Below the pieces are notes generated by a model. That model was not told where the DNA came from and searched no databases. It saw nothing but the letters and a program-made list of their open reading frames with translations. Below, piece after piece: positions 1-64,000 of a stretch of 64,000 bases of DNA. Numbering within the stretch: the first letter of the stretch is position 1; every line of letters starts with the position of its first letter. Position numbers and translations under genes: made by a program. Source of the stretch: Halorhodospira halochloris (GTDB taxonomy: Bacteria; Pseudomonadota; Gammaproteobacteria; Nitrococcales; Halorhodospiraceae); the NCBI RefSeq assembly GCF_002356555.2, contig NZ_AP017372.2, positions 806,001 through 870,000 of the forward strand, read 5' to 3'.

Positions 1-408
1 TCGTTGGGTGATAACCTCCTGTTCGCCAACTCAGCCTCTCTAGCTGGACACGTTGATGTTGGTGATAATGCAACCCTAGGCGGTTTTGCCCTTGTTCACC
101 AATTCTGCCGCGTAGGCTCGTATGCCTTTTGTGGCTTTGGTAGTGGCATCAACCGTGATGTGCCGCCGTTCGTTACTGTCTCTGGGCAAATGGCAGTACC
201 GCGGGGAGTCAATTCTGTGGGTTTGCGTCGGCACGGTTTCTCTGCCGAGCGGATTACTGCGATTAAGCGGGCCTATAAGATCCTCTATCGGCGGGGTTTG
301 CGTCTTGAAGACGCAAGAGATGCCCTATCCGATCAACTGTCTGATTCAGCTGATGTGCGGCAGATGGTTGATTTCCTCGATTCGAGCAAACGCGGTTTGC
401 TGCGCTGA
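1..408 (+). CDS. lpxA: UDP-N-acetylglucosamine acyltransferase, C-terminal part
   Basis: Catalyses the first step of lipid A synthesis: transfer of a 3-hydroxyacyl chain from acyl-ACP to UDP-GlcNAc in the cytoplasm. The reading frame is open from the first base, so the N-terminal half lies outside the window; 135 residues remain. The visible part holds the end of the left-handed beta-helix (GDNLLFANSASLAGHVDVGD, then GGFALVHQFCRVG, where the family's HQF motif is clear) and the alpha-helical C-terminal domain (VPRGVNSVGLRRHGFS onward). lpxB follows 20 bp downstream, the usual gammaproteobacterial order. Identity is firm; only the start is missing. Confidence 0.95.
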   Translation, partial: SLGDNLLFANSASLAGHVDVGDNATLGGFALVHQFCRVGSYAFCGFGSGINRDVPPFVTVSGQMAVPRGVNSVGLRRHGFSAERITAIKRAYKILYRRGLRLEDARDALSDQLSDSADVRQMVDFLDSSKRGLLR

Positions 409-428
409 GTTATCTATAAGGTGGTCTA

Positions 429-1568
429 ATGGCCGGACCGAGGATTGCTTTGTTAGCAGGAGAGCTATCAGGAGATGTCCTTGGTGCAGGCTTGATGCGT
501 GCTCTTGCTGAATATGTACCTGGAGCTGAATATGAAGGAGTGGGCGGGCCAGCCATGGAGGCTGCTGGTCTGCAGCGCCTCGCTCCCATGGAAGGCCTTG
601 CTCTCATGGGGCTGACTGAAGTGGTGGGCCATTTGCCGCGATTGCTTGGCCTACGGCGACAATTAGTCAATCATTGGATAGAAAACCCGCCCGACATATT
701 CATCGGCATTGATTTGCCTGATTTTAACCTCTCTGTGGAGAAACGCTTGCGCTCCGCAGGAATAACAACAGTTCACTATGTGAGCCCCTCAGTCTGGGCG
801 TGGCGACGGGGGAGGATAAAAACCATCCGCCGGGCAGTGGACCGGATGCTGACCCTCTACCCTTTCGAGCAGAGTTTTTATGATCAGAGCGGTGTCGATG
901 CGGTTTGTGTAGGGCATCCAGCCGCAGATCGTTTCCCGTTGCAAGTCGATCGAGTAGTAGCACGTCAGAGCCTCGAACTATCACTGAGTAGTACCGTAGT
1001 AGCTATACTCCCGGGGAGTCGGGGTAGCGAAGTGTCGCGGTTGATAAGCGAATTTGCCGCAGCTGCAGCCATTTTGGCTGAAGGGTACGACGACACTCGA
1101 TTTGTAGTTCCGGTGGCGTCTGAGCATTTACGCGAAGAAATAAGCGCTGAGTTTGAGCGGCATGGACTCGGCGAGCGGTTAACTCTTGTAGCTGGCGATG
1201 CGGCGAGAGTAGCAACCTCAGCGGATGTGGCTATAGTTGCTTCGGGTACCGCTACACTGGAGGTTATGCTGGCTAAGTGTCCAATGGTTGTGGCATACAG
1301 GGTCTCTTGGCTGACCTACTACTTAGTCAAGGCCATGATTAAGGTGCAGTGGGTCTCCCAGCCCAACCTCTTAGCTCAGGAGTCACTGGTAGTGGAACTC
1401 TTTCAGGGGCAAGCATGCGCCAGCAATTTGGCAGCTGAGGCTGGGTACTGGTTAGATAAACCGCATGCTGCTCAGCAGTTGCGTCAGCGCTTTACTACTA
1501 TCCATGCCGACTTGGCTCGCAATGCTGACCAAAGAGCAGCGCAGGCGGTACTGGAGAAGCTGCAGTGA
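429..1568 (+). CDS. lpxB: Lipid-A-disaccharide synthase
   Basis: Glycosyltransferase (GT19) that condenses UDP-2,3-diacylglucosamine with lipid X to give the tetraacyl disaccharide 1-phosphate precursor of lipid A. The 379-residue length is typical. Family landmarks are present: the N-terminal AGELSGDVLGAGL, the GVGGPAM segment, YVSPSVWAWR near residue 120, LPGSRGSEV near residue 195 and SGTATLE near residue 275. The ATG start sits after a GGTGG-type ribosome site (420-424). The stop overlaps the next gene by 4 bp (GTGA), so translation of lpxB and rnhB is probably coupled. Confidence 0.96.
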   Translation: MAGPRIALLAGELSGDVLGAGLMRALAEYVPGAEYEGVGGPAMEAAGLQRLAPMEGLALMGLTEVVGHLPRLLGLRRQLVNHWIENPPDIFIGIDLPDFNLSVEKRLRSAGITTVHYVSPSVWAWRRGRIKTIRRAVDRMLTLYPFEQSFYDQSGVDAVCVGHPAADRFPLQVDRVVARQSLELSLSSTVVAILPGSRGSEVSRLISEFAAAAAILAEGYDDTRFVVPVASEHLREEISAEFERHGLGERLTLVAGDAARVATSADVAIVASGTATLEVMLAKCPMVVAYRVSWLTYYLVKAMIKVQWVSQPNLLAQESLVVELFQGQACASNLAAEAGYWLDKPHAAQQLRQRFTTIHADLARNADQRAAQAVLEKLQ

Positions 1569-2152
1569 GCGAGGTACCATTGTCCGCCCCCGTTGCTGGT
1601 GTCGATGAGGCGGGTAGAGGCCCTTGGGCGGGGCCGGTAGTTGCTGCAGCGGTTATCCTTGAACATCCGGTTCCCGGTGTGACTGATTCCAAGAGGTTAA
1701 CAGCTAAGGTGCGCGAACATTTGGCGGGAGTGATTCGTGATAGTGCCTTGGCTTGGGCTCTGGGCCGTGCGGAAGTAGCGGAAGTAGACCAACTAAATGT
1801 TCGTCAAGCTACCCTGCTAGCTATGCGCCGGGCTTTGCAAGCCCTGAACCTCTCCCCGGGCGGAGTGTTGATTGATGGTAAAGACTTGCCCGCGGAGCTG
1901 AAATGGCCAGCTCGAGCTGTGGTCGGCGGCGATTCCAGCGAGCCAGCTATAGCGGCAGCTTCGATTCTTGCCAAAACGGCGCGTGATCGTGAGATGGTGG
2001 ATTGGGATAGAGAGTATCCTCAGTACGGCTTTGCCGGCCATAAGGGTTATGGCACTGCTGGCCACCGCAGGGCTTTAGAAAAATGGGGGCCTTCCCCTCT
2101 GCATAGACGCAGCTTTGCCCCAGTGCGCAGGCTGCTGGCGGCCACCAAATAA
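1565..2152 (+). CDS. rnhB: Ribonuclease HII
   Basis: Cleaves the RNA strand of RNA-DNA hybrids and removes single ribonucleotides misincorporated in DNA. The GVDEAGRGPWAGPVVAAAV block at the N-terminus carries the catalytic DE pair, and the downstream DSKRL and IAAASILAKTARD segments carry the remaining family signatures. At 195 residues it is the normal length. GTG start overlapping the lpxB stop by 4 bp. Position between lpxB and dnaE is conserved in gammaproteobacteria, although here another gene (bciB) has been placed between rnhB and dnaE. Confidence 0.96.
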   Translation: MSEVPLSAPVAGVDEAGRGPWAGPVVAAAVILEHPVPGVTDSKRLTAKVREHLAGVIRDSALAWALGRAEVAEVDQLNVRQATLLAMRRALQALNLSPGGVLIDGKDLPAELKWPARAVVGGDSSEPAIAAASILAKTARDREMVDWDREYPQYGFAGHKGYGTAGHRRALEKWGPSPLHRRSFAPVRRLLAATK

Positions 2153-2169
2153 TCCGAGGGAGAGCTTAA

Positions 2170-3423
2170 ATGCTTCGCATGAAAGAGGAGAAAACGGTTC
2201 AGTTTTGGTCTTCACAGGTGCCGCAGGGATGCTGGAGTCCGGTCCTGAGTGAACCTGCTGAACGGCCACTGTGCACTGATTGCGGGCTTTCGCGAACCTC
2301 GAGAGCCAAGCGCTGTGGTCGGGCATGTCAATTTCTGCGTCCCGATTATCCGACCTTGGAAAGACAAGTTCACGGTCGCGAGCGCGACCCACAGCGCGCC
2401 GATGAACTGCATTTTGGCCCCTTTACCGATATGTATCAGGCCTCGTTGCGCCAGCCCTTGCCAGATGCGCAGTGGACAGGAATAACCACGCGAGTAGCCG
2501 AACGGTTGCTCGAGGAGCGCGAGGTCGATGCTGTGCTGACCGTTACAAGCTCTGCCGGCGATCGGTGGCAGCCGGTGCCGGTTTTGGTAACCGAGCCGGA
2601 AGGACTGTCTATCTGCCGGGGGATGCGGATCGGCTTTGCGCCGTTGCTGGCGTTGCTAGATCATGCCCTGCAGAAGGGCTACAAGCGCCTTGCTGTTATC
2701 GCCATGCCGTGTCAGGTGCATCCCCTGCGGGTTATCGAGGAGGAACTTGGATTTGAGCGCCTCGACGTTATCGGCACCCCTTGTGCAGATAACACGGACA
2801 CGCCGAGATTTCATGAGTTTTTAAACTTTTTTGCCGATGATCCAAATCAAGTTACTTATCTTGAGTTCCGCCCAGATCACTACGTAGAGCTGCGCTATGA
2901 GGGCGGTCGTAAAGAAGAGATTCCGTTCCTGCAGTTGCCCCTAGCTAAGCTTTCCCCCGATTTTTTTCCGTTGACCTGCCGGACCTGCGTTGATTACACC
3001 AATGCTTTGGCTGACTTGGTGATTGGCAGTATGGGCGGCCGTGGCGAACAGTGGGTTATAATTCGCAATCAGCGTGGCCAAGAGCTCATCGATATCCTTG
3101 GCGATGAGATCAGGTTGCGTCCTGCCGGTAGCGCTGGCAAGAGAGCTAGTGCTGTGCAAGGGTACCTGAGTAACACCGAGCGTGCCGCAAGCGGTATGCC
3201 GGTAAGGCGCATGCCGAACTGGTTGCGGCCTATTATGAGCCGATTGATGCCCTATATGGGGCCGCGCGGGTTGGAGTTTGCTCGTGCCCGGGTAGAGATG
3301 AAGGCGGGCGAGACATTGATCCATCTTCGCCAGATGGCGCCTGAGCGGATCAAGTCAATGGTGCCTGAGCATGTCTATGAGTTAGCCAAGCCCTACGATG
3401 TGGGGGGCGGAAGCTCGCAATAA
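2170..3423 (+). CDS. bciB: 8-vinyl (proto)chlorophyllide reductase, ferredoxin-dependent BciB type
   Basis: Predicted to reduce the C8 vinyl group of divinyl (proto)chlorophyllide to ethyl using reduced ferredoxin, a late bacteriochlorophyll step. The protein belongs to the F420-hydrogenase beta-subunit (FrhB) family. The BciB signatures are visible: four N-terminal cysteines (C35, C38, C49, C53), LERQVHGRERD, ELHFGPFTDMYQA, QWTGI, MPCQVHPLR, GTPCADN, CRTCVDYTNALADLVIGSMG and RNQRGQELID. These cysteines would hold two [4Fe-4S] clusters. Length 417 residues; the ATG has a GAGGGAG site upstream. Generic FrhB-like reductase is the alternative, but the match in many blocks to cyanobacterial and proteobacterial BciB, as I recall it, makes BciB much more likely. 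It lies between rnhB and dnaE, away from other pigment genes. Confidence 0.85.
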   Translation: MLRMKEEKTVQFWSSQVPQGCWSPVLSEPAERPLCTDCGLSRTSRAKRCGRACQFLRPDYPTLERQVHGRERDPQRADELHFGPFTDMYQASLRQPLPDAQWTGITTRVAERLLEEREVDAVLTVTSSAGDRWQPVPVLVTEPEGLSICRGMRIGFAPLLALLDHALQKGYKRLAVIAMPCQVHPLRVIEEELGFERLDVIGTPCADNTDTPRFHEFLNFFADDPNQVTYLEFRPDHYVELRYEGGRKEEIPFLQLPLAKLSPDFFPLTCRTCVDYTNALADLVIGSMGGRGEQWVIIRNQRGQELIDILGDEIRLRPAGSAGKRASAVQGYLSNTERAASGMPVRRMPNWLRPIMSRLMPYMGPRGLEFARARVEMKAGETLIHLRQMAPERIKSMVPEHVYELAKPYDVGGGSSQ

Positions 3424-3438
3424 CCGTGTGCTGGCGAT

Positions 3439-6400
3439 ATGGCGAATAGTTGTGGGGATTTCGTCCATCTGCGCGTCCACACTGAGCTCTCCTTAGTCGA
3501 TGGCGTTGTAAGGATAAAGGAGCTGGTGGCTGCCGCGCGGGATGCCGGCATGCCTGCGGTTGCGGTAACCGATCAGTCGAATCTGTTCGGAATGGTTAAG
3601 TTCTACCAGGCTGCCCTCGCCGCAGGTATTAAGCCGATAATTGGTAGCGATGTCTGGCTCGAAGATCCCGCCGCCGAACTGGGCCGCTCGCGACTGACCC
3701 TGTTGTGCCGCAACGTGGATGGATATCGCGCCCTGTCGCGCCTGCTGACGCGCGCCTACAGAGAGGGTACTAAGGGCGATACACCGGTCATCTCGCGGGA
3801 TTGGCTGCAAGCCGATAGTAACGGGCTTATTGCATTATCGGGCGGATCTCACGGCGACGTCGGCCGTGCCCTGCTGCGCGGCGACCAGGAACTCGCATTA
3901 GAGTATCTGCGCGAGCATCGCCGGACATTTGGCGCTGACGGTTACTATTTAGAGCTGCACCGCCTCGGTCGCCCTGGGGATGAGCACCATCTTCATGCGG
4001 CAGTAGATCTGGCAGCCGCCGAACAGGCTCCGGTTGTAGCGACCAACGACGTTCGCTTCATGCGTGCTGAAGACTACGACGCCCATGAGGTGCGCGTCTG
4101 TATCCACCAAGGTCGCACCCTTGACGACCCTCAGCGTCCTCGCCCCTATACCGAGTCGCAGTATTTTGCATCGTCGGCCGAGATGGCGGAGCGCTTTGCC
4201 GATATCCCTGAAGCCCTTGAGACAACAGTGCAAATAGCTGCCAAATGCAGTGTCGATGTCGAATTGGGGACCCCCTATCTGCCTGATTTTCCGGTACCTG
4301 AGGGGCAGACTGTCGCTTCGCTGTTGCGCCAAGAGGCGCTGGTTGGGCTCGAGCAAAGATTGGCCGAGTACGGCGGTGTCGGCGATGACGCGAATCACGC
4401 CTGGTCAGATTATAAACAGCGCCTTGAGCATGAGCTCGATGTTATCGAGCAGATGGGGTTTCCCGGATACTTTTTGATTGTTGCCGACTTTATCCGTTGG
4501 GCCCGTGAGAACAATATCCCGGTAGGGCCGGGGAGGGGCTCGGGGGCTGGCTCGCTGGTTGCCTATGCCCTGGGGATAACCAACCTCGATCCGCTGCGTT
4601 ACGACCTGCTCTTTGAGCGTTTTCTTAATCCCGAGCGGATCTCCATGCCGGATTTCGATATCGATTTTTGCATGGATAGGCGCGATGAGGTGATTGAATA
4701 CGTCTCGCGTCGCTACGGAGCTGAGAAAGTATCCCAGATAGCAACCCACGGTACTATGGCTGCCCGGGCAGTGGTGCGCGATGTCGGTCGGGTCTATGGT
4801 CACCCCTACGGCTATGTTGATCGTATCGCCAAGCTGATTCCTTTCGAGTTGGGAATGACGTTGGATAAGGCCTTAGATCAGGATGAGGATCTGCGTGCCG
4901 AGTACGACAACAATGAAGATGTGCGCGAACTGATTGATACTGCGCGCCGCCTTGAGGGGATGGCGCGCAATGTTGGCAAACATGCCGGTGGTGTTGTCAT
5001 AGCCCCTAGTGATCTGACCGACTTCTCGCCTCTTTATCGCGATCCGGAGGAGCGCTCTGACGCTGAGCCGTGGAAAGTGGCAACCCATTTCGACAAGGAT
5101 GATGTCGAAGCGGTTGGCTTAGTCAAATTCGATTTCTTGGGGTTGCGGACTCTTACCATAATCGACTGGACGGTGCAGGCGGTCAACCAGATCCGCGAGC
5201 AGCGCCAAGAAGAGCAGCTGGATATCGACGCAATACCGCTCGATGACCCGGCAACTTTCGGTCTGCTCAAGCGCTGTGCCACCACCGCGGTATTTCAGCT
5301 TGAGTCGCGTGGCATGAAGGAGCTGATCAAGCGCTTGCAGCCCGATCGGTTCGAAGAGATCGTTGCTTTGGTAGCACTGTTTCGTCCCGGTCCGCTGCAA
5401 TCGGGCATGGCGGATGAGTTTGTCGAGCGCAAACATGGTCGGGTCAATATCGCCGGTTATCCTAACCGCGAGCTACATCATCCCGATCTTGAGCCGGTTC
5501 TCGAGACAACCTACGGCGTTATTCTTTATCAGGAGCAGGTGCAGCGTATCGCTCAAGTGCTCGCCGGTTATAGTCTCGGTCAGGCAGATCTACTGCGCCG
5601 AGCCATGGGTAAGAAGAAGGCCGAGGAGATGGCCAAGCAGCGGGCTAGCTTTATCGCTGGCGCTCAGGCTAATGGGATAGCTGAGGAAAAGGCTGCCGGT
5701 ATCTTCGATCTCATGGAAAGCTTTGCTGCCTACGGGTTCAACAAGAGTCACTCGGCCGCCTATGCCTTGCTCTCTTATCAAACCGCCTGGCTCAAGACGC
5801 ACTATCCGGCGCCTTTTATGGCCTCTGTGCTTTCGTCGGATATGGATAAGACCGATAAGGTTGTTACCTTTCTCGACGAGGCGCGAGCAATGCAGCTTGA
5901 GGTGCTGCCTCCCGATGTTAATCGCAGTAACAAGCCATTTCGGGCCGTCGATGAAAATACCATTGTCTATGGTCTAGGCGCGATTAAAGGCGTAGGTGAG
6001 TCGGCCCTGGATGCGATTCTCGGTGAGCGTGAGCGCAATGGCCAATTCAGCGATCTTTTCGATTTATGCCGGCGGGTGGATACCAGCAGGGCTAATAAGC
6101 GTGTCCTTGAGGCCCTATGTCGCTCTGGTAGCCTTGATTCGTTAGTGCCTAACCGAGCTAGTGCAATGGCCCAAATACCTGCAGCGCTTGCTGCTGCAGA
6201 GCAATTTGCCCGTGACCAGGAGGTGGGTCAGAGTGATCTATTTGGCGGGTTGGCGAGCAACCCCTTGGCCGAAGGTTATGGACAAGATGCGCAGGTTGAA
6301 TGTCCGGAGTGGCCTGAGGATGAGCGCTTGGCTGGAGAAAAAGAGACTCTCGGCCTTTTTCTGACCGGCCACCCGATAGATCGCTACGAACAGGAATTGC

Positions 6401-7005
6401 CTTACTTGACCACTGACCGGCTCCAACGTCTAGCTGCTGGGGCGTTGAGCAATGGCTCAGGAGGTGCCTCTAGCGCTTCGGGTAGAGGCAAGATGGTTAG
6501 CGCCGCCGGCCTGGTGATCGCATTGCGGGTGCGCAACACCGCCAACGGCGGGCGTTTGGCCAGTCTGACCCTGGATGATCGCACGGGCAGGATAGAGGTG
6601 GTGCTATTCCACGAGGTATTTGCTCGCTATCGCTCAATAGTAGCTAAAGATGCTTTGCTGATAATCAAGGGCAGTCTTGATTTTGATGATTTCTCGGGTG
6701 GTTATAGGATATCCGCAGAGGAGGTTTACAGTCTCGCTCAAGCGCGGGAGCGCAGCCACGCTAGGGTTGTGGTGCCAGTCAGCGCCCAGCGAGCGGCTAA
6801 CGGATTGGTGCCGCAGCTGCGTGAGACACTCAGCACCTATGCCGATGGTTTAAGTCGGGTTGAGGTAAAGTATACCCATCCGCAGGCTCAAGCGCGCCTG
6901 CTTCTCGGCCCCGAATGGACTGTGCTGCCGAGTGATGATCTGCTTGAGCGTTTGCAGAGCCTAGTTGAGGATAAGGTTGAGATTGCCTATCCGCAGGCCA
7001 ATTAG
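3439..7005 (+). CDS. dnaE: DNA polymerase III alpha subunit
   Basis: Catalytic subunit of the replicative polymerase. The 1188 residues contain, in order: an N-terminal PHP domain (FVHLRVHTELSLVDG), the polymerase palm with VGPGRGSGAGSLVAYALGI and the catalytic aspartates in MPDFDIDFCMDRRDE (near residues 405-415), ALFRPGPLQSGM, YQEQVQ, and the FNKSHSAAYA block. QSDLFGG near residue 930 matches the internal beta-clamp-binding motif of DnaE. A C-terminal OB-fold region follows. Its ATG lies 15 bp after bciB, so the two are probably co-transcribed. The stop codon overlaps the stop of the opposing HAD gene by 4 bp. Confidence 0.97.
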   Translation: MANSCGDFVHLRVHTELSLVDGVVRIKELVAAARDAGMPAVAVTDQSNLFGMVKFYQAALAAGIKPIIGSDVWLEDPAAELGRSRLTLLCRNVDGYRALSRLLTRAYREGTKGDTPVISRDWLQADSNGLIALSGGSHGDVGRALLRGDQELALEYLREHRRTFGADGYYLELHRLGRPGDEHHLHAAVDLAAAEQAPVVATNDVRFMRAEDYDAHEVRVCIHQGRTLDDPQRPRPYTESQYFASSAEMAERFADIPEALETTVQIAAKCSVDVELGTPYLPDFPVPEGQTVASLLRQEALVGLEQRLAEYGGVGDDANHAWSDYKQRLEHELDVIEQMGFPGYFLIVADFIRWARENNIPVGPGRGSGAGSLVAYALGITNLDPLRYDLLFERFLNPERISMPDFDIDFCMDRRDEVIEYVSRRYGAEKVSQIATHGTMAARAVVRDVGRVYGHPYGYVDRIAKLIPFELGMTLDKALDQDEDLRAEYDNNEDVRELIDTARRLEGMARNVGKHAGGVVIAPSDLTDFSPLYRDPEERSDAEPWKVATHFDKDDVEAVGLVKFDFLGLRTLTIIDWTVQAVNQIREQRQEEQLDIDAIPLDDPATFGLLKRCATTAVFQLESRGMKELIKRLQPDRFEEIVALVALFRPGPLQSGMADEFVERKHGRVNIAGYPNRELHHPDLEPVLETTYGVILYQEQVQRIAQVLAGYSLGQADLLRRAMGKKKAEEMAKQRASFIAGAQANGIAEEKAAGIFDLMESFAAYGFNKSHSAAYALLSYQTAWLKTHYPAPFMASVLSSDMDKTDKVVTFLDEARAMQLEVLPPDVNRSNKPFRAVDENTIVYGLGAIKGVGESALDAILGERERNGQFSDLFDLCRRVDTSRANKRVLEALCRSGSLDSLVPNRASAMAQIPAALAAAEQFARDQEVGQSDLFGGLASNPLAEGYGQDAQVECPEWPEDERLAGEKETLGLFLTGHPIDRYEQELPYLTTDRLQRLAAGALSNGSGGASSASGRGKMVSAAGLVIALRVRNTANGGRLASLTLDDRTGRIEVVLFHEVFARYRSIVAKDALLIIKGSLDFDDFSGGYRISAEEVYSLAQARERSHARVVVPVSAQRAANGLVPQLRETLSTYADGLSRVEVKYTHPQAQARLLLGPEWTVLPSDDLLERLQSLVEDKVEIAYPQAN

Positions 7006-7739
7006 GTGTGTGCATCGGTTAGCCATGCCAGAGTTACCGGCTCCCCGTCACCACGGTTATCAAGGCTTTCTACCACCCGCCAAGCGTCGCTGAAGTCGTC
7101 GTCTTTGGTCCATTCATTGTATGTTATAAGGGTAGGGATCCCGGCTTTATTAGCTGCGGCTAAGCCGTTTACGGAATCCTCCAGGGCCAGGCAATTGTCT
7201 GGCGGCAGGCACAGCCTCTCAACTGCAAGTTGGTAAGCCTCTGGATCGGGTTTCTTGGCGCTTACATCTTCGCCGCAAATCAGCAGGGAGAAATAGTGGC
7301 GCTGTTTAGCTGGTAGGACGTACTCGAATAAGGCCTCTACACTCTCTCTGGCGCTGGTGGTTACTATGGCCAGAGTGGTGCCGCTCGAGTAAGCCTCTTC
7401 AATCAGTCGTGTCACCCCAGGCCGCGGTTTGATCGCGCCGGAGCGCAGGATATCTGTGTAATGGTGCCCTTTCTCCCGGTGGAGCTGTTGTGCATACTCG
7501 GCAAGAGTTTGGTTGCAATGCTCAGGTGGTGGGGTGCGCTTAAGCTGCTCTAGGATGCGTTCTCTACCTCCTGGCACTGCGGTAAGCAGGCGGCGGTATT
7601 CATCTTTGCTCCAGCGCCAGGGTAGGTTATGGGCGGCAAAGGTTTTGTTGAAGGCGGGCAGATGTCCTTGACCTTCGGTATCGGCGAGAGTGCCATCAAC
7701 ATCGAACAGTAGAGCTTGTGGGTTGTGTAAAATACTCAT
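7002..7739 (-). CDS. CbbY-like HAD-family phosphatase
   Basis: Haloacid-dehalogenase hydrolase, subfamily I with a helical cap. Motif I is LLFDVDGTLADTEG (nucleophile and acid Asp), motif II is AIVTTS, the Lys of motif III is in the AKKPDPEAYQ block, and motif IV is ALEDSVNGLAA. The N-terminal half (HLPAFNKTF, LPWRWSKDEYRRLLTAVPGGRERI) resembles CbbY, which removes phosphate from the rubisco inhibitor xylulose-1,5-bisphosphate in autotrophs. That role would suit a CO2-fixing phototroph, but no cbb gene is adjacent, so substrate assignment is inference; beta-phosphoglucomutase-like or Gph-like activity is possible. Convergent with dnaE, stops overlapping. Confidence 0.85.
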   Translation of the reverse strand: MSILHNPQALLFDVDGTLADTEGQGHLPAFNKTFAAHNLPWRWSKDEYRRLLTAVPGGRERILEQLKRTPPPEHCNQTLAEYAQQLHREKGHHYTDILRSGAIKPRPGVTRLIEEAYSSGTTLAIVTTSARESVEALFEYVLPAKQRHYFSLLICGEDVSAKKPDPEAYQLAVERLCLPPDNCLALEDSVNGLAAANKAGIPTLITYNEWTKDDDFSDAWRVVESLDNRGDGEPVTLAWLTDAHT

Positions 7740-7825
7740 AAAGTTTGGCGGTCGACTTTTATCTTAAGTACGACGCTATCTCCCTTGTGGGTCAAATTGA
7801 GCACAGACTGAGCACAGGTAAAAAT

Positions 7826-7841
7826 TTAGCACTAATGCTAA
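7826..7841 (+). promoter_or_regulatory. Small hairpin abutting the ribosome-binding site of the HTH-TPR gene
   Basis: TTAGCA-CTAA-TGCTAA forms a perfect 6-bp stem with a 4-nt loop. Its last base is the first base of the AGGAG ribosome site (7841-7845) of the gene starting at 7855. In mRNA it could modulate translation; as DNA it is a small dyad that a regulator could bind. Whether either happens is unknown, and a stem this short can arise by chance. Confidence 0.3.
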
Positions 7842-7854
7842 GGAGCTGGTACCT

Positions 7855-10155
7855 ATGGCGCAAACGGCACAGAAGTACTCTGCGCAATTTAAGGAGAAGT
7901 TGGTTGAGATGGTTCGCGCAGGCCATAGTCCGAGTGATTTGGCCCAAAAATATACGCCATCTGCGAAGACCATCCAGCGCTGGTACCAGCAGGCGGTAGG
8001 CTCCGGGGAGCTGGATAGTGGGCAACCGGAGAAGCAGGATAAACAGGGGCAACATACGGACCAGATACCGCCACCTAATGAGGCTCGGGTACCAAATGGC
8101 GGGCAAGTAACTAAAGATGGCCAGGCACCAGAGAAGGTAACCAAAGATGGCCCTAAAGAGGGTCCTAGAGAGGGCCAGACACCCACAAAGACACCAGCAG
8201 CAAATAGTCGGGCTCCTGCAAAAGGCCGGAAAGCTACAAAGGGCCAGGCAACGACGAGGGATGGGTCCGCCAAAAAAGGGCCCACGCCCAAGAATGACTC
8301 GGCATCAGCGGAGGTTCTCAAAGAGCAGGGCTCAGCCAATCCCGTGGGTCAGCCAGAGAGCCAGAAGTCTGATAATGGGGCAGCTGCACAACAGCAATCC
8401 GCCACTGCTCAACCAGCCGCGCTTGCTCAGTCATCCACCCAAACTGATGAACCTCAGCAGGGGGCACCAAAAAAGGCCGGCAATGCTGATAAGGATAGAT
8501 TAAAGCGTGGCCGGAAATGGCTCCGTAAGGGGGATGAAGTACGCCGGCGGCGTGGTGCAGAGGCGGCTCTACCTGCTTACACTGAGGCTATTGAGCTGCT
8601 GGAGATGGCTGCCCGCGACAGTGATGATAAAGCGACTCGGCGTGAGTGGGGGATAGCCCTGGAGAGGCTCGGCGATGCGGTATTTGCTACCGAGGGGCCG
8701 GGAGCAGCTCTGACCTACTATGAGCAGTGGCATGAGGTCGCCGAAGCATTGGTTGCCGAGCACGGCGGCATACAGGCGCGGCAGGACTGGAGTACTGCTT
8801 TACAACGGCTGGCGCGGGCTATTGAGATAAGCGATTCGCCCGAGCGCGCCTTGACCTATTATCGCCAGGCAGCAGAGCTATGCGAAGAGCTGGCTAATGA
8901 GCAGCATGATACCGGGCAGCAGGATGCCAAGGACGCCCGCCTGAGTTGGGCGCAGGCCCTGGATAGGCTGGCCGTGAATGTTGAGCGAGTAGCAGGCACC
9001 GAGTCAGCCCTGCCTCACTTTAGACGGGCCCTTAGTCTGCGCGAGGAGTTATGTGGTAGTAGTACCACTTTGCCAGCGCAGATACCCCAGAATCTGGCGC
9101 AACAGCTAGCGCGCGAGGCAGCGGCCCACTTTGCGCAGATGCATCAAGGCATGTTCGAGCATACCACTACCGGATATGCCCCCCGCCCGGCACTATCTTA
9201 TGGGCAAACCAGCCCAGAAGAAGGCTATCTTGCTCAGCATAAAAGGCATACTGGTGAGAGCGGTGCAGCTCCTGCACATGCCCAAGTGGGCAGCCATGCA
9301 GATAGCGGGGCTTATAGTAGCGGTTCGGCTACCGGCGGTCGGCACCGAGTGGAGGCCTTTGATGCCGCAGAAGACCCGGGTCAACCGCTCGTTGATAGGG
9401 GGTTAGAGCATGCCCGCCGGGGCGATCAGCTCTACGAGCATTCTGGCCCTGGTGCGGCTATACCAGCCTATCGGCGAGCTATCGAGTTGCTTGAGGAGGC
9501 GGCTAGGACAACCGAAGAGGCCGAGACGTGTCGGGAATGGGGGGTAACATTAGAGCGTCTCGGTGATGCTTTGCTTGAGGAAGAAGGCCCGGATGAGGCC
9601 CTACCTTACTATCAGCACTGGTGTGAAATCGCTGAGACCCTCGCTGCAGAACAAAACAGCGTCCGTGCCTATCGCGATTACAGCGTGGCACTGAGCCGGG
9701 TGGGCTATGCCTTGCACTCATCGGAGGCCCCCCAAGCGGCCATGAGCTACTATCAAAAGGCTCTCGAGTTGCGCGAGGAGCTGGCCGCCGAACAGGGTAC
9801 TACCGAAGCTAAAAAGGACTGGGCGTTGGCCCTGGAGCGCTTCGGCAGTGTCATAGAAGAGGTTGATGGGGCCCAGGCAGCGCTGCCGCGTTATATGCAA
9901 GCCCTGGAGTTGCGTCGTGAGGTCGCGGAGCGCCAGCCTCAAGATATCGCGGCGCGCCGGGCCTATGGTTTGGCTAATGAGCGGGCCGGTATGGCAGTTC
10001 TGACGGCGAACGGCCCTGAAGAGGCATTGCCTTACTTTCAGGCGCTCGCCGATGTCTTCACCCAGCTGGAGGAAGAGCTGGGCACCAGAGAGGCTGCCGA
10101 AGAGCGTGAGAAAGCGGATACCATGCTCGGCAAGATACAGATGGCTGTGATGTAG
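7855..10155 (+). CDS. IS3-OrfA-type HTH fused to two TPR blocks
   Basis: Residues 1-50 (KYSAQFKEKLVEMVRAGHSP, then DLAQKY and AKTIQRWYQQA) look like the helix-turn-helix of IS3/IS911 OrfA transposase proteins. A Pro/Lys/Gln/Gly-rich, probably disordered linker runs to about residue 215. Two TPR-like arrays follow (about 217-395 and 507-740) that are internal duplicates: GAEAALPAYTEAIELLE matches PGAAIPAYRRAIELLEEAAR, and REWGIALERLGDA matches REWGVTLERLGDA. A second low-complexity linker separates them. No DDE catalytic domain or OrfB follows, so this is not a transposase. The likely picture is a domesticated DNA-binding head on a protein-protein interaction scaffold; no function is assigned. 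ATG with AGGAG eight bases upstream; 766 residues; a lone transcription unit between dnaE/cbbY-like and an opposing hydrolase. Confidence 0.75.
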   Translation: MAQTAQKYSAQFKEKLVEMVRAGHSPSDLAQKYTPSAKTIQRWYQQAVGSGELDSGQPEKQDKQGQHTDQIPPPNEARVPNGGQVTKDGQAPEKVTKDGPKEGPREGQTPTKTPAANSRAPAKGRKATKGQATTRDGSAKKGPTPKNDSASAEVLKEQGSANPVGQPESQKSDNGAAAQQQSATAQPAALAQSSTQTDEPQQGAPKKAGNADKDRLKRGRKWLRKGDEVRRRRGAEAALPAYTEAIELLEMAARDSDDKATRREWGIALERLGDAVFATEGPGAALTYYEQWHEVAEALVAEHGGIQARQDWSTALQRLARAIEISDSPERALTYYRQAAELCEELANEQHDTGQQDAKDARLSWAQALDRLAVNVERVAGTESALPHFRRALSLREELCGSSTTLPAQIPQNLAQQLAREAAAHFAQMHQGMFEHTTTGYAPRPALSYGQTSPEEGYLAQHKRHTGESGAAPAHAQVGSHADSGAYSSGSATGGRHRVEAFDAAEDPGQPLVDRGLEHARRGDQLYEHSGPGAAIPAYRRAIELLEEAARTTEEAETCREWGVTLERLGDALLEEEGPDEALPYYQHWCEIAETLAAEQNSVRAYRDYSVALSRVGYALHSSEAPQAAMSYYQKALELREELAAEQGTTEAKKDWALALERFGSVIEEVDGAQAALPRYMQALELRREVAERQPQDIAARRAYGLANERAGMAVLTANGPEEALPYFQALADVFTQLEEELGTREAAEEREKADTMLGKIQMAVM

Positions 10156-10161
10156 CCTGAG

Positions 10162-11019
10162 TTAAGCGCTTACTATGCGGTTGGCTATTTCGCCAAGGCC
10201 CTCTATATAGCACCTAGTTATATCTCCGGGTTGCAGGTATTCAGGTGGCTGGCGTGCGAAGCCGACTCCGGAGGGGGTTCCGGTGGCTATTATATCCCCT
10301 GCTTGCAGAGTCATGACATTGGCTAGGGTGGCAATTATCTCTGGTATGCGAAAGACCATATCTCGGGTGTTGCCGTCCTGCTTTAATTGATCATTGACGT
10401 AACTGCGGACGGTTAGGTTGTGAGGGTCATGTAACTGGTCAGCTGTTGTGATCCAGGGTCCCATGGGGCAGCTGCCGTCCATCGACTTGCCAAGGAAGAA
10501 CTGCTTGTGACGGAACTGAAGATCGCGCGCTGATAGGTCATTGACTACTGTATAGCCAAATATGTGGTCAAAGGCGCGTTCTTTAGCAATATATCTGCCA
10601 CCCTTGCCTATGATCAGAGCAAGTTCGACCTCCCAGTCAAGCTGTTGGGTCACTTGCTCGTCCAATACGATATCGCTGTATGGACCGATAACAGCGGTAG
10701 TTGCCTTAGTAAATAGCACTGGATACTCAGGCAGTTCCAGCTCTCTGCCCTTTGCCCGTAGCGACTCCTCAGCGTGTTCGGCATAGTTCATGCCAAGGCA
10801 GATGATGTTGCGGCGCGGGTAAGGTATTGGGGCCAGAAATGCCAATTCATCCAGCCCCGCTCTGGACCAACTATCTGATTGCTCGAGAAGTGTTTCAACC
10901 TCTCCTGTAGCGAGGGCGTCGCCCAGATTGGCCGGTTGCGGCGAGACAGCCCAGCAGCTGTCACTCTCTTGAATTGCAATGTGGTGCTTGTTTCGGTAGC
11001 TGACTGTAGTAATACGCAT
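10162..11019 (-). CDS. Fumarylacetoacetate hydrolase-family protein
   Basis: FAH-family metal-dependent C-C hydrolase, isomerase or decarboxylase. The C-terminal domain shows the family pattern: ICLGMNYAEHAEES, PVLFTKATTAVIGP, QLDWEVELALIIGKGG with acidic metal ligands, GYTVVNDLSARDLQ, KSMDGSCPMGPWI and IIATGTPSGVGF. The start was set at ATG 11019 (MRITTV) because AGGTGG lies just upstream; a longer frame opens 39 bases earlier without support. 285 residues. Relatives act on acylpyruvates, oxaloacetate or aromatic ring-cleavage products; the substrate cannot be read from sequence. The gene follows tilS on the same strand by 22 bp; stop is 7 bp from the opposing HTH-TPR stop. Confidence 0.85.
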   Translation of the reverse strand: MRITTVSYRNKHHIAIQESDSCWAVSPQPANLGDALATGEVETLLEQSDSWSRAGLDELAFLAPIPYPRRNIICLGMNYAEHAEESLRAKGRELELPEYPVLFTKATTAVIGPYSDIVLDEQVTQQLDWEVELALIIGKGGRYIAKERAFDHIFGYTVVNDLSARDLQFRHKQFFLGKSMDGSCPMGPWITTADQLHDPHNLTVRSYVNDQLKQDGNTRDMVFRIPEIIATLANVMTLQAGDIIATGTPSGVGFARQPPEYLQPGDITRCYIEGLGEIANRIVSA

Positions 11020-11041
11020 GGATTCCACCTGGCAAAAAAAC

Positions 11042-12463
11042 CTACTTGTTTGCGGCACCCTTATCTGGAAACCACAGGATCCTTACTCCCGGCCGTGAAC
11101 TGTACCTGTTATCGCAGCCAAAACCTGCCACGGCAACCGGCTTGCCATCAATATAAATCAGTGGCTTAGAGCTGCGCTCCCAGGGCGGTACGGCGAGGCT
11201 CTGGTAGAGGCGTTTGCGTCTTCTAGTGTCTCTTTTGCTGTCTTCATCTGCCAGCTGGGCAGGCAGATGGGCTGCGCTGTTTGGTGGCCAGCGTACTTCG
11301 AGGTTGCTGCGCAGGTATCTGGGGTCAAGGCCGCGAGCAGGGGAGAGTCGAGCCTCAAGGGTGCCGCCTGGCAGTTCCAGTGGTTCTTGAGGCTGCCACT
11401 GCCATCTGTTGCTAAGTGCCCCGGACTGCCCCGCTTGCATCGATTGGCCAGGGTGGGGAGAAGGCCTGGCGTCACCGGATAAGACGTTATGGTGCTCGTT
11501 GCTGCGAGGATCAAGGCAGAGGTATAGGTGGTCACGGAAGCGGCGCACCACCGCATCGGCCCAGGTCAGCACTGGGTTGGCGTCAGCTGCAGCATAAATC
11601 AAGCTATGCAAGCCGCTAATCAGATGCTCGCGCGGGGGTGGACGGACGCCGGAACACTCTAGCCAGCGCCTGACTATTGCTAGTCGGCGCTGTTCGTTGA
11701 GTTCGGCTAAGCGGCAGACACTTGGGTATCCGCGGGGGGCACGGACATAACGTAGGTCAGCGTCGAGGTAATGGTTAAGTAGCTGACGGTCACGGTTAAT
11801 CGAGGCTGCACTGGAGTTGAGCCGCTTAGCGGCATCTGGCCAGCGTCGCTTGAGTTGCGGTATTACGCTCTGGCGTATATAAACCCGGTCGAAGGATGAC
11901 TCGGAGTTGGCTGGGTCGTCGATCCAGGGCAGGTGGTTGCTATGGACATACTCATCAATGTCTTCAGCCCTTACCCCTAGTAATGGTCGGGCGATAGTTG
12001 ATTTTGCCAAAGGTCGGTGGGGGGGGATGGCGCTTAGCGTGTTGAGGCCGCCACCGCGTAAGGCGCGGAGCAGAAATGTCTCAGCTTGATCGTCGGCATG
12101 GTGGGCTAGGATCAAGCAGTTGCCCGGCTCAAGGGCTTCGGTGTATGCAGCGTAACGTGCTCGTCGGGCGGCTGCCTCAAGGCCATCATGACTGTTCTGA
12201 TCTACCTGCACCGCGGAGACAACCAAGGGTATTCCAAGATCGCTGCAGAACCTTTGGCAGTGTTGGGCCCAATTTGCCGATTCTGCGTGCAAGCCATGAT
12301 CAACATGGATGGCGCTAAGCTCAGCGCTAAGCTGGCGCCGCTGGCGGGCTAAACAGTGCAGCAAGGCAGTGGAGTCGCGCCCGCCACTGAACCCTACTCG
12401 CAAGCCTGTAGCGTGTGGTGCTAATCGATTTAGCTGTGCGGCTAGTCGAGCTGGTTCAAGCAC
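11042..12463 (-). CDS. tilS: tRNA(Ile)-lysidine synthase
   Basis: Modifies C34 of the AUA-reading tRNA(Ile) to lysidine, switching it from Met to Ile decoding. The PP-loop ATPase motif GFSGGRDSTALLH is at residues 24-36, followed by AIHVDHGLH and LAHHADDQAETFLLR. The C-terminal TilS domain is present (PPWERSSKPLIYIDG). At 473 residues it is somewhat longer than the E. coli enzyme. It sits 11 bp downstream of accA on the same strand, the common gammaproteobacterial order. Confidence 0.95.
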   Translation of the reverse strand: MLEPARLAAQLNRLAPHATGLRVGFSGGRDSTALLHCLARQRRQLSAELSAIHVDHGLHAESANWAQHCQRFCSDLGIPLVVSAVQVDQNSHDGLEAAARRARYAAYTEALEPGNCLILAHHADDQAETFLLRALRGGGLNTLSAIPPHRPLAKSTIARPLLGVRAEDIDEYVHSNHLPWIDDPANSESSFDRVYIRQSVIPQLKRRWPDAAKRLNSSAASINRDRQLLNHYLDADLRYVRAPRGYPSVCRLAELNEQRRLAIVRRWLECSGVRPPPREHLISGLHSLIYAAADANPVLTWADAVVRRFRDHLYLCLDPRSNEHHNVLSGDARPSPHPGQSMQAGQSGALSNRWQWQPQEPLELPGGTLEARLSPARGLDPRYLRSNLEVRWPPNSAAHLPAQLADEDSKRDTRRRKRLYQSLAVPPWERSSKPLIYIDGKPVAVAGFGCDNRYSSRPGVRILWFPDKGAANK

Positions 12464-12474
12464 GTCCGCTCCGC

Positions 12475-13431
12475 CTACTCCTTGGGTTGGCCTATCTGCG
12501 CTAGGCGCTGATGGCGGTCGGTTACGAGCTGCTCAGGGGTCATAGTCAATAGCCGCTCCAGTTCCTCGCGCAGTATCTCCCGCATGGTGTTGGCCATGGA
12601 TTCATAATCACGGTGAGCTCCGCCTAGTGGCTCAGGAATGACCCTGTCGATAATGCCTAAGTCATGGAGCCGGTCGGCCACCATCTGCATCGCCTCGGCC
12701 GCCTCCGATGCGCGCTCGGAACTCTTCCACAGGATAGAGGCGCAACCCTCGGGAGAGATTACCGAGTAGACCGAATAGCGCAGCATGAGCAGCCGGTTGC
12801 CAACACTTATAGCCAATGCTCCACCAGAACCGCCTTCTCCGGTTACTATGCAGATTATCGGCACCCGCAATTGGGCCATCTCTGCTAGGTTGCGGGCTAT
12901 TGCTTCACTCTGGCCGCGCTCCTCAGCGCCCACCCCAGGGTAGGCCCCGGGTGTATCGATGAAAGTGATAATAGGTAGGCTGAACCTCTCAGCCATGTGC
13001 ATCAGCCGGAGAGCCTTGCGGTATCCCTCAGGGCGCGGCATGCCAAAATTGCGCGCTACCTTTTCACGCGTGTCGCGTCCCTTTTGTTGGCCGATGACCA
13101 TGACCGGTCGCCCCTCAAAGCGGCCAAGCCCGCCGGCGATGGCTCCATCATCAGCAAAAGCGCGGTCGCCATGCAGCTCTTGGAAGTCGGTAAACAGGTG
13201 CTCGACATAATCGAAAAAATGCGGGCGCTCAGGATGGCGCGCAAGCTGAACTATTTGCCATGCGCTCAGAGATGAAAATATCTTCTCGGTAAGGGCCTGG
13301 CTCTTCTCTTCCAAGCGCTGGATTTCCTCGTTGATATTTATCTCGCTATCCTGGCCGACATTGCGCAGCTCTTCAATCTTGGCTTCAAGCTCCGCTATAG
13401 GCTGCTCAAAATCGAGAAAATTCTTGCTCAT
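12475..13431 (-). CDS. accA: Acetyl-CoA carboxylase carboxyltransferase subunit alpha
   Basis: With AccD forms the carboxyltransferase that makes malonyl-CoA for fatty acid synthesis. The N-terminal [80 protein letters not shown] and [11 protein letters not shown] blocks are all diagnostic. 318 residues. The start is ATG 13431 (MSKNFLDF), preceded by TGGAG; the frame continues 48 bases upstream but those residues are not family-like. A long-hairpin repeat lies upstream. Confidence 0.97.
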
Positions 13432-13516
13432 CAGCACTCCACAGGCAGCATTGATATCCTTACCGCCCAATGATAGCACCCGCAGGAAGCGTTTCGAAGC
13501 TGCCGTTTGCTAATCG

Positions 13517-13635
13517 GCCAATTGGTTGCCCCGGTTTGGAAGAGGCAGTGAATCAATCCCCGGAGGCTTCATGGCGTCATCCCTGGCGCCATGATCTTAA
13601 CCACCGGGGCATCCAATGGGCTCCGGGGAGTTTTA
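13517..13635. repeat. Long-hairpin intergenic repeat, copy 1
   Basis: Arms at about 13521-13535 (ATTGGTTGCCCCGGT) and 13603-13617 (ACCGGGGCATCCAAT) pair with one mismatch. Between them lies the family core in reverse orientation, recognisable by GGAGGCTTCATGGCGTCA followed by CCCTGGCGCC. The right end is CTCCGGGGAGTTTTATAGC. The core is more diverged than in other copies. It lies between accA (start side) and the stop of the gene at 13646. Confidence 0.8.
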
Positions 13636-13645
13636 TAGCAGCTAA

Positions 13646-14032
13646 TTACCCAAGGCGGCGCCGGTAAGCCGCGAAGATTTCTGTTGGACCTGGATCTTTG
13701 CGGGTTTTCACGATTAGCGTCTGGCGTTCGCTGCGGTGAGCACCAGTCTCTTGCACTATTGTCTCATAGAGTGCTTGCGCGGCACTTGGAGCGGCTGTGT
13801 GAGCTTGGGTATTAAGCAGAGACTGAGGGTCGATCTCTATCTCGATTGGACAGCCGTCGGTCGTGGTTAGAGCCATTGTCCAGTTGTATTCGCCTGGTTG
13901 CGGAGGGCGTAAAGCAACCCCGTCAGCCTCGGCATCAGCGGGGGCGAAGAGGGGCTCAGCGAACGCTGCGGCCATTGCTCGCAGCGACTCTATTACCGGT
14001 CGGTATAGCTCGTAATCACTGTCGCTAGTCAT
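13646..14032 (-). CDS. Uncharacterised protein coupled to the M1-like peptidase
   Basis: I do not recognise this 128-residue protein. It has no signal peptide or membrane segment. The N-terminal half is acidic (SDSDYELY, ADAEADG); the C-terminal third is basic, with RSERQTLIVKTRKDPG and FAAYRRRLG. The middle (YNWTMALTTTDGCPIEIEID) looks like beta strands. Its ATG overlaps the stop region of the upstream peptidase gene by 8 bp, which argues that it is really translated and probably made with that protein. No function is proposed. Confidence 0.6.
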   Translation of the reverse strand: MTSDSDYELYRPVIESLRAMAAAFAEPLFAPADAEADGVALRPPQPGEYNWTMALTTTDGCPIEIEIDPQSLLNTQAHTAAPSAAQALYETIVQETGAHRSERQTLIVKTRKDPGPTEIFAAYRRRLG

Positions 14033-16004
14033 CGGTCAATTCCAGCTTGAGGCGTAATGCGTGCTGCTCGGCCTGCTCATAAAGGCCGGTTTCAGGGCGT
14101 CCATTGAATCCGACATAGCTGTGCCGACCGAAGCGTTCCAGCCTTTGCAGAACTGCTTGGGCTGACTGCGCAGAATCTGCGCTTAGTGCCAGAATCGGTT
14201 CGCCGTAGCCGCCGGTGGTGCTCCATGCTACAGTCTCTCCAGCAACCGGTGGCGAGCGACGGAAGATGCAGGCTTGGGCGTCCTCTAAGGCTTGCTCGAT
14301 ATCTGCCTCGCTACCCACTATCAATTTTGCTCTCCCTTCGGCCTCGTTAAGTTCGCGCACGTCGACTTCGCCTTTGAACACCTGTCTGGCTACGCTGGGC
14401 AACCCCTCGGCCGATCCTTCGCTGGCTTTAACAAGCGATACTTGTTCAGCAAGTTGTATCTCGCGCAAGGTGTTTACCCGTTCACCCCGAGCAAGTTGGC
14501 GGTAGGCGTGGTGGTCTGGATCTATCTCAAGCTTTTCAGGTCGCTCCTCCAGGTTAATAGTGGCGCTCTTTGTTTGTCCCGGCTGAAGAGCTATTTCGTG
14601 CTGGTGGCGGGCCTCCGCGCCATGGATAACTATTGGTACTAAGCTAGGGTAAGCATGCTCCGGCCAGTGGAGTTCGAGCTCTACTGCGTAGCCTTGATCA
14701 AGGCTGTGGGCAGTGGCGCTTGTGAGTCTTAGCTCTGGGGTCTGCTCGGTAGTTAGAAACCAAAAGAAAAGATCATTGACCTGTTCTGCATCTTTGCCGC
14801 TGCGCCTAGCTGTCTCGGCAAATGTGTGGCGCAGATCGTGCCAGCCGGCCCACTGATGGCGGTGCGTTTGATAAAAATCGCGAACTGCCTCGGTAAATAC
14901 CTCGTCACCGAATTGTCTTTTCAGGGTGTGGAAGAGAAAGGCGCCGCGTTGATAGCCAACGATGTCATCTATTCTCGATTGCTTGTGGCGAAAGTTTACC
15001 AACGGGTAATTCATGTCCTCTGGCAAAGCGGCCTGATCGCGGAGCCAATCGCCACGCATGCGTTTCGCCTCTGCCTTGCTGCGCTGCTGGGCTTGGTAAT
15101 AGTCGCCCATATACTGGGTTAGGGCTTCACTCCAGTTGCCATCACTGTGGTCGGTATAGACGCCCCGTCCCCACCAGTTATGGACAACCTCATGGGCCAA
15201 AGAGGTAGTGGGGATGAATGGCAGCTGCAATACCTCCTCACCTATGTAAGTAAACCCCGCAAAGGCTAGGCCTACCGGCAGAGGGGCAGCTACTACCGAA
15301 TAGCTGCTGTGAGCAGCAGGCCCTATCCATTCGCTGTAGGTGTCGAAATATTCGCCGGTATATTCGAGATAGCGCTCGCTAAGCTGCCCTAGATGCTCAG
15401 GAAAGAATGTATAGACACGGCCGTGCTGAGTCTGGCGTGATTCCTTTTGCCAATCTCCACCAACCACGGTTATACCGGCTGCCGGTTCACTGTGATTGAA
15501 TGTCACCCGGCGCATGCCATTACTGCGGCTCTCCTCGCCCCGGTCGCCTTCGGCAACAACCTGAAGTTGCTCGGGGAGAGTGACGGTAAGCTCATAACCA
15601 AAGGGTTGCGGGCTAATCCGCGGGTACCAGCCACTGGCAGGCGTCAACAGTACGCTATCTTGCCGGATATGGGCGGGCAAATTGGCTGCGCTGGCCATAG
15701 GGGCCCCACTCCAAGAGATCTTGGCATAAGCTCCCTGCTGCGGCTCTATCGTTATGCCTCGCGCACCAAGCCTTTCTGCTTGGGCATTTTCAGCCTTTGT
15801 GCTAGTGATAGTAAAGCCTGGCCCTAGAGCCAGGGTTACCGGCTTGCCGTCTTCCAGCTCGAGCCTCATCGTGCCGCTGAGTTCGTTCCGCTCTAGGTCA
15901 ATCGATACCTCTATACTCGCTTGTGGGGGGGTGCTGTCACTGTTCTGGGGGCTGCAACCCCACACTCCCAACAGCGCAATGGTTAGGGCTAGAATTCTTA
16001 TCAT
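14025..16004 (-). CDS. M1-like (gluzincin) aminopeptidase, probable lipoprotein
   Basis: Predicted zinc metallopeptidase of the envelope. The zinc site is clear: HEVVHNWWG followed by NWSEALTQYMGDYY, giving the HExxH-x18-E pattern of the M1 clan. The start at ATG 16004 (MIRILALTIALLGVWGC) gives a signal peptide ending in a lipobox-like cysteine (C17), though the Trp before Gly-Cys is not the best lipobox residue; a longer frame begins at 16106 without support. 659 residues. The region before the catalytic domain is a beta-rich M1 N-terminal domain. A C-terminal stretch (about residues 510-655) after the catalytic and helical parts is not recognised. The next gene (13646-14032) overlaps by 8 bp. 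Confidence 0.8.
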   Translation of the reverse strand: MIRILALTIALLGVWGCSPQNSDSTPPQASIEVSIDLERNELSGTMRLELEDGKPVTLALGPGFTITSTKAENAQAERLGARGITIEPQQGAYAKISWSGAPMASAANLPAHIRQDSVLLTPASGWYPRISPQPFGYELTVTLPEQLQVVAEGDRGEESRSNGMRRVTFNHSEPAAGITVVGGDWQKESRQTQHGRVYTFFPEHLGQLSERYLEYTGEYFDTYSEWIGPAAHSSYSVVAAPLPVGLAFAGFTYIGEEVLQLPFIPTTSLAHEVVHNWWGRGVYTDHSDGNWSEALTQYMGDYYQAQQRSKAEAKRMRGDWLRDQAALPEDMNYPLVNFRHKQSRIDDIVGYQRGAFLFHTLKRQFGDEVFTEAVRDFYQTHRHQWAGWHDLRHTFAETARRSGKDAEQVNDLFFWFLTTEQTPELRLTSATAHSLDQGYAVELELHWPEHAYPSLVPIVIHGAEARHQHEIALQPGQTKSATINLEERPEKLEIDPDHHAYRQLARGERVNTLREIQLAEQVSLVKASEGSAEGLPSVARQVFKGEVDVRELNEAEGRAKLIVGSEADIEQALEDAQACIFRRSPPVAGETVAWSTTGGYGEPILALSADSAQSAQAVLQRLERFGRHSYVGFNGRPETGLYEQAEQHALRLKLELTDD

Positions 16005-16207
16005 CTCTACCGGCCGCCACGACAGCCACAACGGCGCTGCAAGCGGAGTCCACATGACTCTGGGAGAGCAGATTTTGGCAGTGTCCTTATCCATTTTGGT
16101 TCCCAACCGGGTTTTGCAGTTGCCCCGTTAAGTCTCCCTAGATTGGCCTGGTTAGGCAAGAGAAACTCGGTAACCAATGGTTGCTGTAAGAGTAGCAGAA
16201 AGTTATT

Positions 16208-16228
16208 AGCAAGGCGTTTAGCCTTGCT
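16208..16228. promoter_or_regulatory. Perfect inverted repeat before the XRE regulator
   Basis: AGCAAGGC-GTTTA-GCCTTGCT is a perfect 8-bp dyad with a 5-nt spacer, ending five bases before the ATG of the XRE gene, which has no evident Shine-Dalgarno site. The position suits an autoregulatory operator for an XRE dimer, or a hairpin limiting translation. Binding is inference. Confidence 0.45.
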
Positions 16229-16233
16229 ATGAT

Positions 16234-16653
16234 ATGGCACAGCAAAGCGATTCAGAAAAATTCCGCCAAACCTTTGCCAAGCGTCTACGCCAGGCAATTA
16301 ATGATTTCGGCTATACTGGACGCGAGCAGAAGGCTCTCGGTGAGTTGTTTGGAGTTACAGGGCAGACGGTGCAGAAATGGCTTGATGGTACCGCTATGCC
16401 AACCCGTGACAAAATGCCCAGATTAGCTTCAATCTTGGCGGTGCGGCGTACTTGGTTGGAATATGGCGAGGGGGATAAGAGGCCTAGCTACGCCATAAGT
16501 GAGCAGCGCGGTTCAGCCTACAAAGAGGATGACATAATAGAACTCAAGGAGAGCGAGATCAATCTGCTGCTGGCCATCAGAAGGCTGAGCCAGCAAGATC
16601 GGGAGGCTCTGGAGCATATCATTATGAGCTGGTCAGGCCTGTCAACCGGCTGA
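16234..16653 (+). CDS. XRE-family helix-turn-helix regulator
   Basis: 139-residue Cro/CI-type DNA-binding protein. The HTH spans about residues 27-70: KALGELFGVTGQTVQKWLDG and then MPTRDKMPRLASIL. The W-L-x(2)-G segment (TWLEYGEG) after the HTH is common in phage-repressor-like regulators. The C-terminal part (ELKESEINLLLAIRRLSQQD) is a helical tail rather than a LexA-like peptidase, so it is not a self-cleaving repressor. It stands alone upstream of pyrG with no other phage gene nearby, so a chromosomal regulator is likelier than a prophage remnant. Target unknown. Confidence 0.75.
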   Translation: MAQQSDSEKFRQTFAKRLRQAINDFGYTGREQKALGELFGVTGQTVQKWLDGTAMPTRDKMPRLASILAVRRTWLEYGEGDKRPSYAISEQRGSAYKEDDIIELKESEINLLLAIRRLSQQDREALEHIIMSWSGLSTG

Positions 16654-16694
16654 ATTGCTGTCGGCAAGTTGCCGCCCTGTAATCCATTTGTTAA

Positions 16695-18359
<1,665 letters not shown>

Positions 18360-18444
18360 GTATAGCTTTACGCTCAGGGGTGGCGCTTGAGAAGCTACCT
18401 AGTAGAACCGCAAGCAATTTTCGTCATGAGCGAGCGTGAGAAAC

Positions 18445-20570
<2,126 letters not shown>

Positions 20571-20592
20571 AGTTAGCTTCGGCGGGGAGGAT

Positions 20593-20871
20593 GTGTTGCG
20601 CTGGGTTATAGGCGCTCTGGCGTTGTTGTTAGCATTGCTGCAATTTCAGCTATGGTTCGGTCCGGGGAGCGTGCCAACCCTAATCGAATTGCATAGTAGC
20701 CTGGATGAGCAACGTCAGGCAAATGAGCGAGCTCAGGCACGCAACGACGCCTTGGCCGCGGAGGTAGAAGATCTGAAAGAGGGTCTTGATGCCTTGGAGG
20801 AGCGCGCCCGTTACCAGCTTGGCATGATCCGTGAGGATGAAACTTTTTATCAGGTGATCGAGGAAGATTGA
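20593..20871 (+). CDS. ftsB: Cell division protein FtsB
   Basis: Small bitopic divisome protein that pairs with FtsL and FtsQ. The first 20 residues form a membrane helix (WVIGALALLLALLQFQLWF), then a coiled coil runs from about residue 32 to 75 with the acidic and Arg-rich ending EERARYQLGMIREDETFYQV, which is the FtsB signature. 92 residues. Starts at GTG 20593 (or TTG 20596) after GGGGAGG. Sits between eno and ispD as in most gammaproteobacteria; ispD begins one base past its stop. Confidence 0.92.
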   Translation: MLRWVIGALALLLALLQFQLWFGPGSVPTLIELHSSLDEQRQANERAQARNDALAAEVEDLKEGLDALEERARYQLGMIREDETFYQVIEED

Positions 20872-20872
20872 C

Positions 20873-21580
20873 TTGAGATTGTGGGCGGTTATTCCGGCAG
20901 CCGGTGTGGGGCGGCGTATGGGCGGCGGTCAACCTAAGCAGTATCGAGAACTGCTAGGTAGGCCTGTGATTGAGTGGGTTATCGAACGGCTATTAGGCCA
21001 CAGCAGGGTTGCGGGAGCGGTGGTTGCTGTAGCTGCGCACGACCCTTATTGGGATAGGCTTGATTTCGCCACTACAAAGCCCGTAAAGCGCGTTGACGGG
21101 GGAGCAGAAAGGCAGGATTCAGTACTGGCTGCCCTAGATCATGTGGTCGAGCTAGGTGGAGATGATGACTGGGCGCTGGTGCATGATGCAGTCAGGCCGT
21201 GTCTGAGTGAAGAAGAGCTCGACCGGCTGATCAGCTTGGGCACCAGTAATGACCATGGCGCTCTGTTAGCCAAACCGGTGGCAGATACACTCAAGCGCAG
21301 TGAAGGGTCGCAGGTTGCGGCGACTGTACCGCGAGACTCCCTATGGCAGGCCCAGACTCCGCAGCTGTTCCCTGTGGTTTTGCTGCGTGAGGGCCTTGGT
21401 GATGCCCGTAGTGCTGGTGTACGCGTCACTGATGAAGCGCAGGCAGTTGAACGCCTGGGAGGTAAGCCTCTGTTGGTTCCTGGGGATCCTGCCAACCTCA
21501 AGATAACCCAACCGGAGGATTTCGATCTCGCTGCAGCGATACTTAAATCGCGGCGCGATTCCCACGGGGAAGAATTATAG
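20873..21580 (+). CDS. ispD: 2-C-methyl-D-erythritol 4-phosphate cytidylyltransferase
   Basis: Third step of the MEP isoprenoid pathway, which supplies carotenoids and the bacteriochlorophyll tail in this kind of organism. The nucleotide-binding block is AVIPAAGVGRRMGGGQPKQY, and later come VVDGG-like VDGGAERQDSV, VHDAVRPCLS, PRDSLWQAQTPQLF and VTDEAQAVE. 235 residues. TTG start at 20873 placed immediately after ftsB. The ispF ATG follows the stop by two bases. Confidence 0.95.
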   Translation: MRLWAVIPAAGVGRRMGGGQPKQYRELLGRPVIEWVIERLLGHSRVAGAVVAVAAHDPYWDRLDFATTKPVKRVDGGAERQDSVLAALDHVVELGGDDDWALVHDAVRPCLSEEELDRLISLGTSNDHGALLAKPVADTLKRSEGSQVAATVPRDSLWQAQTPQLFPVVLLREGLGDARSAGVRVTDEAQAVERLGGKPLLVPGDPANLKITQPEDFDLAAAILKSRRDSHGEEL

Positions 21581-21582
21581 AT

Positions 21583-22074
21583 ATGCGAATTGGTCAAGGA
21601 TTTGATGTCCACAGCTTTAGCGCCGCTGGCGAGGGGTTTACCCTGGGTGGGGTATGGATCCCCTATGAGCGCTCTCTAGAGGCCCACTCCGATGGTGATG
21701 TTCTGCTGCATGCGGTTACCGATGCCCTCTTGGGTGCGGTGGGCTTAGGTGATATAGGGCATCACTTTCCTGATGATGATCCGCGCTGGAAGGGTGCCGA
21801 TAGCAGTGAGCTACTAGCCAGTACCGTGATGACAGCGCGGGAAGCCGGTTGGCAGCCGGTCAATGTTGATGCAACTGTTATCGCCCAAGCACCAAAATTG
21901 GCCTGCTACATTAGCGAGATGCGCCAGAGGACTGCTAAAACCCTGGAGTTACCTGCCGAGGTGGTCAATATCAAGGCAACTACCAGTGAGAGGCTGGGTT
22001 TTACCGGTCGCGGTGAGGGTATAGCCGCTCTGGCTGTGATCCTGATGGAGCCAGCTATCAAGGCTCAGCGGTGA
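21583..22074 (+). CDS. ispF: 2-C-methyl-D-erythritol 2,4-cyclodiphosphate synthase
   Basis: Cyclises CDP-methylerythritol 2-phosphate, releasing CMP, in the MEP pathway. The metal-binding DVHSF motif at residues 8-12, the AHSDGDVLLHAVTDALLGA block, DIGHHFPDDDPRWKGADS and the C-terminal TSERLGFTGRGEGIAA are all present. 163 residues, typical. The stop overlaps truD by four bases (GTGA). Confidence 0.97.
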   Translation: MRIGQGFDVHSFSAAGEGFTLGGVWIPYERSLEAHSDGDVLLHAVTDALLGAVGLGDIGHHFPDDDPRWKGADSSELLASTVMTAREAGWQPVNVDATVIAQAPKLACYISEMRQRTAKTLELPAEVVNIKATTSERLGFTGRGEGIAALAVILMEPAIKAQR

Positions 22075-23081
22075 TACCGGCGTATCCTCCTCTGCCTGGT
22101 ACGGCAACAGCCCGCACCTATCCGGAAGATTTCATCGTCACCGAGGTCCTGGGGTTCACCCCCTCAGGCGACGGCGAGCATCACCTGCTGCAGCTGCGCA
22201 AGCGTGGCTGGACCACAGAGGCGGTTGCTGGCTTGCTGGCTAGGCATTTTGGCCTCGCGCGTTCTGCTGTCTCCTACGCTGGCCGCAAGGATCGCCATGC
22301 CGAGACTACGCAATGGTTTAGCCTTCATGCCCCGGGGGATAAGCGGTCAGTCGAGCCGGGCCAGATCGCCGAGGGGGTGGAGGTCATCGCTGCTACTCGT
22401 AATGATCGAAAATTACGGATAGGCTCATTGCGAGCCAACAAATTTGTCATCACTTTGCGCAGTGTGGAAGCCCCTCGCGGTGAAATTGACAAGCGTCTGG
22501 TGACCTTGGCCCACCATGGTATGCCTAACTACTTTGGCGAGCAGCGTTTTGGCCGCGATGGCGATAATTTTGAGCAGGCCTGTGCTTGGTTGTTGGGCGA
22601 GAAGAGGGTACGTAACAGGTCAATGCGCAGTACTCTGCTCTCTGCGGCACGAGCTGAATTGTTCAATAGGGTCTTGGCCGAACGGGTCGGGGAGGGCAGC
22701 TGGGATAGGGTGTTGTCTGGTGAGCGGGCGATGCTTGACGCTAGCCATAGCCATTTTGCTGTCGTTGAAGCGGATAAATACCTTGCCAGTCGGGCGCGGC
22801 ACGGGTTGGTGCATCCCACCGGGCCCCTGCCAGGACAGCACAGAGATGCCCCTGAGGGTGTTGTGGGGCAGTTGGAGGAACGAGTGCTAGCGCCAGCAGC
22901 GGAGCTCATAGCGGCCCTGGAGCGCCAAGGGCTAAAGGCGCAACGTCGCGCCTTAAGGGTAATGCCGCGCAATTTGAGGTGGCAATGGCGAACTCCAGAC
23001 AGGCTAGAGGTATCTTTCCAGTTGCCTGCCGGATCTTATGCTAGCATTTTGGTCCGAGAAATTGTCCGCACCCGGACCTGA
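22071..23081 (+). CDS. truD: tRNA pseudouridine(13) synthase
   Basis: Isomerises U13 of tRNA(Glu) to pseudouridine. The early EDFIVTEVLGF segment, the catalytic-loop block YAGRKDRHAETTQWFSL, the NYFGEQRFGRDGDN block and GSYASILVREI near the end are family hallmarks. 336 residues. GTG start overlapping the ispF stop; end of the pyrG-to-truD run, facing the opposing Smr gene with only 19 bp between stops. Confidence 0.95.
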   Translation: MIPAYPPLPGTATARTYPEDFIVTEVLGFTPSGDGEHHLLQLRKRGWTTEAVAGLLARHFGLARSAVSYAGRKDRHAETTQWFSLHAPGDKRSVEPGQIAEGVEVIAATRNDRKLRIGSLRANKFVITLRSVEAPRGEIDKRLVTLAHHGMPNYFGEQRFGRDGDNFEQACAWLLGEKRVRNRSMRSTLLSAARAELFNRVLAERVGEGSWDRVLSGERAMLDASHSHFAVVEADKYLASRARHGLVHPTGPLPGQHRDAPEGVVGQLEERVLAPAAELIAALERQGLKAQRRALRVMPRNLRWQWRTPDRLEVSFQLPAGSYASILVREIVRTRT

Positions 23082-23100
23082 CTAGCTAAGCGCAATGGCC

Positions 23101-23676
23101 CTAGGGCTGCTTTCTGAGCAGCACATATACTGCACCTGTGCCGCCATCAAAAGAGGGCGCCGAGGAGAACGCCAGGATATCATCACGTTGACGCAGCCAC
23201 CTATCTACTGCGGCCTTGAGTACCGGCACCCCGTGGCGAGAGCCGCGGCCTTTACCGTGGACGATCCTGACGCAGCTGATGTCGCGTTGTTTGCAGGAGT
23301 TCAGGAAAGATTTCAGTTCTGAGCTGGCATTTCTCAAAGTGCTGCCGTGCAGGTCCAAGTGTGCCTTCGGCTTGAACTGGCCGCGGCGTAGCCTTTGCAT
23401 TACCCGCCGTTGAACTCCGGGGCGGCAATAGCTTATCTCGTCGCCGACCTCAATACCGGCCCAATCGGTAGGTGAATTGAGTAACTCATCAATCACTTGC
23501 TGTTCGTCGGCCTCTAGCTGTAATGGGCGCGGGGCCGGAGGGCGTTTCCGAGTGTCTGCTAGATCGCTATGGAGCGGGCGGGCGTCAGCGACTGCCTGCC
23601 GGAACAGGTCCATCTGTTCGTCGTCATCTGGCAACTCGGGGTCTTCGGCTTGCTGCGAATCGTCCATGGCTAACAT
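23101..23676 (-). CDS. Smr-domain protein (SmrA/YfcN-like)
   Basis: The C-terminal Smr domain (about residues 105-190) has the LDLHG motif, the HGKGRGSRHGVPVLKAAVDR block (TGxGxG-type loop) and a final FDGGTGAVYVLL strand. Smr domains in this group act as nicking or structure-specific nucleases, and some bind stalled-ribosome mRNA. The N-terminal 100 residues are acidic, with MDLFRQAVADARPL, typical of the gammaproteobacterial DNA-endonuclease SmrA group. 191 residues. Physiological role is not settled for the family. Confidence 0.85.
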   Translation of the reverse strand: MLAMDDSQQAEDPELPDDDEQMDLFRQAVADARPLHSDLADTRKRPPAPRPLQLEADEQQVIDELLNSPTDWAGIEVGDEISYCRPGVQRRVMQRLRRGQFKPKAHLDLHGSTLRNASSELKSFLNSCKQRDISCVRIVHGKGRGSRHGVPVLKAAVDRWLRQRDDILAFSSAPSFDGGTGAVYVLLRKQP

Positions 23677-23909
23677 CTGCGCTGCATGACCGCGGGAACA
23701 ACCAGTATACTAGCAGCGAACAAGCGAGAATTTACAGGAGACAAGAGGGCGCCTCTAACAATTTGTTGAGCTTCGTAGAATTGCCGCCGGGGAGTCATGG
23801 TGCTCTGGGGGGCGGCTGGAAAGCATCCGGTTAAGAGTTGCTGGAGATGGCTCTAGAGTAGGAGTGGCGGGGCTCACAGCGGTTGTTTCAAGAAGCGCCT
23901 AGCAGAGCT

Positions 23910-24665
23910 ATGTATATATTGATAAGCAATGATGACGGTTATCAGGCTGAGGGCATACTTGCGCTTGCTGCTCGGCTTGGCAGCGTGGCGCGGGTTACTG
24001 TAATTGCCCCTGAACGGGATCGCAGTGGAGCCAGTAACTCTTTAACCCTGGAGGATCCGATTCGGGTCAGCCAGGTTGAGGCAGATCGCTATCGGGTACA
24101 GGGAACGCCGACAGATTGTGTCCACGTAGCACTGACGGGGTTCTTGGAGCAGGATCCGGATATGGTCTTTTCGGGCATCAACGCTGGGGCCAACCTTGGC
24201 GATGATGTGCTCTATAGTGGCACAGTCGCCGCTGCCATGGAGGGCCGTTATCTTGGCCTGCCGGCTGTGGCGATCTCGCTTGCCGGAGGCCCGCGGCCTA
24301 TCTATTTTGATTCTGCAGCGCGAGTAGCGCTAAAGTTACTTGAGCAGATTCAGGATGATCCATTGCCGGTTGATACTATCCTCAATGTCAATGTGCCTGA
24401 CCTGCCCTGGGATGAGATTCAGGGACTGCACGCTACTCGTCTCGGCTCCCGTCACCGGGCCGAGGCGGTTATCAAAGAGCATGATCCGCGCGGTAGGCCG
24501 ATATACTGGATAGGACCGCCCGGCTCAGAGCAGGATTCCGGTCCCGGGACAGACTTTTACGCTGTGCGTAACGGCTATGTATCGGTAACCCCGATACAAG
24601 TAGATCTCACCCGTTACTCGGCCCTGGAGCAGGTCAGCGGATGGCTAGCGGGGATAAAAGTATGA
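23910..24665 (+). CDS. surE: 5'/3'-nucleotidase SurE
   Basis: Metal-dependent phosphatase acting on nucleoside monophosphates and short polyphosphate. [15 protein letters not shown] at the N-terminus carries the metal-binding DD pair, with [51 protein letters not shown] following. The start was placed at ATG 23910 ([11 protein letters not shown]); the longer frame reads upstream sequence with no match. 251 residues. ATGA overlap with pcm. In E. coli nlpD and rpoS follow; here nlpD-like is elsewhere (43626) and rpoS is not in the window. The 233 bp before it hold no gene. Confidence 0.96.
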
Positions 24666-25333
24666 TCGGACGCGCTCGGGGTGGTTCAGAGGGTGTTGGC
24701 ATGACCTCACGGCGGACCCGTGAGCGTTTGGTTGAGGCTATTGCTGCGCAAGGGGTCAATGATGCGCGTGTACTTGATGCGCTACGCGAGGTGCCGCGCC
24801 ATCTTTTCATCGATGAGGCGTTGCAGAGTAGGGCGTACGATAACACCCCTTTGCCGATAGGGCATGGCCAGACCATATCGCAGCCCTGGGTGGTGGCGCG
24901 CATGAGCGAGTTGCTGCTCGAGCCAGGAGTGCCAGAAAGGGTGCTTGAGATCGGTACTGGGTCAGGTTATCAAGCTGCGATACTCGCCCATTTGGTGCCG
25001 CAAGTCTATACCGTAGAGCGTATTGGAGCCCTGGTTCCGCAGGCGCGCCAGCGTTTACGCCAGGCCCGTCTGTACAATGTGCATATACGCCATGGCGATG
25101 GCTATCAGGGCTGGCCAGAATACTCCCCCTACGACGGCATCATCTTAACTGCCGCACCCCATTCTATCCCTGAGCCGTTACTCGATCAGTTAGCTGTAGG
25201 TGGGCGAATGGTTGCACCTATTGGCGGCGCTGGTTACCAGGAGTTGTTGGTTATCGATAAGACCGCCGAGGGGATAGAACAACACCGTGCTGCCGGGGTG
25301 ACCTTTGTGCCGATGGTGCATGGGCGCGGGTAG
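24662..25333 (+). CDS. pcm: Protein-L-isoaspartate O-methyltransferase
   Basis: Repairs isoaspartyl damage by SAM-dependent methylation. The protein has [38 protein letters not shown], the SAM loop [22 protein letters not shown], and [23 protein letters not shown] 24662 overlaps the surE stop as ATGA and gives 223 residues. The upstream in-frame start at 24641 lies inside surE and is less likely. Two long-hairpin repeats follow the stop. Confidence 0.96.
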
Positions 25334-25361
25334 ATTTGCTGTCTCTTTAAAGAACCTCCGC

Positions 25362-25490
25362 AAACTCCCAGGGGCCATTTAGTTGCCCCGGTATGGAGGA
25401 CGCCGTAAATCCATCCCTGGAGGCTTCATGGCGCCATCCTTGGCGCCAAGACCTCCATACCGGGGCAACTAAATGGCCCCTGGGAGTTTT
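25362..25490. repeat. Long-hairpin intergenic repeat, copy 2
   Basis: The clearest copy. Arms at 25362-25399 and 25452-25489 are perfectly complementary over 38 bp; the inner part reads GCCCCGGTATGGAGG on the left and CCTCCATACCGGGGC on the right. The 52-bp core between them contains TCCATCCCTGGAGGCTTCAT and GGCGCCAAGA, in reverse orientation relative to copies 3, 4 and 7. It lies between the convergent ends of pcm and gltD. A rho-independent role is possible since the right arm ends in TTTTT. Confidence 0.92.
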
Positions 25491-25590
25491 TAGAGATACA
25501 CCTTAGAGAGCAAGGTACCGCCTGAACCAAATCCATTAGCGCCATGTTAGGTCAGCCATAGAGGAGGACGCTGTGGCTGTGGGTCCCCCT

Positions 25591-25711
25591 CGACCCGCTG
25601 TGCCATGTCCAATCCTGCTGTGGAGGTCTTGGCGCCAGGGATGGCGCCATGAAGCCTCCAGGGATGGATGCACGGCGTCCTCCACAGCAGGTTGGTATGG
25701 CACAGCGGTCG
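25591..25711. repeat. Long-hairpin intergenic repeat, copy 3 (different arms)
   Basis: The core (from 25627) reads TCTTGGCGCCAGGGATGGCG, then AAGCCTCCAGGGATGGAT, in the forward orientation. The arms differ wholly from copy 2: 25591-25626 and 25679-25711 pair (for example CCTGCTGTGGAGG with CCTCCACAGCAGG, and GCTGTGCCAT with ATGGCACAGC) with small bulges. Same core but different, still complementary, arms indicates selection or a mechanism that keeps the hairpin. Copies 2 and 3 are about 100 bp apart. Confidence 0.9.
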
Positions 25712-25752
25712 GGGCGTGGCTACATCTCGCGCTGGTCTTAAAACAGCAAAAA

Positions 25753-27211
25753 TTAACGCGGCAGGTTAGTCTTCCCTTGCAACCACTTATCGACGGCGTG
25801 GGCGCATTGGCGACCTTCGCGGATAGCCCAGACGACTAGCGATTGGCCGCGACGCATATCGCCGGCGGCGAAGACCCCTTCAACATTGGTCTTGTAAGCC
25901 TCCTCGCCTTCAGTCGCGCCACTGACGTTGCCACGCTCATCAAACTGCAGACCTGCCTTCTCCTCCAATTCGGCAAGCATGCCGGCTCGCACGGGGTGGA
26001 CAAAGCCCATAGCGAGGAAGACAAGATCAGCCGGCATCTCGGCTTCAGTTCCTGGTACTTCGCTCATTTGCCAGTTGCCTTGTTCATCCTTGTGCCACTC
26101 AACCTTGGCATAGCGGATGGCCCGCACATTACCACTCTCGTCACCAACAAACTCCTTGGTCAGGAAGTTCCACATCCGCTCACATCCTTCCTGGTGTGAT
26201 GACGAGGTGTTGAGCTTATGCGGCCAGTATGGCCAAGTAAGCTCCTTGTCCTCTTTTTCCGGAGGCTTATTGAGGATCTCAACTTGGGTGACTGAGCGGG
26301 CGCCGTGCCGATTAGAGGTGCCGACACAGTCTGATCCGGTATCACCACCGCCGATGACGACTACATGCTTATCATGAGCATCGATGAATTGGTCATCCGG
26401 GACGTAGACCCCCTGTACCCGTTTGCTATTGGCGGTCAAAAACTCCATGGCAAAGTGGATGCCGTTGAGCTCGCGACCGGGGACTGGTAGATCTCGCGGT
26501 TCTTCGCTGCCACCGGCGAGGACCACAGAATCAAACTGTTTACGCAGTTGCGAGACCGGTATGTCGACCCCGACGTTGGTCAAGGTGTGGAAGTGCACTC
26601 CCTCAGTGCGCATCTGTGCGATACGCCGATCGATATGCTTCTTTTCGAGCTTGAAATCGGGAATGCCGTAGCGTAATAGGCCCCCGATGGCATCGGCTTT
26701 CTCGTAGACATCGACATTGTGGCCGACCCTAGCCAGCTGCTGAGCACACGCCAAACCGGCAGGGCCGGAACCGACTATAGCGACCCGTTTGCCGGTCCTG
26801 CGGCGGGCTACCTGGGGCCTAATGAGGCCGTTCTGCCAAGCCTGATCGACTATGCTGCACTCGATAGTCTTTATAGCTACCGGGTTGTCGTCGAGGTTTA
26901 GGGTGCAAGATGCCTCGCACGGTGCCGGGCAAATCCGTCCGGTGAACTCGGGGAAGTTGTTGGTCGAGTGGAGTTCGGTAATGGCTTGTTCCCACTCCCC
27001 GCGGTAGACCATGTCGTTCCAGTGTGGAATAAGGTTATCCACCGGGCAGCCTTGGTGGCAGAAGGGGATGCCACAGTCCATGCATCTCGCCCCCTGCTCA
27101 CCTACCTGCTCCCTGCTCAAGGGTATGAGGAACTCCCCGTAGTGGTAGATGCGCTCGCAGGCAGGTTGATAGCCGTACTCTTGGCGCTCGTATTCCAGGA
27201 ATCCAGTTTGC

Positions 27212-27219
<8 letters not shown>
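25753..27219 (-). CDS. gltD: Glutamate synthase (NADPH) small subunit
   Basis: Flavoprotein that passes electrons from NADPH to GltB. The N-terminal cysteine block [20 protein letters not shown] and [11 protein letters not shown] hold the two [4Fe-4S] clusters. The FAD loop is [20 protein letters not shown], followed by [16 protein letters not shown]; the NAD(P)H loop is [40 protein letters not shown]-type [16 protein letters not shown] is also clear. 488 residues. It overlaps gltB by 8 bp and is its downstream operon partner. Confidence 0.97.
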
Positions 27220-31873
<4,654 letters not shown>

Positions 31874-32131
31874 GGTTGACCTCTCTAGCAACTGCCAGCG
31901 GATCGACGCTGGCACCGTCTCTGTTGGCTGTGTCCGTTGGTTATGCGCAGCCGCGTTCTGCTCAGCATGTTTTAGCGGGCTTGGGAGGGTAATTGGAAAA
32001 GGCTCGTAGCGCCACTCTTTTTTCGCATGAAGAAGGCTGACCTCGCCCAAATTATGCCCTTATTGTACCGCGGCGTATAGTCGCACTCAACGGTTTTGGG
32101 TACTTATTGCCCATCGATTTCTTACAACTAC

Positions 32132-32160
32132 TTGACCAGTTGCCTGTTGCAGGGTACGTT
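32132..32160 (+). promoter_or_regulatory. Candidate sigma-70 promoter for the rnf operon
   Basis: TTGACC (32132-32137), a 17-bp spacer, then TACGTT (32155-32160), about 80 bp before rnfB. The -35 box is good and the -10 box weak. The other 200 bp of this divergent region hold nothing further I can name. Confidence 0.35.
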
Positions 32161-32240
32161 TTTCTCGATTATTGTTCACTGCACAATAAATCGGATCGTT
32201 CCTCAGGCAGCAAACGGGTGGGTGTACTTTAGTGACTTCG

Positions 32241-33125
32241 ATGAGCCTGCAAATTGCGCTAGCCGGCGGCGTCATGGCCGCCCTGGGCGTATTATTGGCG
32301 GCAATTTTGGCAATTGCCAATCGCCGTCTGTACGTCTATGAGGATCCGCGCATTGACGAGCTCGAGGATATGTTACCACGCGCCAACTGCGGTGCTTGTG
32401 GGGTTGCAGGCTGTCGGCCATTTGCGGAGGCCCTTGTTGAAGGGCGCTTGGACCCGTCACGCTGCACCGCCAATTCCGAGGAGATGAATCAGGCAATCGC
32501 CAGCTTCCTCGGTGTGGATATGGGTAACAGGGAGCGCATTGTGGCTCGTCTGGCCTGTGCCGGTGGCACCCATGTGGCGGCGATGAGGGCCCGTTATCAG
32601 GGCTTGAAGTCGTGTCGAGCCGCGGCTCTTGTCGCTGGTGGTGGCAAGGGTTGCTCATGGGGCTGCCTAGGTCTGGGTGATTGCGAAGTCTCCTGCAAGT
32701 TTGATGCCATACGCCTTAATCGCTATGGACTGCCAGTGATCGATCCGAGCCGCTGCACGGCGTGCGGTGATTGTGTCGATGTTTGTCCAAAAGATTTACT
32801 CAGCCTGCAGCCTGAAAGTCATAGGCTGTGGGTCAACTGCCGCAACCAGGATCCGCAGGATGAGGCCATGGCTCAGTGCGAAGTCGTTTGTACTGGCTGT
32901 GGCCGCTGTGCTGCCGACGCCCCAGAAGGGCTTATTCGCATAGAGCGTAACCTCGCGGTTATTGATTACGAGAAAAATGCCCTGGCTTCGCCCGTTGCTA
33001 TTGAGCGTTGCCCCACAGGAGCCATTGTTTGGCTAGAAGGGGATAAACCACGCAAGGGGGCAGGGGCCCGTAAGATTATCCGCAAGGAGTCGCTGCCACG
33101 TATGGAGCCATTGCCCCGCGTTTAA
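32241..33125 (+). CDS. rnfB: Rnf electron transport complex subunit B
   Basis: Iron-sulfur subunit that accepts electrons from or gives electrons to ferredoxin on the cytoplasmic face. The N-terminal membrane helix (LQIALAGGVMAALGVLLAAI) is followed by the four-cysteine block ANCGACGVAGCRPFAEALVEG, GCSWGCLGLGDCEVSC, the ferredoxin motif CTACGDCVDVCP and a second one, CTGCGRCAADAP. In that last motif the usual fourth cysteine is replaced by alanine; C281-like ERCPTGAI supplies a further cysteine. ATG 32241 (MSLQIALAG) is used; GTG 32232 is the alternative. 294 residues, longer than E. coli RsxB. First gene of the operon. Confidence 0.93.
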   Translation: MSLQIALAGGVMAALGVLLAAILAIANRRLYVYEDPRIDELEDMLPRANCGACGVAGCRPFAEALVEGRLDPSRCTANSEEMNQAIASFLGVDMGNRERIVARLACAGGTHVAAMRARYQGLKSCRAAALVAGGGKGCSWGCLGLGDCEVSCKFDAIRLNRYGLPVIDPSRCTACGDCVDVCPKDLLSLQPESHRLWVNCRNQDPQDEAMAQCEVVCTGCGRCAADAPEGLIRIERNLAVIDYEKNALASPVAIERCPTGAIVWLEGDKPRKGAGARKIIRKESLPRMEPLPRV

Positions 33126-33265
33126 CGGGGTCGCGCGCAAGGCGAACACCACCGCCGGCCAACAAGCCGGTGGCAAGGTATGCCTCGCCTTGCTGCACGG
33201 GGCTTACTGAATCTGAATTGAAAAACTTTGGACGGCTTTTCGCGGCCGGCATAGAGGGAGGCGAC

Positions 33266-36200
33266 ATGCTCTTTAAACGCAAAATCTCGCCAGAGATGAT
33301 TAAATATCAGGGGCTTCGCGGCGCCATGGATGGGAATACCGCGATTATTCAATGTGAGCGTGAGGCATCAGATGCTGCCGGTGCCTATCCCATTACCCCT
33401 TCCACCGACATGGGTGAGATGTGGGCAGAAGAGGTCTCCAAGGGGCACATTAATATTTCCGGGCGGGCGCTAAAATTCATTGAGCCCGAGTCGGAGCACG
33501 CGGCAGCTGCGGTAACTGCCGGCTTGGCCATGACCGGCATGCGTGCAATCAACTTTTCCTCAGCGCAGGGCGTGGCGTTTATGCACGAATCGCTCTACGC
33601 CGCTGCCGGTAAGCGCCTGCCGTATATCCTCAATATCGGTTGCCGGGCCATAACCAAGGGCGCACTGAACGTCCACGCCGGCCACGACGACTACCACTGT
33701 ATTGACGATACCGGCTTTTTCCAGCTCTTTGCCAAGAACGCTCAGGAAGTTGCCGACCTCAATATCATTGCTCACAAGATAGCTGAGCTGGCCCTTAACC
33801 CGGGTGCGGTTGCCCAGGACGGCTTTCTGACTACCCACCTGATCGATTCTCTGCGCGTGCCGGAGCGTGAGCTCATTGCCGAGTATCTCGGGCGCCCGGA
33901 TGACTGGATCGAGTGCCCGACCCCAGCACAGCGTATGATCTTCGGCGATAAGCGCCGGCGTATCCCGGCGATTTGGGATGTCGATAACCCGATGCTCTCC
34001 GGTTCGGTGCAGAACCAGGACTCCTACATGCAGCAGGTCGCCGGGCAGCGACCCTATTTCTTCGATCACCTCACTGAGATCGCCGATAACTGCATGGAGG
34101 AGTTCTTCCTCTTGACCGGCAGGCCGTATCAGCGGGTCTCCGGCTACCGGGTTGATGATGCCGAATATCTGATTATGGGGCAGGGCAGCGTGGTCGCTAC
34201 TGCCGAGGCCATCGCCGATTATCTGCGCGAGACTCGGGGAATCGCGGTTGGCGTAGTTAACTTAACCATGTTCCGGCCGTTCCCAGGCGCGGAGTTGGCC
34301 GAATTGCTGCGCGGTCGTAAAGGGGTAGCGATCCTAGAGCGGGTAGATCAGCCTTTGGCCGAAGACCTGCCACTGGCGCGCGAGACCCGGGCGGCTTTGA
34401 CAAAGTGCCTGGAGAATCGGGTCGCCGGCAAGGGTAAGCCGTATCCCGACTATCCGGCCTTTAGCGGCGGTGAGATGCCGCGCATCTACTCGGCAGCATT
34501 TGGCCTCGGTTCCCGCGACCTGCAGCCGGAGGGGCTGATTGCAGCAGTCGAGAATATGCTCCCCGATGGTGAGCAGCGCACCTTCTTCTATCTGTCGGTC
34601 GATTTCGCCCGGCCCAATCCGGCGACGCCGAAGCAGGAACTGCATCAGCAGAATCTGCAAGAGGCCTATCCCGGGATCGAGAAGATGGCCCTGCGCGGCT
34701 CGGAAAACCCGAGTCTGCTGCCGGAAGGCTCGATTACTGCCCGGCTCCACTCGGTCGGTGGCTGGGGTGCCATGACCACCGGCAAGAACTTGGCTATGAC
34801 CTTGTTCGATTTGCTCGACTTCCACATCAAGGCCAACCCCAAGTATGGTTCGGAGAAGAAGGGTCAGCCGACCACCTACTATCTTGCCGCTGCCCCTGAG
34901 CCGATCCGGGTCAGCAGCGAGCTCAAAGAGGTTGAGGTGGTACTCTCCCCGGACCCGAACGTCTTCGACCACTCTAATCCATTGGCCGGTCTGGCCAAGG
35001 AGGGGGTGTTCATCATCCAGTCCAATCTCGACAGCCCTCAGGCGGTGTGGGAGAGCTTCCCCGCTGCTGCACAGCGCTATATCGTCGAGAACGATATCCG
35101 CGTCTTTTATCTCGATGCGTTCCAGATCGCCCGCGATGAGGCCTCGGATGCCGATCTGCAGTTTCGGATGCAGGGCATAGCGTTCCAAGGGGCATTTTTC
35201 GCCGCATCGCCACTTATGGAGCGCCGTGGACTGACACGTGAATCACTATTCCGGGCTATTGAGCAGCAGTTGCAAGAGAAGTTCGGCAGCAAAGGGGCTC
35301 GCGTGGTGGAGGATAACCTGCGGGTGGTGCGCCGTGGTTTCGATGAGATCCACGAGATTACCGCTAAGCAGTTAGGTGGTGAGGTTATCCCCGCCGGTGA
35401 GCAGAACCGCCTGCCGGAAATGCCGGTTATGCTCAAGCGGCTGCCGCAATCGCAGAATGCTAGCTCGGATATCCACCGCTTCTGGGAGCAGACCGGCAGT
35501 TTCTATGTCGCCGGGCAGGGTAGCGATAACCTCGTCGATCCGTTCATGGCCCAGTCGCTGATCCCGGCCTCGACCGGCATCTATCGGGACATGACGCAGG
35601 TGCGCTTTGAGTATCCGGCCTGGGATCCGAGCAAGTGTACCGCCTGCGGTGACTGCTACGCAGTCTGTCCGGATACCGCCTTGCCGGGTCTGGTAAACAC
35701 CATCGGCGAAGTCCTCGATACCGCGGTGCGGCGTATCGAGACCGGCGGTCGGCCGACCCGCCATCTGCGCCGCGCGGTTCGCGATCTTGAGAAGCGTTTG
35801 CGTAAGGCGTTGCTCGAGGTCGGGGAAGAGGCCGATGTGCGCGCTGAGCTCGATCGCTCGATCGCTGCCCTGCTCAGCGAGAGCGATCTGCAAGAGGGTG
35901 ATAAGCAGCGCTTAGAGGAGGAGCTGGGCTGGCTGCGCGAGAGCCTCGGCAGTTTCCAGTTCGCGGCTACCAAGCCGTTTTTCACCGCGCAGGAGAAACG
36001 TCAGCCAGGCAGTGGCGGGCTCTTTTCGCTGACCGTCAATCCTTATACCTGTAAAGGCTGTATGGAGTGCGTCAGCATCTGCGAAGAGGATGCCCTCGAA
36101 GCAGTCACACAGACACCTGAAGATGTCGAACGGATGCGCCAGCAGTGGGATTTCTGGCTCGACCTGCCCACTACCAAGCCGGATTACATCCGCATTGAGG

Positions 36201-38239
36201 ATATTAATGAGGGGATTGGTGCGCTAGAGACGCTTCTGCTCGATAAGAGTGCCTACAATTCGCTCAACTCAGGCGACGGTGCCTGCCTCGGCTGTGGTGA
36301 AAAGAGCGCGGTGCATCTGTTTACCGCTACAGTTACAGCCCTGATGCAGCCGCGGGTGAGAGAGCATGTGGCGAAACTCGACGATCTGATTAATCGCCTC
36401 GAGCAACATGTTCGCCTCAAGCTCGCCGACGGCATGGATCTGTCTGATTTCGGCGCCGTTAGCGAAGTGGTGGCGACGCACGCCGATAAGGATCTGACCC
36501 TCTCGCGGTTGTCGAGTGCACTCGATCAGGGCAGCGGGGCGCAGAATGTCGATCCCGATTGGCTGCGCTGGGTCAGCGGCTTATTGGCCAAGCTTAAGGA
36601 TCTGCGCTGGCGCTATGTCGAAGGTCCAACGGGGCGCGGTCGCGTTGACATGGGTATTATCAATGCGACTGGTTGTACCTCGGTATGGGGTAGTACCTAT
36701 CCCTATAACCCCTACCCGTTCCCGTGGACCAGCCACCTGTTCCAGGACAGCCCATCGATGGCCATCGGCATCTTTGAGGGGCATATGCAGAAGATGGCCG
36801 AAGGCTTTAAGGCCGTGCGCATGGCTGAGCTGGAGCTATCCGGCAAGTACGATCCGGCGACCCACGATGAGTTCTTCGCTCAGTTCAATTGGGAAATGTT
36901 CAGCGACGAGGAGTATGAACTCTGTCCGCCGGTGGTTAGCCTCGGTGGCGACGGGGCGATGTACGACATCGGCTTCCAGAACCTCTCGCGGGCTCTTATG
37001 TCAGGGTTGCCGATCAAGGTCCTGGTTCTCGATACGCAGGTCTACTCCAACACCGGCGGCCAGGCCTGTACCTCTGGTTTTATAAGCCAGGTCTCAGATA
37101 TGGCGCCGTACGGCAAGGCGTGGAAGGGTAAGGATGAGATCCGTAAGGAGATCAGTCTGATCGGCTTAGCGCACCGCACGAGCTACGTGGCGCAAGGGAC
37201 GATCAGCAACGTTACCCATCTGTTGGAGAGCTTTATTGAGGGTCTGAATACGCGCCGACCGGCGATATTTAACGTCTACGCCGTTTGTCCGCCAGAGCAC
37301 GGAGTTGGTGATGACGTTGCCTTCTTGCAGTCGAAGATGGCGGTTGAGTCACGCGCTTATCCGCTGTTCCGCTACAACCCGGATCGCGGTACCACCTTCC
37401 GTGAATGCAGCGATTTGGAGGGTAACCCGGACATTGAGCAAGATTGGCCAGAGTATACCCTGCGTTACCTCGATGATGATGGCAACGAGCAGAGCATGGA
37501 ACTACCCATGACCTTTGCCGACTTTGCCCTGACTGAGGGCCGCTTCCGCAAGCACTTCAAGCAGGTACCGCCGGAGAAGTGGAGTGATGAGATGATCCCC
37601 TTAGTTGAGCTGCTGGAGCTCTCTGAGGAGGATCGCGAGGGGCTGTTCCCTTACATCTGGGCGGTCGATAAGAATAACCGCCTGGTTAAGGTGATTGTCT
37701 CTGAGGAGTTGGTCCTCTCCACCGAGGAGCGGCGTGATTTCTGGTATCAGCTCAAGGGGCTGCTCGGGCTTGATAGGCAGGAGCCGAACGCTGAGCAGAT
37801 TGCGGCGCAGACCCGCCAAGAGATGGCGCAGCGGATAAGTGCTGCCCTGGTCTCTTTGGCAAGCGGTGAGGGGTCCGCTGATCTAGCCGCCAACTTGGAG
37901 CAAGCGCCGGCGCTGCCTAGCTCTGATGGTGGCGGTCAAGCGCAGGGGTCTGGCGGTGATTCTGCCCAGCCGGCTGGTTTGGACTGGGAGTATGAGCCGG
38001 TTTGGGTGGAGAGTAACGAGTGCACGGCTTGCGACGATTGTATAGACGTCGCCCCGGGGGTCTTTGCTTACGACGATAACAAGCAGGTTATCGTCAAAAA
38101 CCCCAAAGGGGCAGCGTTTAAGGACATAGTCAAGGCCGCGGAGAAGTGCTCGTCGTTTGCGATCCATCCGGGGACGCCGTTCGATCCTAACGAGCCGGGC
38201 CTCGATAAGCTCATGAAGCGGGCACAGAAGCTTAATTGA
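33266..38239 (+). CDS. Giant pyruvate/2-oxoacid:ferredoxin oxidoreductase with extra ferredoxin domain
   Basis: NifJ/PFOR-type enzyme interconverting pyruvate (or another 2-oxoacid) with acetyl-CoA, CO2 and reduced ferredoxin. The N-terminal domain has AYPITPSTDMGEMWAE; the gamma domain has VGGWGAMTTGKNLAMT. Two ferredoxin motifs, CTACGDCYAVCP (about residue 790) and CKGCMECVSICE (about 928), are split by a roughly 135-residue, Leu/Glu/Arg-rich helical stretch, far longer than usual. The thiamine domain has DGACLGCGEKSAVHLF, LGGDGAMYDIGFQNLSRAL and YSNTGGQACTSGF. After a Gly/Ser/Gln linker, the last 75 residues form an added ferredoxin (CTACDDCIDVAPGVFAYD). 1657 residues against about 1170-1200 in ordinary NifJ. 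ATG 33266 follows GGGAGG. Lying between rnfB and rnfC, it probably feeds Rnf or draws on it. Confidence 0.9.
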   Translation: MLFKRKISPEMIKYQGLRGAMDGNTAIIQCEREASDAAGAYPITPSTDMGEMWAEEVSKGHINISGRALKFIEPESEHAAAAVTAGLAMTGMRAINFSSAQGVAFMHESLYAAAGKRLPYILNIGCRAITKGALNVHAGHDDYHCIDDTGFFQLFAKNAQEVADLNIIAHKIAELALNPGAVAQDGFLTTHLIDSLRVPERELIAEYLGRPDDWIECPTPAQRMIFGDKRRRIPAIWDVDNPMLSGSVQNQDSYMQQVAGQRPYFFDHLTEIADNCMEEFFLLTGRPYQRVSGYRVDDAEYLIMGQGSVVATAEAIADYLRETRGIAVGVVNLTMFRPFPGAELAELLRGRKGVAILERVDQPLAEDLPLARETRAALTKCLENRVAGKGKPYPDYPAFSGGEMPRIYSAAFGLGSRDLQPEGLIAAVENMLPDGEQRTFFYLSVDFARPNPATPKQELHQQNLQEAYPGIEKMALRGSENPSLLPEGSITARLHSVGGWGAMTTGKNLAMTLFDLLDFHIKANPKYGSEKKGQPTTYYLAAAPEPIRVSSELKEVEVVLSPDPNVFDHSNPLAGLAKEGVFIIQSNLDSPQAVWESFPAAAQRYIVENDIRVFYLDAFQIARDEASDADLQFRMQGIAFQGAFFAASPLMERRGLTRESLFRAIEQQLQEKFGSKGARVVEDNLRVVRRGFDEIHEITAKQLGGEVIPAGEQNRLPEMPVMLKRLPQSQNASSDIHRFWEQTGSFYVAGQGSDNLVDPFMAQSLIPASTGIYRDMTQVRFEYPAWDPSKCTACGDCYAVCPDTALPGLVNTIGEVLDTAVRRIETGGRPTRHLRRAVRDLEKRLRKALLEVGEEADVRAELDRSIAALLSESDLQEGDKQRLEEELGWLRESLGSFQFAATKPFFTAQEKRQPGSGGLFSLTVNPYTCKGCMECVSICEEDALEAVTQTPEDVERMRQQWDFWLDLPTTKPDYIRIEDINEGIGALETLLLDKSAYNSLNSGDGACLGCGEKSAVHLFTATVTALMQPRVREHVAKLDDLINRLEQHVRLKLADGMDLSDFGAVSEVVATHADKDLTLSRLSSALDQGSGAQNVDPDWLRWVSGLLAKLKDLRWRYVEGPTGRGRVDMGIINATGCTSVWGSTYPYNPYPFPWTSHLFQDSPSMAIGIFEGHMQKMAEGFKAVRMAELELSGKYDPATHDEFFAQFNWEMFSDEEYELCPPVVSLGGDGAMYDIGFQNLSRALMSGLPIKVLVLDTQVYSNTGGQACTSGFISQVSDMAPYGKAWKGKDEIRKEISLIGLAHRTSYVAQGTISNVTHLLESFIEGLNTRRPAIFNVYAVCPPEHGVGDDVAFLQSKMAVESRAYPLFRYNPDRGTTFRECSDLEGNPDIEQDWPEYTLRYLDDDGNEQSMELPMTFADFALTEGRFRKHFKQVPPEKWSDEMIPLVELLELSEEDREGLFPYIWAVDKNNRLVKVIVSEELVLSTEERRDFWYQLKGLLGLDRQEPNAEQIAAQTRQEMAQRISAALVSLASGEGSADLAANLEQAPALPSSDGGGQAQGSGGDSAQPAGLDWEYEPVWVESNECTACDDCIDVAPGVFAYDDNKQVIVKNPKGAAFKDIVKAAEKCSSFAIHPGTPFDPNEPGLDKLMKRAQKLN

Positions 38240-38268
38240 AGGCTCAATCTGCTCATGAGAGGGAAACC

Positions 38269-39612
38269 ATGGGGCTTTTATCTTACTTGACAGGTCTTAC
38301 CTTTCCCCGGGGGGTGCATCCCCCCGGGTTAAAGGATGACACCCGCGAACTGCCCATTAGGCGCATGGCCTTCGCCCCGCGTATGGTGTTGCCTTTGGAT
38401 CAGCACTTCGGTCCAGCTGCGCGGGCCTTGGTGGCCAAAAACCAAGAGGTGGTGCGTGGCGAACCAATAGCCGAGGCTGTGGATGATGATTCCGTCCCTA
38501 TTCACTCCCCAGTGACCGGGACGGTTGAGGGCATTGAGCTGATGCCTACTGCCCGCGGACCTAAGGCTGAGGCAATTATCCTGCGTGCTGCACCAGGCGA
38601 CAGTCAGCACGTGCGGTGGGTAAAGCCGCAGGACCTGGCTAAGTGCAGTGCTCGCGAGCTGATTGAAGCTATTCAGCAAGCAGGCATTGTCGGCCAAGGC
38701 GGAGCGGCCTTTCCGACACACCGTAAGCTGCGGGTGCCTGATAAATATCCGGTCGATACGCTAGTGATCAACGGTTGTGAGTGTGAGCCTTATCTAACCG
38801 CTGATCACCGCATCATGCTTGAATATGGTCAAGATGTTATTGCTGGCATCCGCTTGGCAATGCGTGCGGTACGGGCTGAGCAGGCCATAATTGGAGTTGA
38901 GGATGACAAACCGGAAGCTATTGCAGCGTTGCGCGAGCATATCAAGGCTGACGATGCTATAAGCGTAGTAGAGGTGCGCAGCAAGTATCCGCAGGGCTCG
39001 GAAAAGATGCTGATCAAGGCCCTGCTAGACCGGGAGGTCCCCTCGGGGTGCTTTCCCTATCAGATCGGTGTAGTGGTCAATAACATCGGCACCATGGCCC
39101 AAATCGGCCAGCTCCTACCTCGCGGTCAAGGGTTGATTGAGCGGGTTATTACGGTCGCCGGGCCAGGCGTGGAAAAGCCTGGCAATTACATTGTTCCTAT
39201 CGGGACGCCGCTGCGTTATTTACTTGAGAGCGTTGGCTATCCTAAGGATGATCCGAGCCGGATAATCCTTGGCGGGCCGATGATGGGCAGTACTGTTGCA
39301 GCCCTTGATGTTCCGGTCACCAAAAGCATTTCGGGAGTTATAGTTCTGCCGGAGGGTAGTGAGCTGGATCCGGCGCCGCGGATCCAGCCGTGTATCCGTT
39401 GTGGTGACTGTGTGGACGTGTGTCCTGTGGGCCTTAATCCGGCCGACTTGGCAAGGCTAGCCGCAGCTCGTCAATATGAGGTGATGGAAGAAGAGTACAA
39501 TCTTAACGATTGCTTTGAGTGTGGCTGTTGCAGCTTCGTCTGTCCGTCGAATATCCCCCTTGTGCAGTACTTCAGAATTGCCAAATCCCTCAATCGGGAG
39601 CGAATGTCTTGA
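38269..39612 (+). CDS. rnfC: Rnf electron transport complex subunit C
   Basis: Flavin- and NADH-binding peripheral subunit, related to Complex I NuoF. It has GIVGQGGAAFPTHRKL (nucleotide and flavin loop), the NGCECEPYLTADHRIM block, YPQGSEKMLI and GGPMMGSTV. Two C-terminal motifs, CIRCGDCVDVCPVGLNP and CFECGCCSFVCPSNIP, bind two [4Fe-4S] clusters. 447 residues, short because the long alanine-rich C-terminal tail of E. coli RsxC is missing. ATG 38269 follows GAGAGGG. Confidence 0.95.
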   Translation: MGLLSYLTGLTFPRGVHPPGLKDDTRELPIRRMAFAPRMVLPLDQHFGPAARALVAKNQEVVRGEPIAEAVDDDSVPIHSPVTGTVEGIELMPTARGPKAEAIILRAAPGDSQHVRWVKPQDLAKCSARELIEAIQQAGIVGQGGAAFPTHRKLRVPDKYPVDTLVINGCECEPYLTADHRIMLEYGQDVIAGIRLAMRAVRAEQAIIGVEDDKPEAIAALREHIKADDAISVVEVRSKYPQGSEKMLIKALLDREVPSGCFPYQIGVVVNNIGTMAQIGQLLPRGQGLIERVITVAGPGVEKPGNYIVPIGTPLRYLLESVGYPKDDPSRIILGGPMMGSTVAALDVPVTKSISGVIVLPEGSELDPAPRIQPCIRCGDCVDVCPVGLNPADLARLAAARQYEVMEEEYNLNDCFECGCCSFVCPSNIPLVQYFRIAKSLNRERMS

Positions 39613-40628
39613 CTCCACCGCGGATCGAATTAAAAAGCTCGCCGCATATGAAGCAAGCGAGCAGCGTCGAGCAGATTATGCGCAACGTGGTCCTCGCGCT
39701 GCTGCCGGTTTGCGGTTTTGCGGTCTATCACTTCGGGATCAGCGCGCTGGCGTTGATGGCGACCACCACCTTGGTCTGTGTGCTGACCGAGCAGCTATTC
39801 ACTCGCCTCTCGGGTAAGCCTAGTACCATCAGCGACTACAGCGCGGTTATTACCGGGCTACTCCTCGCGTTGACTCTGCCGCCGGCGTTTCCTCTGTGGA
39901 TGGCAGCTCTATCAGGCTTCTTTGCCATATCCCTAGGCAAAATGCTGTTCGGCGGACTGGGCTTTAACCCGTTTAACCCAGCCCTGATTGGCCGAGCTTT
40001 TGCCACGGCTGCCTTCCCTGAGGCCTCGTCGACCTGGACTCAGGCAGGGCTGCCGGAGCGCTTTAGTGAGTTCCTCCCGTCTACGCTCGCGCTGCCCTTT
40101 ACCACGCCAGCCTCAGTCGATGCCTATACTACGGCAACGCCTCTTGGCGACTGGAAATTCGGGGACGTCCATGCTCCGGCTTGGGATCTTTTTACAGGCA
40201 TGACGCCGGGGTCATTGGGCGAAACCTCGGCCCTAATCATCCTGCTCGCAGGCCTCTACTTGATAGCCCGGCGGATGCTCGACTGGCGCATCCCGGCTGC
40301 TGTCCTGGGAGGGGCATTCGTTACGGCGGCGCTGTTCTATGCCGTTGATCCGGATCACTTCCCAACGCCCTGGTTTGTCTTGCTATCAGGCGGGATGATG
40401 TTGGGCGCGGTGTTCATGGCCAGCGATATGTCCTCCTCCCCGGTTACTCCGGCCGGGGTCTGGATTTATGGCCTATTGATAGGTTTTCTGGCGGTAATTA
40501 TTCGTTTCTTCGGTGGCTTGCCTGAGGGGGTCATGTACGCCATTTTGCTCGGCAACGCGATGGTTCCGCTGATTGAGCGCTATACCCAGCCGCGCACTTA
40601 CGGTAAGCGGGGCAGGAGGGGTGTATGA
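39609..40628 (+). CDS. rnfD: Rnf electron transport complex subunit D
   Basis: Membrane subunit carrying a covalently bound FMN. Typical N-terminus ELKSSPHMKQASSVEQIMRN, several membrane helices, and the flavinylation motif TTATPLG near residue 170 of the product. The TTG at 39609 overlapping the rnfC stop (TTGA) is chosen because the conserved SPH segment lies before the first ATG (39648). 339 residues. The following FGGLGFNPFNPALIGRAF block is family-typical. Confidence 0.94.
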   Translation: MTPPRIELKSSPHMKQASSVEQIMRNVVLALLPVCGFAVYHFGISALALMATTTLVCVLTEQLFTRLSGKPSTISDYSAVITGLLLALTLPPAFPLWMAALSGFFAISLGKMLFGGLGFNPFNPALIGRAFATAAFPEASSTWTQAGLPERFSEFLPSTLALPFTTPASVDAYTTATPLGDWKFGDVHAPAWDLFTGMTPGSLGETSALIILLAGLYLIARRMLDWRIPAAVLGGAFVTAALFYAVDPDHFPTPWFVLLSGGMMLGAVFMASDMSSSPVTPAGVWIYGLLIGFLAVIIRFFGGLPEGVMYAILLGNAMVPLIERYTQPRTYGKRGRRGV

Positions 40629-41320
40629 CTGAGCAGAACGGCACTAATCAGACAACCTCTCAACCAGCGCCGACATCAAGCGCTAAACTTATTGCCACCT
40701 TAGGCACTATTGCGTTTTTGTCCGGCCTGCTAGTAGTGACTGTAGTAGAAAGTACTCGCGAAGCGATTGAGGAGAACCACCGCATTGCCCTTGAAAGGGC
40801 AGTCTTCGATGTAATTCCCGGGGCGGAAAAACAGCGTACCTTCATTGTCACCGATGATGGTCTGGTCGACGCTGACAAAAACGATGTTGATGGTCAGGAG
40901 ATATACGCTGGCTATGATGCCGATGGCGTCCTGCAAGGTGTTGCTATTGAGGCCTCAGGTCGCGGCTACGAAGGGGAAATCCGTTTGCTCTACGGCTATC
41001 AACGGGAGAAGGAGAAGATTGTCGGTATGACCATCTTGGAGAGTCGCGAAACCCCCGGGCTAGGTGATCGGATTGAGACAGATGAGAGATTTCTCGCTTC
41101 TTTCGATGAGTTGCAGGCGGCGCTAGATGATGCCGGCAAGGGTCTGGCGCACGAGATAGTTACGGTCTCCCCAAGTGAGGCTGATCAGCCTGGTGAGATA
41201 GACGGAATCACCGGTGCCACGGTCTCTGCGGAGGCGGTAGGCAAGATCATTAATAGCAGCGCCAACGAGCTTCTGCCCTCGATTGCCCCGCATTGGGCGG
41301 ATATGGAAAGGGAGCAGTGA
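40625..41320 (+). CDS. rnfG: Rnf electron transport complex subunit G
   Basis: Periplasm-facing subunit with covalent FMN. One N-terminal membrane helix (LIATLGTIAFLSGLLVVTVV, residues 23-42) is followed by a soluble domain. ILESRETPGLGDRIE and the flavin-attachment motif DGITGATVSAEAV (near residue 200) are conserved; the modified Thr is in GAT. 231 residues. The ATG overlaps the rnfD stop by 4 bp. Attachment needs an ApbE-type transferase, which is not in this window. Confidence 0.95.
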   Translation: MTEQNGTNQTTSQPAPTSSAKLIATLGTIAFLSGLLVVTVVESTREAIEENHRIALERAVFDVIPGAEKQRTFIVTDDGLVDADKNDVDGQEIYAGYDADGVLQGVAIEASGRGYEGEIRLLYGYQREKEKIVGMTILESRETPGLGDRIETDERFLASFDELQAALDDAGKGLAHEIVTVSPSEADQPGEIDGITGATVSAEAVGKIINSSANELLPSIAPHWADMEREQ

Positions 41321-41985
41321 TGGCCTCCAAGAGTGATAAAACGCCGATAACCATGGACACCTTCCTTACTGGCTTATGGAAGGAGAATCCGGTCTTCGTC
41401 ATGCTCCTTGGCATGTGTCCGGTTCTGGCGGTTACCAACTCCGTGGAGAACGCCCTAGCTATGGGGCTGGCGACTACCTTTGTGTTGCTCTGTTCTACAG
41501 GAATGGTGTCGATCCTGCGTAGCTTGATCCCTAAAGAGGTTCGCATAGCCTCTTACATTGTAATTATTGCCACTTTTGTCACGGTAGTAGATTACATTAT
41601 CCACGCTGTCAGCCTGGAGATATACAATCAGCTAGGGGCCTTCATCCAGCTTATTGTGGTCAACTGCATGATATTGGGGCGGGCAGAGGCCTTTGCTTCC
41701 CGCAACCGCCTTAGTAAGACCCTGGTCAATTCGCTTGGCATGGGGGCTGGATTTACTTTTGCCCTGCTTTGTCTGGGCTCGGTAAGAGAGCTGTTAGGGT
41801 CTGGTGAGCTTCTCGGCTATCAAGTGTTTGGCGATTCATTCGAGCCGTGGATAATAATGCTTTTGCCTCCGGGTGGGTTTTTTGTGCTGGGTGGCTGGTT
41901 GTTGCTCTTTGCCTGGATAAAGGAGCGCCAACAGAACCGCGAGTCCCAAAAACGCGCTGATGAGGAGACTAGCCATGTCCGGTGA
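41320..41985 (+). CDS. rnfE: Rnf electron transport complex subunit E
   Basis: Integral membrane subunit that, with RnfA, carries the intramembrane [2Fe-2S] centre. The N-terminal ENPVFVMLLGMCPVLAVTNS block holds one of the cluster cysteines and VVNCMILGRAEAFASRN the other. Six hydrophobic segments. ATG 41320 overlaps the rnfG stop (TGATG), giving 221 residues; the longer frame from 41293 lies inside rnfG. Confidence 0.95.
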   Translation: MASKSDKTPITMDTFLTGLWKENPVFVMLLGMCPVLAVTNSVENALAMGLATTFVLLCSTGMVSILRSLIPKEVRIASYIVIIATFVTVVDYIIHAVSLEIYNQLGAFIQLIVVNCMILGRAEAFASRNRLSKTLVNSLGMGAGFTFALLCLGSVRELLGSGELLGYQVFGDSFEPWIIMLLPPGGFFVLGGWLLLFAWIKERQQNRESQKRADEETSHVR

Positions 41986-42556
41986 GTCGCTACCGTATAT
42001 TTTTCTCAATGCGGCGATAATAAATAACTTCGTTCTCGCGCTCTTTTTAGGGATATGTCCCATACTCGGTGTATCGGCCAAGCTGAGTACCGCATTCCCG
42101 ATGGGGGTGGCGACGGCCTTCGTGATGCTTATTGCATCAGTTTCGGCATGGCTCATTAATTTGGTGTTGGGTTATTTTGATCTGATGTTCTTGAGCCTTA
42201 TTGCCTATATAGCCGTTATAGCCTCGGCCGTACAATTGGTGGAGATGACCGTTAAGAAGTTTTCGCCGGCCCTCTACCAGGCCCTGGGCATCTTCTTGCC
42301 GCTAATCACCAGTAACTGTGCCATCCTTGGTGTGGCGCTATTCCAGACCAGCTATGAGTTCGATTTTCTGCAGTCTTTATTTTATAGCCTAGGCGCCGGG
42401 GCGGGTTTTATACTGGCCATTGTTCTTATGGCTGGTTTGCGTGAGCGGATCGATTTGGCAGACGTCCCCTCAATAGCCCGAGGGGCGGCAATGAGTTTGA
42501 TGCTGGCTGGGGTTTTGTCACTGGCATTTATGGGTTTTGCTGGGCTGGGCGGTTAA
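41975..42556 (+). CDS. rnfA: Rnf electron transport complex subunit A
   Basis: Membrane partner of RnfE, related to NqrE. Landmarks: NNFVLALFLGICPILGVSAK with one cluster cysteine, and LPLITSNCAILGVALF with the other. Six hydrophobic segments in 193 residues. ATG 41975 overlaps rnfE by 11 bp; the operon order B-(oxidoreductase)-C-D-G-E-A is reached here. Confidence 0.96.
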   Translation: MSGESLPYIFLNAAIINNFVLALFLGICPILGVSAKLSTAFPMGVATAFVMLIASVSAWLINLVLGYFDLMFLSLIAYIAVIASAVQLVEMTVKKFSPALYQALGIFLPLITSNCAILGVALFQTSYEFDFLQSLFYSLGAGAGFILAIVLMAGLRERIDLADVPSIARGAAMSLMLAGVLSLAFMGFAGLGG

Positions 42557-42559
42557 TAG

Positions 42560-42757
42560 ATGGTTAATTATCTGCTTGCAGTGGTGATCATCTTTCTTTT
42601 GCTCTGCGTTTGGGTAGCGGTACAACATGCTGCCCGGCGCTTCGCTCAGCGTCATCCTGAGCTAGAGCCGCAGCAGCAGAGCCGTGGAGATTCTCAGTCT
42701 GGTTGCGGGCTGTGTAGTCTTGCCCAGATGTGTAGTAACAGTAATAAAGGGCCCTAA
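42560..42757 (+). CDS. Small Cys-rich single-pass membrane protein after rnfA
   Basis: 65 residues, three bases after the rnfA stop. Residues 4-22 form one membrane helix (YLLAVVIIFLLLCVWVAVQ). A hydrophilic stretch of basic and glutamine-rich residues follows, then the cysteine cluster SGCGLCSLAQMC (C-x2-C-x5-C). The plan, one helix and a C-terminal Cys group beside a flavin and Fe-S pump, recalls NqrM, the small protein needed for iron-centre maturation in Na+-NQR, and FeoB-associated Cys-rich proteins. I see no direct sequence match to NqrM. Its place in the operon makes an Rnf assembly role plausible but unproven. Confidence 0.7.
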   Translation: MVNYLLAVVIIFLLLCVWVAVQHAARRFAQRHPELEPQQQSRGDSQSGCGLCSLAQMCSNSNKGP

Positions 42758-42776
42758 CTCCCCAGAGGGTGCCTCC

Positions 42777-42946
42777 AAAACTCCCCAGAGCCATCTAGCT
42801 GCCCCGGTATGGTGCCTCGAAAAACTTCGCCGGCGCCACCATCCGCCCCGGTGTGGAGGTCTTGGCGCCATGGATGGCGCCATGAAGCCTCCAGGGATGG
42901 ATTTACGGCGTCCTCCATACCGGGGCAGCTAGATGGCTCCAGGGAG
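42777..42946. repeat. Long-hairpin intergenic repeat, copy 4 (composite)
   Basis: Outer arms pair: CATCTAGCTGCCCCGGTATGG ends at 42812 on the left, and 42914-42935 (CCATACCGGGGCAGCTAGAT) lies on the right. Inside the left arm sits an extra left-arm-like segment, about 42813-42857 (AAAACTTCGCCGGCGCCACC, then GCCCCGGTGTGGAGG), which resembles the left arm of copy 5. The core is forward (TCTTGGCGCCATGGATGGCG). It looks like recombination or nesting of two family members. It lies between the small Cys-rich gene and the YqaA gene. (One motif above is split by position: the left arm ends GCTGCCCCGGTATGG.). Confidence 0.85.
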
Positions 42947-43024
42947 TTTCTGGAGGTTCCGCACCGGGGTCGGATAAAAAATCTGCCCCATGATTTATTG
43001 TGGGTAAAATGTCAAAATATCCAG

Positions 43025-43606
43025 ATGAGGATATTTGGGCCTTTATATCGGTGGACAGTAAAGTGGGCGTCACATCGGCGCGCACCATGGGTGCTCGGCG
43101 GTGTGAGCGTTGCCGAGTCATCCGTCTTTCCTATCCCCCCCGATGTGCTATTAGCCCCAATGAGCCTGGCCCGACCGAATCGGGCCCTGCTGTTTGCCCT
43201 GATTGCTACCCTAGGCTCGGTAATTGGCGGGCTAGTAGGCTATCTGCTCGGTTATTTCGCTCTCTACCTAGTTGAGCCTTGGATAGAATCAGCCGGTTAT
43301 GCCGAATCATATTTGCTAGCAGTTGACTGGTTTCAGCAATGGGGCTTTTGGGTTGTGCTAGTGGCCGGGTTTTCGCCTATACCGTATAAGGTATTCACTG
43401 TTGCTGCAGGAGCCACAGGGGTTGCTTTGCTGCCCTTTGTGTTAGGCTCATTAATTGGTCGTGGGGCAAGGTTCTTCCTTGTCGCTACGCTAGTTGCTTG
43501 GGGTGGGGCGCGCCTTGAGCCATGGCTATTGCGCCATGTCGAGCGCATCGGTTGGATAAGTGTGGTTGCCCTGTTGGTTGCTATGTTGTGGCTGCAGTAC
43601 GGATAG
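43025..43606 (+). CDS. YqaA/DedA-family membrane protein
   Basis: 193 residues, mostly hydrophobic, with four to five helices. The DedA/SNARE-associated pattern is visible: SVAESSVFPIPPDVLLAPMSL (re-entrant loop with acidic and proline residues), GSVIGGLVGYLLGYF and the second re-entrant block GFSPIPYKVFTVAAG. These proteins are proposed lipid scramblases or transporters of the inner membrane. The ATG at 43025 is the first sensible start; the frame continues upstream only by reading through hairpin repeat copy 4. Ribosome site weak. Confidence 0.85.
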   Translation: MRIFGPLYRWTVKWASHRRAPWVLGGVSVAESSVFPIPPDVLLAPMSLARPNRALLFALIATLGSVIGGLVGYLLGYFALYLVEPWIESAGYAESYLLAVDWFQQWGFWVVLVAGFSPIPYKVFTVAAGATGVALLPFVLGSLIGRGARFFLVATLVAWGGARLEPWLLRHVERIGWISVVALLVAMLWLQYG

Positions 43607-43625
43607 CTTTACAAGAAGATCCCTA

Positions 43626-44348
43626 ATGAATCGCCTTACTCTGCAGGCAGTAGTTGTCTTAATCCTCGCATCTATCGGCGCTGGTTGCGGGGCATTATGG
43701 CAAGGTGATTGGGAGCAAGATGGTGATCGGCGAATCTATTTGTATGAAGTAAAGCCAGGCGATACATTGCGCGGGATTGCTTGGCGACATGGCTTGCAGG
43801 TTGATCAGCTAGTCAGTTGGAATGAGATAGAAAATCCTGACCAAATTCAAGTCGGTCGTAAGTTGGTTCTTAATCCGCCTCGGGGCGTTGGGGATGCAGA
43901 CGAATCGCGCCAAGCTAGGGCCGATGAGCCTACCACTGATCCCCCGCCACCTCCGAAGGATACACCAGAGCAAGAGCTAGACTGGCAGTGGCCGGCAAGT
44001 GGCGAGATTATACGTGCTTATGCAACAGATAGCGGTGGTAAAAGCGGGATTCAGATTGGCGGTGAAGAGGGGCAAACAATCCGTGCCGCATCCTCCGGGG
44101 AAGTGGTTTATAGCGGCAGCGGTCTGCGCGGATATGGGAATCTTATTATAATAATGCATGACGATAATTATGTGTCGGCATATGGTTATAATCGGGCACT
44201 CTTGGTTGGCGAAGGTGATCAAGTCAGCAAAGGTGATAGCATAGCCGAGATGGGTTATGCGAGCGGCGCGGATCGGGCTAGCTTGCATTTTGAGATCAGG
44301 ATAGATGGTCGGGCTGTAGACCCGGAAGATTATCTACCTGAGCGCTAA
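43626..44348 (+). CDS. nlpD: NlpD-like lipoprotein, LysM plus degenerate M23 domain
   Basis: Signal peptide with lipobox (ASIGAGC, lipidated Cys21). LysM domain at about 40-85 (YEVKPGDTLRGIAWRHGL, NPDQIQVGRKLVL) binds peptidoglycan. After a Pro-rich linker, a LytM/M23 domain follows (WPASGEIIRAY, GYGNLIIIMHDDNYVSAYGY, LHFEIRIDGRAVDPEDYLP). Zinc-ligand positions are replaced (SGIQIGG where an H-x3-D pattern is expected; Tyr at the first His of the HxH equivalent), so it is a non-enzymatic amidase activator as in NlpD. 240 residues. In many relatives it follows pcm; here it is separated from surE-pcm. Confidence 0.85.
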   Translation: MNRLTLQAVVVLILASIGAGCGALWQGDWEQDGDRRIYLYEVKPGDTLRGIAWRHGLQVDQLVSWNEIENPDQIQVGRKLVLNPPRGVGDADESRQARADEPTTDPPPPPKDTPEQELDWQWPASGEIIRAYATDSGGKSGIQIGGEEGQTIRAASSGEVVYSGSGLRGYGNLIIIMHDDNYVSAYGYNRALLVGEGDQVSKGDSIAEMGYASGADRASLHFEIRIDGRAVDPEDYLPER

Positions 44349-44392
44349 TGAGCATTGCCTGTGGATATATTTCGCGCGATCATGCTCGCTGT

Positions 44393-44453
44393 GCGCCTCT
44401 AAACAATGCACCGGGGCAAGCTGTTTGATCAGGCGCAGTTTTTAGAGGTTCCA
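44393..44453. repeat. Decayed long-hairpin repeat
   Basis: Starts with GCGCCTCTAAACAATGCACC, followed by GGGGCAAGC, and ends GCGCAGTTTTTAGAGG. The outer CCTCTAAA and TTTAGAGG are complementary, and GCGCCTC...TTTTTAGAGG matches the ends of intact copies 2 and 6. The core is gone. Between the nlpD-like gene and glpK. Confidence 0.4.
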
Positions 44454-44488
44454 CGTGGTGACCCTGCATAATTTCCGGGAGGTTATAA

Positions 44489-46006
44489 GTGTCCCGTGCT
44501 CAAAATTACCAGCCGCATCCCTCCGAGTCTAAGGTAATCCTGGCCCTCGACCAAGGGACAACAAGCTCCCGTGCCATGGTCTTCAATGCCAGTGGCGAGA
44601 TCGTCGCCGTCTCTCAAGAAGAGTTTACCCAGCTCTATCCGCAGCCAGGTTGGGTAGAGCACGACCCGGAGGAGATCTGGGCTACGCAGAATGCGGTCAT
44701 GGGGCGAGCGCTGTTACGTGCTGGGTTGGACTGGTCTAAAGTAGCCGCGATCGGTGTTACCAACCAACGTGAAACGACTGTTGTATGGGATAGGGAGACT
44801 GGCCAGCCCATTTATCCGGCAATTGTGTGGCAAGATCGGCGTACCGCAGACATCTGCCAGAGATTGCAGGATGAAGGACTTGAGGAACTCTTTCGAAGCC
44901 GTTCCGGGTTGCTGCTTGATCCCTACCTCTCGGGGACCAAAATTCGTTGGATACTGGATCAGGTAACAGGGGCGCAGCAGCGCGCGGAGGCTGGTGAACT
45001 GGCCTTCGGAACCATAGATTCGTGGCTTATTTGGAAACTTACCGCAGGCCGAGTCCATGCTACGGATGCGACCAATGCCTCACGGACACTGTTGTTCGAT
45101 ATCCACAAAGGCGATTGGGATGATGAGCTTCTCGGCTTGCTTGGTATCCCTAGAGCAGTGTTGCCGGAGGTGCGCGATAGCAGCGGCTTTGCTGCTCCGA
45201 TAAGCTGCCCCGGAATCCCTTCGGGAGCCGTCATAGCAGGGGTTGCAGGAGATCAGCAAGCCGCGCTGTTTGGCCAGATATGCAACCGTCCCGGTCTGGC
45301 TAAGGCTACCTACGGCACTGGTGGCTTTGTTCTGCTCAATACCGGCTCAACTGCTGTCCCGTCTGCAAACGGCCTCCTCACAACCATCGCCTGGCGCAGA
45401 GACGGCAAAGATCAGTACGCGCTTGAGGGCAGTGTTTTTATCGCCGGAGCTGTGGTGCAGTGGCTGCGGGATGGTTTGGGTATCATCCGTAAGTCCGCAG
45501 AGATAGAAGAGCTTGCTAGCAGTGTTCCCGACTCTGGTGGTGTACACTTGGTGCCGGCGTTCGTAGGATTGGGGGCGCCTTGGTGGGATGCGCAGGCGCG
45601 AGGGATCATTACCGGTCTTACTCGAGGTACATCGTCGGCGCATATTGCCCGCGCTGCCCTCGAGGCGATAGCTCTGCAGATATGCGATGTTGCGCAGGCC
45701 ATGGAGGCTGATGCCGGGATGCAGCTAGAAGAATTGCGGGTTGATGGCGGTGCTGCTGCCAATGACTTGTTGCTACAGACTCAGGCCGACCTGCTCGGGG
45801 TGCCTGTGGTGCGTCCCCAGACCTATGAGACAACCGCGTTAGGTGCTGCCTATCTAGCTGGTTTGGCGGTGGGCTTTTGGCGCGATGAGGAGCAAATCGC
45901 CGCGCAGTGGCAGATGGAGAGACGTTTCGACCCAGCCATAACCAGAGGGCAAGCACAGCAACGAATAGATGATTGGCACCGGGCAGTTGCGCGGGCCAGG
46001 GGCTGA
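44489..46006 (+). CDS. glpK: Glycerol kinase
   Basis: Phosphorylates glycerol to glycerol 3-phosphate. FGGY-kinase signatures: [83 protein letters not shown] and [12 protein letters not shown]-type [20 protein letters not shown]. 505 residues. GTG 44489 follows GGGAGG. No glpF or glpD is adjacent. In this setting it may serve glycerol uptake or lipid turnover. Confidence 0.96.
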
Positions 46007-46018
46007 CGGGGAGGTGCC

Positions 46019-46885
46019 ATGACAAAAAAGTTGCATGTTTTGGTGGTAGATGATGCGAGCTTTACCCGCGATCTAGTAAAAAAAGGAGTTCGTGCTGGGT
46101 ACCCGGGGTTTGTCATTCACGAGGCTGCCAATGGTCGTCAAGCCCAAAGTAAGCTCACTAATGGTGGCTATGATTTGGTCCTGTGCGACTGGGAGATGCC
46201 AGAGGTAAGTGGCCTAGAGGTGCTGGAGTGGATGCGCCAAGAGCAAGAGCTGGCGAAGATCCCGTTTGTAATGATTACCAGCCGTGGTGATCGTGAACAT
46301 GTAGTTAAGGCTGTCGAAAAAGGCGCTACAAACTATGTAGTCAAGCCCTTTACTAATGAGAAGCTGCTCGATGCAGTTACTAAGGCATTGACGCGCAATC
46401 TCGGCATGTCAGCAAACCAACTGCGCAAGATAGGTGGCCTAGATAATCAGTCGAATGCGGGTGAATCGGCCTCAGTGCTCGCTGGCGGACTCTCGGGAGA
46501 TCTTAGCATCGCCGAAAACATCAGCGCAGATAATGCGCCTGAGACTAGACGCAAGACGAAGGCGACGCCCCGAGATAAGGTTGTGGGTCAGATCCGCTAT
46601 TCTGGTGGGGTAGTTGCGTGCCTGATAAAAGAGATTGATTTTTATCAGCTGGTTGGCATCATTAAGAAGCCTGACCAAGTACCTTGTGTACTTGAGCAGG
46701 CCGCATTTGATTTTACTACCGAGGATGATGGGCGAACCTCACGCATAAACGCGTATATATATGCTCTACAGGCAGGTGAGAAGCGTCAGGATACCGATTT
46801 CATTCGCATGACTTTGCGTTTTGTGGATGATGATGAGGATAAAAAGGATCACTTAGCCCACTATTTCGATATCATTGACGGTTGA
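46019..46885 (+). CDS. Response regulator with unrecognised C-terminal domain
   Basis: Residues 1-125 form a CheY-like receiver with the acidic pair D11-D12, the phosphorylation site D57 in LCDWEMP, the Thr/Ser switch in FVMITSRGD and Lys in VVKPFTNEKL. A linker (about 125-185) rich in polar residues follows. The last 100 residues (GQIRYSGGVVACLIKEIDFY onward to AHYFDIIDG) are not a DNA-binding domain I know. It alternates hydrophobic strands and acidic loops, and may be a small beta-domain in the manner of PilZ-like units, though no PilZ RxxxR motif is present. 288 residues; followed by the SqrR-like repressor. Confidence 0.8.
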   Translation: MTKKLHVLVVDDASFTRDLVKKGVRAGYPGFVIHEAANGRQAQSKLTNGGYDLVLCDWEMPEVSGLEVLEWMRQEQELAKIPFVMITSRGDREHVVKAVEKGATNYVVKPFTNEKLLDAVTKALTRNLGMSANQLRKIGGLDNQSNAGESASVLAGGLSGDLSIAENISADNAPETRRKTKATPRDKVVGQIRYSGGVVACLIKEIDFYQLVGIIKKPDQVPCVLEQAAFDFTTEDDGRTSRINAYIYALQAGEKRQDTDFIRMTLRFVDDDEDKKDHLAHYFDIIDG

Positions 46886-46920
46886 GCACCTTAAGCAACC
46901 TTTCTAAGCGGGAGTCGCGG

Positions 46921-47253
46921 ATGGATGTAGATACGGCCCAGGCGAACAAGCCAGATCCTGAAGAGATGGGAGCCAAGGCGTCGCAAGCAGCTTCTTTTCT
47001 TAAAACCGTGGCAAATGAGCGCAGACTGATGATTCTTTGTCATCTCGTAGATGGGGAACGCTCGGTCAGCGAATTGGAACAATTACTGCGGATGCGCCAG
47101 CCGGCTTTATCCCAGCAACTAGCCAGATTACGTGAAGAGGGTGTAGTTGCCACTAGGCGCGAATCGCGAACTATATACTATAGATTGGCAAGCACTGAGA
47201 CTGAGATCCTGCTTGGCTGCCTGTACCAGCTGTTTTGCCAAAAAAGCGGTTAG
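46921..47253 (+). CDS. ArsR-family repressor of the SqrR/BigR type (sulfide/persulfide sensor)
   Basis: 110-residue winged helix protein. From ATG 46921, which has GGGAG upstream, the cysteines fall at C40 (RLMILCHL) and C106 (LYQLFC), 66 residues apart. This is the spacing of the persulfide-sensing pair in SqrR (C41/C107) and BigR (C42/C108). SVSELEQLLRMRQPALSQQL is the recognition region. A third cysteine, C100, lies nearby. In SqrR, an intramolecular tetrasulfide bridge releases DNA in sulfide. An earlier TTG (46882) overlapping the previous stop is possible. Targets could include sulfide-oxidation genes and perhaps its neighbours; none is shown here. Confidence 0.8.
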   Translation: MDVDTAQANKPDPEEMGAKASQAASFLKTVANERRLMILCHLVDGERSVSELEQLLRMRQPALSQQLARLREEGVVATRRESRTIYYRLASTETEILLGCLYQLFCQKSG

Positions 47254-47289
47254 GTTGGTGGACATGCGCTTAGATTTACATCCTTCAAC

Positions 47290-48621
47290 ATGACTGGCAT
47301 TAGCTCAGCTGAGGGGGTTCTCCGGTTCGAGCCGGTACAGGCCGCCCGTATCCTGGCGTGGATGCGAGTCTCGGCCATACTCGGCAAATTAATCACCATC
47401 CTGTTCGTTCACTTCGGCTTTGGCCTGAGCCTGCCGCTAGGCCCAATGCTTCTGATAATTGCCGGCTTGGCGGCGTGGAATGCGGTAGCATTCATGCGCC
47501 TGCACAATTCGCCGGAGCAGATCACCCAATATGAGGTTTTATTCCACCTGCTGATAGACGTAGCGGCTCTGACGGCTTTGCTCGGCCTTGCAGGAGGGCC
47601 ATCCAATCCCTTTGTCTCTCTCTATCTGGTTCCGGTAACACTAGCCACAGTGGCTATGCCAACTCGCCAGGCTATGGTGATTACGGTCCTTTGTGTGCTC
47701 CTCTATGGTCTCTTGCTAGGTATTTTCCTGCCCATGGAGGAACCACATCCGGTCTTGGGAGGTGATTTTAATCTCCACCTGATCGGGATGTGGGTAAACT
47801 TCGTCATTGCCGCCTGGATGATTACTGTGTTCGTGCGCTTTATGGCCTCTGTGCTACGCCGCCAGGATCTGCGGTTGTCGCGAGCACGTGAGAGCACACT
47901 GCGCAATGAGCAAATTGTGGCTCTTGGCACCGTGGCGGCTGGTGCCGCCCATCAGCTCGGGACACCCCTATCTACGATGTCCATGGTGATTGAAGAGCTA
48001 CGCAATGAGCGCCGTGATGATGAGACTTTGCAGCAGGATCTGGAATTACTAGGTTCACAGCTTGCGGTTTGCAAGGAAACCTTGGAAGATTTGAAGGACG
48101 CTGGCGCTGCCGGAAGCGATCAAGGAGGAAGGACGGTATCACTGCGCCAGCATGTGGCAAGGATAATTGATACCTGGCGTCTCATGCATCCCAAGATACA
48201 ACCAATGGTTGAGTATGAGGAGCCTTTTATTGATGTCCAGATAAGCCAGGATCCAACCCTGATGCATGCACTCCTTAATCTGCTTAATAATGCAGCGGAG
48301 GCATCTGTGGATAATGGCCGAAGTGGTGTTGAAGTAGCCATCACAAGTGATGGTAAGTTATTGACGTTGACTATTGACGACGAAGGAACTGGGCTAGATT
48401 CTGACCGCGTACGGCACGCCGGTAGGGTAATTCAGACGACTAAGCCCTCCGGAATGGGTATAGGATTGGTTCTGGCCAATGCGACAGTGGATCGTTTCGG
48501 CGGTCGGGTGACATTGATGGATTCACCGGAAGGTGAAGGGGCTAGAACCCGTATCGAATTGCCCTTGGAGAAGCTGGTCGCGGGGAGCGCAGGTACTTCA
48601 GGGGCTATGGCTAGATGGTAG
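47290..48621 (+). CDS. regB: Redox sensor histidine kinase RegB/PrrB
   Basis: Six membrane helices in the first 190 residues, including the quinone-sensing motif GGPSNPF (102-108), are followed by a kinase core. The H-box ALGTVAAGAAHQLGTPLSTM has phosphorylated His221 followed by Gln; most RegB proteins have His-Glu there. The redox-active cysteine is C261 (QLAVCKETLEDL). The ATP-binding region shows LNLLNNAAEASVDNG and GMGIGLVLANATVDRFGG. 443 residues. Controls photosynthesis, CO2 and N2 fixation genes in purple bacteria. regA follows by 13 bp. Confidence 0.93.
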   Translation: MTGISSAEGVLRFEPVQAARILAWMRVSAILGKLITILFVHFGFGLSLPLGPMLLIIAGLAAWNAVAFMRLHNSPEQITQYEVLFHLLIDVAALTALLGLAGGPSNPFVSLYLVPVTLATVAMPTRQAMVITVLCVLLYGLLLGIFLPMEEPHPVLGGDFNLHLIGMWVNFVIAAWMITVFVRFMASVLRRQDLRLSRARESTLRNEQIVALGTVAAGAAHQLGTPLSTMSMVIEELRNERRDDETLQQDLELLGSQLAVCKETLEDLKDAGAAGSDQGGRTVSLRQHVARIIDTWRLMHPKIQPMVEYEEPFIDVQISQDPTLMHALLNLLNNAAEASVDNGRSGVEVAITSDGKLLTLTIDDEGTGLDSDRVRHAGRVIQTTKPSGMGIGLVLANATVDRFGGRVTLMDSPEGEGARTRIELPLEKLVAGSAGTSGAMARW

Positions 48622-48634
48622 AAGGAGGAAGACC

Positions 48635-49174
48635 ATGCTCAATGGCCCATCAATCCTCATAATTGATGATGATACAACCTTTTCAAGCGTATTGGGGCGT
48701 TCCTTGTCCCGCCGGGGGTGTCAGATAGAATCTGCGGAAGAGCCGGAAAGCGCGCTGCAAAAGGCGCGAAGCATGCAGCCACAGTACGTCGTTTTGGATC
48801 TCAAATTGGGCGAATATTCTGGGCTAACCTTGGTTGAGCCGCTGAAAGAGACCCTCCCCCAACAGTCGCGCATCCTTATCCTTACCGGCTACGCCAGCAT
48901 CCCTACCGCGGTTGAGGCCATCAAGCTCGGGGCCTTCAATTACTTACCCAAGCCCACCGATGCTGATACTGTGCTGGCTACACTTGAGGGTAAGGCCAGC
49001 GCGGAGGCTGAGAAGCCGCCTCAGCGGCCTATGTCCTTGCGTCGTTTGGAGTGGGAGCAAATCCAGCGTGTTCTCAACGAACATGATGGTAATATTTCCG
49101 CGGCGGCCCGGGCTTTGGGGATACACAGGCGGACACTACAGCGCAAGCTAAGCAAGAGGCCGGTGAAGCAATAG
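48635..49174 (+). CDS. regA: Response regulator RegA/PrrA
   Basis: Cognate regulator of RegB. The receiver has DDD at 11-13, phosphorylated D55 (YVVLDLKLGEYSG), Thr in LTGYASIPTAVEAIKLGA and Lys in YLPKPTDAD. The C-terminal Fis-type helix-turn-helix (GNISAAARALGIHRRTLQRKL) is nearly the RegA consensus. 179 residues. ATG 48635 has a strong AAGGAGG site; the longer frame from 48533 lies in regB. A hairpin repeat follows the stop. Confidence 0.94.
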   Translation: MLNGPSILIIDDDTTFSSVLGRSLSRRGCQIESAEEPESALQKARSMQPQYVVLDLKLGEYSGLTLVEPLKETLPQQSRILILTGYASIPTAVEAIKLGAFNYLPKPTDADTVLATLEGKASAEAEKPPQRPMSLRRLEWEQIQRVLNEHDGNISAAARALGIHRRTLQRKLSKRPVKQ

Positions 49175-49189
49175 CCTTAAGGGTTGCCT

Positions 49190-49325
49190 CAAAAACTCCC
49201 TCGGCGCCATTAGTTGCCCCGGTGTGGAGGGGCGCCGTGAGCTCCATCCCTGGAGGCTTCACGGCGTCAACCCTGGCGCTAAGATCTCCACATAGGGGCG
49301 GCTAATGGCGCCGGGAAGGGTAGAA
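49190..49325. repeat. Long-hairpin intergenic repeat, copy 5
   Basis: Left arm 49191-49230 begins AAAAACTCCCTCGGCGCCAT, then GTTGCCCCGGTGTGGAGG; right arm 49285-49320 reads TCTCCACATAGGGGCGGCTA, then ATGGCGCCGGGAAGGG. Pairing is good but imperfect. The reverse-oriented core contains CCATCCCTGGAGGCTTCACG. It follows the regA stop by 16 bp, before the DsrE-like gene. Confidence 0.85.
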
Positions 49326-49415
49326 GAGCTCTTAACGAAAAGTTGAGGCTGAGGAGTAATATTGGCGTTACACCTTCATCAACTCAAATGTGGCAAAGAC
49401 AGAGGAGAATCTCTT

Positions 49416-49886
49416 ATGCGTAATTTAAAGGTTTGGGCTTGCACTGCTGCTCTAGCGGCTGTCGGCCTTGGTGGTGTTGCTCAGGCTGATGATAACGACA
49501 ACAACAATAACAACGGTTTTGGTGGCCCAGATAAGTTGCTCGTTACCGTTACCTCGGACGACACCCATACCCAGGGCATGTCGATGATCCTTGCTACGCA
49601 GGCAGCTGAGCGTGGTCAAGAGGTCCGCGTCCTGATTTGCGGTAAAGGTACCGAGATGGCGGTAGGCCGTTACCGAGGGGAGAGCCTTGAACCGGCAGGT
49701 GCCAACCCCCAACAGATGCTCAAGCAGTTAATTGAGGAGTATGATGTAACTGCTGAGGTGTGTGGGGTATTTCTGCCTAATACGCGCTACAAGGAAGAAA
49801 ACCTTATTGACGGGGTTGGAGTCGCTTCCCCCGAGGATATAGGCGAGTATATGGCTGACCCGAAGGTACGCTTCTTTACTCACTGA
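49416..49886 (+). CDS. Secreted DsrE/YchN-like protein
   Basis: 156 residues from ATG 49416, which is preceded by AGAGGAG (at 49401 onward); an upstream frame from 49362 lacks support. Residues 1-23 are a cleavable signal peptide (MRNLKVWACTAALAAVGLGG) with AQA before an Asp/Asn run. The rest fits the DsrE fold: DKLLVTVTSDDTHTQGMSMI, QEVRVLICGKGTEMA, EVCGVFLPNTRY and LIDGVGVASPEDIGEYM. In DsrE-like sulfur carriers a Cys in the last third is the sulfur-binding residue; the Cys in EVCGV is at that kind of position. Export to the periplasm suits sulfur or metal handling there. Function is inference. Confidence 0.7.
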   Translation: MRNLKVWACTAALAAVGLGGVAQADDNDNNNNNGFGGPDKLLVTVTSDDTHTQGMSMILATQAAERGQEVRVLICGKGTEMAVGRYRGESLEPAGANPQQMLKQLIEEYDVTAEVCGVFLPNTRYKEENLIDGVGVASPEDIGEYMADPKVRFFTH

Positions 49887-49925
49887 TAGGGTGTTAAGGA
49901 CTTTAAGTCAGGGAAATCGTGCTAA

Positions 49926-49959
49926 AAACCCCGCCCCTCATGTGCCTAGGGCGGGGTTT
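49926..49959. terminator. Strong GC hairpin, probable terminator
   Basis: AAACCCCGCCC (49926-49936) and GGGCGGGGTTT (49949-49959) form a perfect 11-bp stem with a 12-nt loop. The T-run is short (TTT) on the plus strand and longer (5 T) on the minus strand. It separates the DsrE-like gene from the stress protein gene and should stop or slow transcription of the former. Confidence 0.65.
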
Positions 49960-49995
49960 AGATCTGTCCGGGATCTCTAAGAATTGGAGGCAGCG

Positions 49996-50889
49996 TTGCA
50001 AAAGGTGCTCTTGGCAACCGATCTTTCTGCTCATGGCGACCGTGCAGGGCGGCGGGCAGTCCAACTTGTTCGGCGGAGAGAAGTTGAACTGCGTGTGGTA
50101 CATGTTATTCAGGCAGATTTAGAAGAGGACGCCTTACGGCGGCTATTCGGTGACAGCGTGGCCGTTGAAACATTGCAGGCTGATCTGCTGCAGAGCACTC
50201 AAGAGACAATAAGCGAAAGGCTTGCTGGTGAATTGGCAGGAACTTCTGCCGATTATTCGGTCAGCTGCATAATGGGACGTGGCCATCCGGAGATTTCTGC
50301 TCAGGCACAAGAGTGGGGAGCAGAACTGGTGGTTATCGGGGCTCATGGTCACCATGGCGTACGTGATTTTTTCCTCGGTACAACTGCAGAGAGCTTGGTT
50401 CACGATCTTAAGCAATCAGTCTTGATAGTTAAGTCTAGCTCGGTGGCTGACTATCGGCGGGTTGTTGTGCCGGTTGACTTTTCTCAACGATCCTTGAACG
50501 CACTACAATTTGCCCGTATTTTGGCGCCACAGGCGGTTATCGAGGTAGTCCATGTTTTTGATACAACGCCTTTCGAACGCCTCTATAGGTCCAGTTCAGC
50601 GGGCAGTCAGATGCGTCAAGTGGTTGAGTTGGGCAAGGAGGAGTCACGCCAAAAACTGGCGCGCTGGATCAGTGATTCGGGCTCAATCGGTCACGAGATT
50701 GCTTCGCAGAGCTTGCGTTGTGGATATCCGCCGAAGGAAATTGTGGCTGCCGCAGAGGAGTCGAATGCCGATTTGATAGTCCTTGGGACACGCGGGCTCT
50801 CGCATTGGCGAGGAGCGATGGCTGGCAGCGTTGCCAGAAGGGTCCTCCAGCAGGCGGAATGCGATGTCGCCTTGGAGCGATGTGAATGA
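49996..50889 (+). CDS. Tandem universal stress protein
   Basis: Two Usp domains in one chain: residues 1-145 (QKVLLATDLSAHGDR, VIGAHGHHGVRDFFLGTTAE) and 150-297 (RRVVVPVDFSQRSLNALQFA, LIVLGTRGLSHWRGAMAGSVA). The G-x2-G-x9-G(S/T) ATP-binding signature is partly present in both. TTG 49996 lies five bases after GGAGG (49986-49990), so it is preferred to TTG 49984; 297 residues. Double Usp proteins respond to energy or redox stress; the exact role cannot be read here. Confidence 0.85.
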   Translation: MQKVLLATDLSAHGDRAGRRAVQLVRRREVELRVVHVIQADLEEDALRRLFGDSVAVETLQADLLQSTQETISERLAGELAGTSADYSVSCIMGRGHPEISAQAQEWGAELVVIGAHGHHGVRDFFLGTTAESLVHDLKQSVLIVKSSSVADYRRVVVPVDFSQRSLNALQFARILAPQAVIEVVHVFDTTPFERLYRSSSAGSQMRQVVELGKEESRQKLARWISDSGSIGHEIASQSLRCGYPPKEIVAAAEESNADLIVLGTRGLSHWRGAMAGSVARRVLQQAECDVALERCE

Positions 50890-50906
50890 TATTAAAGAGG
50901 TAACAA

Positions 50907-51060
50907 GGGCGCCTCAAAAAACTCTCCACTAAGCCTAGCTGCCCCGGCGTGGATGGCGCCGTGAATCCGTCCCTGGAGGAGGGTTAATGGCGCCAACTCT
51001 GGCGCCAAGGCCTCCCCACCGGGGCAGCTAGGCTCGGTGGGTAGTCTTTTAAAGCGCCCC
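50907..51060. repeat. Long-hairpin intergenic repeat, copy 6
   Basis: Between the convergent ends of the stress protein and thioesterase genes. Outer ends pair, about 50909-50930 (GGGCGCCTCAAAAAACTCTC) with 51039-51058 (GGGTAGTCTTTTAAAGCGCC). The inner arms pair fully: AGCCTAGCTGCCCCGG on the left with CCGGGGCAGCTAGGCT on the right. The reverse core carries GGCGCCGTGAATCCGTCCCT and GGCGCCAACTCTGGCGCC. Confidence 0.88.
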
Positions 51061-51098
51061 GGTAGTTGTCGAGAGGATCAAGCAAGTATCTGTGAAGG

Positions 51099-51524
51099 TT
51101 ACTCGAAAGCTCGTAAAAAGGCCTCGGGAACCCTGGCAGGGCGGCGCGATGAGTAGTCGAAGAAAGTTATACCAGTTATAGCCCTTGCTATCTCTTGTTT
51201 GTCCTCGCTGCGATTTACGCGGTAGCCAATCTTAGCCCCTATCTTGTCGATTTGTATGATTCCCGTTTCAATTACTAAAGATTGGCCGTGAAAAGCCTCC
51301 GCCTTATAGACGACTTCCAGTTCGGTTACGACAATACCAATGCCGTTGCCGCAGTTGCTTTCGCTAAGATTCTCTGTGCTGAGCAGTCTTACCCGGGCTT
51401 CGTGGAGCAGGGTGATAAGCGCGTCGTTGCCTAAATGGCCACCATAGTTTATGTCGCCGATGCGAATATCGATCTGGGTCGTAAAACCCAACTTTCCGGG
51501 CAGGTCAATCTTGCGTCTAGCCAT
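51099..51524 (-). CDS. Hotdog-fold acyl-CoA thioesterase-like protein
   Basis: 141 residues of the 4-hydroxybenzoyl-CoA thioesterase/FadM group. The catalytic-region pattern is IRIGDINYGGHLGNDALITLLHEAR, where the family has D-x2-G-H-N, and a long central helix. Later strands: VVTELEVVYKAEAFHGQSLV and ITFFDYSSRRPARVP. ATG 51524 follows AGGAG. Probably hydrolyses a short or medium acyl-CoA. Lies 17 bp after the MotY-like gene and is likely co-transcribed with it. Confidence 0.8.
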   Translation of the reverse strand: MARRKIDLPGKLGFTTQIDIRIGDINYGGHLGNDALITLLHEARVRLLSTENLSESNCGNGIGIVVTELEVVYKAEAFHGQSLVIETGIIQIDKIGAKIGYRVNRSEDKQEIARAITGITFFDYSSRRPARVPEAFLRAFE

Positions 51525-51541
51525 AAACTCCTGAAATATCC

Positions 51542-52525
51542 TTATAAAGCAGTGCGCAGCTCGACACGCCTATTTTTCGCCAGCTCATAGGTGTCTTCTT
51601 CCAACTCGTCGCTCTCGAGGAGGCGCGCTTCAATATTTATTCGTCTTTCAGGGATTCCCAAGCGCACTAGCTCATCCCTTACCCTTTGGGCGCGTTCGCG
51701 GGCCAGCTGCTCATTGGCCTGTGGTGAGCCACGTGTGTCGGCGTAGCCAATTGATAAAACAACTCCCCAATGGGGATTGTCTTCAAGGTCACGGACGAAG
51801 TCTCTTATCTCGTTAATTGCATCACGTGTTAGATCATCGCTTGCCGTAGCAAAGTAAATATCCGCCCTGGGGCCGCGTGGTAGCCGAGGTAGGCTGCCTT
51901 CCCAGACACCACCCCCGCTATCAGCCATTGCCTCTCCGGTTCTTCCCGGGATGACAGCCCCCCTCGATGCCGTCCCGGCGTCTACCCGCTCATGTCTGTC
52001 TATACACTCAATGTAGTGGCGGTGAGCGTTCTGAAATGCTGCCGGGGTTAGGGCTACCTTAACTTCTTGATCGCTATGAGCGCTTGGGTAGTTGAACTGA
52101 GGCTCAAGGCCTTGTCGCAGAGCGTCTAAGAGGCGGTTTGTGGTCCTATTGCTAAAGCGCAAGGTGCGTTGGTGGGGGTGGACCATGAGTCGTTCAATGT
52201 GGCTGCGCCTATCGCTTCCCCAGCTCGGTTCGCTAATATACAAATCCCCTTCGTGTTGCGAGCGTGGTGGGGTGCGGGCGAAAAAGCTCAGAAACTGCCG
52301 CCCATCTGTGTGGCGATAGCTGATCAGGGCTGTGCCGACACTCGCTATCTCGTGGACCAAGTGGCACCCAGAGCGCCCCTCAAAGGTGTGCCATTGGGCA
52401 TGATGAGGAGATGCCCGGTGGACCTGGGTTTGTGGTTCTGGTTGCGCGAGTGCCTTGCCGTTGAGCAGCGCGAGGGCGATCAGGCCTATTAGGCTAAGGT
52501 GTGTAGTGCGCCCGAGTTCTTTCAC
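51542..52525 (-). CDS. MotY-like/OmpA-family envelope protein
   Basis: Signal peptide (SLIGLIALALLNGKALAQ), an N-terminal domain of about 150 residues (SGCHLVHEIASVGTALISYR, FLSFFARTPP, EPSWGS) resembling the MotY N-terminal domain, and a C-terminal OmpA peptidoglycan-binding domain (IYFATASDDLTRDAINEIRD, LSIGYADTRGSPQANEQLAR, AKNRRVELRTAL). MotY anchors sodium-driven flagellar stators to the cell wall. The MotY call rests on domain layout and is moderate; a general OmpA-like protein is the fallback. 327 residues; GTG 52525 with AGGAG upstream. Confidence 0.75.
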   Translation of the reverse strand: MKELGRTTHLSLIGLIALALLNGKALAQPEPQTQVHRASPHHAQWHTFEGRSGCHLVHEIASVGTALISYRHTDGRQFLSFFARTPPRSQHEGDLYISEPSWGSDRRSHIERLMVHPHQRTLRFSNRTTNRLLDALRQGLEPQFNYPSAHSDQEVKVALTPAAFQNAHRHYIECIDRHERVDAGTASRGAVIPGRTGEAMADSGGGVWEGSLPRLPRGPRADIYFATASDDLTRDAINEIRDFVRDLEDNPHWGVVLSIGYADTRGSPQANEQLARERAQRVRDELVRLGIPERRINIEARLLESDELEEDTYELAKNRRVELRTAL

Positions 52526-52618
52526 CGCACAACATCTCCTTTACGCAGGGTAGTTCAAAACATGGTGCGTGCATCTTGCTCTTATACAGAGTAGTATCGG
52601 CGGCTAAGTTAAACACTT

Positions 52619-52639
52619 AAGGGCTTGCAAAGCCCTTTT
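52619..52639 (+). terminator. Hairpin plus T-run in the antenna upstream region
   Basis: AAGGGCTT-GCA-AAGCCCTT is a perfect 8-bp stem ending in TTTT. It looks like a small rho-independent terminator on the plus strand, although no obvious plus-strand gene ends just before it. It might stop a short RNA or act as a boundary before the antenna leader. Confidence 0.45.
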
Positions 52640-52651
52640 AGAGGTGCTCTT

Positions 52652-52786
52652 TTGAGTAGTGCATGGCGCAAAAACGATTTGCGCCATGCAGAACGCCAGC
52701 TGTGCCGGTTGCATCGCGCCATTACCCTGTTAGGAGGTATTTGCGGAGCTCTCGACAGCGTTAGAAGAGATGCTCAACAGGTTTAA
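52652..52786 (+). CDS. Possible 44-residue small protein upstream of the antenna genes
   Basis: TTG start at 52652 with GAGGTG a few bases upstream; stop TAA at 52784-52786. The product would be basic and Arg/Leu-rich (MSSAWRKNDLRHAERQLCRL at its start). No family is recognised. A perfect 13-bp inverted repeat (52660-52690) lies inside it, which may mean this stretch is a structured RNA rather than coding. Too short to judge by frame length; reported as a candidate only. Confidence 0.25.
   Translation: MSSAWRKNDLRHAERQLCRLHRAITLLGGICGALDSVRRDAQQV
52660..52690. promoter_or_regulatory. Perfect 13-bp inverted repeat
   Basis: TGCATGGCGCAAA (52660-52672), spacer AACGA, and TTTGCGCCATGCA (52678-52690). 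Perfectly complementary and unlike the long-hairpin repeats of this window. No T-run follows, so it is more likely an operator or a structured element than a terminator. It lies about 430 bp before the antenna beta gene. Function unknown. Confidence 0.5.
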
Positions 52787-52813
52787 AAGGTGCCGTTAAG
52801 GGAGTATATTGCT

Positions 52814-52969
52814 GTGAGCACTGCAATGAGGCGAAAGAGGCTAGGGGGATGCGGTTATACGCCACCACACCACGCCTTCTTTTTACGTTATCTTGCTCTT
52901 GCATCGGAAGGTATGGAAGCTGCACTCATGGACCACGTATATAAAGGATTTATCAAGGATTGGCGGTAG
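52814..52969 (+). CDS. Possible 51-residue small protein just before the antenna leader
   Basis: GTG 52814 (GGGAG at 52800-52804 upstream) or ATG 52826; stop TAG at 52967-52969. The product starts MSTAMRRKRLGGCGYTPPHH and ends DHVYKGFIKDWR, with a small hydrophobic middle (AFFLRYLALA). It is not recognisable as PufQ, PufX or another known antenna accessory. It lies immediately before the structured leader. Coding status uncertain. Confidence 0.3.
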   Translation: MSTAMRRKRLGGCGYTPPHHAFFLRYLALASEGMEAALMDHVYKGFIKDWR

Positions 52970-53012
52970 GTCCGGGACGTGGGTGCGGTGAATGCTACGG
53001 GCTCGGTGCTGG

Positions 53013-53088
53013 GGACCGGGCTTGGTCCGACTAAGGCAGTCCCACGTGAGCGTGGGGGAATCCCTTACCGCGCAGGGGTAGTGCGCGG
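53013..53088 (+). promoter_or_regulatory. Structured 5' leader of the antenna operon
   Basis: Three consecutive hairpins precede the beta gene: GGACC/GGTCC (53013-53028), CCCACG-TGAG-CGTGGG (53041-53056) and CCGCGCA/TGCGCGG (53068-53088). The ribosome site GGAGG follows at 53110-53114. A leader this GC-rich and folded could set mRNA stability or respond to a signal; it does not match cobalamin, TPP or other riboswitch boxes that I can recognise. Confidence 0.5.
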
Positions 53089-53124
53089 GCGCTGGCTGAA
53101 ACGCTGAACGGAGGACGAAAACTT

Positions 53125-53442
53125 ATGGCTAATGATATAAGGCCACTCAGAGACTTTACTGATGAAGAAGCTCAGGAGTTTCACCAAGCTGCTGTACAGA
53201 GCTTCTTCCTCTATGTCGCGGTAGCCTTTGTAGCGCACCTATTGGTTTGGGCGTGGCGGCCTTTCTGGCCACCGGAACAAGGTTACCGTTTGGAGGACTT
53301 CGCTCCTGAGGAGATTCGCACGGATTCCTTCTATAGCGACTTCCTCCCGACGACCTCTTGGAATTCCGTGACTGAGGGTGTCAATAGTTTGGCAGCCCAA
53401 CTGTCCACGGTGGTCCATTACATTGCGCCCTTCGCTGGATGA
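53125..53442 (+). CDS. Light-harvesting antenna beta polypeptide with long C-terminal extension
   Basis: Pigment-binding membrane polypeptide of a core (LH1-type) antenna. DFTDEEAQEFHQAAVQSFFL is the classic beta N-terminus; His38 in VAHLLVWAWRPFW is the axial ligand of bacteriochlorophyll, and His20 is also conserved. After the WRPFWPP end of ordinary beta chains the protein continues for about 55 more residues (EQGYRLEDFAPEEIRTDSFY onward). Its last 25 could form a second, amphipathic or membrane-associated helix. 105 residues against about 45-70 usually. ATG follows GGAGG. It pairs with the alpha gene 14 bp downstream; no pufLM follows, so this is a separate antenna operon. Confidence 0.9.
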   Translation: MANDIRPLRDFTDEEAQEFHQAAVQSFFLYVAVAFVAHLLVWAWRPFWPPEQGYRLEDFAPEEIRTDSFYSDFLPTTSWNSVTEGVNSLAAQLSTVVHYIAPFAG

Positions 53443-53456
53443 GGAGAGAGTGAGCT

Positions 53457-53654
53457 ATGTGGAGAATCTGGAAAGTATTTGATCCGCGCCGGATCCTAAT
53501 CGCAACGGCGCTGTGGCTCATCATCATCTCGTTGACGATCCATGTGATCCTGATGACCACGGAGAGGTTTAATTGGCTTCAAGGGGCGCCGGCTGCAGAA
53601 TACTACAGTGAGGTGGTCGAGGACGGCGCTGCCTTGTCGCCGCGTCTGGTCTAG
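53457..53654 (+). CDS. Light-harvesting antenna alpha polypeptide (LH1-type)
   Basis: 65-residue partner of the beta chain. MWRIWKVFDPRRILIATALW is the standard alpha N-terminus, and His29 (LTIHVILMTTERFNWLQG) ligates bacteriochlorophyll; the W after FN is typical of red-shifted core antennas. The last 20 residues (AAEYYSEVVEDGAALSPRLV) are an acidic periplasmic tail. GGAGAGAG upstream. Its pigment, BChl a or b, cannot be told from sequence. Confidence 0.92.
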   Translation: MWRIWKVFDPRRILIATALWLIIISLTIHVILMTTERFNWLQGAPAAEYYSEVVEDGAALSPRLV

Positions 53655-53679
53655 TAGACCTCTAGGTCGGATTTGCGAG

Positions 53680-53712
53680 ATCCCTCTCTTAGCTTGTTGG
53701 CGTGAGAGGGAT
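53680..53712 (+). promoter_or_regulatory. Hairpin after the antenna genes
   Basis: ATCCCTCTC (53680-53688) pairs with GAGAGGGAT (53704-53712) across a 15-nt loop. Such hairpins after puf and puc antenna genes slow 3' decay and keep antenna mRNA abundant; that role is inferred here. A 16-bp perfect palindrome GGCTTACCGGTAAGCC (53725-53740) follows. Confidence 0.6.
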
Positions 53713-53738
53713 GTCGTATTAGGCGGCTTACCGGTAAG

Positions 53739-53769
53739 CCGGCGGGGTTAAAGCTCCGCCGGTTTTTTT
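53739..53769 (+). terminator. Rho-independent terminator of the antenna operon
   Basis: CCGGCGG (53739-53745) pairs with CCGCCGG (53756-53762), followed by seven T. A textbook intrinsic terminator. Nothing else is seen in the 200 bp between here and the end of acnA. Confidence 0.85.
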
Positions 53770-53977
53770 GTGTGCCAAACAGATCGCGTCGCAGTGCTAC
53801 GCCTATCCGTCTATGGCCGCCCTGCGGCTTAGGTAGTGGTGTAGCGGAGCATCTCCCTACGGTTGAGTAGTGCTGCTGCACTAGCAGTTAAAAGTTACAC
53901 GAAAAAAAACGGGGTCACCTAGCTCTCGCGGTGGTGCAAAGAGCAGGAGCCCCCGCTTGTTCTACTGAATCTTAGGC

Positions 53978-56716
53978 TCAGCTGGCCAGGTTACGCAGCA
54001 CGTAGTGCAGGATGCTGCCGTGACGGTAATACTCCCACTCCTGTGGGGTATCAACCCTAACCTTGGCAGTAAACTTGATCTCTTCGCCACCATCTTTGCA
54101 GGCGATAACCTGTACGGACGATGGCTGCTGAGCAATTCCCGCAATAGTGAATGACTCACTGCCGTCAAGTTGCAGGCTTGCGGCGCTGGTTCCCTCTTCA
54201 AATTGCAGTGGCAAGACGCCAAACCCGACTAGGTTGGAGCGGTGGATGCGTTCGTAGCTCTCGGCAATAACGGCTTTAATACCCAGCAGTTTGGTGCCTT
54301 TGGCTGCCCAGTCCCGCGAGGAACCGGTGCCGTACTCCTTGCCAGCTAGAACAACCAATGGTGTTTGCTCTTGCTGATAGCGCATAGATGCATCGAAGAT
54401 GGTCATCTGCTCGCCGCTGGGCACATAAGTAGTTAAGCCACCTTCAGTTCCAGGGGCCATTTTATTGCGCAGGCGCACATTAGCGAACGTGCCGCGCATC
54501 ATCACCTCGTGATTGCCCCGGCGTGAGCCGTAGGAGTTGAAGTCTTTCGGCTCCACGCCTTGCTCGCGCAGGTATTGGCCGGCTGGAGAGTCAGGGTTGA
54601 TGGCCCCCGCTGGGGAGATGTGGTCGGTAGTGATCGAGTCGCCAACAAAGACCAGACATCTAGCGTTAGTAATATCTTGCAGCGGCTGAGGATCACTCTC
54701 CATGCCCTGGAAGTAGGGCGGATTCTTGACGTAAGTTGAAGGCCGCCAGTCGTAACGCTCGTCTTGCGGAGCGTCGATAGAGCGCCAAGCCTCGTCGCCT
54801 CGAAAGACATCTGCATACTGTTGTTGGTACATGCCGGCTGAGATGTGGTTGCTTACTAGCTCAGCTACCTCCTGCTGGCTTGGCCAAACGTCCTTAAGAT
54901 AGACATCATTGCCGTCCTTATCTTTGCCCAGAGGCTCACTGTAAAGGTCCTTGGCCATCGTCCCAGCAAGGGCGTAGGCCACTACCAGCGGTGGAGAGGC
55001 TAGGTAGTTGGCGCGAACATCGGGGTGGATGCGCCCCTCGAAGTTGCGATTGCCAGAGAGGACAGATGTCACGCACAGATCTCCCTCCCTGATACCAGCT
55101 GCTACTTCCTCAGGTAGGGGGCCTGAGTTGCCTATACAGGTTGTGCAGCCGAAGCCGACAACCGCGAACCCCATCTCTTCCATGTCCTCAAGTAAACCAG
55201 CACTTTGCAGATAAGCTGGGACTACTTGAGATCCTGGTGCTAGGCTGGTCTTTACCCAAGGCTTAGGCGCCAAACCACGCTGGCGGGCCTTTTTAGCGAG
55301 CAATCCAGCAGCAATCAGCACCGCCGGATTGGAGGTGTTGGTGCAGGAGGTGATGGCTGCTATCACCACATCGCCGTGGCGTAACGTCTCTTTTTTGCCG
55401 TTGAGTTCAATCTCCACGGCACCCTTATCGTGGGAGTCCTCGACGCCTGGGGCAGTGTGGCCGCCTTCTTCTTCGAAATTCTGCTCGTCGCTGCTCACCG
55501 CTATGGTGTGGTGGGACTCAAGGTGATCGTCCAGGAAGCGCATAAAGCTCGACTTGGCGGCGGTGAGCTGGATGCGGTCTTGAGGGCGTTTGGGGCCTGC
55601 CAAGCTTGGTACCACGCTGCCCATGTCGAGCCCAAGGGTCTCTGAGTACTCGGCCTCACGGCCACCGCTCTCGCGCCACATACCCTGCGCGCGGGCGTAC
55701 TTTTCAGTTAGCTCAATTAGCTCAGGATCGCGGCCGCTGAGCTCCATATAGCGCAGAGTCTCCTGGTCGATCGGGAATATACCGCAGGTGGCGCCGTATT
55801 CAGGGGCCATGTTGGCGATAGTCGCCCGATCGGCGAGCGGCAGGTTGTCAAGGCCGTCGCCATAGAATTCAACAAACTTGCCGACGACGCCCTTTTTGCG
55901 GAGCATTTCGGTTACTGTCAGAACCAAGTCAGTAGCGGTGGCGCCTTCCGGGAGTTTGCCGCTCAGTTTAAAGCCGACCACCTCGGGGACAAGCATACTG
56001 ATCGGTTGGCCCAGCATGGCTGCCTCGGCCTCAATGCCACCAACCCCCCAGCCGAGAATACCCAGGCCGTTGATCATAGTGGTGTGAGAGTCGGTGCCCA
56101 CCAAGGTGTCTGGGTATGCTTGAGGGGTCTCGCCGGTGTCGTTGCGGAATACCACCTGGCCGAGGTATTCAAGATTTACCTGGTGGACTATGCCGGTTCC
56201 CGGCGGCACAACGCGGAAGTTTGTAAAGGCCGTCTGACCCCAGCGCAGGAACTCATAGCGCTCGCGGTTGCGTTGGTACTCTATTGCTGTGTTCTGCTTG
56301 AGAGCATCACGGTTGCCATAGTGGTCAACCATGACCGAGTGGTCGATAACCAGGTCGGCAGGGGAGAGCGGATTGATCTTTTTGGGGTCACCGCCGAGAC
56401 TGCTCATTGCATCGCGCATGGCGGCCAGGTCGACAACCGCAGGGACGCCCGTGAAGTCTTGGAGGACTACTCTTGCCGGAGTGAAGGCAATCTGGTTTTG
56501 GGGTGTTGCCTGAGGATCCCAGTTCAACACCGCCTCAATGTGTTCGCGAGTTATGTTGATGCCATCTTCGGTGCGCAGAAGATTCTCCAGGAGCACCTTG
56601 AGCGAGTATGGCAGGCGGTCCACATCGTAGTCACGGCGCGGTCCGTCGAGGCTAAATATCTCGTAGCTGCGACCAGCGGCCTGCAAAGTGGTGCGCGATT
56701 GGAAGCTATCCGGCAT
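53978..56716 (-). CDS. acnA: Aconitate hydratase A
   Basis: Interconverts citrate and isocitrate through cis-aconitate, using a [4Fe-4S] cluster. Cluster cysteines are in [20 protein letters not shown] and [18 protein letters not shown]. Other landmarks: [45 protein letters not shown] and [18 protein letters not shown] 56716 (MPDSFQSR) has GGAGG upstream and gives 912 residues. It supplies isocitrate to the AceA encoded at 60091. Confidence 0.97.
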
Positions 56717-56774
56717 ATTCCCTCCGAGTGTCAATAAAAAAGGCTTATTTTAGCAGAAAGAGCGGGGTGGCTTG

Positions 56775-57404
56775 TCATGCCTGCTCGGGTAGCGATTTGA
56801 GGATCTCCCGGCTGGCCCGAGCAATATGTTTGCGACTGAATATCAGGGCTATGCGGCCGCCGCCGTTCTCGCGCCAAAGGCTAGCGGCGCGTATGGCACT
56901 TAGCAGCAGGGTGCGGATCAAGGCGGCGTTATCACTGTTCTCCAGATGTTCCTGCTCGCCCTGAACCAGGAGTCTGGGGCCCATTTCGCTAATGGTTTGG
57001 GAGTATAGTTCGCCCAGTGACTGGATTACATTTATGTGGGTTATATCACCAAAGTAATCCGCCTTTTGGCGCGCCTGCTGCAGCCCTTCGCCTATCTTAG
57101 ATAGTACCTCTGGCCGCTTCATTAGGCGCTGTTCAAGGTGGAATATGTTCGCGGCATAGCGAGTAGTTTCGGCATCACGCAGGTCTTCGAGTTGCTCAAC
57201 CACGCGCCGCAGCCCTGGGGCTAGGCCTTCTGAGCCGTAGAGATTATCGGCATCGCCGGTATACTCGCCGAGCAAGCCCTCGATTAAAGGCCGGTATAGT
57301 TTGGCTTCGGTTCGGCCTTCGAAGGCTACCTCTTTTACGCAGCGCACTGCCTGCATTAATGCGGCCAAGGTCAGTGCTTGTTGGCGGTACTTCGATTCTT
57401 TCAA
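56775..57404 (-). CDS. hflD: High frequency lysogenization protein HflD
   Basis: Membrane-associated protein known in E. coli to restrain phage lambda lysogeny, encoded with mnmA. The N-terminus QQALTLAALMQAVRCVKEVA matches HflD, followed by the ANIFHLEQRLMKRPEVLSKI region. The long frame starts at 57455 inside mnmA, but TTG 57404 has a GGAGG site 4 bp upstream and overlaps the mnmA stop as TTGA, so I place the start there (209 residues). General function outside lambda is unclear. Confidence 0.88.
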   Translation of the reverse strand: MKESKYRQQALTLAALMQAVRCVKEVAFEGRTEAKLYRPLIEGLLGEYTGDADNLYGSEGLAPGLRRVVEQLEDLRDAETTRYAANIFHLEQRLMKRPEVLSKIGEGLQQARQKADYFGDITHINVIQSLGELYSQTISEMGPRLLVQGEQEHLENSDNAALIRTLLLSAIRAASLWRENGGGRIALIFSRKHIARASREILKSLPEQA

Positions 57405-58606
57405 ACTGCCTCCGTGGTCCTTTGGGGGCGTGTTGGTTTCGTCTCTGGATCCCAACGCAAGGTCCCTTTTATGGCAGCGCCGCCGAGGCAGCGCTCGCCT
57501 GAGTAAATTACCAAATGCTGTCCCGGTGTTGCTGCTCGCTGGGGGGTCTGAAAATAAAAAGTTACTGACCCGTCGCCGTGATATTCAATCTGGCCGCTTT
57601 GGCCCTGCTGGCGATAGCGTATCTGCGCTTCCAGGGTGGTGCCTTGCGGAGGGGGGGAGCTTAACCAAGAGACCGGCTCGCTCACTACCGCCCGGCTGAG
57701 TAAGTAGGGGTGATCGTGGCCTTGTACAACAATCAAGGCGTTTTTTGTGCTGTCTTTGGCGGCGACGTACCACGGCGCGCTGGCGTGGCTATCCTGACCA
57801 CCGATCCCAAGCCCGCGGCGCTGGCCCAAGGTGTAGAAGGCAAGCCCTTGGTGTTCGCCAACATGTTCACCTTCCGCGGTGAGTATGGGTCCGGGGTTGG
57901 GTTCAATGTACCTTTGCATGAAAGCGCTGAAGTCGCGCTCACCGATAAAGCAGATGCCCGTGCTGTCTGCCCTCTCTGAGTTGGGCAACCGCGCCTCGCG
58001 AGCCTCAGCACGGACCTGCTCTTTGGTGCTGGAGCCTAACGGGAAAAGTGTCTTGGCGAGCGTGTCCGGGTTGATAGCGGCTAGGAAGTAGCTTTGATCC
58101 TTGGTTCTATCAATGCCCCGCATTAGCTGTGGCCCGTCTTCCAGCTGTTCCTTTGCCAATCGCGCATAGTGCCCCGTGGCTATGTAGTCGCCACCTATCT
58201 CTTCTAGCGCGTGACGTAGGAATAGGTCGAACTTGATGTGGCGGTTGCACAGGATGTCCGGATTGGGGGTTCGACCGTTGCGCAGCTCTGCCAAGGCGTG
58301 ATTGAAAACTCTAGCTTTGTACTGCGCTGCAAAGTTTACCCTGTACAAAGGTATGCCAAGGTGCTCGGCAACCTCTTGAGCAGCTGCGAGGTCTTCTGCC
58401 GCAGAACACCGGAATAGGGTGTCGTCGTCTTCCCAGTTTTTCATGAATAAGCCGGCTACCCGGTACCCGGCGCGGATTAGCCGCAGGGCAGTTACTGCAG
58501 AATCCACCCCGCCAGATAAGCCGACAACTACCAGGCTAGACTGTTGGCCATTATGTTTACTGTTCTGCTCGGCCGATGCGCCGCTTGAGCCCATCTCAGT
58601 TAGCAT
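57401..58606 (-). CDS. mnmA: tRNA-specific 2-thiouridylase
   Basis: Thiolates U34 of Lys, Glu and Gln tRNAs. The PP-loop VVGLSGGVDSAVTALRL is followed by GLFMKNWEDDD; the catalytic cysteines lie in NPDILCNRHIKFD and STGICFIGERDF. LGQRRGLGIGG is also diagnostic. About 401 residues from ATG 58606; GTG 58618 and ATG 58594 are alternatives because no ribosome site stands out. Coupled to hflD by a 4-bp overlap. Confidence 0.95.
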   Translation of the reverse strand: MLTEMGSSGASAEQNSKHNGQQSSLVVVGLSGGVDSAVTALRLIRAGYRVAGLFMKNWEDDDTLFRCSAAEDLAAAQEVAEHLGIPLYRVNFAAQYKARVFNHALAELRNGRTPNPDILCNRHIKFDLFLRHALEEIGGDYIATGHYARLAKEQLEDGPQLMRGIDRTKDQSYFLAAINPDTLAKTLFPLGSSTKEQVRAEAREARLPNSERADSTGICFIGERDFSAFMQRYIEPNPGPILTAEGEHVGEHQGLAFYTLGQRRGLGIGGQDSHASAPWYVAAKDSTKNALIVVQGHDHPYLLSRAVVSEPVSWLSSPPPQGTTLEAQIRYRQQGQSGQIEYHGDGSVTFYFQTPQRAATPGQHLVIYSGERCLGGAAIKGTLRWDPETKPTRPQRTTEAV

Positions 58607-58760
58607 ATAGGAGCGCACTTTTTATGCAAAGGGGGCGAGTATAACATGATTGGGCTGTCCGAGATGAGTTGGCGGGATGAGTCGCAGGGCAATTAAGAAA
58701 CCGCGGTTAGCTAAATGGCACTCTCGTTGGGAGAGGGATCTCTAATCCCACCCTCAGGAA

Positions 58761-58886
58761 TCCCGCCCTCAGGGCCTAGCCGCCTCGGTATGGAGGTCTT
58801 GGCGCCAGGGAAGGCGCCATGAAGCCTCCAGGGATGGATTCACGGCGTTCTCCACACCGAGGCGGCTAGGCCCTGAGGGGGAGTTT
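58761..58886. repeat. Long-hairpin intergenic repeat, copy 7
   Basis: Left arm 58761-58796 (CCCTCAGGGCCTAGCCGCCT, then CGGTATGGAGG) pairs with the right arm 58851-58880 (TCCACACCGAGGCGGCTAGG, then CCCTGAGGG). The forward core is TCTTGGCGCCAGGGAAGGCG followed by GCCTCCAGGGATGGATTC. The arms again differ from those of other copies except near GGTATGG. Between the mnmA start and the LysR gene end. Confidence 0.9.
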
Positions 58887-58953
58887 TAAGAGGAGCTCTG
58901 AAGGGGTTGTAAGCTTTTGTTTGGTTTATGGCGGGGAATTTGTGGATACTTCG

Positions 58954-59943
58954 CTATTGCCGGTCACTGGGGACAAAAACGCTTTCCTGCAAGTCATCGG
59001 GGACCCCAGATTCCCAGTCGGTTGCTCCGGAGAAGGCCTGCGGGGCCATCAGCTCAAGGAACCTGCGTGCCTGAGGAGAGAGGTAGCGCCCGCGGCGTAA
59101 CATTACCCCATAGGTCCGCTGGGGAAAGACCTCAGGCAAATCGCGAACCATTAAGTTGTCGGCGCCGGTCAGACAGATCGCGCTGGCGATGCCGATACCA
59201 AAGCCGAGCTCAACATAGCGTTTCATGATCTCCCAGCCGCCAACCTCTAGGCGAACCTGATATGGGATACTGTGCTGCTGGAAGACCAGATTGACTAAGC
59301 GCCAGGTAGTTAGTTGTCGTGGGGGAAGTATCAGCTCGCCGGAGCCGAGATCCTCCAGGCTGATGTCAGGCTTGGTGCCGAGGGGGTGATCGAGGGGAGT
59401 AATCAGCTTTAGTTTATAAGTGTAGATCGCCTTATAAATCACATCCTCAGGTAGGTCGAGGCTCGATCCTACAGCGAAATCAACTTGATCTTGCTGAACC
59501 GCCTCGATCTGTTCTTCGCCGATATGGTTGTGCAGGCGAACATGGACCTTGGGGTGGTGCCTCATGAAGGTGCGCAGCAGGTCGGGTAGGACGTATAGTG
59601 ATGTCGACTCACCCGCAGCTATATCGAGGTGGCCAAGTTGCTGGCGGTGGCTATGGGCCTCGAAGCGTTCCGGTAGGGCATCAATACCTTCTACAAGTGG
59701 TGCCGCTATTTCGTAGAGCGACTCACCGTCAGGAGTCAGTTGGATCTTGGGGCCGCGGCGCTCGAACAAAGTTATCCCCAACTCCCGCTCCAGTGCTTGA
59801 ATCTGTAAGGAGACGGAGGGCTGGCTAAGCTCTAGGCGCTGCGCTGCCCTGGAGATACTTCGCTCCTGAGCTGCATGGCAAAAGGCGCGCAGCTGTTTGA
59901 GTCGGTTATGGCGGTGGCGATGCCGGGGGGATACGTCTTCCAC
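58954..59943 (-). CDS. LysR-family regulator (CysB-like)
   Basis: N-terminal winged helix (RLKQLRAFCHAAQERSISRA, SQPSVSLQIQALERELGI), then a periplasmic-binding-like effector domain (LDIAAGESTSLYVLPDLLRT, DFAVGSSLDLPE, FGIGIASAICLTGADNL). GTG 59943 follows GGGAGG with four bases between, so it is preferred to ATG 59955 or 59967; 329 residues. Divergent from aceA with 147 bp between, so it probably regulates aceA. Effector unknown. Confidence 0.85.
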   Translation of the reverse strand: MEDVSPRHRHRHNRLKQLRAFCHAAQERSISRAAQRLELSQPSVSLQIQALERELGITLFERRGPKIQLTPDGESLYEIAAPLVEGIDALPERFEAHSHRQQLGHLDIAAGESTSLYVLPDLLRTFMRHHPKVHVRLHNHIGEEQIEAVQQDQVDFAVGSSLDLPEDVIYKAIYTYKLKLITPLDHPLGTKPDISLEDLGSGELILPPRQLTTWRLVNLVFQQHSIPYQVRLEVGGWEIMKRYVELGFGIGIASAICLTGADNLMVRDLPEVFPQRTYGVMLRRGRYLSPQARRFLELMAPQAFSGATDWESGVPDDLQESVFVPSDRQ

Positions 59944-59964
59944 CTTACCTCCCATTGAAACTAT

Positions 59965-59979
59965 CAATATTCAATATTG
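59965..59979. promoter_or_regulatory. Inverted repeat, candidate LysR operator
   Basis: CAATATT-C-AATATTG is a perfect 15-bp dyad, AT-rich, in the divergent region between the LysR gene and aceA, about 12 bp upstream of the aceA -35 box. T-N11-A spacing fits around it (T59964, A59976). Binding is inferred. Confidence 0.5.
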
Positions 59980-59990
59980 TTTCAAAAGTA

Positions 59991-60019
59991 TTGTCAAATG
60001 TTGCGCCGCGCCATAGAAT
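59991..60019 (+). promoter_or_regulatory. Sigma-70 promoter of aceA
   Basis: TTGTCA (59991-59996), a 17-bp spacer and TAGAAT (60014-60019). Good match in sequence and spacing; expected transcription start about 60026, 65 bp before the ATG. Confidence 0.6.
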
Positions 60020-60090
60020 TGGCCGACACCTGAGCAGGATTGCAATGGTCCACGCCTGAGCAGGGCCGACAAGTATTGGAGATGCAAGCT

Positions 60091-61359
60091 ATGCAAAAAG
60101 ATCAAGCAACGATCGAGCGGGAGTGGGCAGAGAGCCCACGTTGGCAAGGTGTTAAGCGCGGTTATGGCGCCGAAGAGGTTATCAGGCTGCGTGGTACGGT
60201 CCATGTAGAGTACTCACTTGCCCGCCAAGGAGCTGAGAAGCTGTGGCGGTATATGCATGAGATGCCGTATGTTAACGCCTTGGGTGCGTTGACCGGCAAC
60301 CAGGCCCTGCAACAAGTCAAGGCTGGCCTCAACGCGATATATCTGTCCGGTTGGCAGGTGGCGGCTGACGCCAACCTCGGCCAGACCATGTATCCGGACC
60401 AGTCACTCTACCCGGCCAACTCGGTACCGGCAGTGGTGGATCGCATAAACAACGCACTGTTGCGTGCCGATGAGATAAACCACGCCGAAGATAATCAGCC
60501 GTTTGATTTCATGAAGCCGATCGTGGCTGATGCCGAGGCGGGTTTCGGTGGCGTGTTGAATGCATTTGAGCTGATGAAGGGCATGATCAGGGCAGGTGCG
60601 GCCGGAGTCCACTTCGAAGATCAGCTCGCTTCGGTGAAAAAGTGCGGCCACATGGGTGGTAAGGTACTGCTGCCGACCCAAGAGGCGGTACACAAGCTGA
60701 TCGCTGCTCGCCTCGCAGCTGACACTATGGATGTGCCTACGGTTCTGGTAGCCAGGACCGATGCCGAGGCGGCAGACCTGTTGACCTCTGATGTGGATGA
60801 TAACGACAAGCCGTTCATTACCGGTGATCGCACGGCGGAGGGCTTCTTCCGTACCAAGCCGGGCATCGATCAGGCCATCAGCCGCGGACTGGCCTATGCG
60901 CCTTACGCCGACGTGATTTGGTGTGAGACCGGTAAGCCTGATTTGGGCTTCGCCCGCGACTTTGCCCAGGCCATACATGAGAAGTTCCCGGGCAAGTTGC
61001 TCGCCTACAACTGCTCACCATCATTTAACTGGGCTGGCAACCTGGACGATAAGACTATCCGTAAGTTCCAAGATGAGCTCGGGGCAATGGGCTTTAAGTT
61101 CCAGTTCATTACGCTGGCCGGCTTCCACTCCCTCAACTACTCGATGTTTGAGTTGGCGCGCGGTTACAAAGAGCGGCAGATGGAGGCCTACTCCGAGCTG
61201 CAGCAAGCTGAGTTCGCCGCCGAAAAGTACGGTTACACTGCCACACGTCACCAACGTGAGGTCGGTGCCGGTTACTTTGATGAGGTAACCAACGTAATCC
61301 AAGGCGGCCAATCGTCGGTAACTGCACTCAAGGGTTCGACCGAAGAAGAGCAGTTCTAA
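60091..61359 (+). CDS. aceA: Isocitrate lyase
   Basis: Cleaves isocitrate to glyoxylate and succinate, first step of the glyoxylate shunt, allowing growth on acetate. The catalytic [17 protein letters not shown] block and the [11 protein letters not shown] (metal-binding), [29 protein letters not shown] and [11 protein letters not shown] blocks are all clear. 422 residues. ATG 60091 lies nine bases after GGAG (60078-60081). Transcribed away from the LysR gene; ends at a strong terminator. Malate synthase is not in the window. Confidence 0.97.
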
Positions 61360-61388
61360 AGCCTGAGCAGAGCAGCTCTTGTCTTTAC

Positions 61389-61427
61389 AGCCCCGGGACA
61401 GGTGGTTACCTCCCGGGGCTTTTTTTG
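61389..61427 (+). terminator. Rho-independent terminator of aceA
   Basis: AGCCCCGGGA (61389-61398) and TCCCGGGGCT (61411-61420) form a perfect 10-bp stem followed by TTTTTTT. Confidence 0.9.
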
Positions 61428-61481
61428 GTAAAAAATTCTCTGCTGCCCTTGTATTGGCGCTATGCGCCATCACTATATAGA

Positions 61482-61811
61482 ATGGGGATGATGACAGAAG
61501 AGCCGCACCAAGATGAACCTCAAGGGCCTGATGTCGAAGCGACCCGACCGCAGGCAAAGAGTCCGCCACTTTACCGGGTGGTATTGTTAAATGACGATTT
61601 CACCCCAATGGATTTTGTGGTCGAGGTCTTGCAGCGCTTTTTCCAGATGGACCGCAATCAGGCTACGCAGGTCATGCTGCATGTCCATACCCGTGGTAAG
61701 GGGGTATGCGGGGTTTATAGCCGTGATGTGGCAGAGACTAAAGTCTCCCAGGTCAATGATTATGCACGCGAGCATGAACACCCACTACTATGTACTATGG
61801 AAGAAGCTTAA
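61482..61811 (+). CDS. clpS: ClpAP adaptor ClpS
   Basis: Delivers N-degron substrates to Clp[21 protein letters not shown] is the adaptor signature, with the substrate-pocket NDD and [26 protein letters not shown] follows. About 109 residues; ATG 61482, 61488 or 61491 are all possible. clpA follows. Confidence 0.95.
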
Positions 61812-61912
61812 AATAGGTAGAATAGAGCTGAGAGCCGACGCAACCTGACCCAGTGCGCATAGGCTAAAATCATATATGTTCGGGTCCGAGGCCCCAGGCG
61901 AGGTGGTAGGGC

Positions 61913-64000
61913 ATGTTGAGCAAAGAACTGGAATTTACCCTCAATTTGGCCTTCAAGGATGCACGTGAGAAGCGCCATGAGTTCCTGACCGTGGAGCACT
62001 TGTTGCTCGCGCTAACCGATAATCCTGCAGCATCGCAGGTCTTGAAATCCTGTGGCGCCGATCTGGAGCGTCTGCGACGTGATCTGCAGGCCTTCCTGGC
62101 GGAGACTACGCCGCTGTTGCCAGTCAATGACGGTCGAGAGACTCAGCCCACTTTGGGGTTTCAGCGCGTGTTGCAGCGAGCCATTCTCCACGTTCAGTCT
62201 TCAGGCAAGCGCGAAGTGACCGGGGCCAACGTGCTGGTGGCTATCTTCAGCGAGCAGGAGTCTCAAGCGGTATACTTTCTGCACAAACAAAACATATCGC
62301 GCCTCGACGTGGTTAACTATATATCCCATGGCATTTCATCAGTCGGCGGCGAAGAGGATATGGGTAAAGAGGAGAGTGGTCCAACCGAAGAAGAGGGGTC
62401 TGCAGAACCTGCCCAGGGCGGCTCACCGCTCGAGCAGTATGCAACTAACCTTAATTCGCGTGCCCGTGATGGTCAGATTGACCCGCTAATTGGTAGGCGC
62501 TATGAGGTAGAAAGGACGGTGCAGGTTCTGTGCCGCAGGCGCAAGAACAATCCCCTTTTTGTCGGCGAAGCGGGGGTTGGTAAAACTGCCATAGCCGAGG
62601 GTTTAGCCAAGCATATTGTTGAGGGAGAAGTGCCGGATGTACTCAGGGAGAGTACCATCTATGCCCTCGATCTGGGCGCCTTGGTAGCCGGAACCAAGTA
62701 CCGCGGCGACTTTGAGAAGCGTCTCAAGTCGTTGTTGCATCAACTGAAAAAGGATAAGGGGTCGATCCTCTTTATCGACGAGATACATACCATCATAGGG
62801 GCCGGCTCAGCCTCGGGCGGGGTGATGGATGCCTCCAACCTGATTAAGCCTATGCTCGCCTCTGGCGAGTTGCGCTGCATTGGATCAACCACTTATCAGG
62901 AGTACCGCTCCATATTTGAAAAAGACCGGGCGCTGGCGCGGCGCTTCCAAAAGATTGATGTCAGTGAGCCGTCAGTAGAGGATACAGTGCAGATACTCAA
63001 GGGGTTGAAGAGCCGCTTTGAGGAGCACCATAACGTGCGCTTTACTGAGCCAGCGTTGCAGGCCGCCGCTGAGCTATCGGCGAAATATATCAATGACCGG
63101 CGGCTTCCCGATAAAGCCATAGACGTGATTGATGAGGCTGGCGCGCGATTGCGGCTGCGGCCCCGTTCTAAGCGGCGCAAGACCGTGGGCCTGCCGGATA
63201 TTGAGTCTATAGTGGCCAAGATCGCTAGGATCCCGCCCAAGCGCGTCTCCTCTCAGGATATGAAGGTGCTCGAGAACTTGGAGGGCGAGCTTAAGGGGCT
63301 TATCTTCGGTCAGGATGAAGCTATCGATAATTTGGCCTCGACCATCAAGATGTCGCGCGCTGGTTTAGGGACCCCCGATCGGCCGGTTGGTAGTTTCCTC
63401 TTTGCTGGTCCAACCGGTGTCGGTAAGACTGAGGTTACTAGGCAGTTGGCGGAGTTGACCGGCGTGCACCTGATCCGCTTCGACATGTCCGAGTACATGG
63501 AAAGACACACAGTCTCGCGCCTAATAGGCGCACCGCCGGGTTATGTGGGGTACGACCAAGGTGGCTTATTGACCGAAGAGGTGATAAAGCACCCTCACTC
63601 GGTGGTCTTACTCGATGAGATAGAGAAGGCCCACCCGGACGTCTTCAATCTGCTCCTCCAAGTTATGGATCACGGAACGCTGACCGACAATAATGGGCGC
63701 GAGGCAGATTTTCGCAACGTCATACTGGTTATGACTACCAACGCTGGCGCAGAGGAGATGAGTAAGCGCGCCATAGGCTTCGCCACTGAAGAACATGTTC
63801 AGGACAGCATGGAGGCGATACGGCGTACCTTCACTCCAGAGTTCCGCAATCGAATTGATGCGGTGGTTCAGTTCCAGCCTCTCGATCACGATACTATTCA
63901 GCGAGTGGTGGACAAGTTTATCCGCGAACTCTCGGTCCAGCTCGCTGAGAAGCGCGTTACTTTGGTTGTCGATGGCGAGGCTAGAAAGTGGATTGGCGGG
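61913..64000 (+). CDS. clpA: ClpA ATPase, runs off the window
   Basis: AAA+ unfoldase partner of ClpP. ATG 61913 begins [20 protein letters not shown], the N-domain that binds ClpS. First Walker [18 protein letters not shown]; first Walker [11 protein letters not shown]. Second Walker [19 protein letters not shown]; second Walker [16 protein letters not shown]. The 696 residues present are most of the roughly 755 expected, so the end lies outside. AGGTGG precedes the start. Confidence 0.97.

Follow-up and report, generated by a model that had tools for sequence, protein, structure and literature searches.

The closest described relatives of the protein considered here are the one-chain 2-oxoacid:ferredoxin oxidoreductases (PFORs; NifJ), such as those of Moorella (6cin) and Desulfovibrio africanus (1b0p). 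They share its domain order and its TPP, proximal-cluster and two-cluster residues, and they were its best fold matches. They differ in size and parts: our giant PFOR has 1657 residues against about 1170-1230, and adds two inserts, a C-terminal extension and a tail ferredoxin. The second point of reference is the Rnf complex (RnfABCDGE). All six subunit genes were recognised at our locus, but in the order B-PFOR-C-D-G-E-A, and the RnfC encoded there is of a different lineage from the 33 unlinked sequences that we sampled.

A PFOR between rnfB2 and rnfC2 was described in the Solemya velum gill symbiont by Dmytrenko et al. (2014), who proposed pyruvate as the electron donor (PMC4287430). That locus (L090) is the same system, with a protein 65% identical to the giant PFOR. 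The accessible part of the paper makes no mention of size, tail, conservation across phyla or a dead sister form, and the open-access literature, as far as it was accessible, yielded no other description of a PFOR between rnf genes. A related precedent is the rTCA cluster of tubeworm symbionts, in which Hdr-Flx is interspersed with korABCD/tfrAB, accompanied by pntAB and rnfABCDGE (PMC6315080). There too OOR, Rnf and electron-transfer genes lie together and direct electron delivery to OGOR was proposed, but the delivery is from Hdr-Flx rather than Rnf, the OGOR has four subunits, and the accessible text mentions no PFOR-derived scaffold. Three rnf clusters have been noted in Allochromatium and Halorhodospira halophila, in a paper whose accessible text calls their role entirely unclear (PMC3368242). 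What appears to be new here, relative to the adjacency reported in PMC4287430, is the giant architecture, its linkage to Rnf across phyla, a matching Rnf lineage, and an operon that combines a dead PFOR with KorAB; we found none of the four in the accessible open-access literature.

Architecture of the giant PFOR and its operon

The window (the whole stretch of DNA analysed, 64 kb) had been described in an earlier note as encoding a 1657-residue PFOR between rnfB and rnfC, and the open reading frame, domain matches and NCBIfam matches agree with that description (Table 1). The frame starts with an ATG preceded by AGGGAGGCGAC; an alternative GTG start at 33170 would give a product of 1689 aa. 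Pfam domains follow in the order POR_N, PFOR_II, POR, two 4Fe-4S motifs, TPP_enzyme_C and a Fer4_13 tail. Four of them exceed their cut-offs (bits/cut-off: POR_N 154.6/27, PFOR_II 50.8/27, POR 103.8/27.4, TPP_enzyme_C 32.8/21.9), which places the protein in the 2-oxoacid:acceptor oxidoreductase superfamily. We do not call it a NifJ equivalog, because its TIGR02176 score of 401.1 bits lies below the curated cut-off of 911.35; judged from its sequence, it probably works like a NifJ-type PFOR.

Table 1. Features of the giant PFOR gene and the surrounding rnf operon, in window coordinates.
Feature	Position	Strand	Evidence
rnfB, 297 aa, polyferredoxin form (GTG start as listed)	32232..33125	+	ORF, NCBIfam
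Giant PFOR, 1657 aa	33266..38239	+	ORF, domain profiles
Domain I, POR_N (T44, E73, R127)	33365..34057	+	Pfam, alignment
POR gamma-like domain	34757..35344	+	Pfam, comparison with solved PFORs
Ferredoxin motif A, C791-C801 (CxxCxxCxxxCP)	35636..35668	+	translation, alignment
Insert 1, predicted helices, ~residues 813-894	35702..35947	+	alignment, AlphaFold2
Ferredoxin motif B, C929-C939	36050..36082	+	translation, alignment
Insert 2, predicted helices in TPP part, ~residues 1020-1125	36323..36640	+	alignment, AlphaFold2
TPP_enzyme_C domain (GDG, NTGGQ)	36929..37273	+	Pfam, alignment
Flexible linker, low pLDDT	37895..37981	+	AlphaFold2
C-terminal single [4Fe-4S] ferredoxin (Fer4_13; C1586, C1589, C1592, C1628)	38006..38167	+	Pfam, alignment, fold search
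rnfC, 447 aa, short form	38269..39612	+	ORF, NCBIfam
rnfD (in-frame ATG after rnfC; start uncertain)	39648..40628	+	ORF, NCBIfam
rnfG, 4-base overlap with rnfD	40625..41320	+	98.3 bits, just below 102-bit cut-off
rnfE (ATG start chosen)	41320..41985	+	ORF, NCBIfam
rnfA	41960..42556	+	ORF, NCBIfam

In the giant PFOR 129 residues separate the two ferredoxin motifs (median of four ordinary PFORs, 47), and the AlphaFold2 model (residues 480-1657, mean pLDDT 77.9, pTM 0.77) predicts the insert between them to be helical, as the earlier note had supposed. A second enlargement, absent from that note, lies in the TPP-binding part between C1010 and C1137 (128 residues versus 26 in ordinary PFORs); it too is modelled as helical. 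Neither insert had an assignable fold match among the 50 matches listed, which included PFORs and ferredoxin I.

The C-terminal extension was expected to be an extra ferredoxin on a flexible linker, and a tail without a cluster had been named as evidence against its role. The linker is indeed modelled at low confidence, and the tail carries a complete cluster motif, with all four cysteines inside a Fer4_13 match of 32.9 bits (cut-off 24.5). Superposition of the modelled tail on ferredoxin I of D. africanus (1fxr) gave a TM score of 0.86 by target length, an E-value of 0.04 and an rmsd of 0.6 Å over 58 columns. By domain match, predicted fold and cysteines, the tail is a single-cluster ferredoxin.

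Comparison with solved PFORs makes the equivalences of the TPP, substrate and cluster residues visible, with cluster ligand C1341 just downstream of the TPP_enzyme_C domain. E73, R127, N1262 and the 12 cluster cysteines are common to 85/85 aligned sequences and 4/4 ordinary PFORs. We take E73 to be the TPP-activating Glu, and R127 and N1262 to be the pyruvate-site Arg and Asn. These residues are compatible with pyruvate, the presumed substrate.

All six Rnf subunit genes were recognised around the PFOR, five of them over their NCBIfam subfamily cut-offs (bits/cut-off: RnfB 86.1/68.7, RnfC 501.5/245.95, RnfD 324.7/207.05, RnfE 233.9/213.4, RnfA 232.8/229.3) and RnfG just under (98.3/102); the complex is predicted to be an ion-coupled ferredoxin:NAD oxidoreductase. 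The host genome (2,834,560 bases in one contig) has three rnf operons in total, which look specialised: a second adjoins nifB, nifV, nifM and nifH, and a third, which encodes a long RnfC and which we label Rsx-like, is close to argG and mgtE. The only other POR_N match of the genome is IorA-like.

Conservation of the PFOR-Rnf linkage

We assessed how far the arrangement extends, a survey that the earlier note had proposed, using the best 80 of at least 578 relatives from a genome scan together with loci of Gemmatirosa (Gemmatimonadota) and Persicobacter from a plasmid collection (82 loci; clade A). In this set, rnfB is the gene directly upstream of the PFOR in 76 of the 78 loci that have 700 bases of flank, rnfC lies downstream in all 73 with 500 bases, and rnfC-D-G-E-A is complete in 49 of the 51 with 7.5 kb downstream. 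Chance does not account for the rnfB-PFOR-rnfC order, because the adjacency is kept in nearly all testable loci. The exceptions were Persicobacter, with rnfB after rnfA, and L081, where rnfB was not seen; downstream, L088 lacks rnfE and rnfA, and L089 lacks rnfG. By record title, with many metagenome-assembled genomes and mis-binning possible, the set spans nine phyla: Pseudomonadota, Bacteroidota, Verrucomicrobiota, Kiritimatiellae, Acidobacteriota, Hydrogenedentota, Calditrichota and Myxococcota among the best 80 of at least 578, plus that of Gemmatirosa.

For residue conservation we aligned 85 sequences (the 82 loci, two more and the window). The catalytic and site residues checked, the 12 core cluster cysteines and NTGGQ were present in 85/85, and the four tail cysteines in 84, 85, 84 and 84. 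The sole row without an in-frame tail motif was L090, whose tail is encoded in another frame.

Within the host phylum, a search with P0001 (E ≤ 1e-200) gave matches in 3 of 398 genomes, its own included, against 71 of 120 genomes with an rnfC match at E ≤ 1e-60; Rnf is thus common and the giant PFOR rare. It was present in 9 of the 12 genomes of the host family, all of one genus and two in pieces, and a protein from another genome of the same genus (G002) is 86% identical.

A sister clade in a second Rnf operon, and other giant forms

A sister clade, C, is encoded in Rnf operons of another type, with the order korA-korB-X-rnfB-PFOR'. We examined 26 of about 29 long candidates from Chromatiaceae (Thiocapsa family), leaving out G525, G496 and G476. 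These proteins are about 30% identical to the giant PFOR, and all 26 have open frames of 1504-1560 aa. In the two-cluster ferredoxin domain all eight cysteines are retained in 26/26. In contrast, C1007 is replaced by Glu in 26/26 and C1341 by Ser in 25/26, T44 is lost in 26/26, and NTGGQ occurs in 0/26, whatever the alignment. Some site residues linger (R127 in 16/26, E73 and D1229 in 5/26 each), and the N1262 column depends on the alignment, reading G, gap or L in three alignments. Judged by these residues, the active site of PFOR' is lost in all 26 Chromatiaceae members and both ferredoxin clusters are kept.

Upstream of PFOR', rnfB lies on the same strand in 26/26 loci; the distance is at most 0.4 kb in 24 of them, 0.8 kb in L234 and 1.8 kb in L173. 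It is preceded by korA-korB-X in 18/26; X is cut by the contig end in L232, the contig of L172 ends at rnfB, and korAB-X is absent nearby in six (L173, L233, L234, with only 1.5 kb remaining, and L242-L244). Downstream, 25 loci could be scored: rnfC begins no more than 0.2 kb away in 11 and 1.0-2.7 kb away in 7; it is inverted in L244, was not found within the 4-7 kb downstream in 6/25 (L175, L190, L236-L238, L243), and L234 ends too early to score. The KorA of L171 exceeds the TIGR03710 cut-off (492.6/482.75), and its KorB is PorB/KorB-like at 230 bits versus 262. X is a protein of 786-1346 aa with a TPP-like part and a tail ferredoxin. In the 19 examined (those of L190, L226 and L238 and the cut ones of L232 and L293 were left out), X retains all four tail cysteines (19/19), lacks D1229 and the four proximal-cluster cysteines (19/19), and has an Asn aligned at N1262 in 15/19.

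The same operon occurs in Acidobacteriota (L290; partly L293; in G723 divided between two loci far apart, L294 and L285) and in Calditrichota (L291, L292). Outside Chromatiaceae, among the four homologues that cover the motifs, the eight ferredoxin cysteines are kept in three (L290, L291, L293); L292, a dead homologue from Calditrichota, has lost its ferredoxin motifs too. In the accessible part of an expression study of Endoriftia, a 'PFOR-like' gene and korAB(3) fall together (PMC11636981), and these may be the clade C operon.

RnfC phylogeny sets both operon types apart. We thinned the RnfC rows to below 80% identity (138 to 109). Two of them, L101_415 and L255, were relabelled from unlinked or A'-genome to C-linked, as a dead PFOR homologue precedes each; under the original labels they formed one 67-row clade with the A-linked and C-linked rows (support 100). 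In a smaller tree, the 36 rows linked to A- or C-type genes (with A-linked rows taken as every third plus up to six chosen) formed one clade (100/100), to the exclusion of 33 unlinked rows that came from proteobacteria, Clostridia, Fusobacterium and Bacteroides; this tree omits L108, a long row, and 14 other unlinked rows, L106 among them. The other two RnfC proteins of the host genome, placed in the 109-row tree only, fall outside the linked clade. Monophyly of clade A including Gemmatirosa (L023) was weak in the RnfC tree (90/12). Thiocapsa-family genomes have up to four rnfC copies, falling into separate clades, and no PFOR-like gene was seen within the short flanks (~1.5 kb) of 47 unlinked rnfC loci.

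Further giant forms came from the Thiocapsa family (87/146 genomes matched at E ≤ 1e-100) and the phylum Acidobacteriota (25/297 genomes matched). The A' PFORs are about 52% identical and have the tail; rnf was not adjacent within 1.5 kb or, in one fetched locus, within about 7 kb. Their flank loci partly repeat genomes of another locus set, that with Persicobacter. All three A' genomes have rnfC, and the RnfC of the one placed in the tree belongs to the linked lineage. Clade B proteins are 35-39% identical, with both inserts (medians 124 and 132 residues) and no tail, and rnfC at E ≤ 1e-60 was found in 0/12 B-type genomes (12 of 14 covered). Clade D is about 38% identical, with tail and intact site in 5/5, and in 4/5 loci lies beside a fused Nfn-like gene (PRK12779, scored for L176). 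Clade E proteins have about 1200 aa and no tail, and rnfC was found in 0/3 genomes. B_L154 and E_L187 are wrong-strand longest frames, hence 7/8 for B and 2/3 for E, and both are absent from the PFOR tree. In this tree, a comparison with standard PFORs that the earlier note had suggested, A, A' and C form one group (SH-aLRT 99), B and D lie outside, and ordinary PFORs with clade E occupy the far side of the midpoint root.

These forms separate the tail from the inserts. We considered the helical insert as a signature of Rnf docking; it is not specific to Rnf, and the inserts are a trait of the giant family at large, because tail-less clade B has both without detected rnfC. The objection that the large form might be common in genomes lacking rnf is borne out in part, by the tail-less clade B; the genomes with tailed A' PFORs have rnfC (3/3). 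By gene neighbourhood, it is the tail, not the inserts, that goes with a predicted NAD(P)-linked partner, either Rnf or the fused Nfn-like gene beside clade D.

Proposed electron path and alternatives

We propose that the giant PFOR is an electron scaffold that plugs a 2-oxoacid oxidoreductase into Rnf, forming a reversible ion-coupled pyruvate/NAD system, and give this reading a probability of about 0.68. The dedicated PFOR-Rnf electron path of the earlier note gains support from (i) synteny, (ii) the separate RnfC lineage, and (iii) the dead clade with its clusters kept. The last is our best evidence: with the chemistry apparently discarded and the wire kept, the purpose of the scaffold would be electron transfer to Rnf. 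From these comparisons we infer a physical complex, and the order, direction and substrate of its electron line. Electrons would pass reversibly between pyruvate plus CoA, the TPP site and the proximal [4Fe-4S] cluster; between that cluster, the two clusters of the ferredoxin domain and the tethered tail ferredoxin; and between the tail, RnfB/RnfC and NAD, with ions moved across the membrane by Rnf. The net effect would be a reversible ion-coupled pyruvate dehydrogenase/pyruvate synthase that needs no pool of free, diffusing ferredoxin. Electron transfer and docking would be the job of the giant body, made up of the ferredoxin domain, the tail and probably the inserts; in the sister operon a catalytically dead form of this scaffold would wire the separate KorAB enzyme to Rnf.

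Run forward, such a system would conserve energy wasted by pyruvate dehydrogenase (PDH); in reverse it would use NADH and ion-motive force to make pyruvate from acetyl-CoA and CO2. In 25 hand-picked genomes, PDH E1 (aceE over cut-off) was present in 24 and isocitrate lyase in 19; the latter is also encoded within the window itself. Neither direction therefore seems obligatory. The same counts rule out lack of PDH as the system's reason and lack of a glyoxylate shunt as what forces pyruvate synthesis. For this phototroph we lean slightly toward reductive running much of the time, with NADH electrons lifted by ion-motive force, because to our knowledge phototrophs of this type have no direct reduction of ferredoxin; we rate the oxidative direction a little below an even chance.

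A mainly oxidative reading, after Dmytrenko et al. (2014), would have the system oxidise pyruvate, with the energy of the step down to NAD stored by Rnf in an ion gradient. The question here is one of direction, and the reading overlaps with the scaffold reading, so that the odds of the two are not additive; we regard it as a serious contender that falls somewhat short of even odds. Some hosts of clade A, Persicobacter among them, are probably heterotrophs. Pyruvate was, moreover, put forward as the Rnf donor in the Solemya velum symbiont (PMC4287430). Against it, PDH E1 is encoded in 24 of the 25 genomes chosen with such systems. Phototrophs and thiotrophs whose energy metabolism is of the quinone type have little low-potential reductant, and reverse Rnf would be useful to such hosts.

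A second alternative is co-regulation only, in which an ordinary soluble PFOR would use diffusible ferredoxin, its gene would lie among the rnf genes to allow joint expression of the two ends of that pathway, and the tail would merely raise the local ferredoxin concentration. Ordinary PFORs hand electrons to free ferredoxin, gene adjacency can reflect co-regulation alone, and the A' PFORs keep the tail yet lie away from rnf. Co-regulation sits poorly, however, with a position between rnfB and rnfC kept across phyla and a partner RnfC of its own lineage, and co-regulation of an enzyme gives no explanation for a dead PFOR' that keeps its clusters and stays after rnfB. We consider it unlikely.

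We give very little weight to a role in nitrogen fixation, in which a NifJ-like PFOR would reduce ferredoxin and Rnf add more for nitrogenase: nitrogenase is supported by Rnf in Rhodobacter (cited in the accessible text of PMC3368242), but in the host genome it is a different rnf operon that lies beside nif genes, which makes such a role unlikely here. Least probable of all is that the clade C genes are decaying pseudogenes lingering in the operon and silent on wiring, for although they are more divergent than clade A, with long branches, and L292 has lost its ferredoxin motifs, all 26 frames are open at 1504-1560 aa, the eight ferredoxin cysteines are invariant in them while catalytic residues vary, and the X tail cysteines are kept in 19/19.

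A broader view, on which we are evenly divided, is that these operons represent a distinct Rnf lineage with a PFOR-derived scaffold as its constitutive partner. Where active, the scaffold would make Rnf an ion-pumping or ion-driven NAD-linked pyruvate dehydrogenase/synthase; where dead, PFOR' and X would plug KorAB into Rnf. Both operons occur together in some bacteria, which could then drive both ferredoxin-dependent carboxylations of the reductive TCA route from NADH and ion-motive force. If the scaffold reading is true, a carbon-metabolism enzyme has been built into a respiratory ion pump: energy dissipated by ordinary pyruvate dehydrogenase could be conserved, and ion-motive force could drive CO2 into pyruvate with no free low-potential ferredoxin pool. 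Purple sulfur bacteria have three rnf clusters, and for one of them the reading points to a concrete role; thanks to the dead sister form, the idea of wiring can be tested directly.

Variants of the giant PFOR

Among the 85 members of the Rnf-linked clade A, the window's copy included, the in-frame tail motif is missing only from the Solemya velum symbiont (L090). The giant PFOR frame of this locus is interrupted ahead of the tail ferredoxin, whose coding sequence continues in a different frame from the body. The Persicobacter PFOR-Rnf operon is carried by a megaplasmid, a 1.07 Mb replicon, and has rnfB placed after rnfA.

Clade B giant PFORs (L152-L163, L181-L185), which come from the phylum of an Acidobacteriota genome, have the two inserts and lack the tail; rnfC was not found in any clade B genome tested (0/12; E<=1e-60). 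Clade D giant PFORs have the tail and an intact site, and a fused Nfn-like gene (PRK12779, scored for L176) adjoins them in L176, L177, L179 and L180. Here, too, a PFOR has a ferredoxin partner linked to NAD(P) beside it.

Operons carrying the dead PFOR

In Chromatiaceae, Acidobacteriota and Calditrichota, we observed the gene order korA-korB-X-rnfB-dead PFOR, followed by rnfC either immediately or after a gap of <=2.7 kb (X, a second scaffold protein with the tail ferredoxin). The dead PFOR retains its ferredoxin cysteines in all listed operons except L292. In one genome (G723), the gene lies in two pieces ~0.87 Mb apart (L285 and L294), the N-terminal half with korAB-X-rnfB and the C-terminal half with rnfC-D-G-E-A, reflecting either a rearrangement or an assembly error.

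Coordinates of the features discussed
Feature	Locus	Position	Strand
Interrupted giant PFOR, Solemya velum symbiont	L090	10001-14906	
Persicobacter PFOR-Rnf operon	L022	17003-23991	
Clade D giant PFOR + fused Nfn-like gene	L176	4725-12796	-
korA-korB-X-rnfB-dead PFOR-rnfC operon	L171	3491-18583	-
Same operon	L174, L225-L231, L235, L239-L241, L290, L291, L292		
Separate rnf operon, own genome	L111	2794-16299 (C1:1284793-1298298)	
Isocitrate lyase	window	60109-61356	+

Metabolic setting in H. halochloris

A separate rnf operon of H. halochloris is adjoined by nifB, nifV, nifM and nifH, and its Rnf is probably nitrogenase-linked. Because isocitrate lyase is encoded in the same window as the giant PFOR, the glyoxylate shunt may be available to the host.
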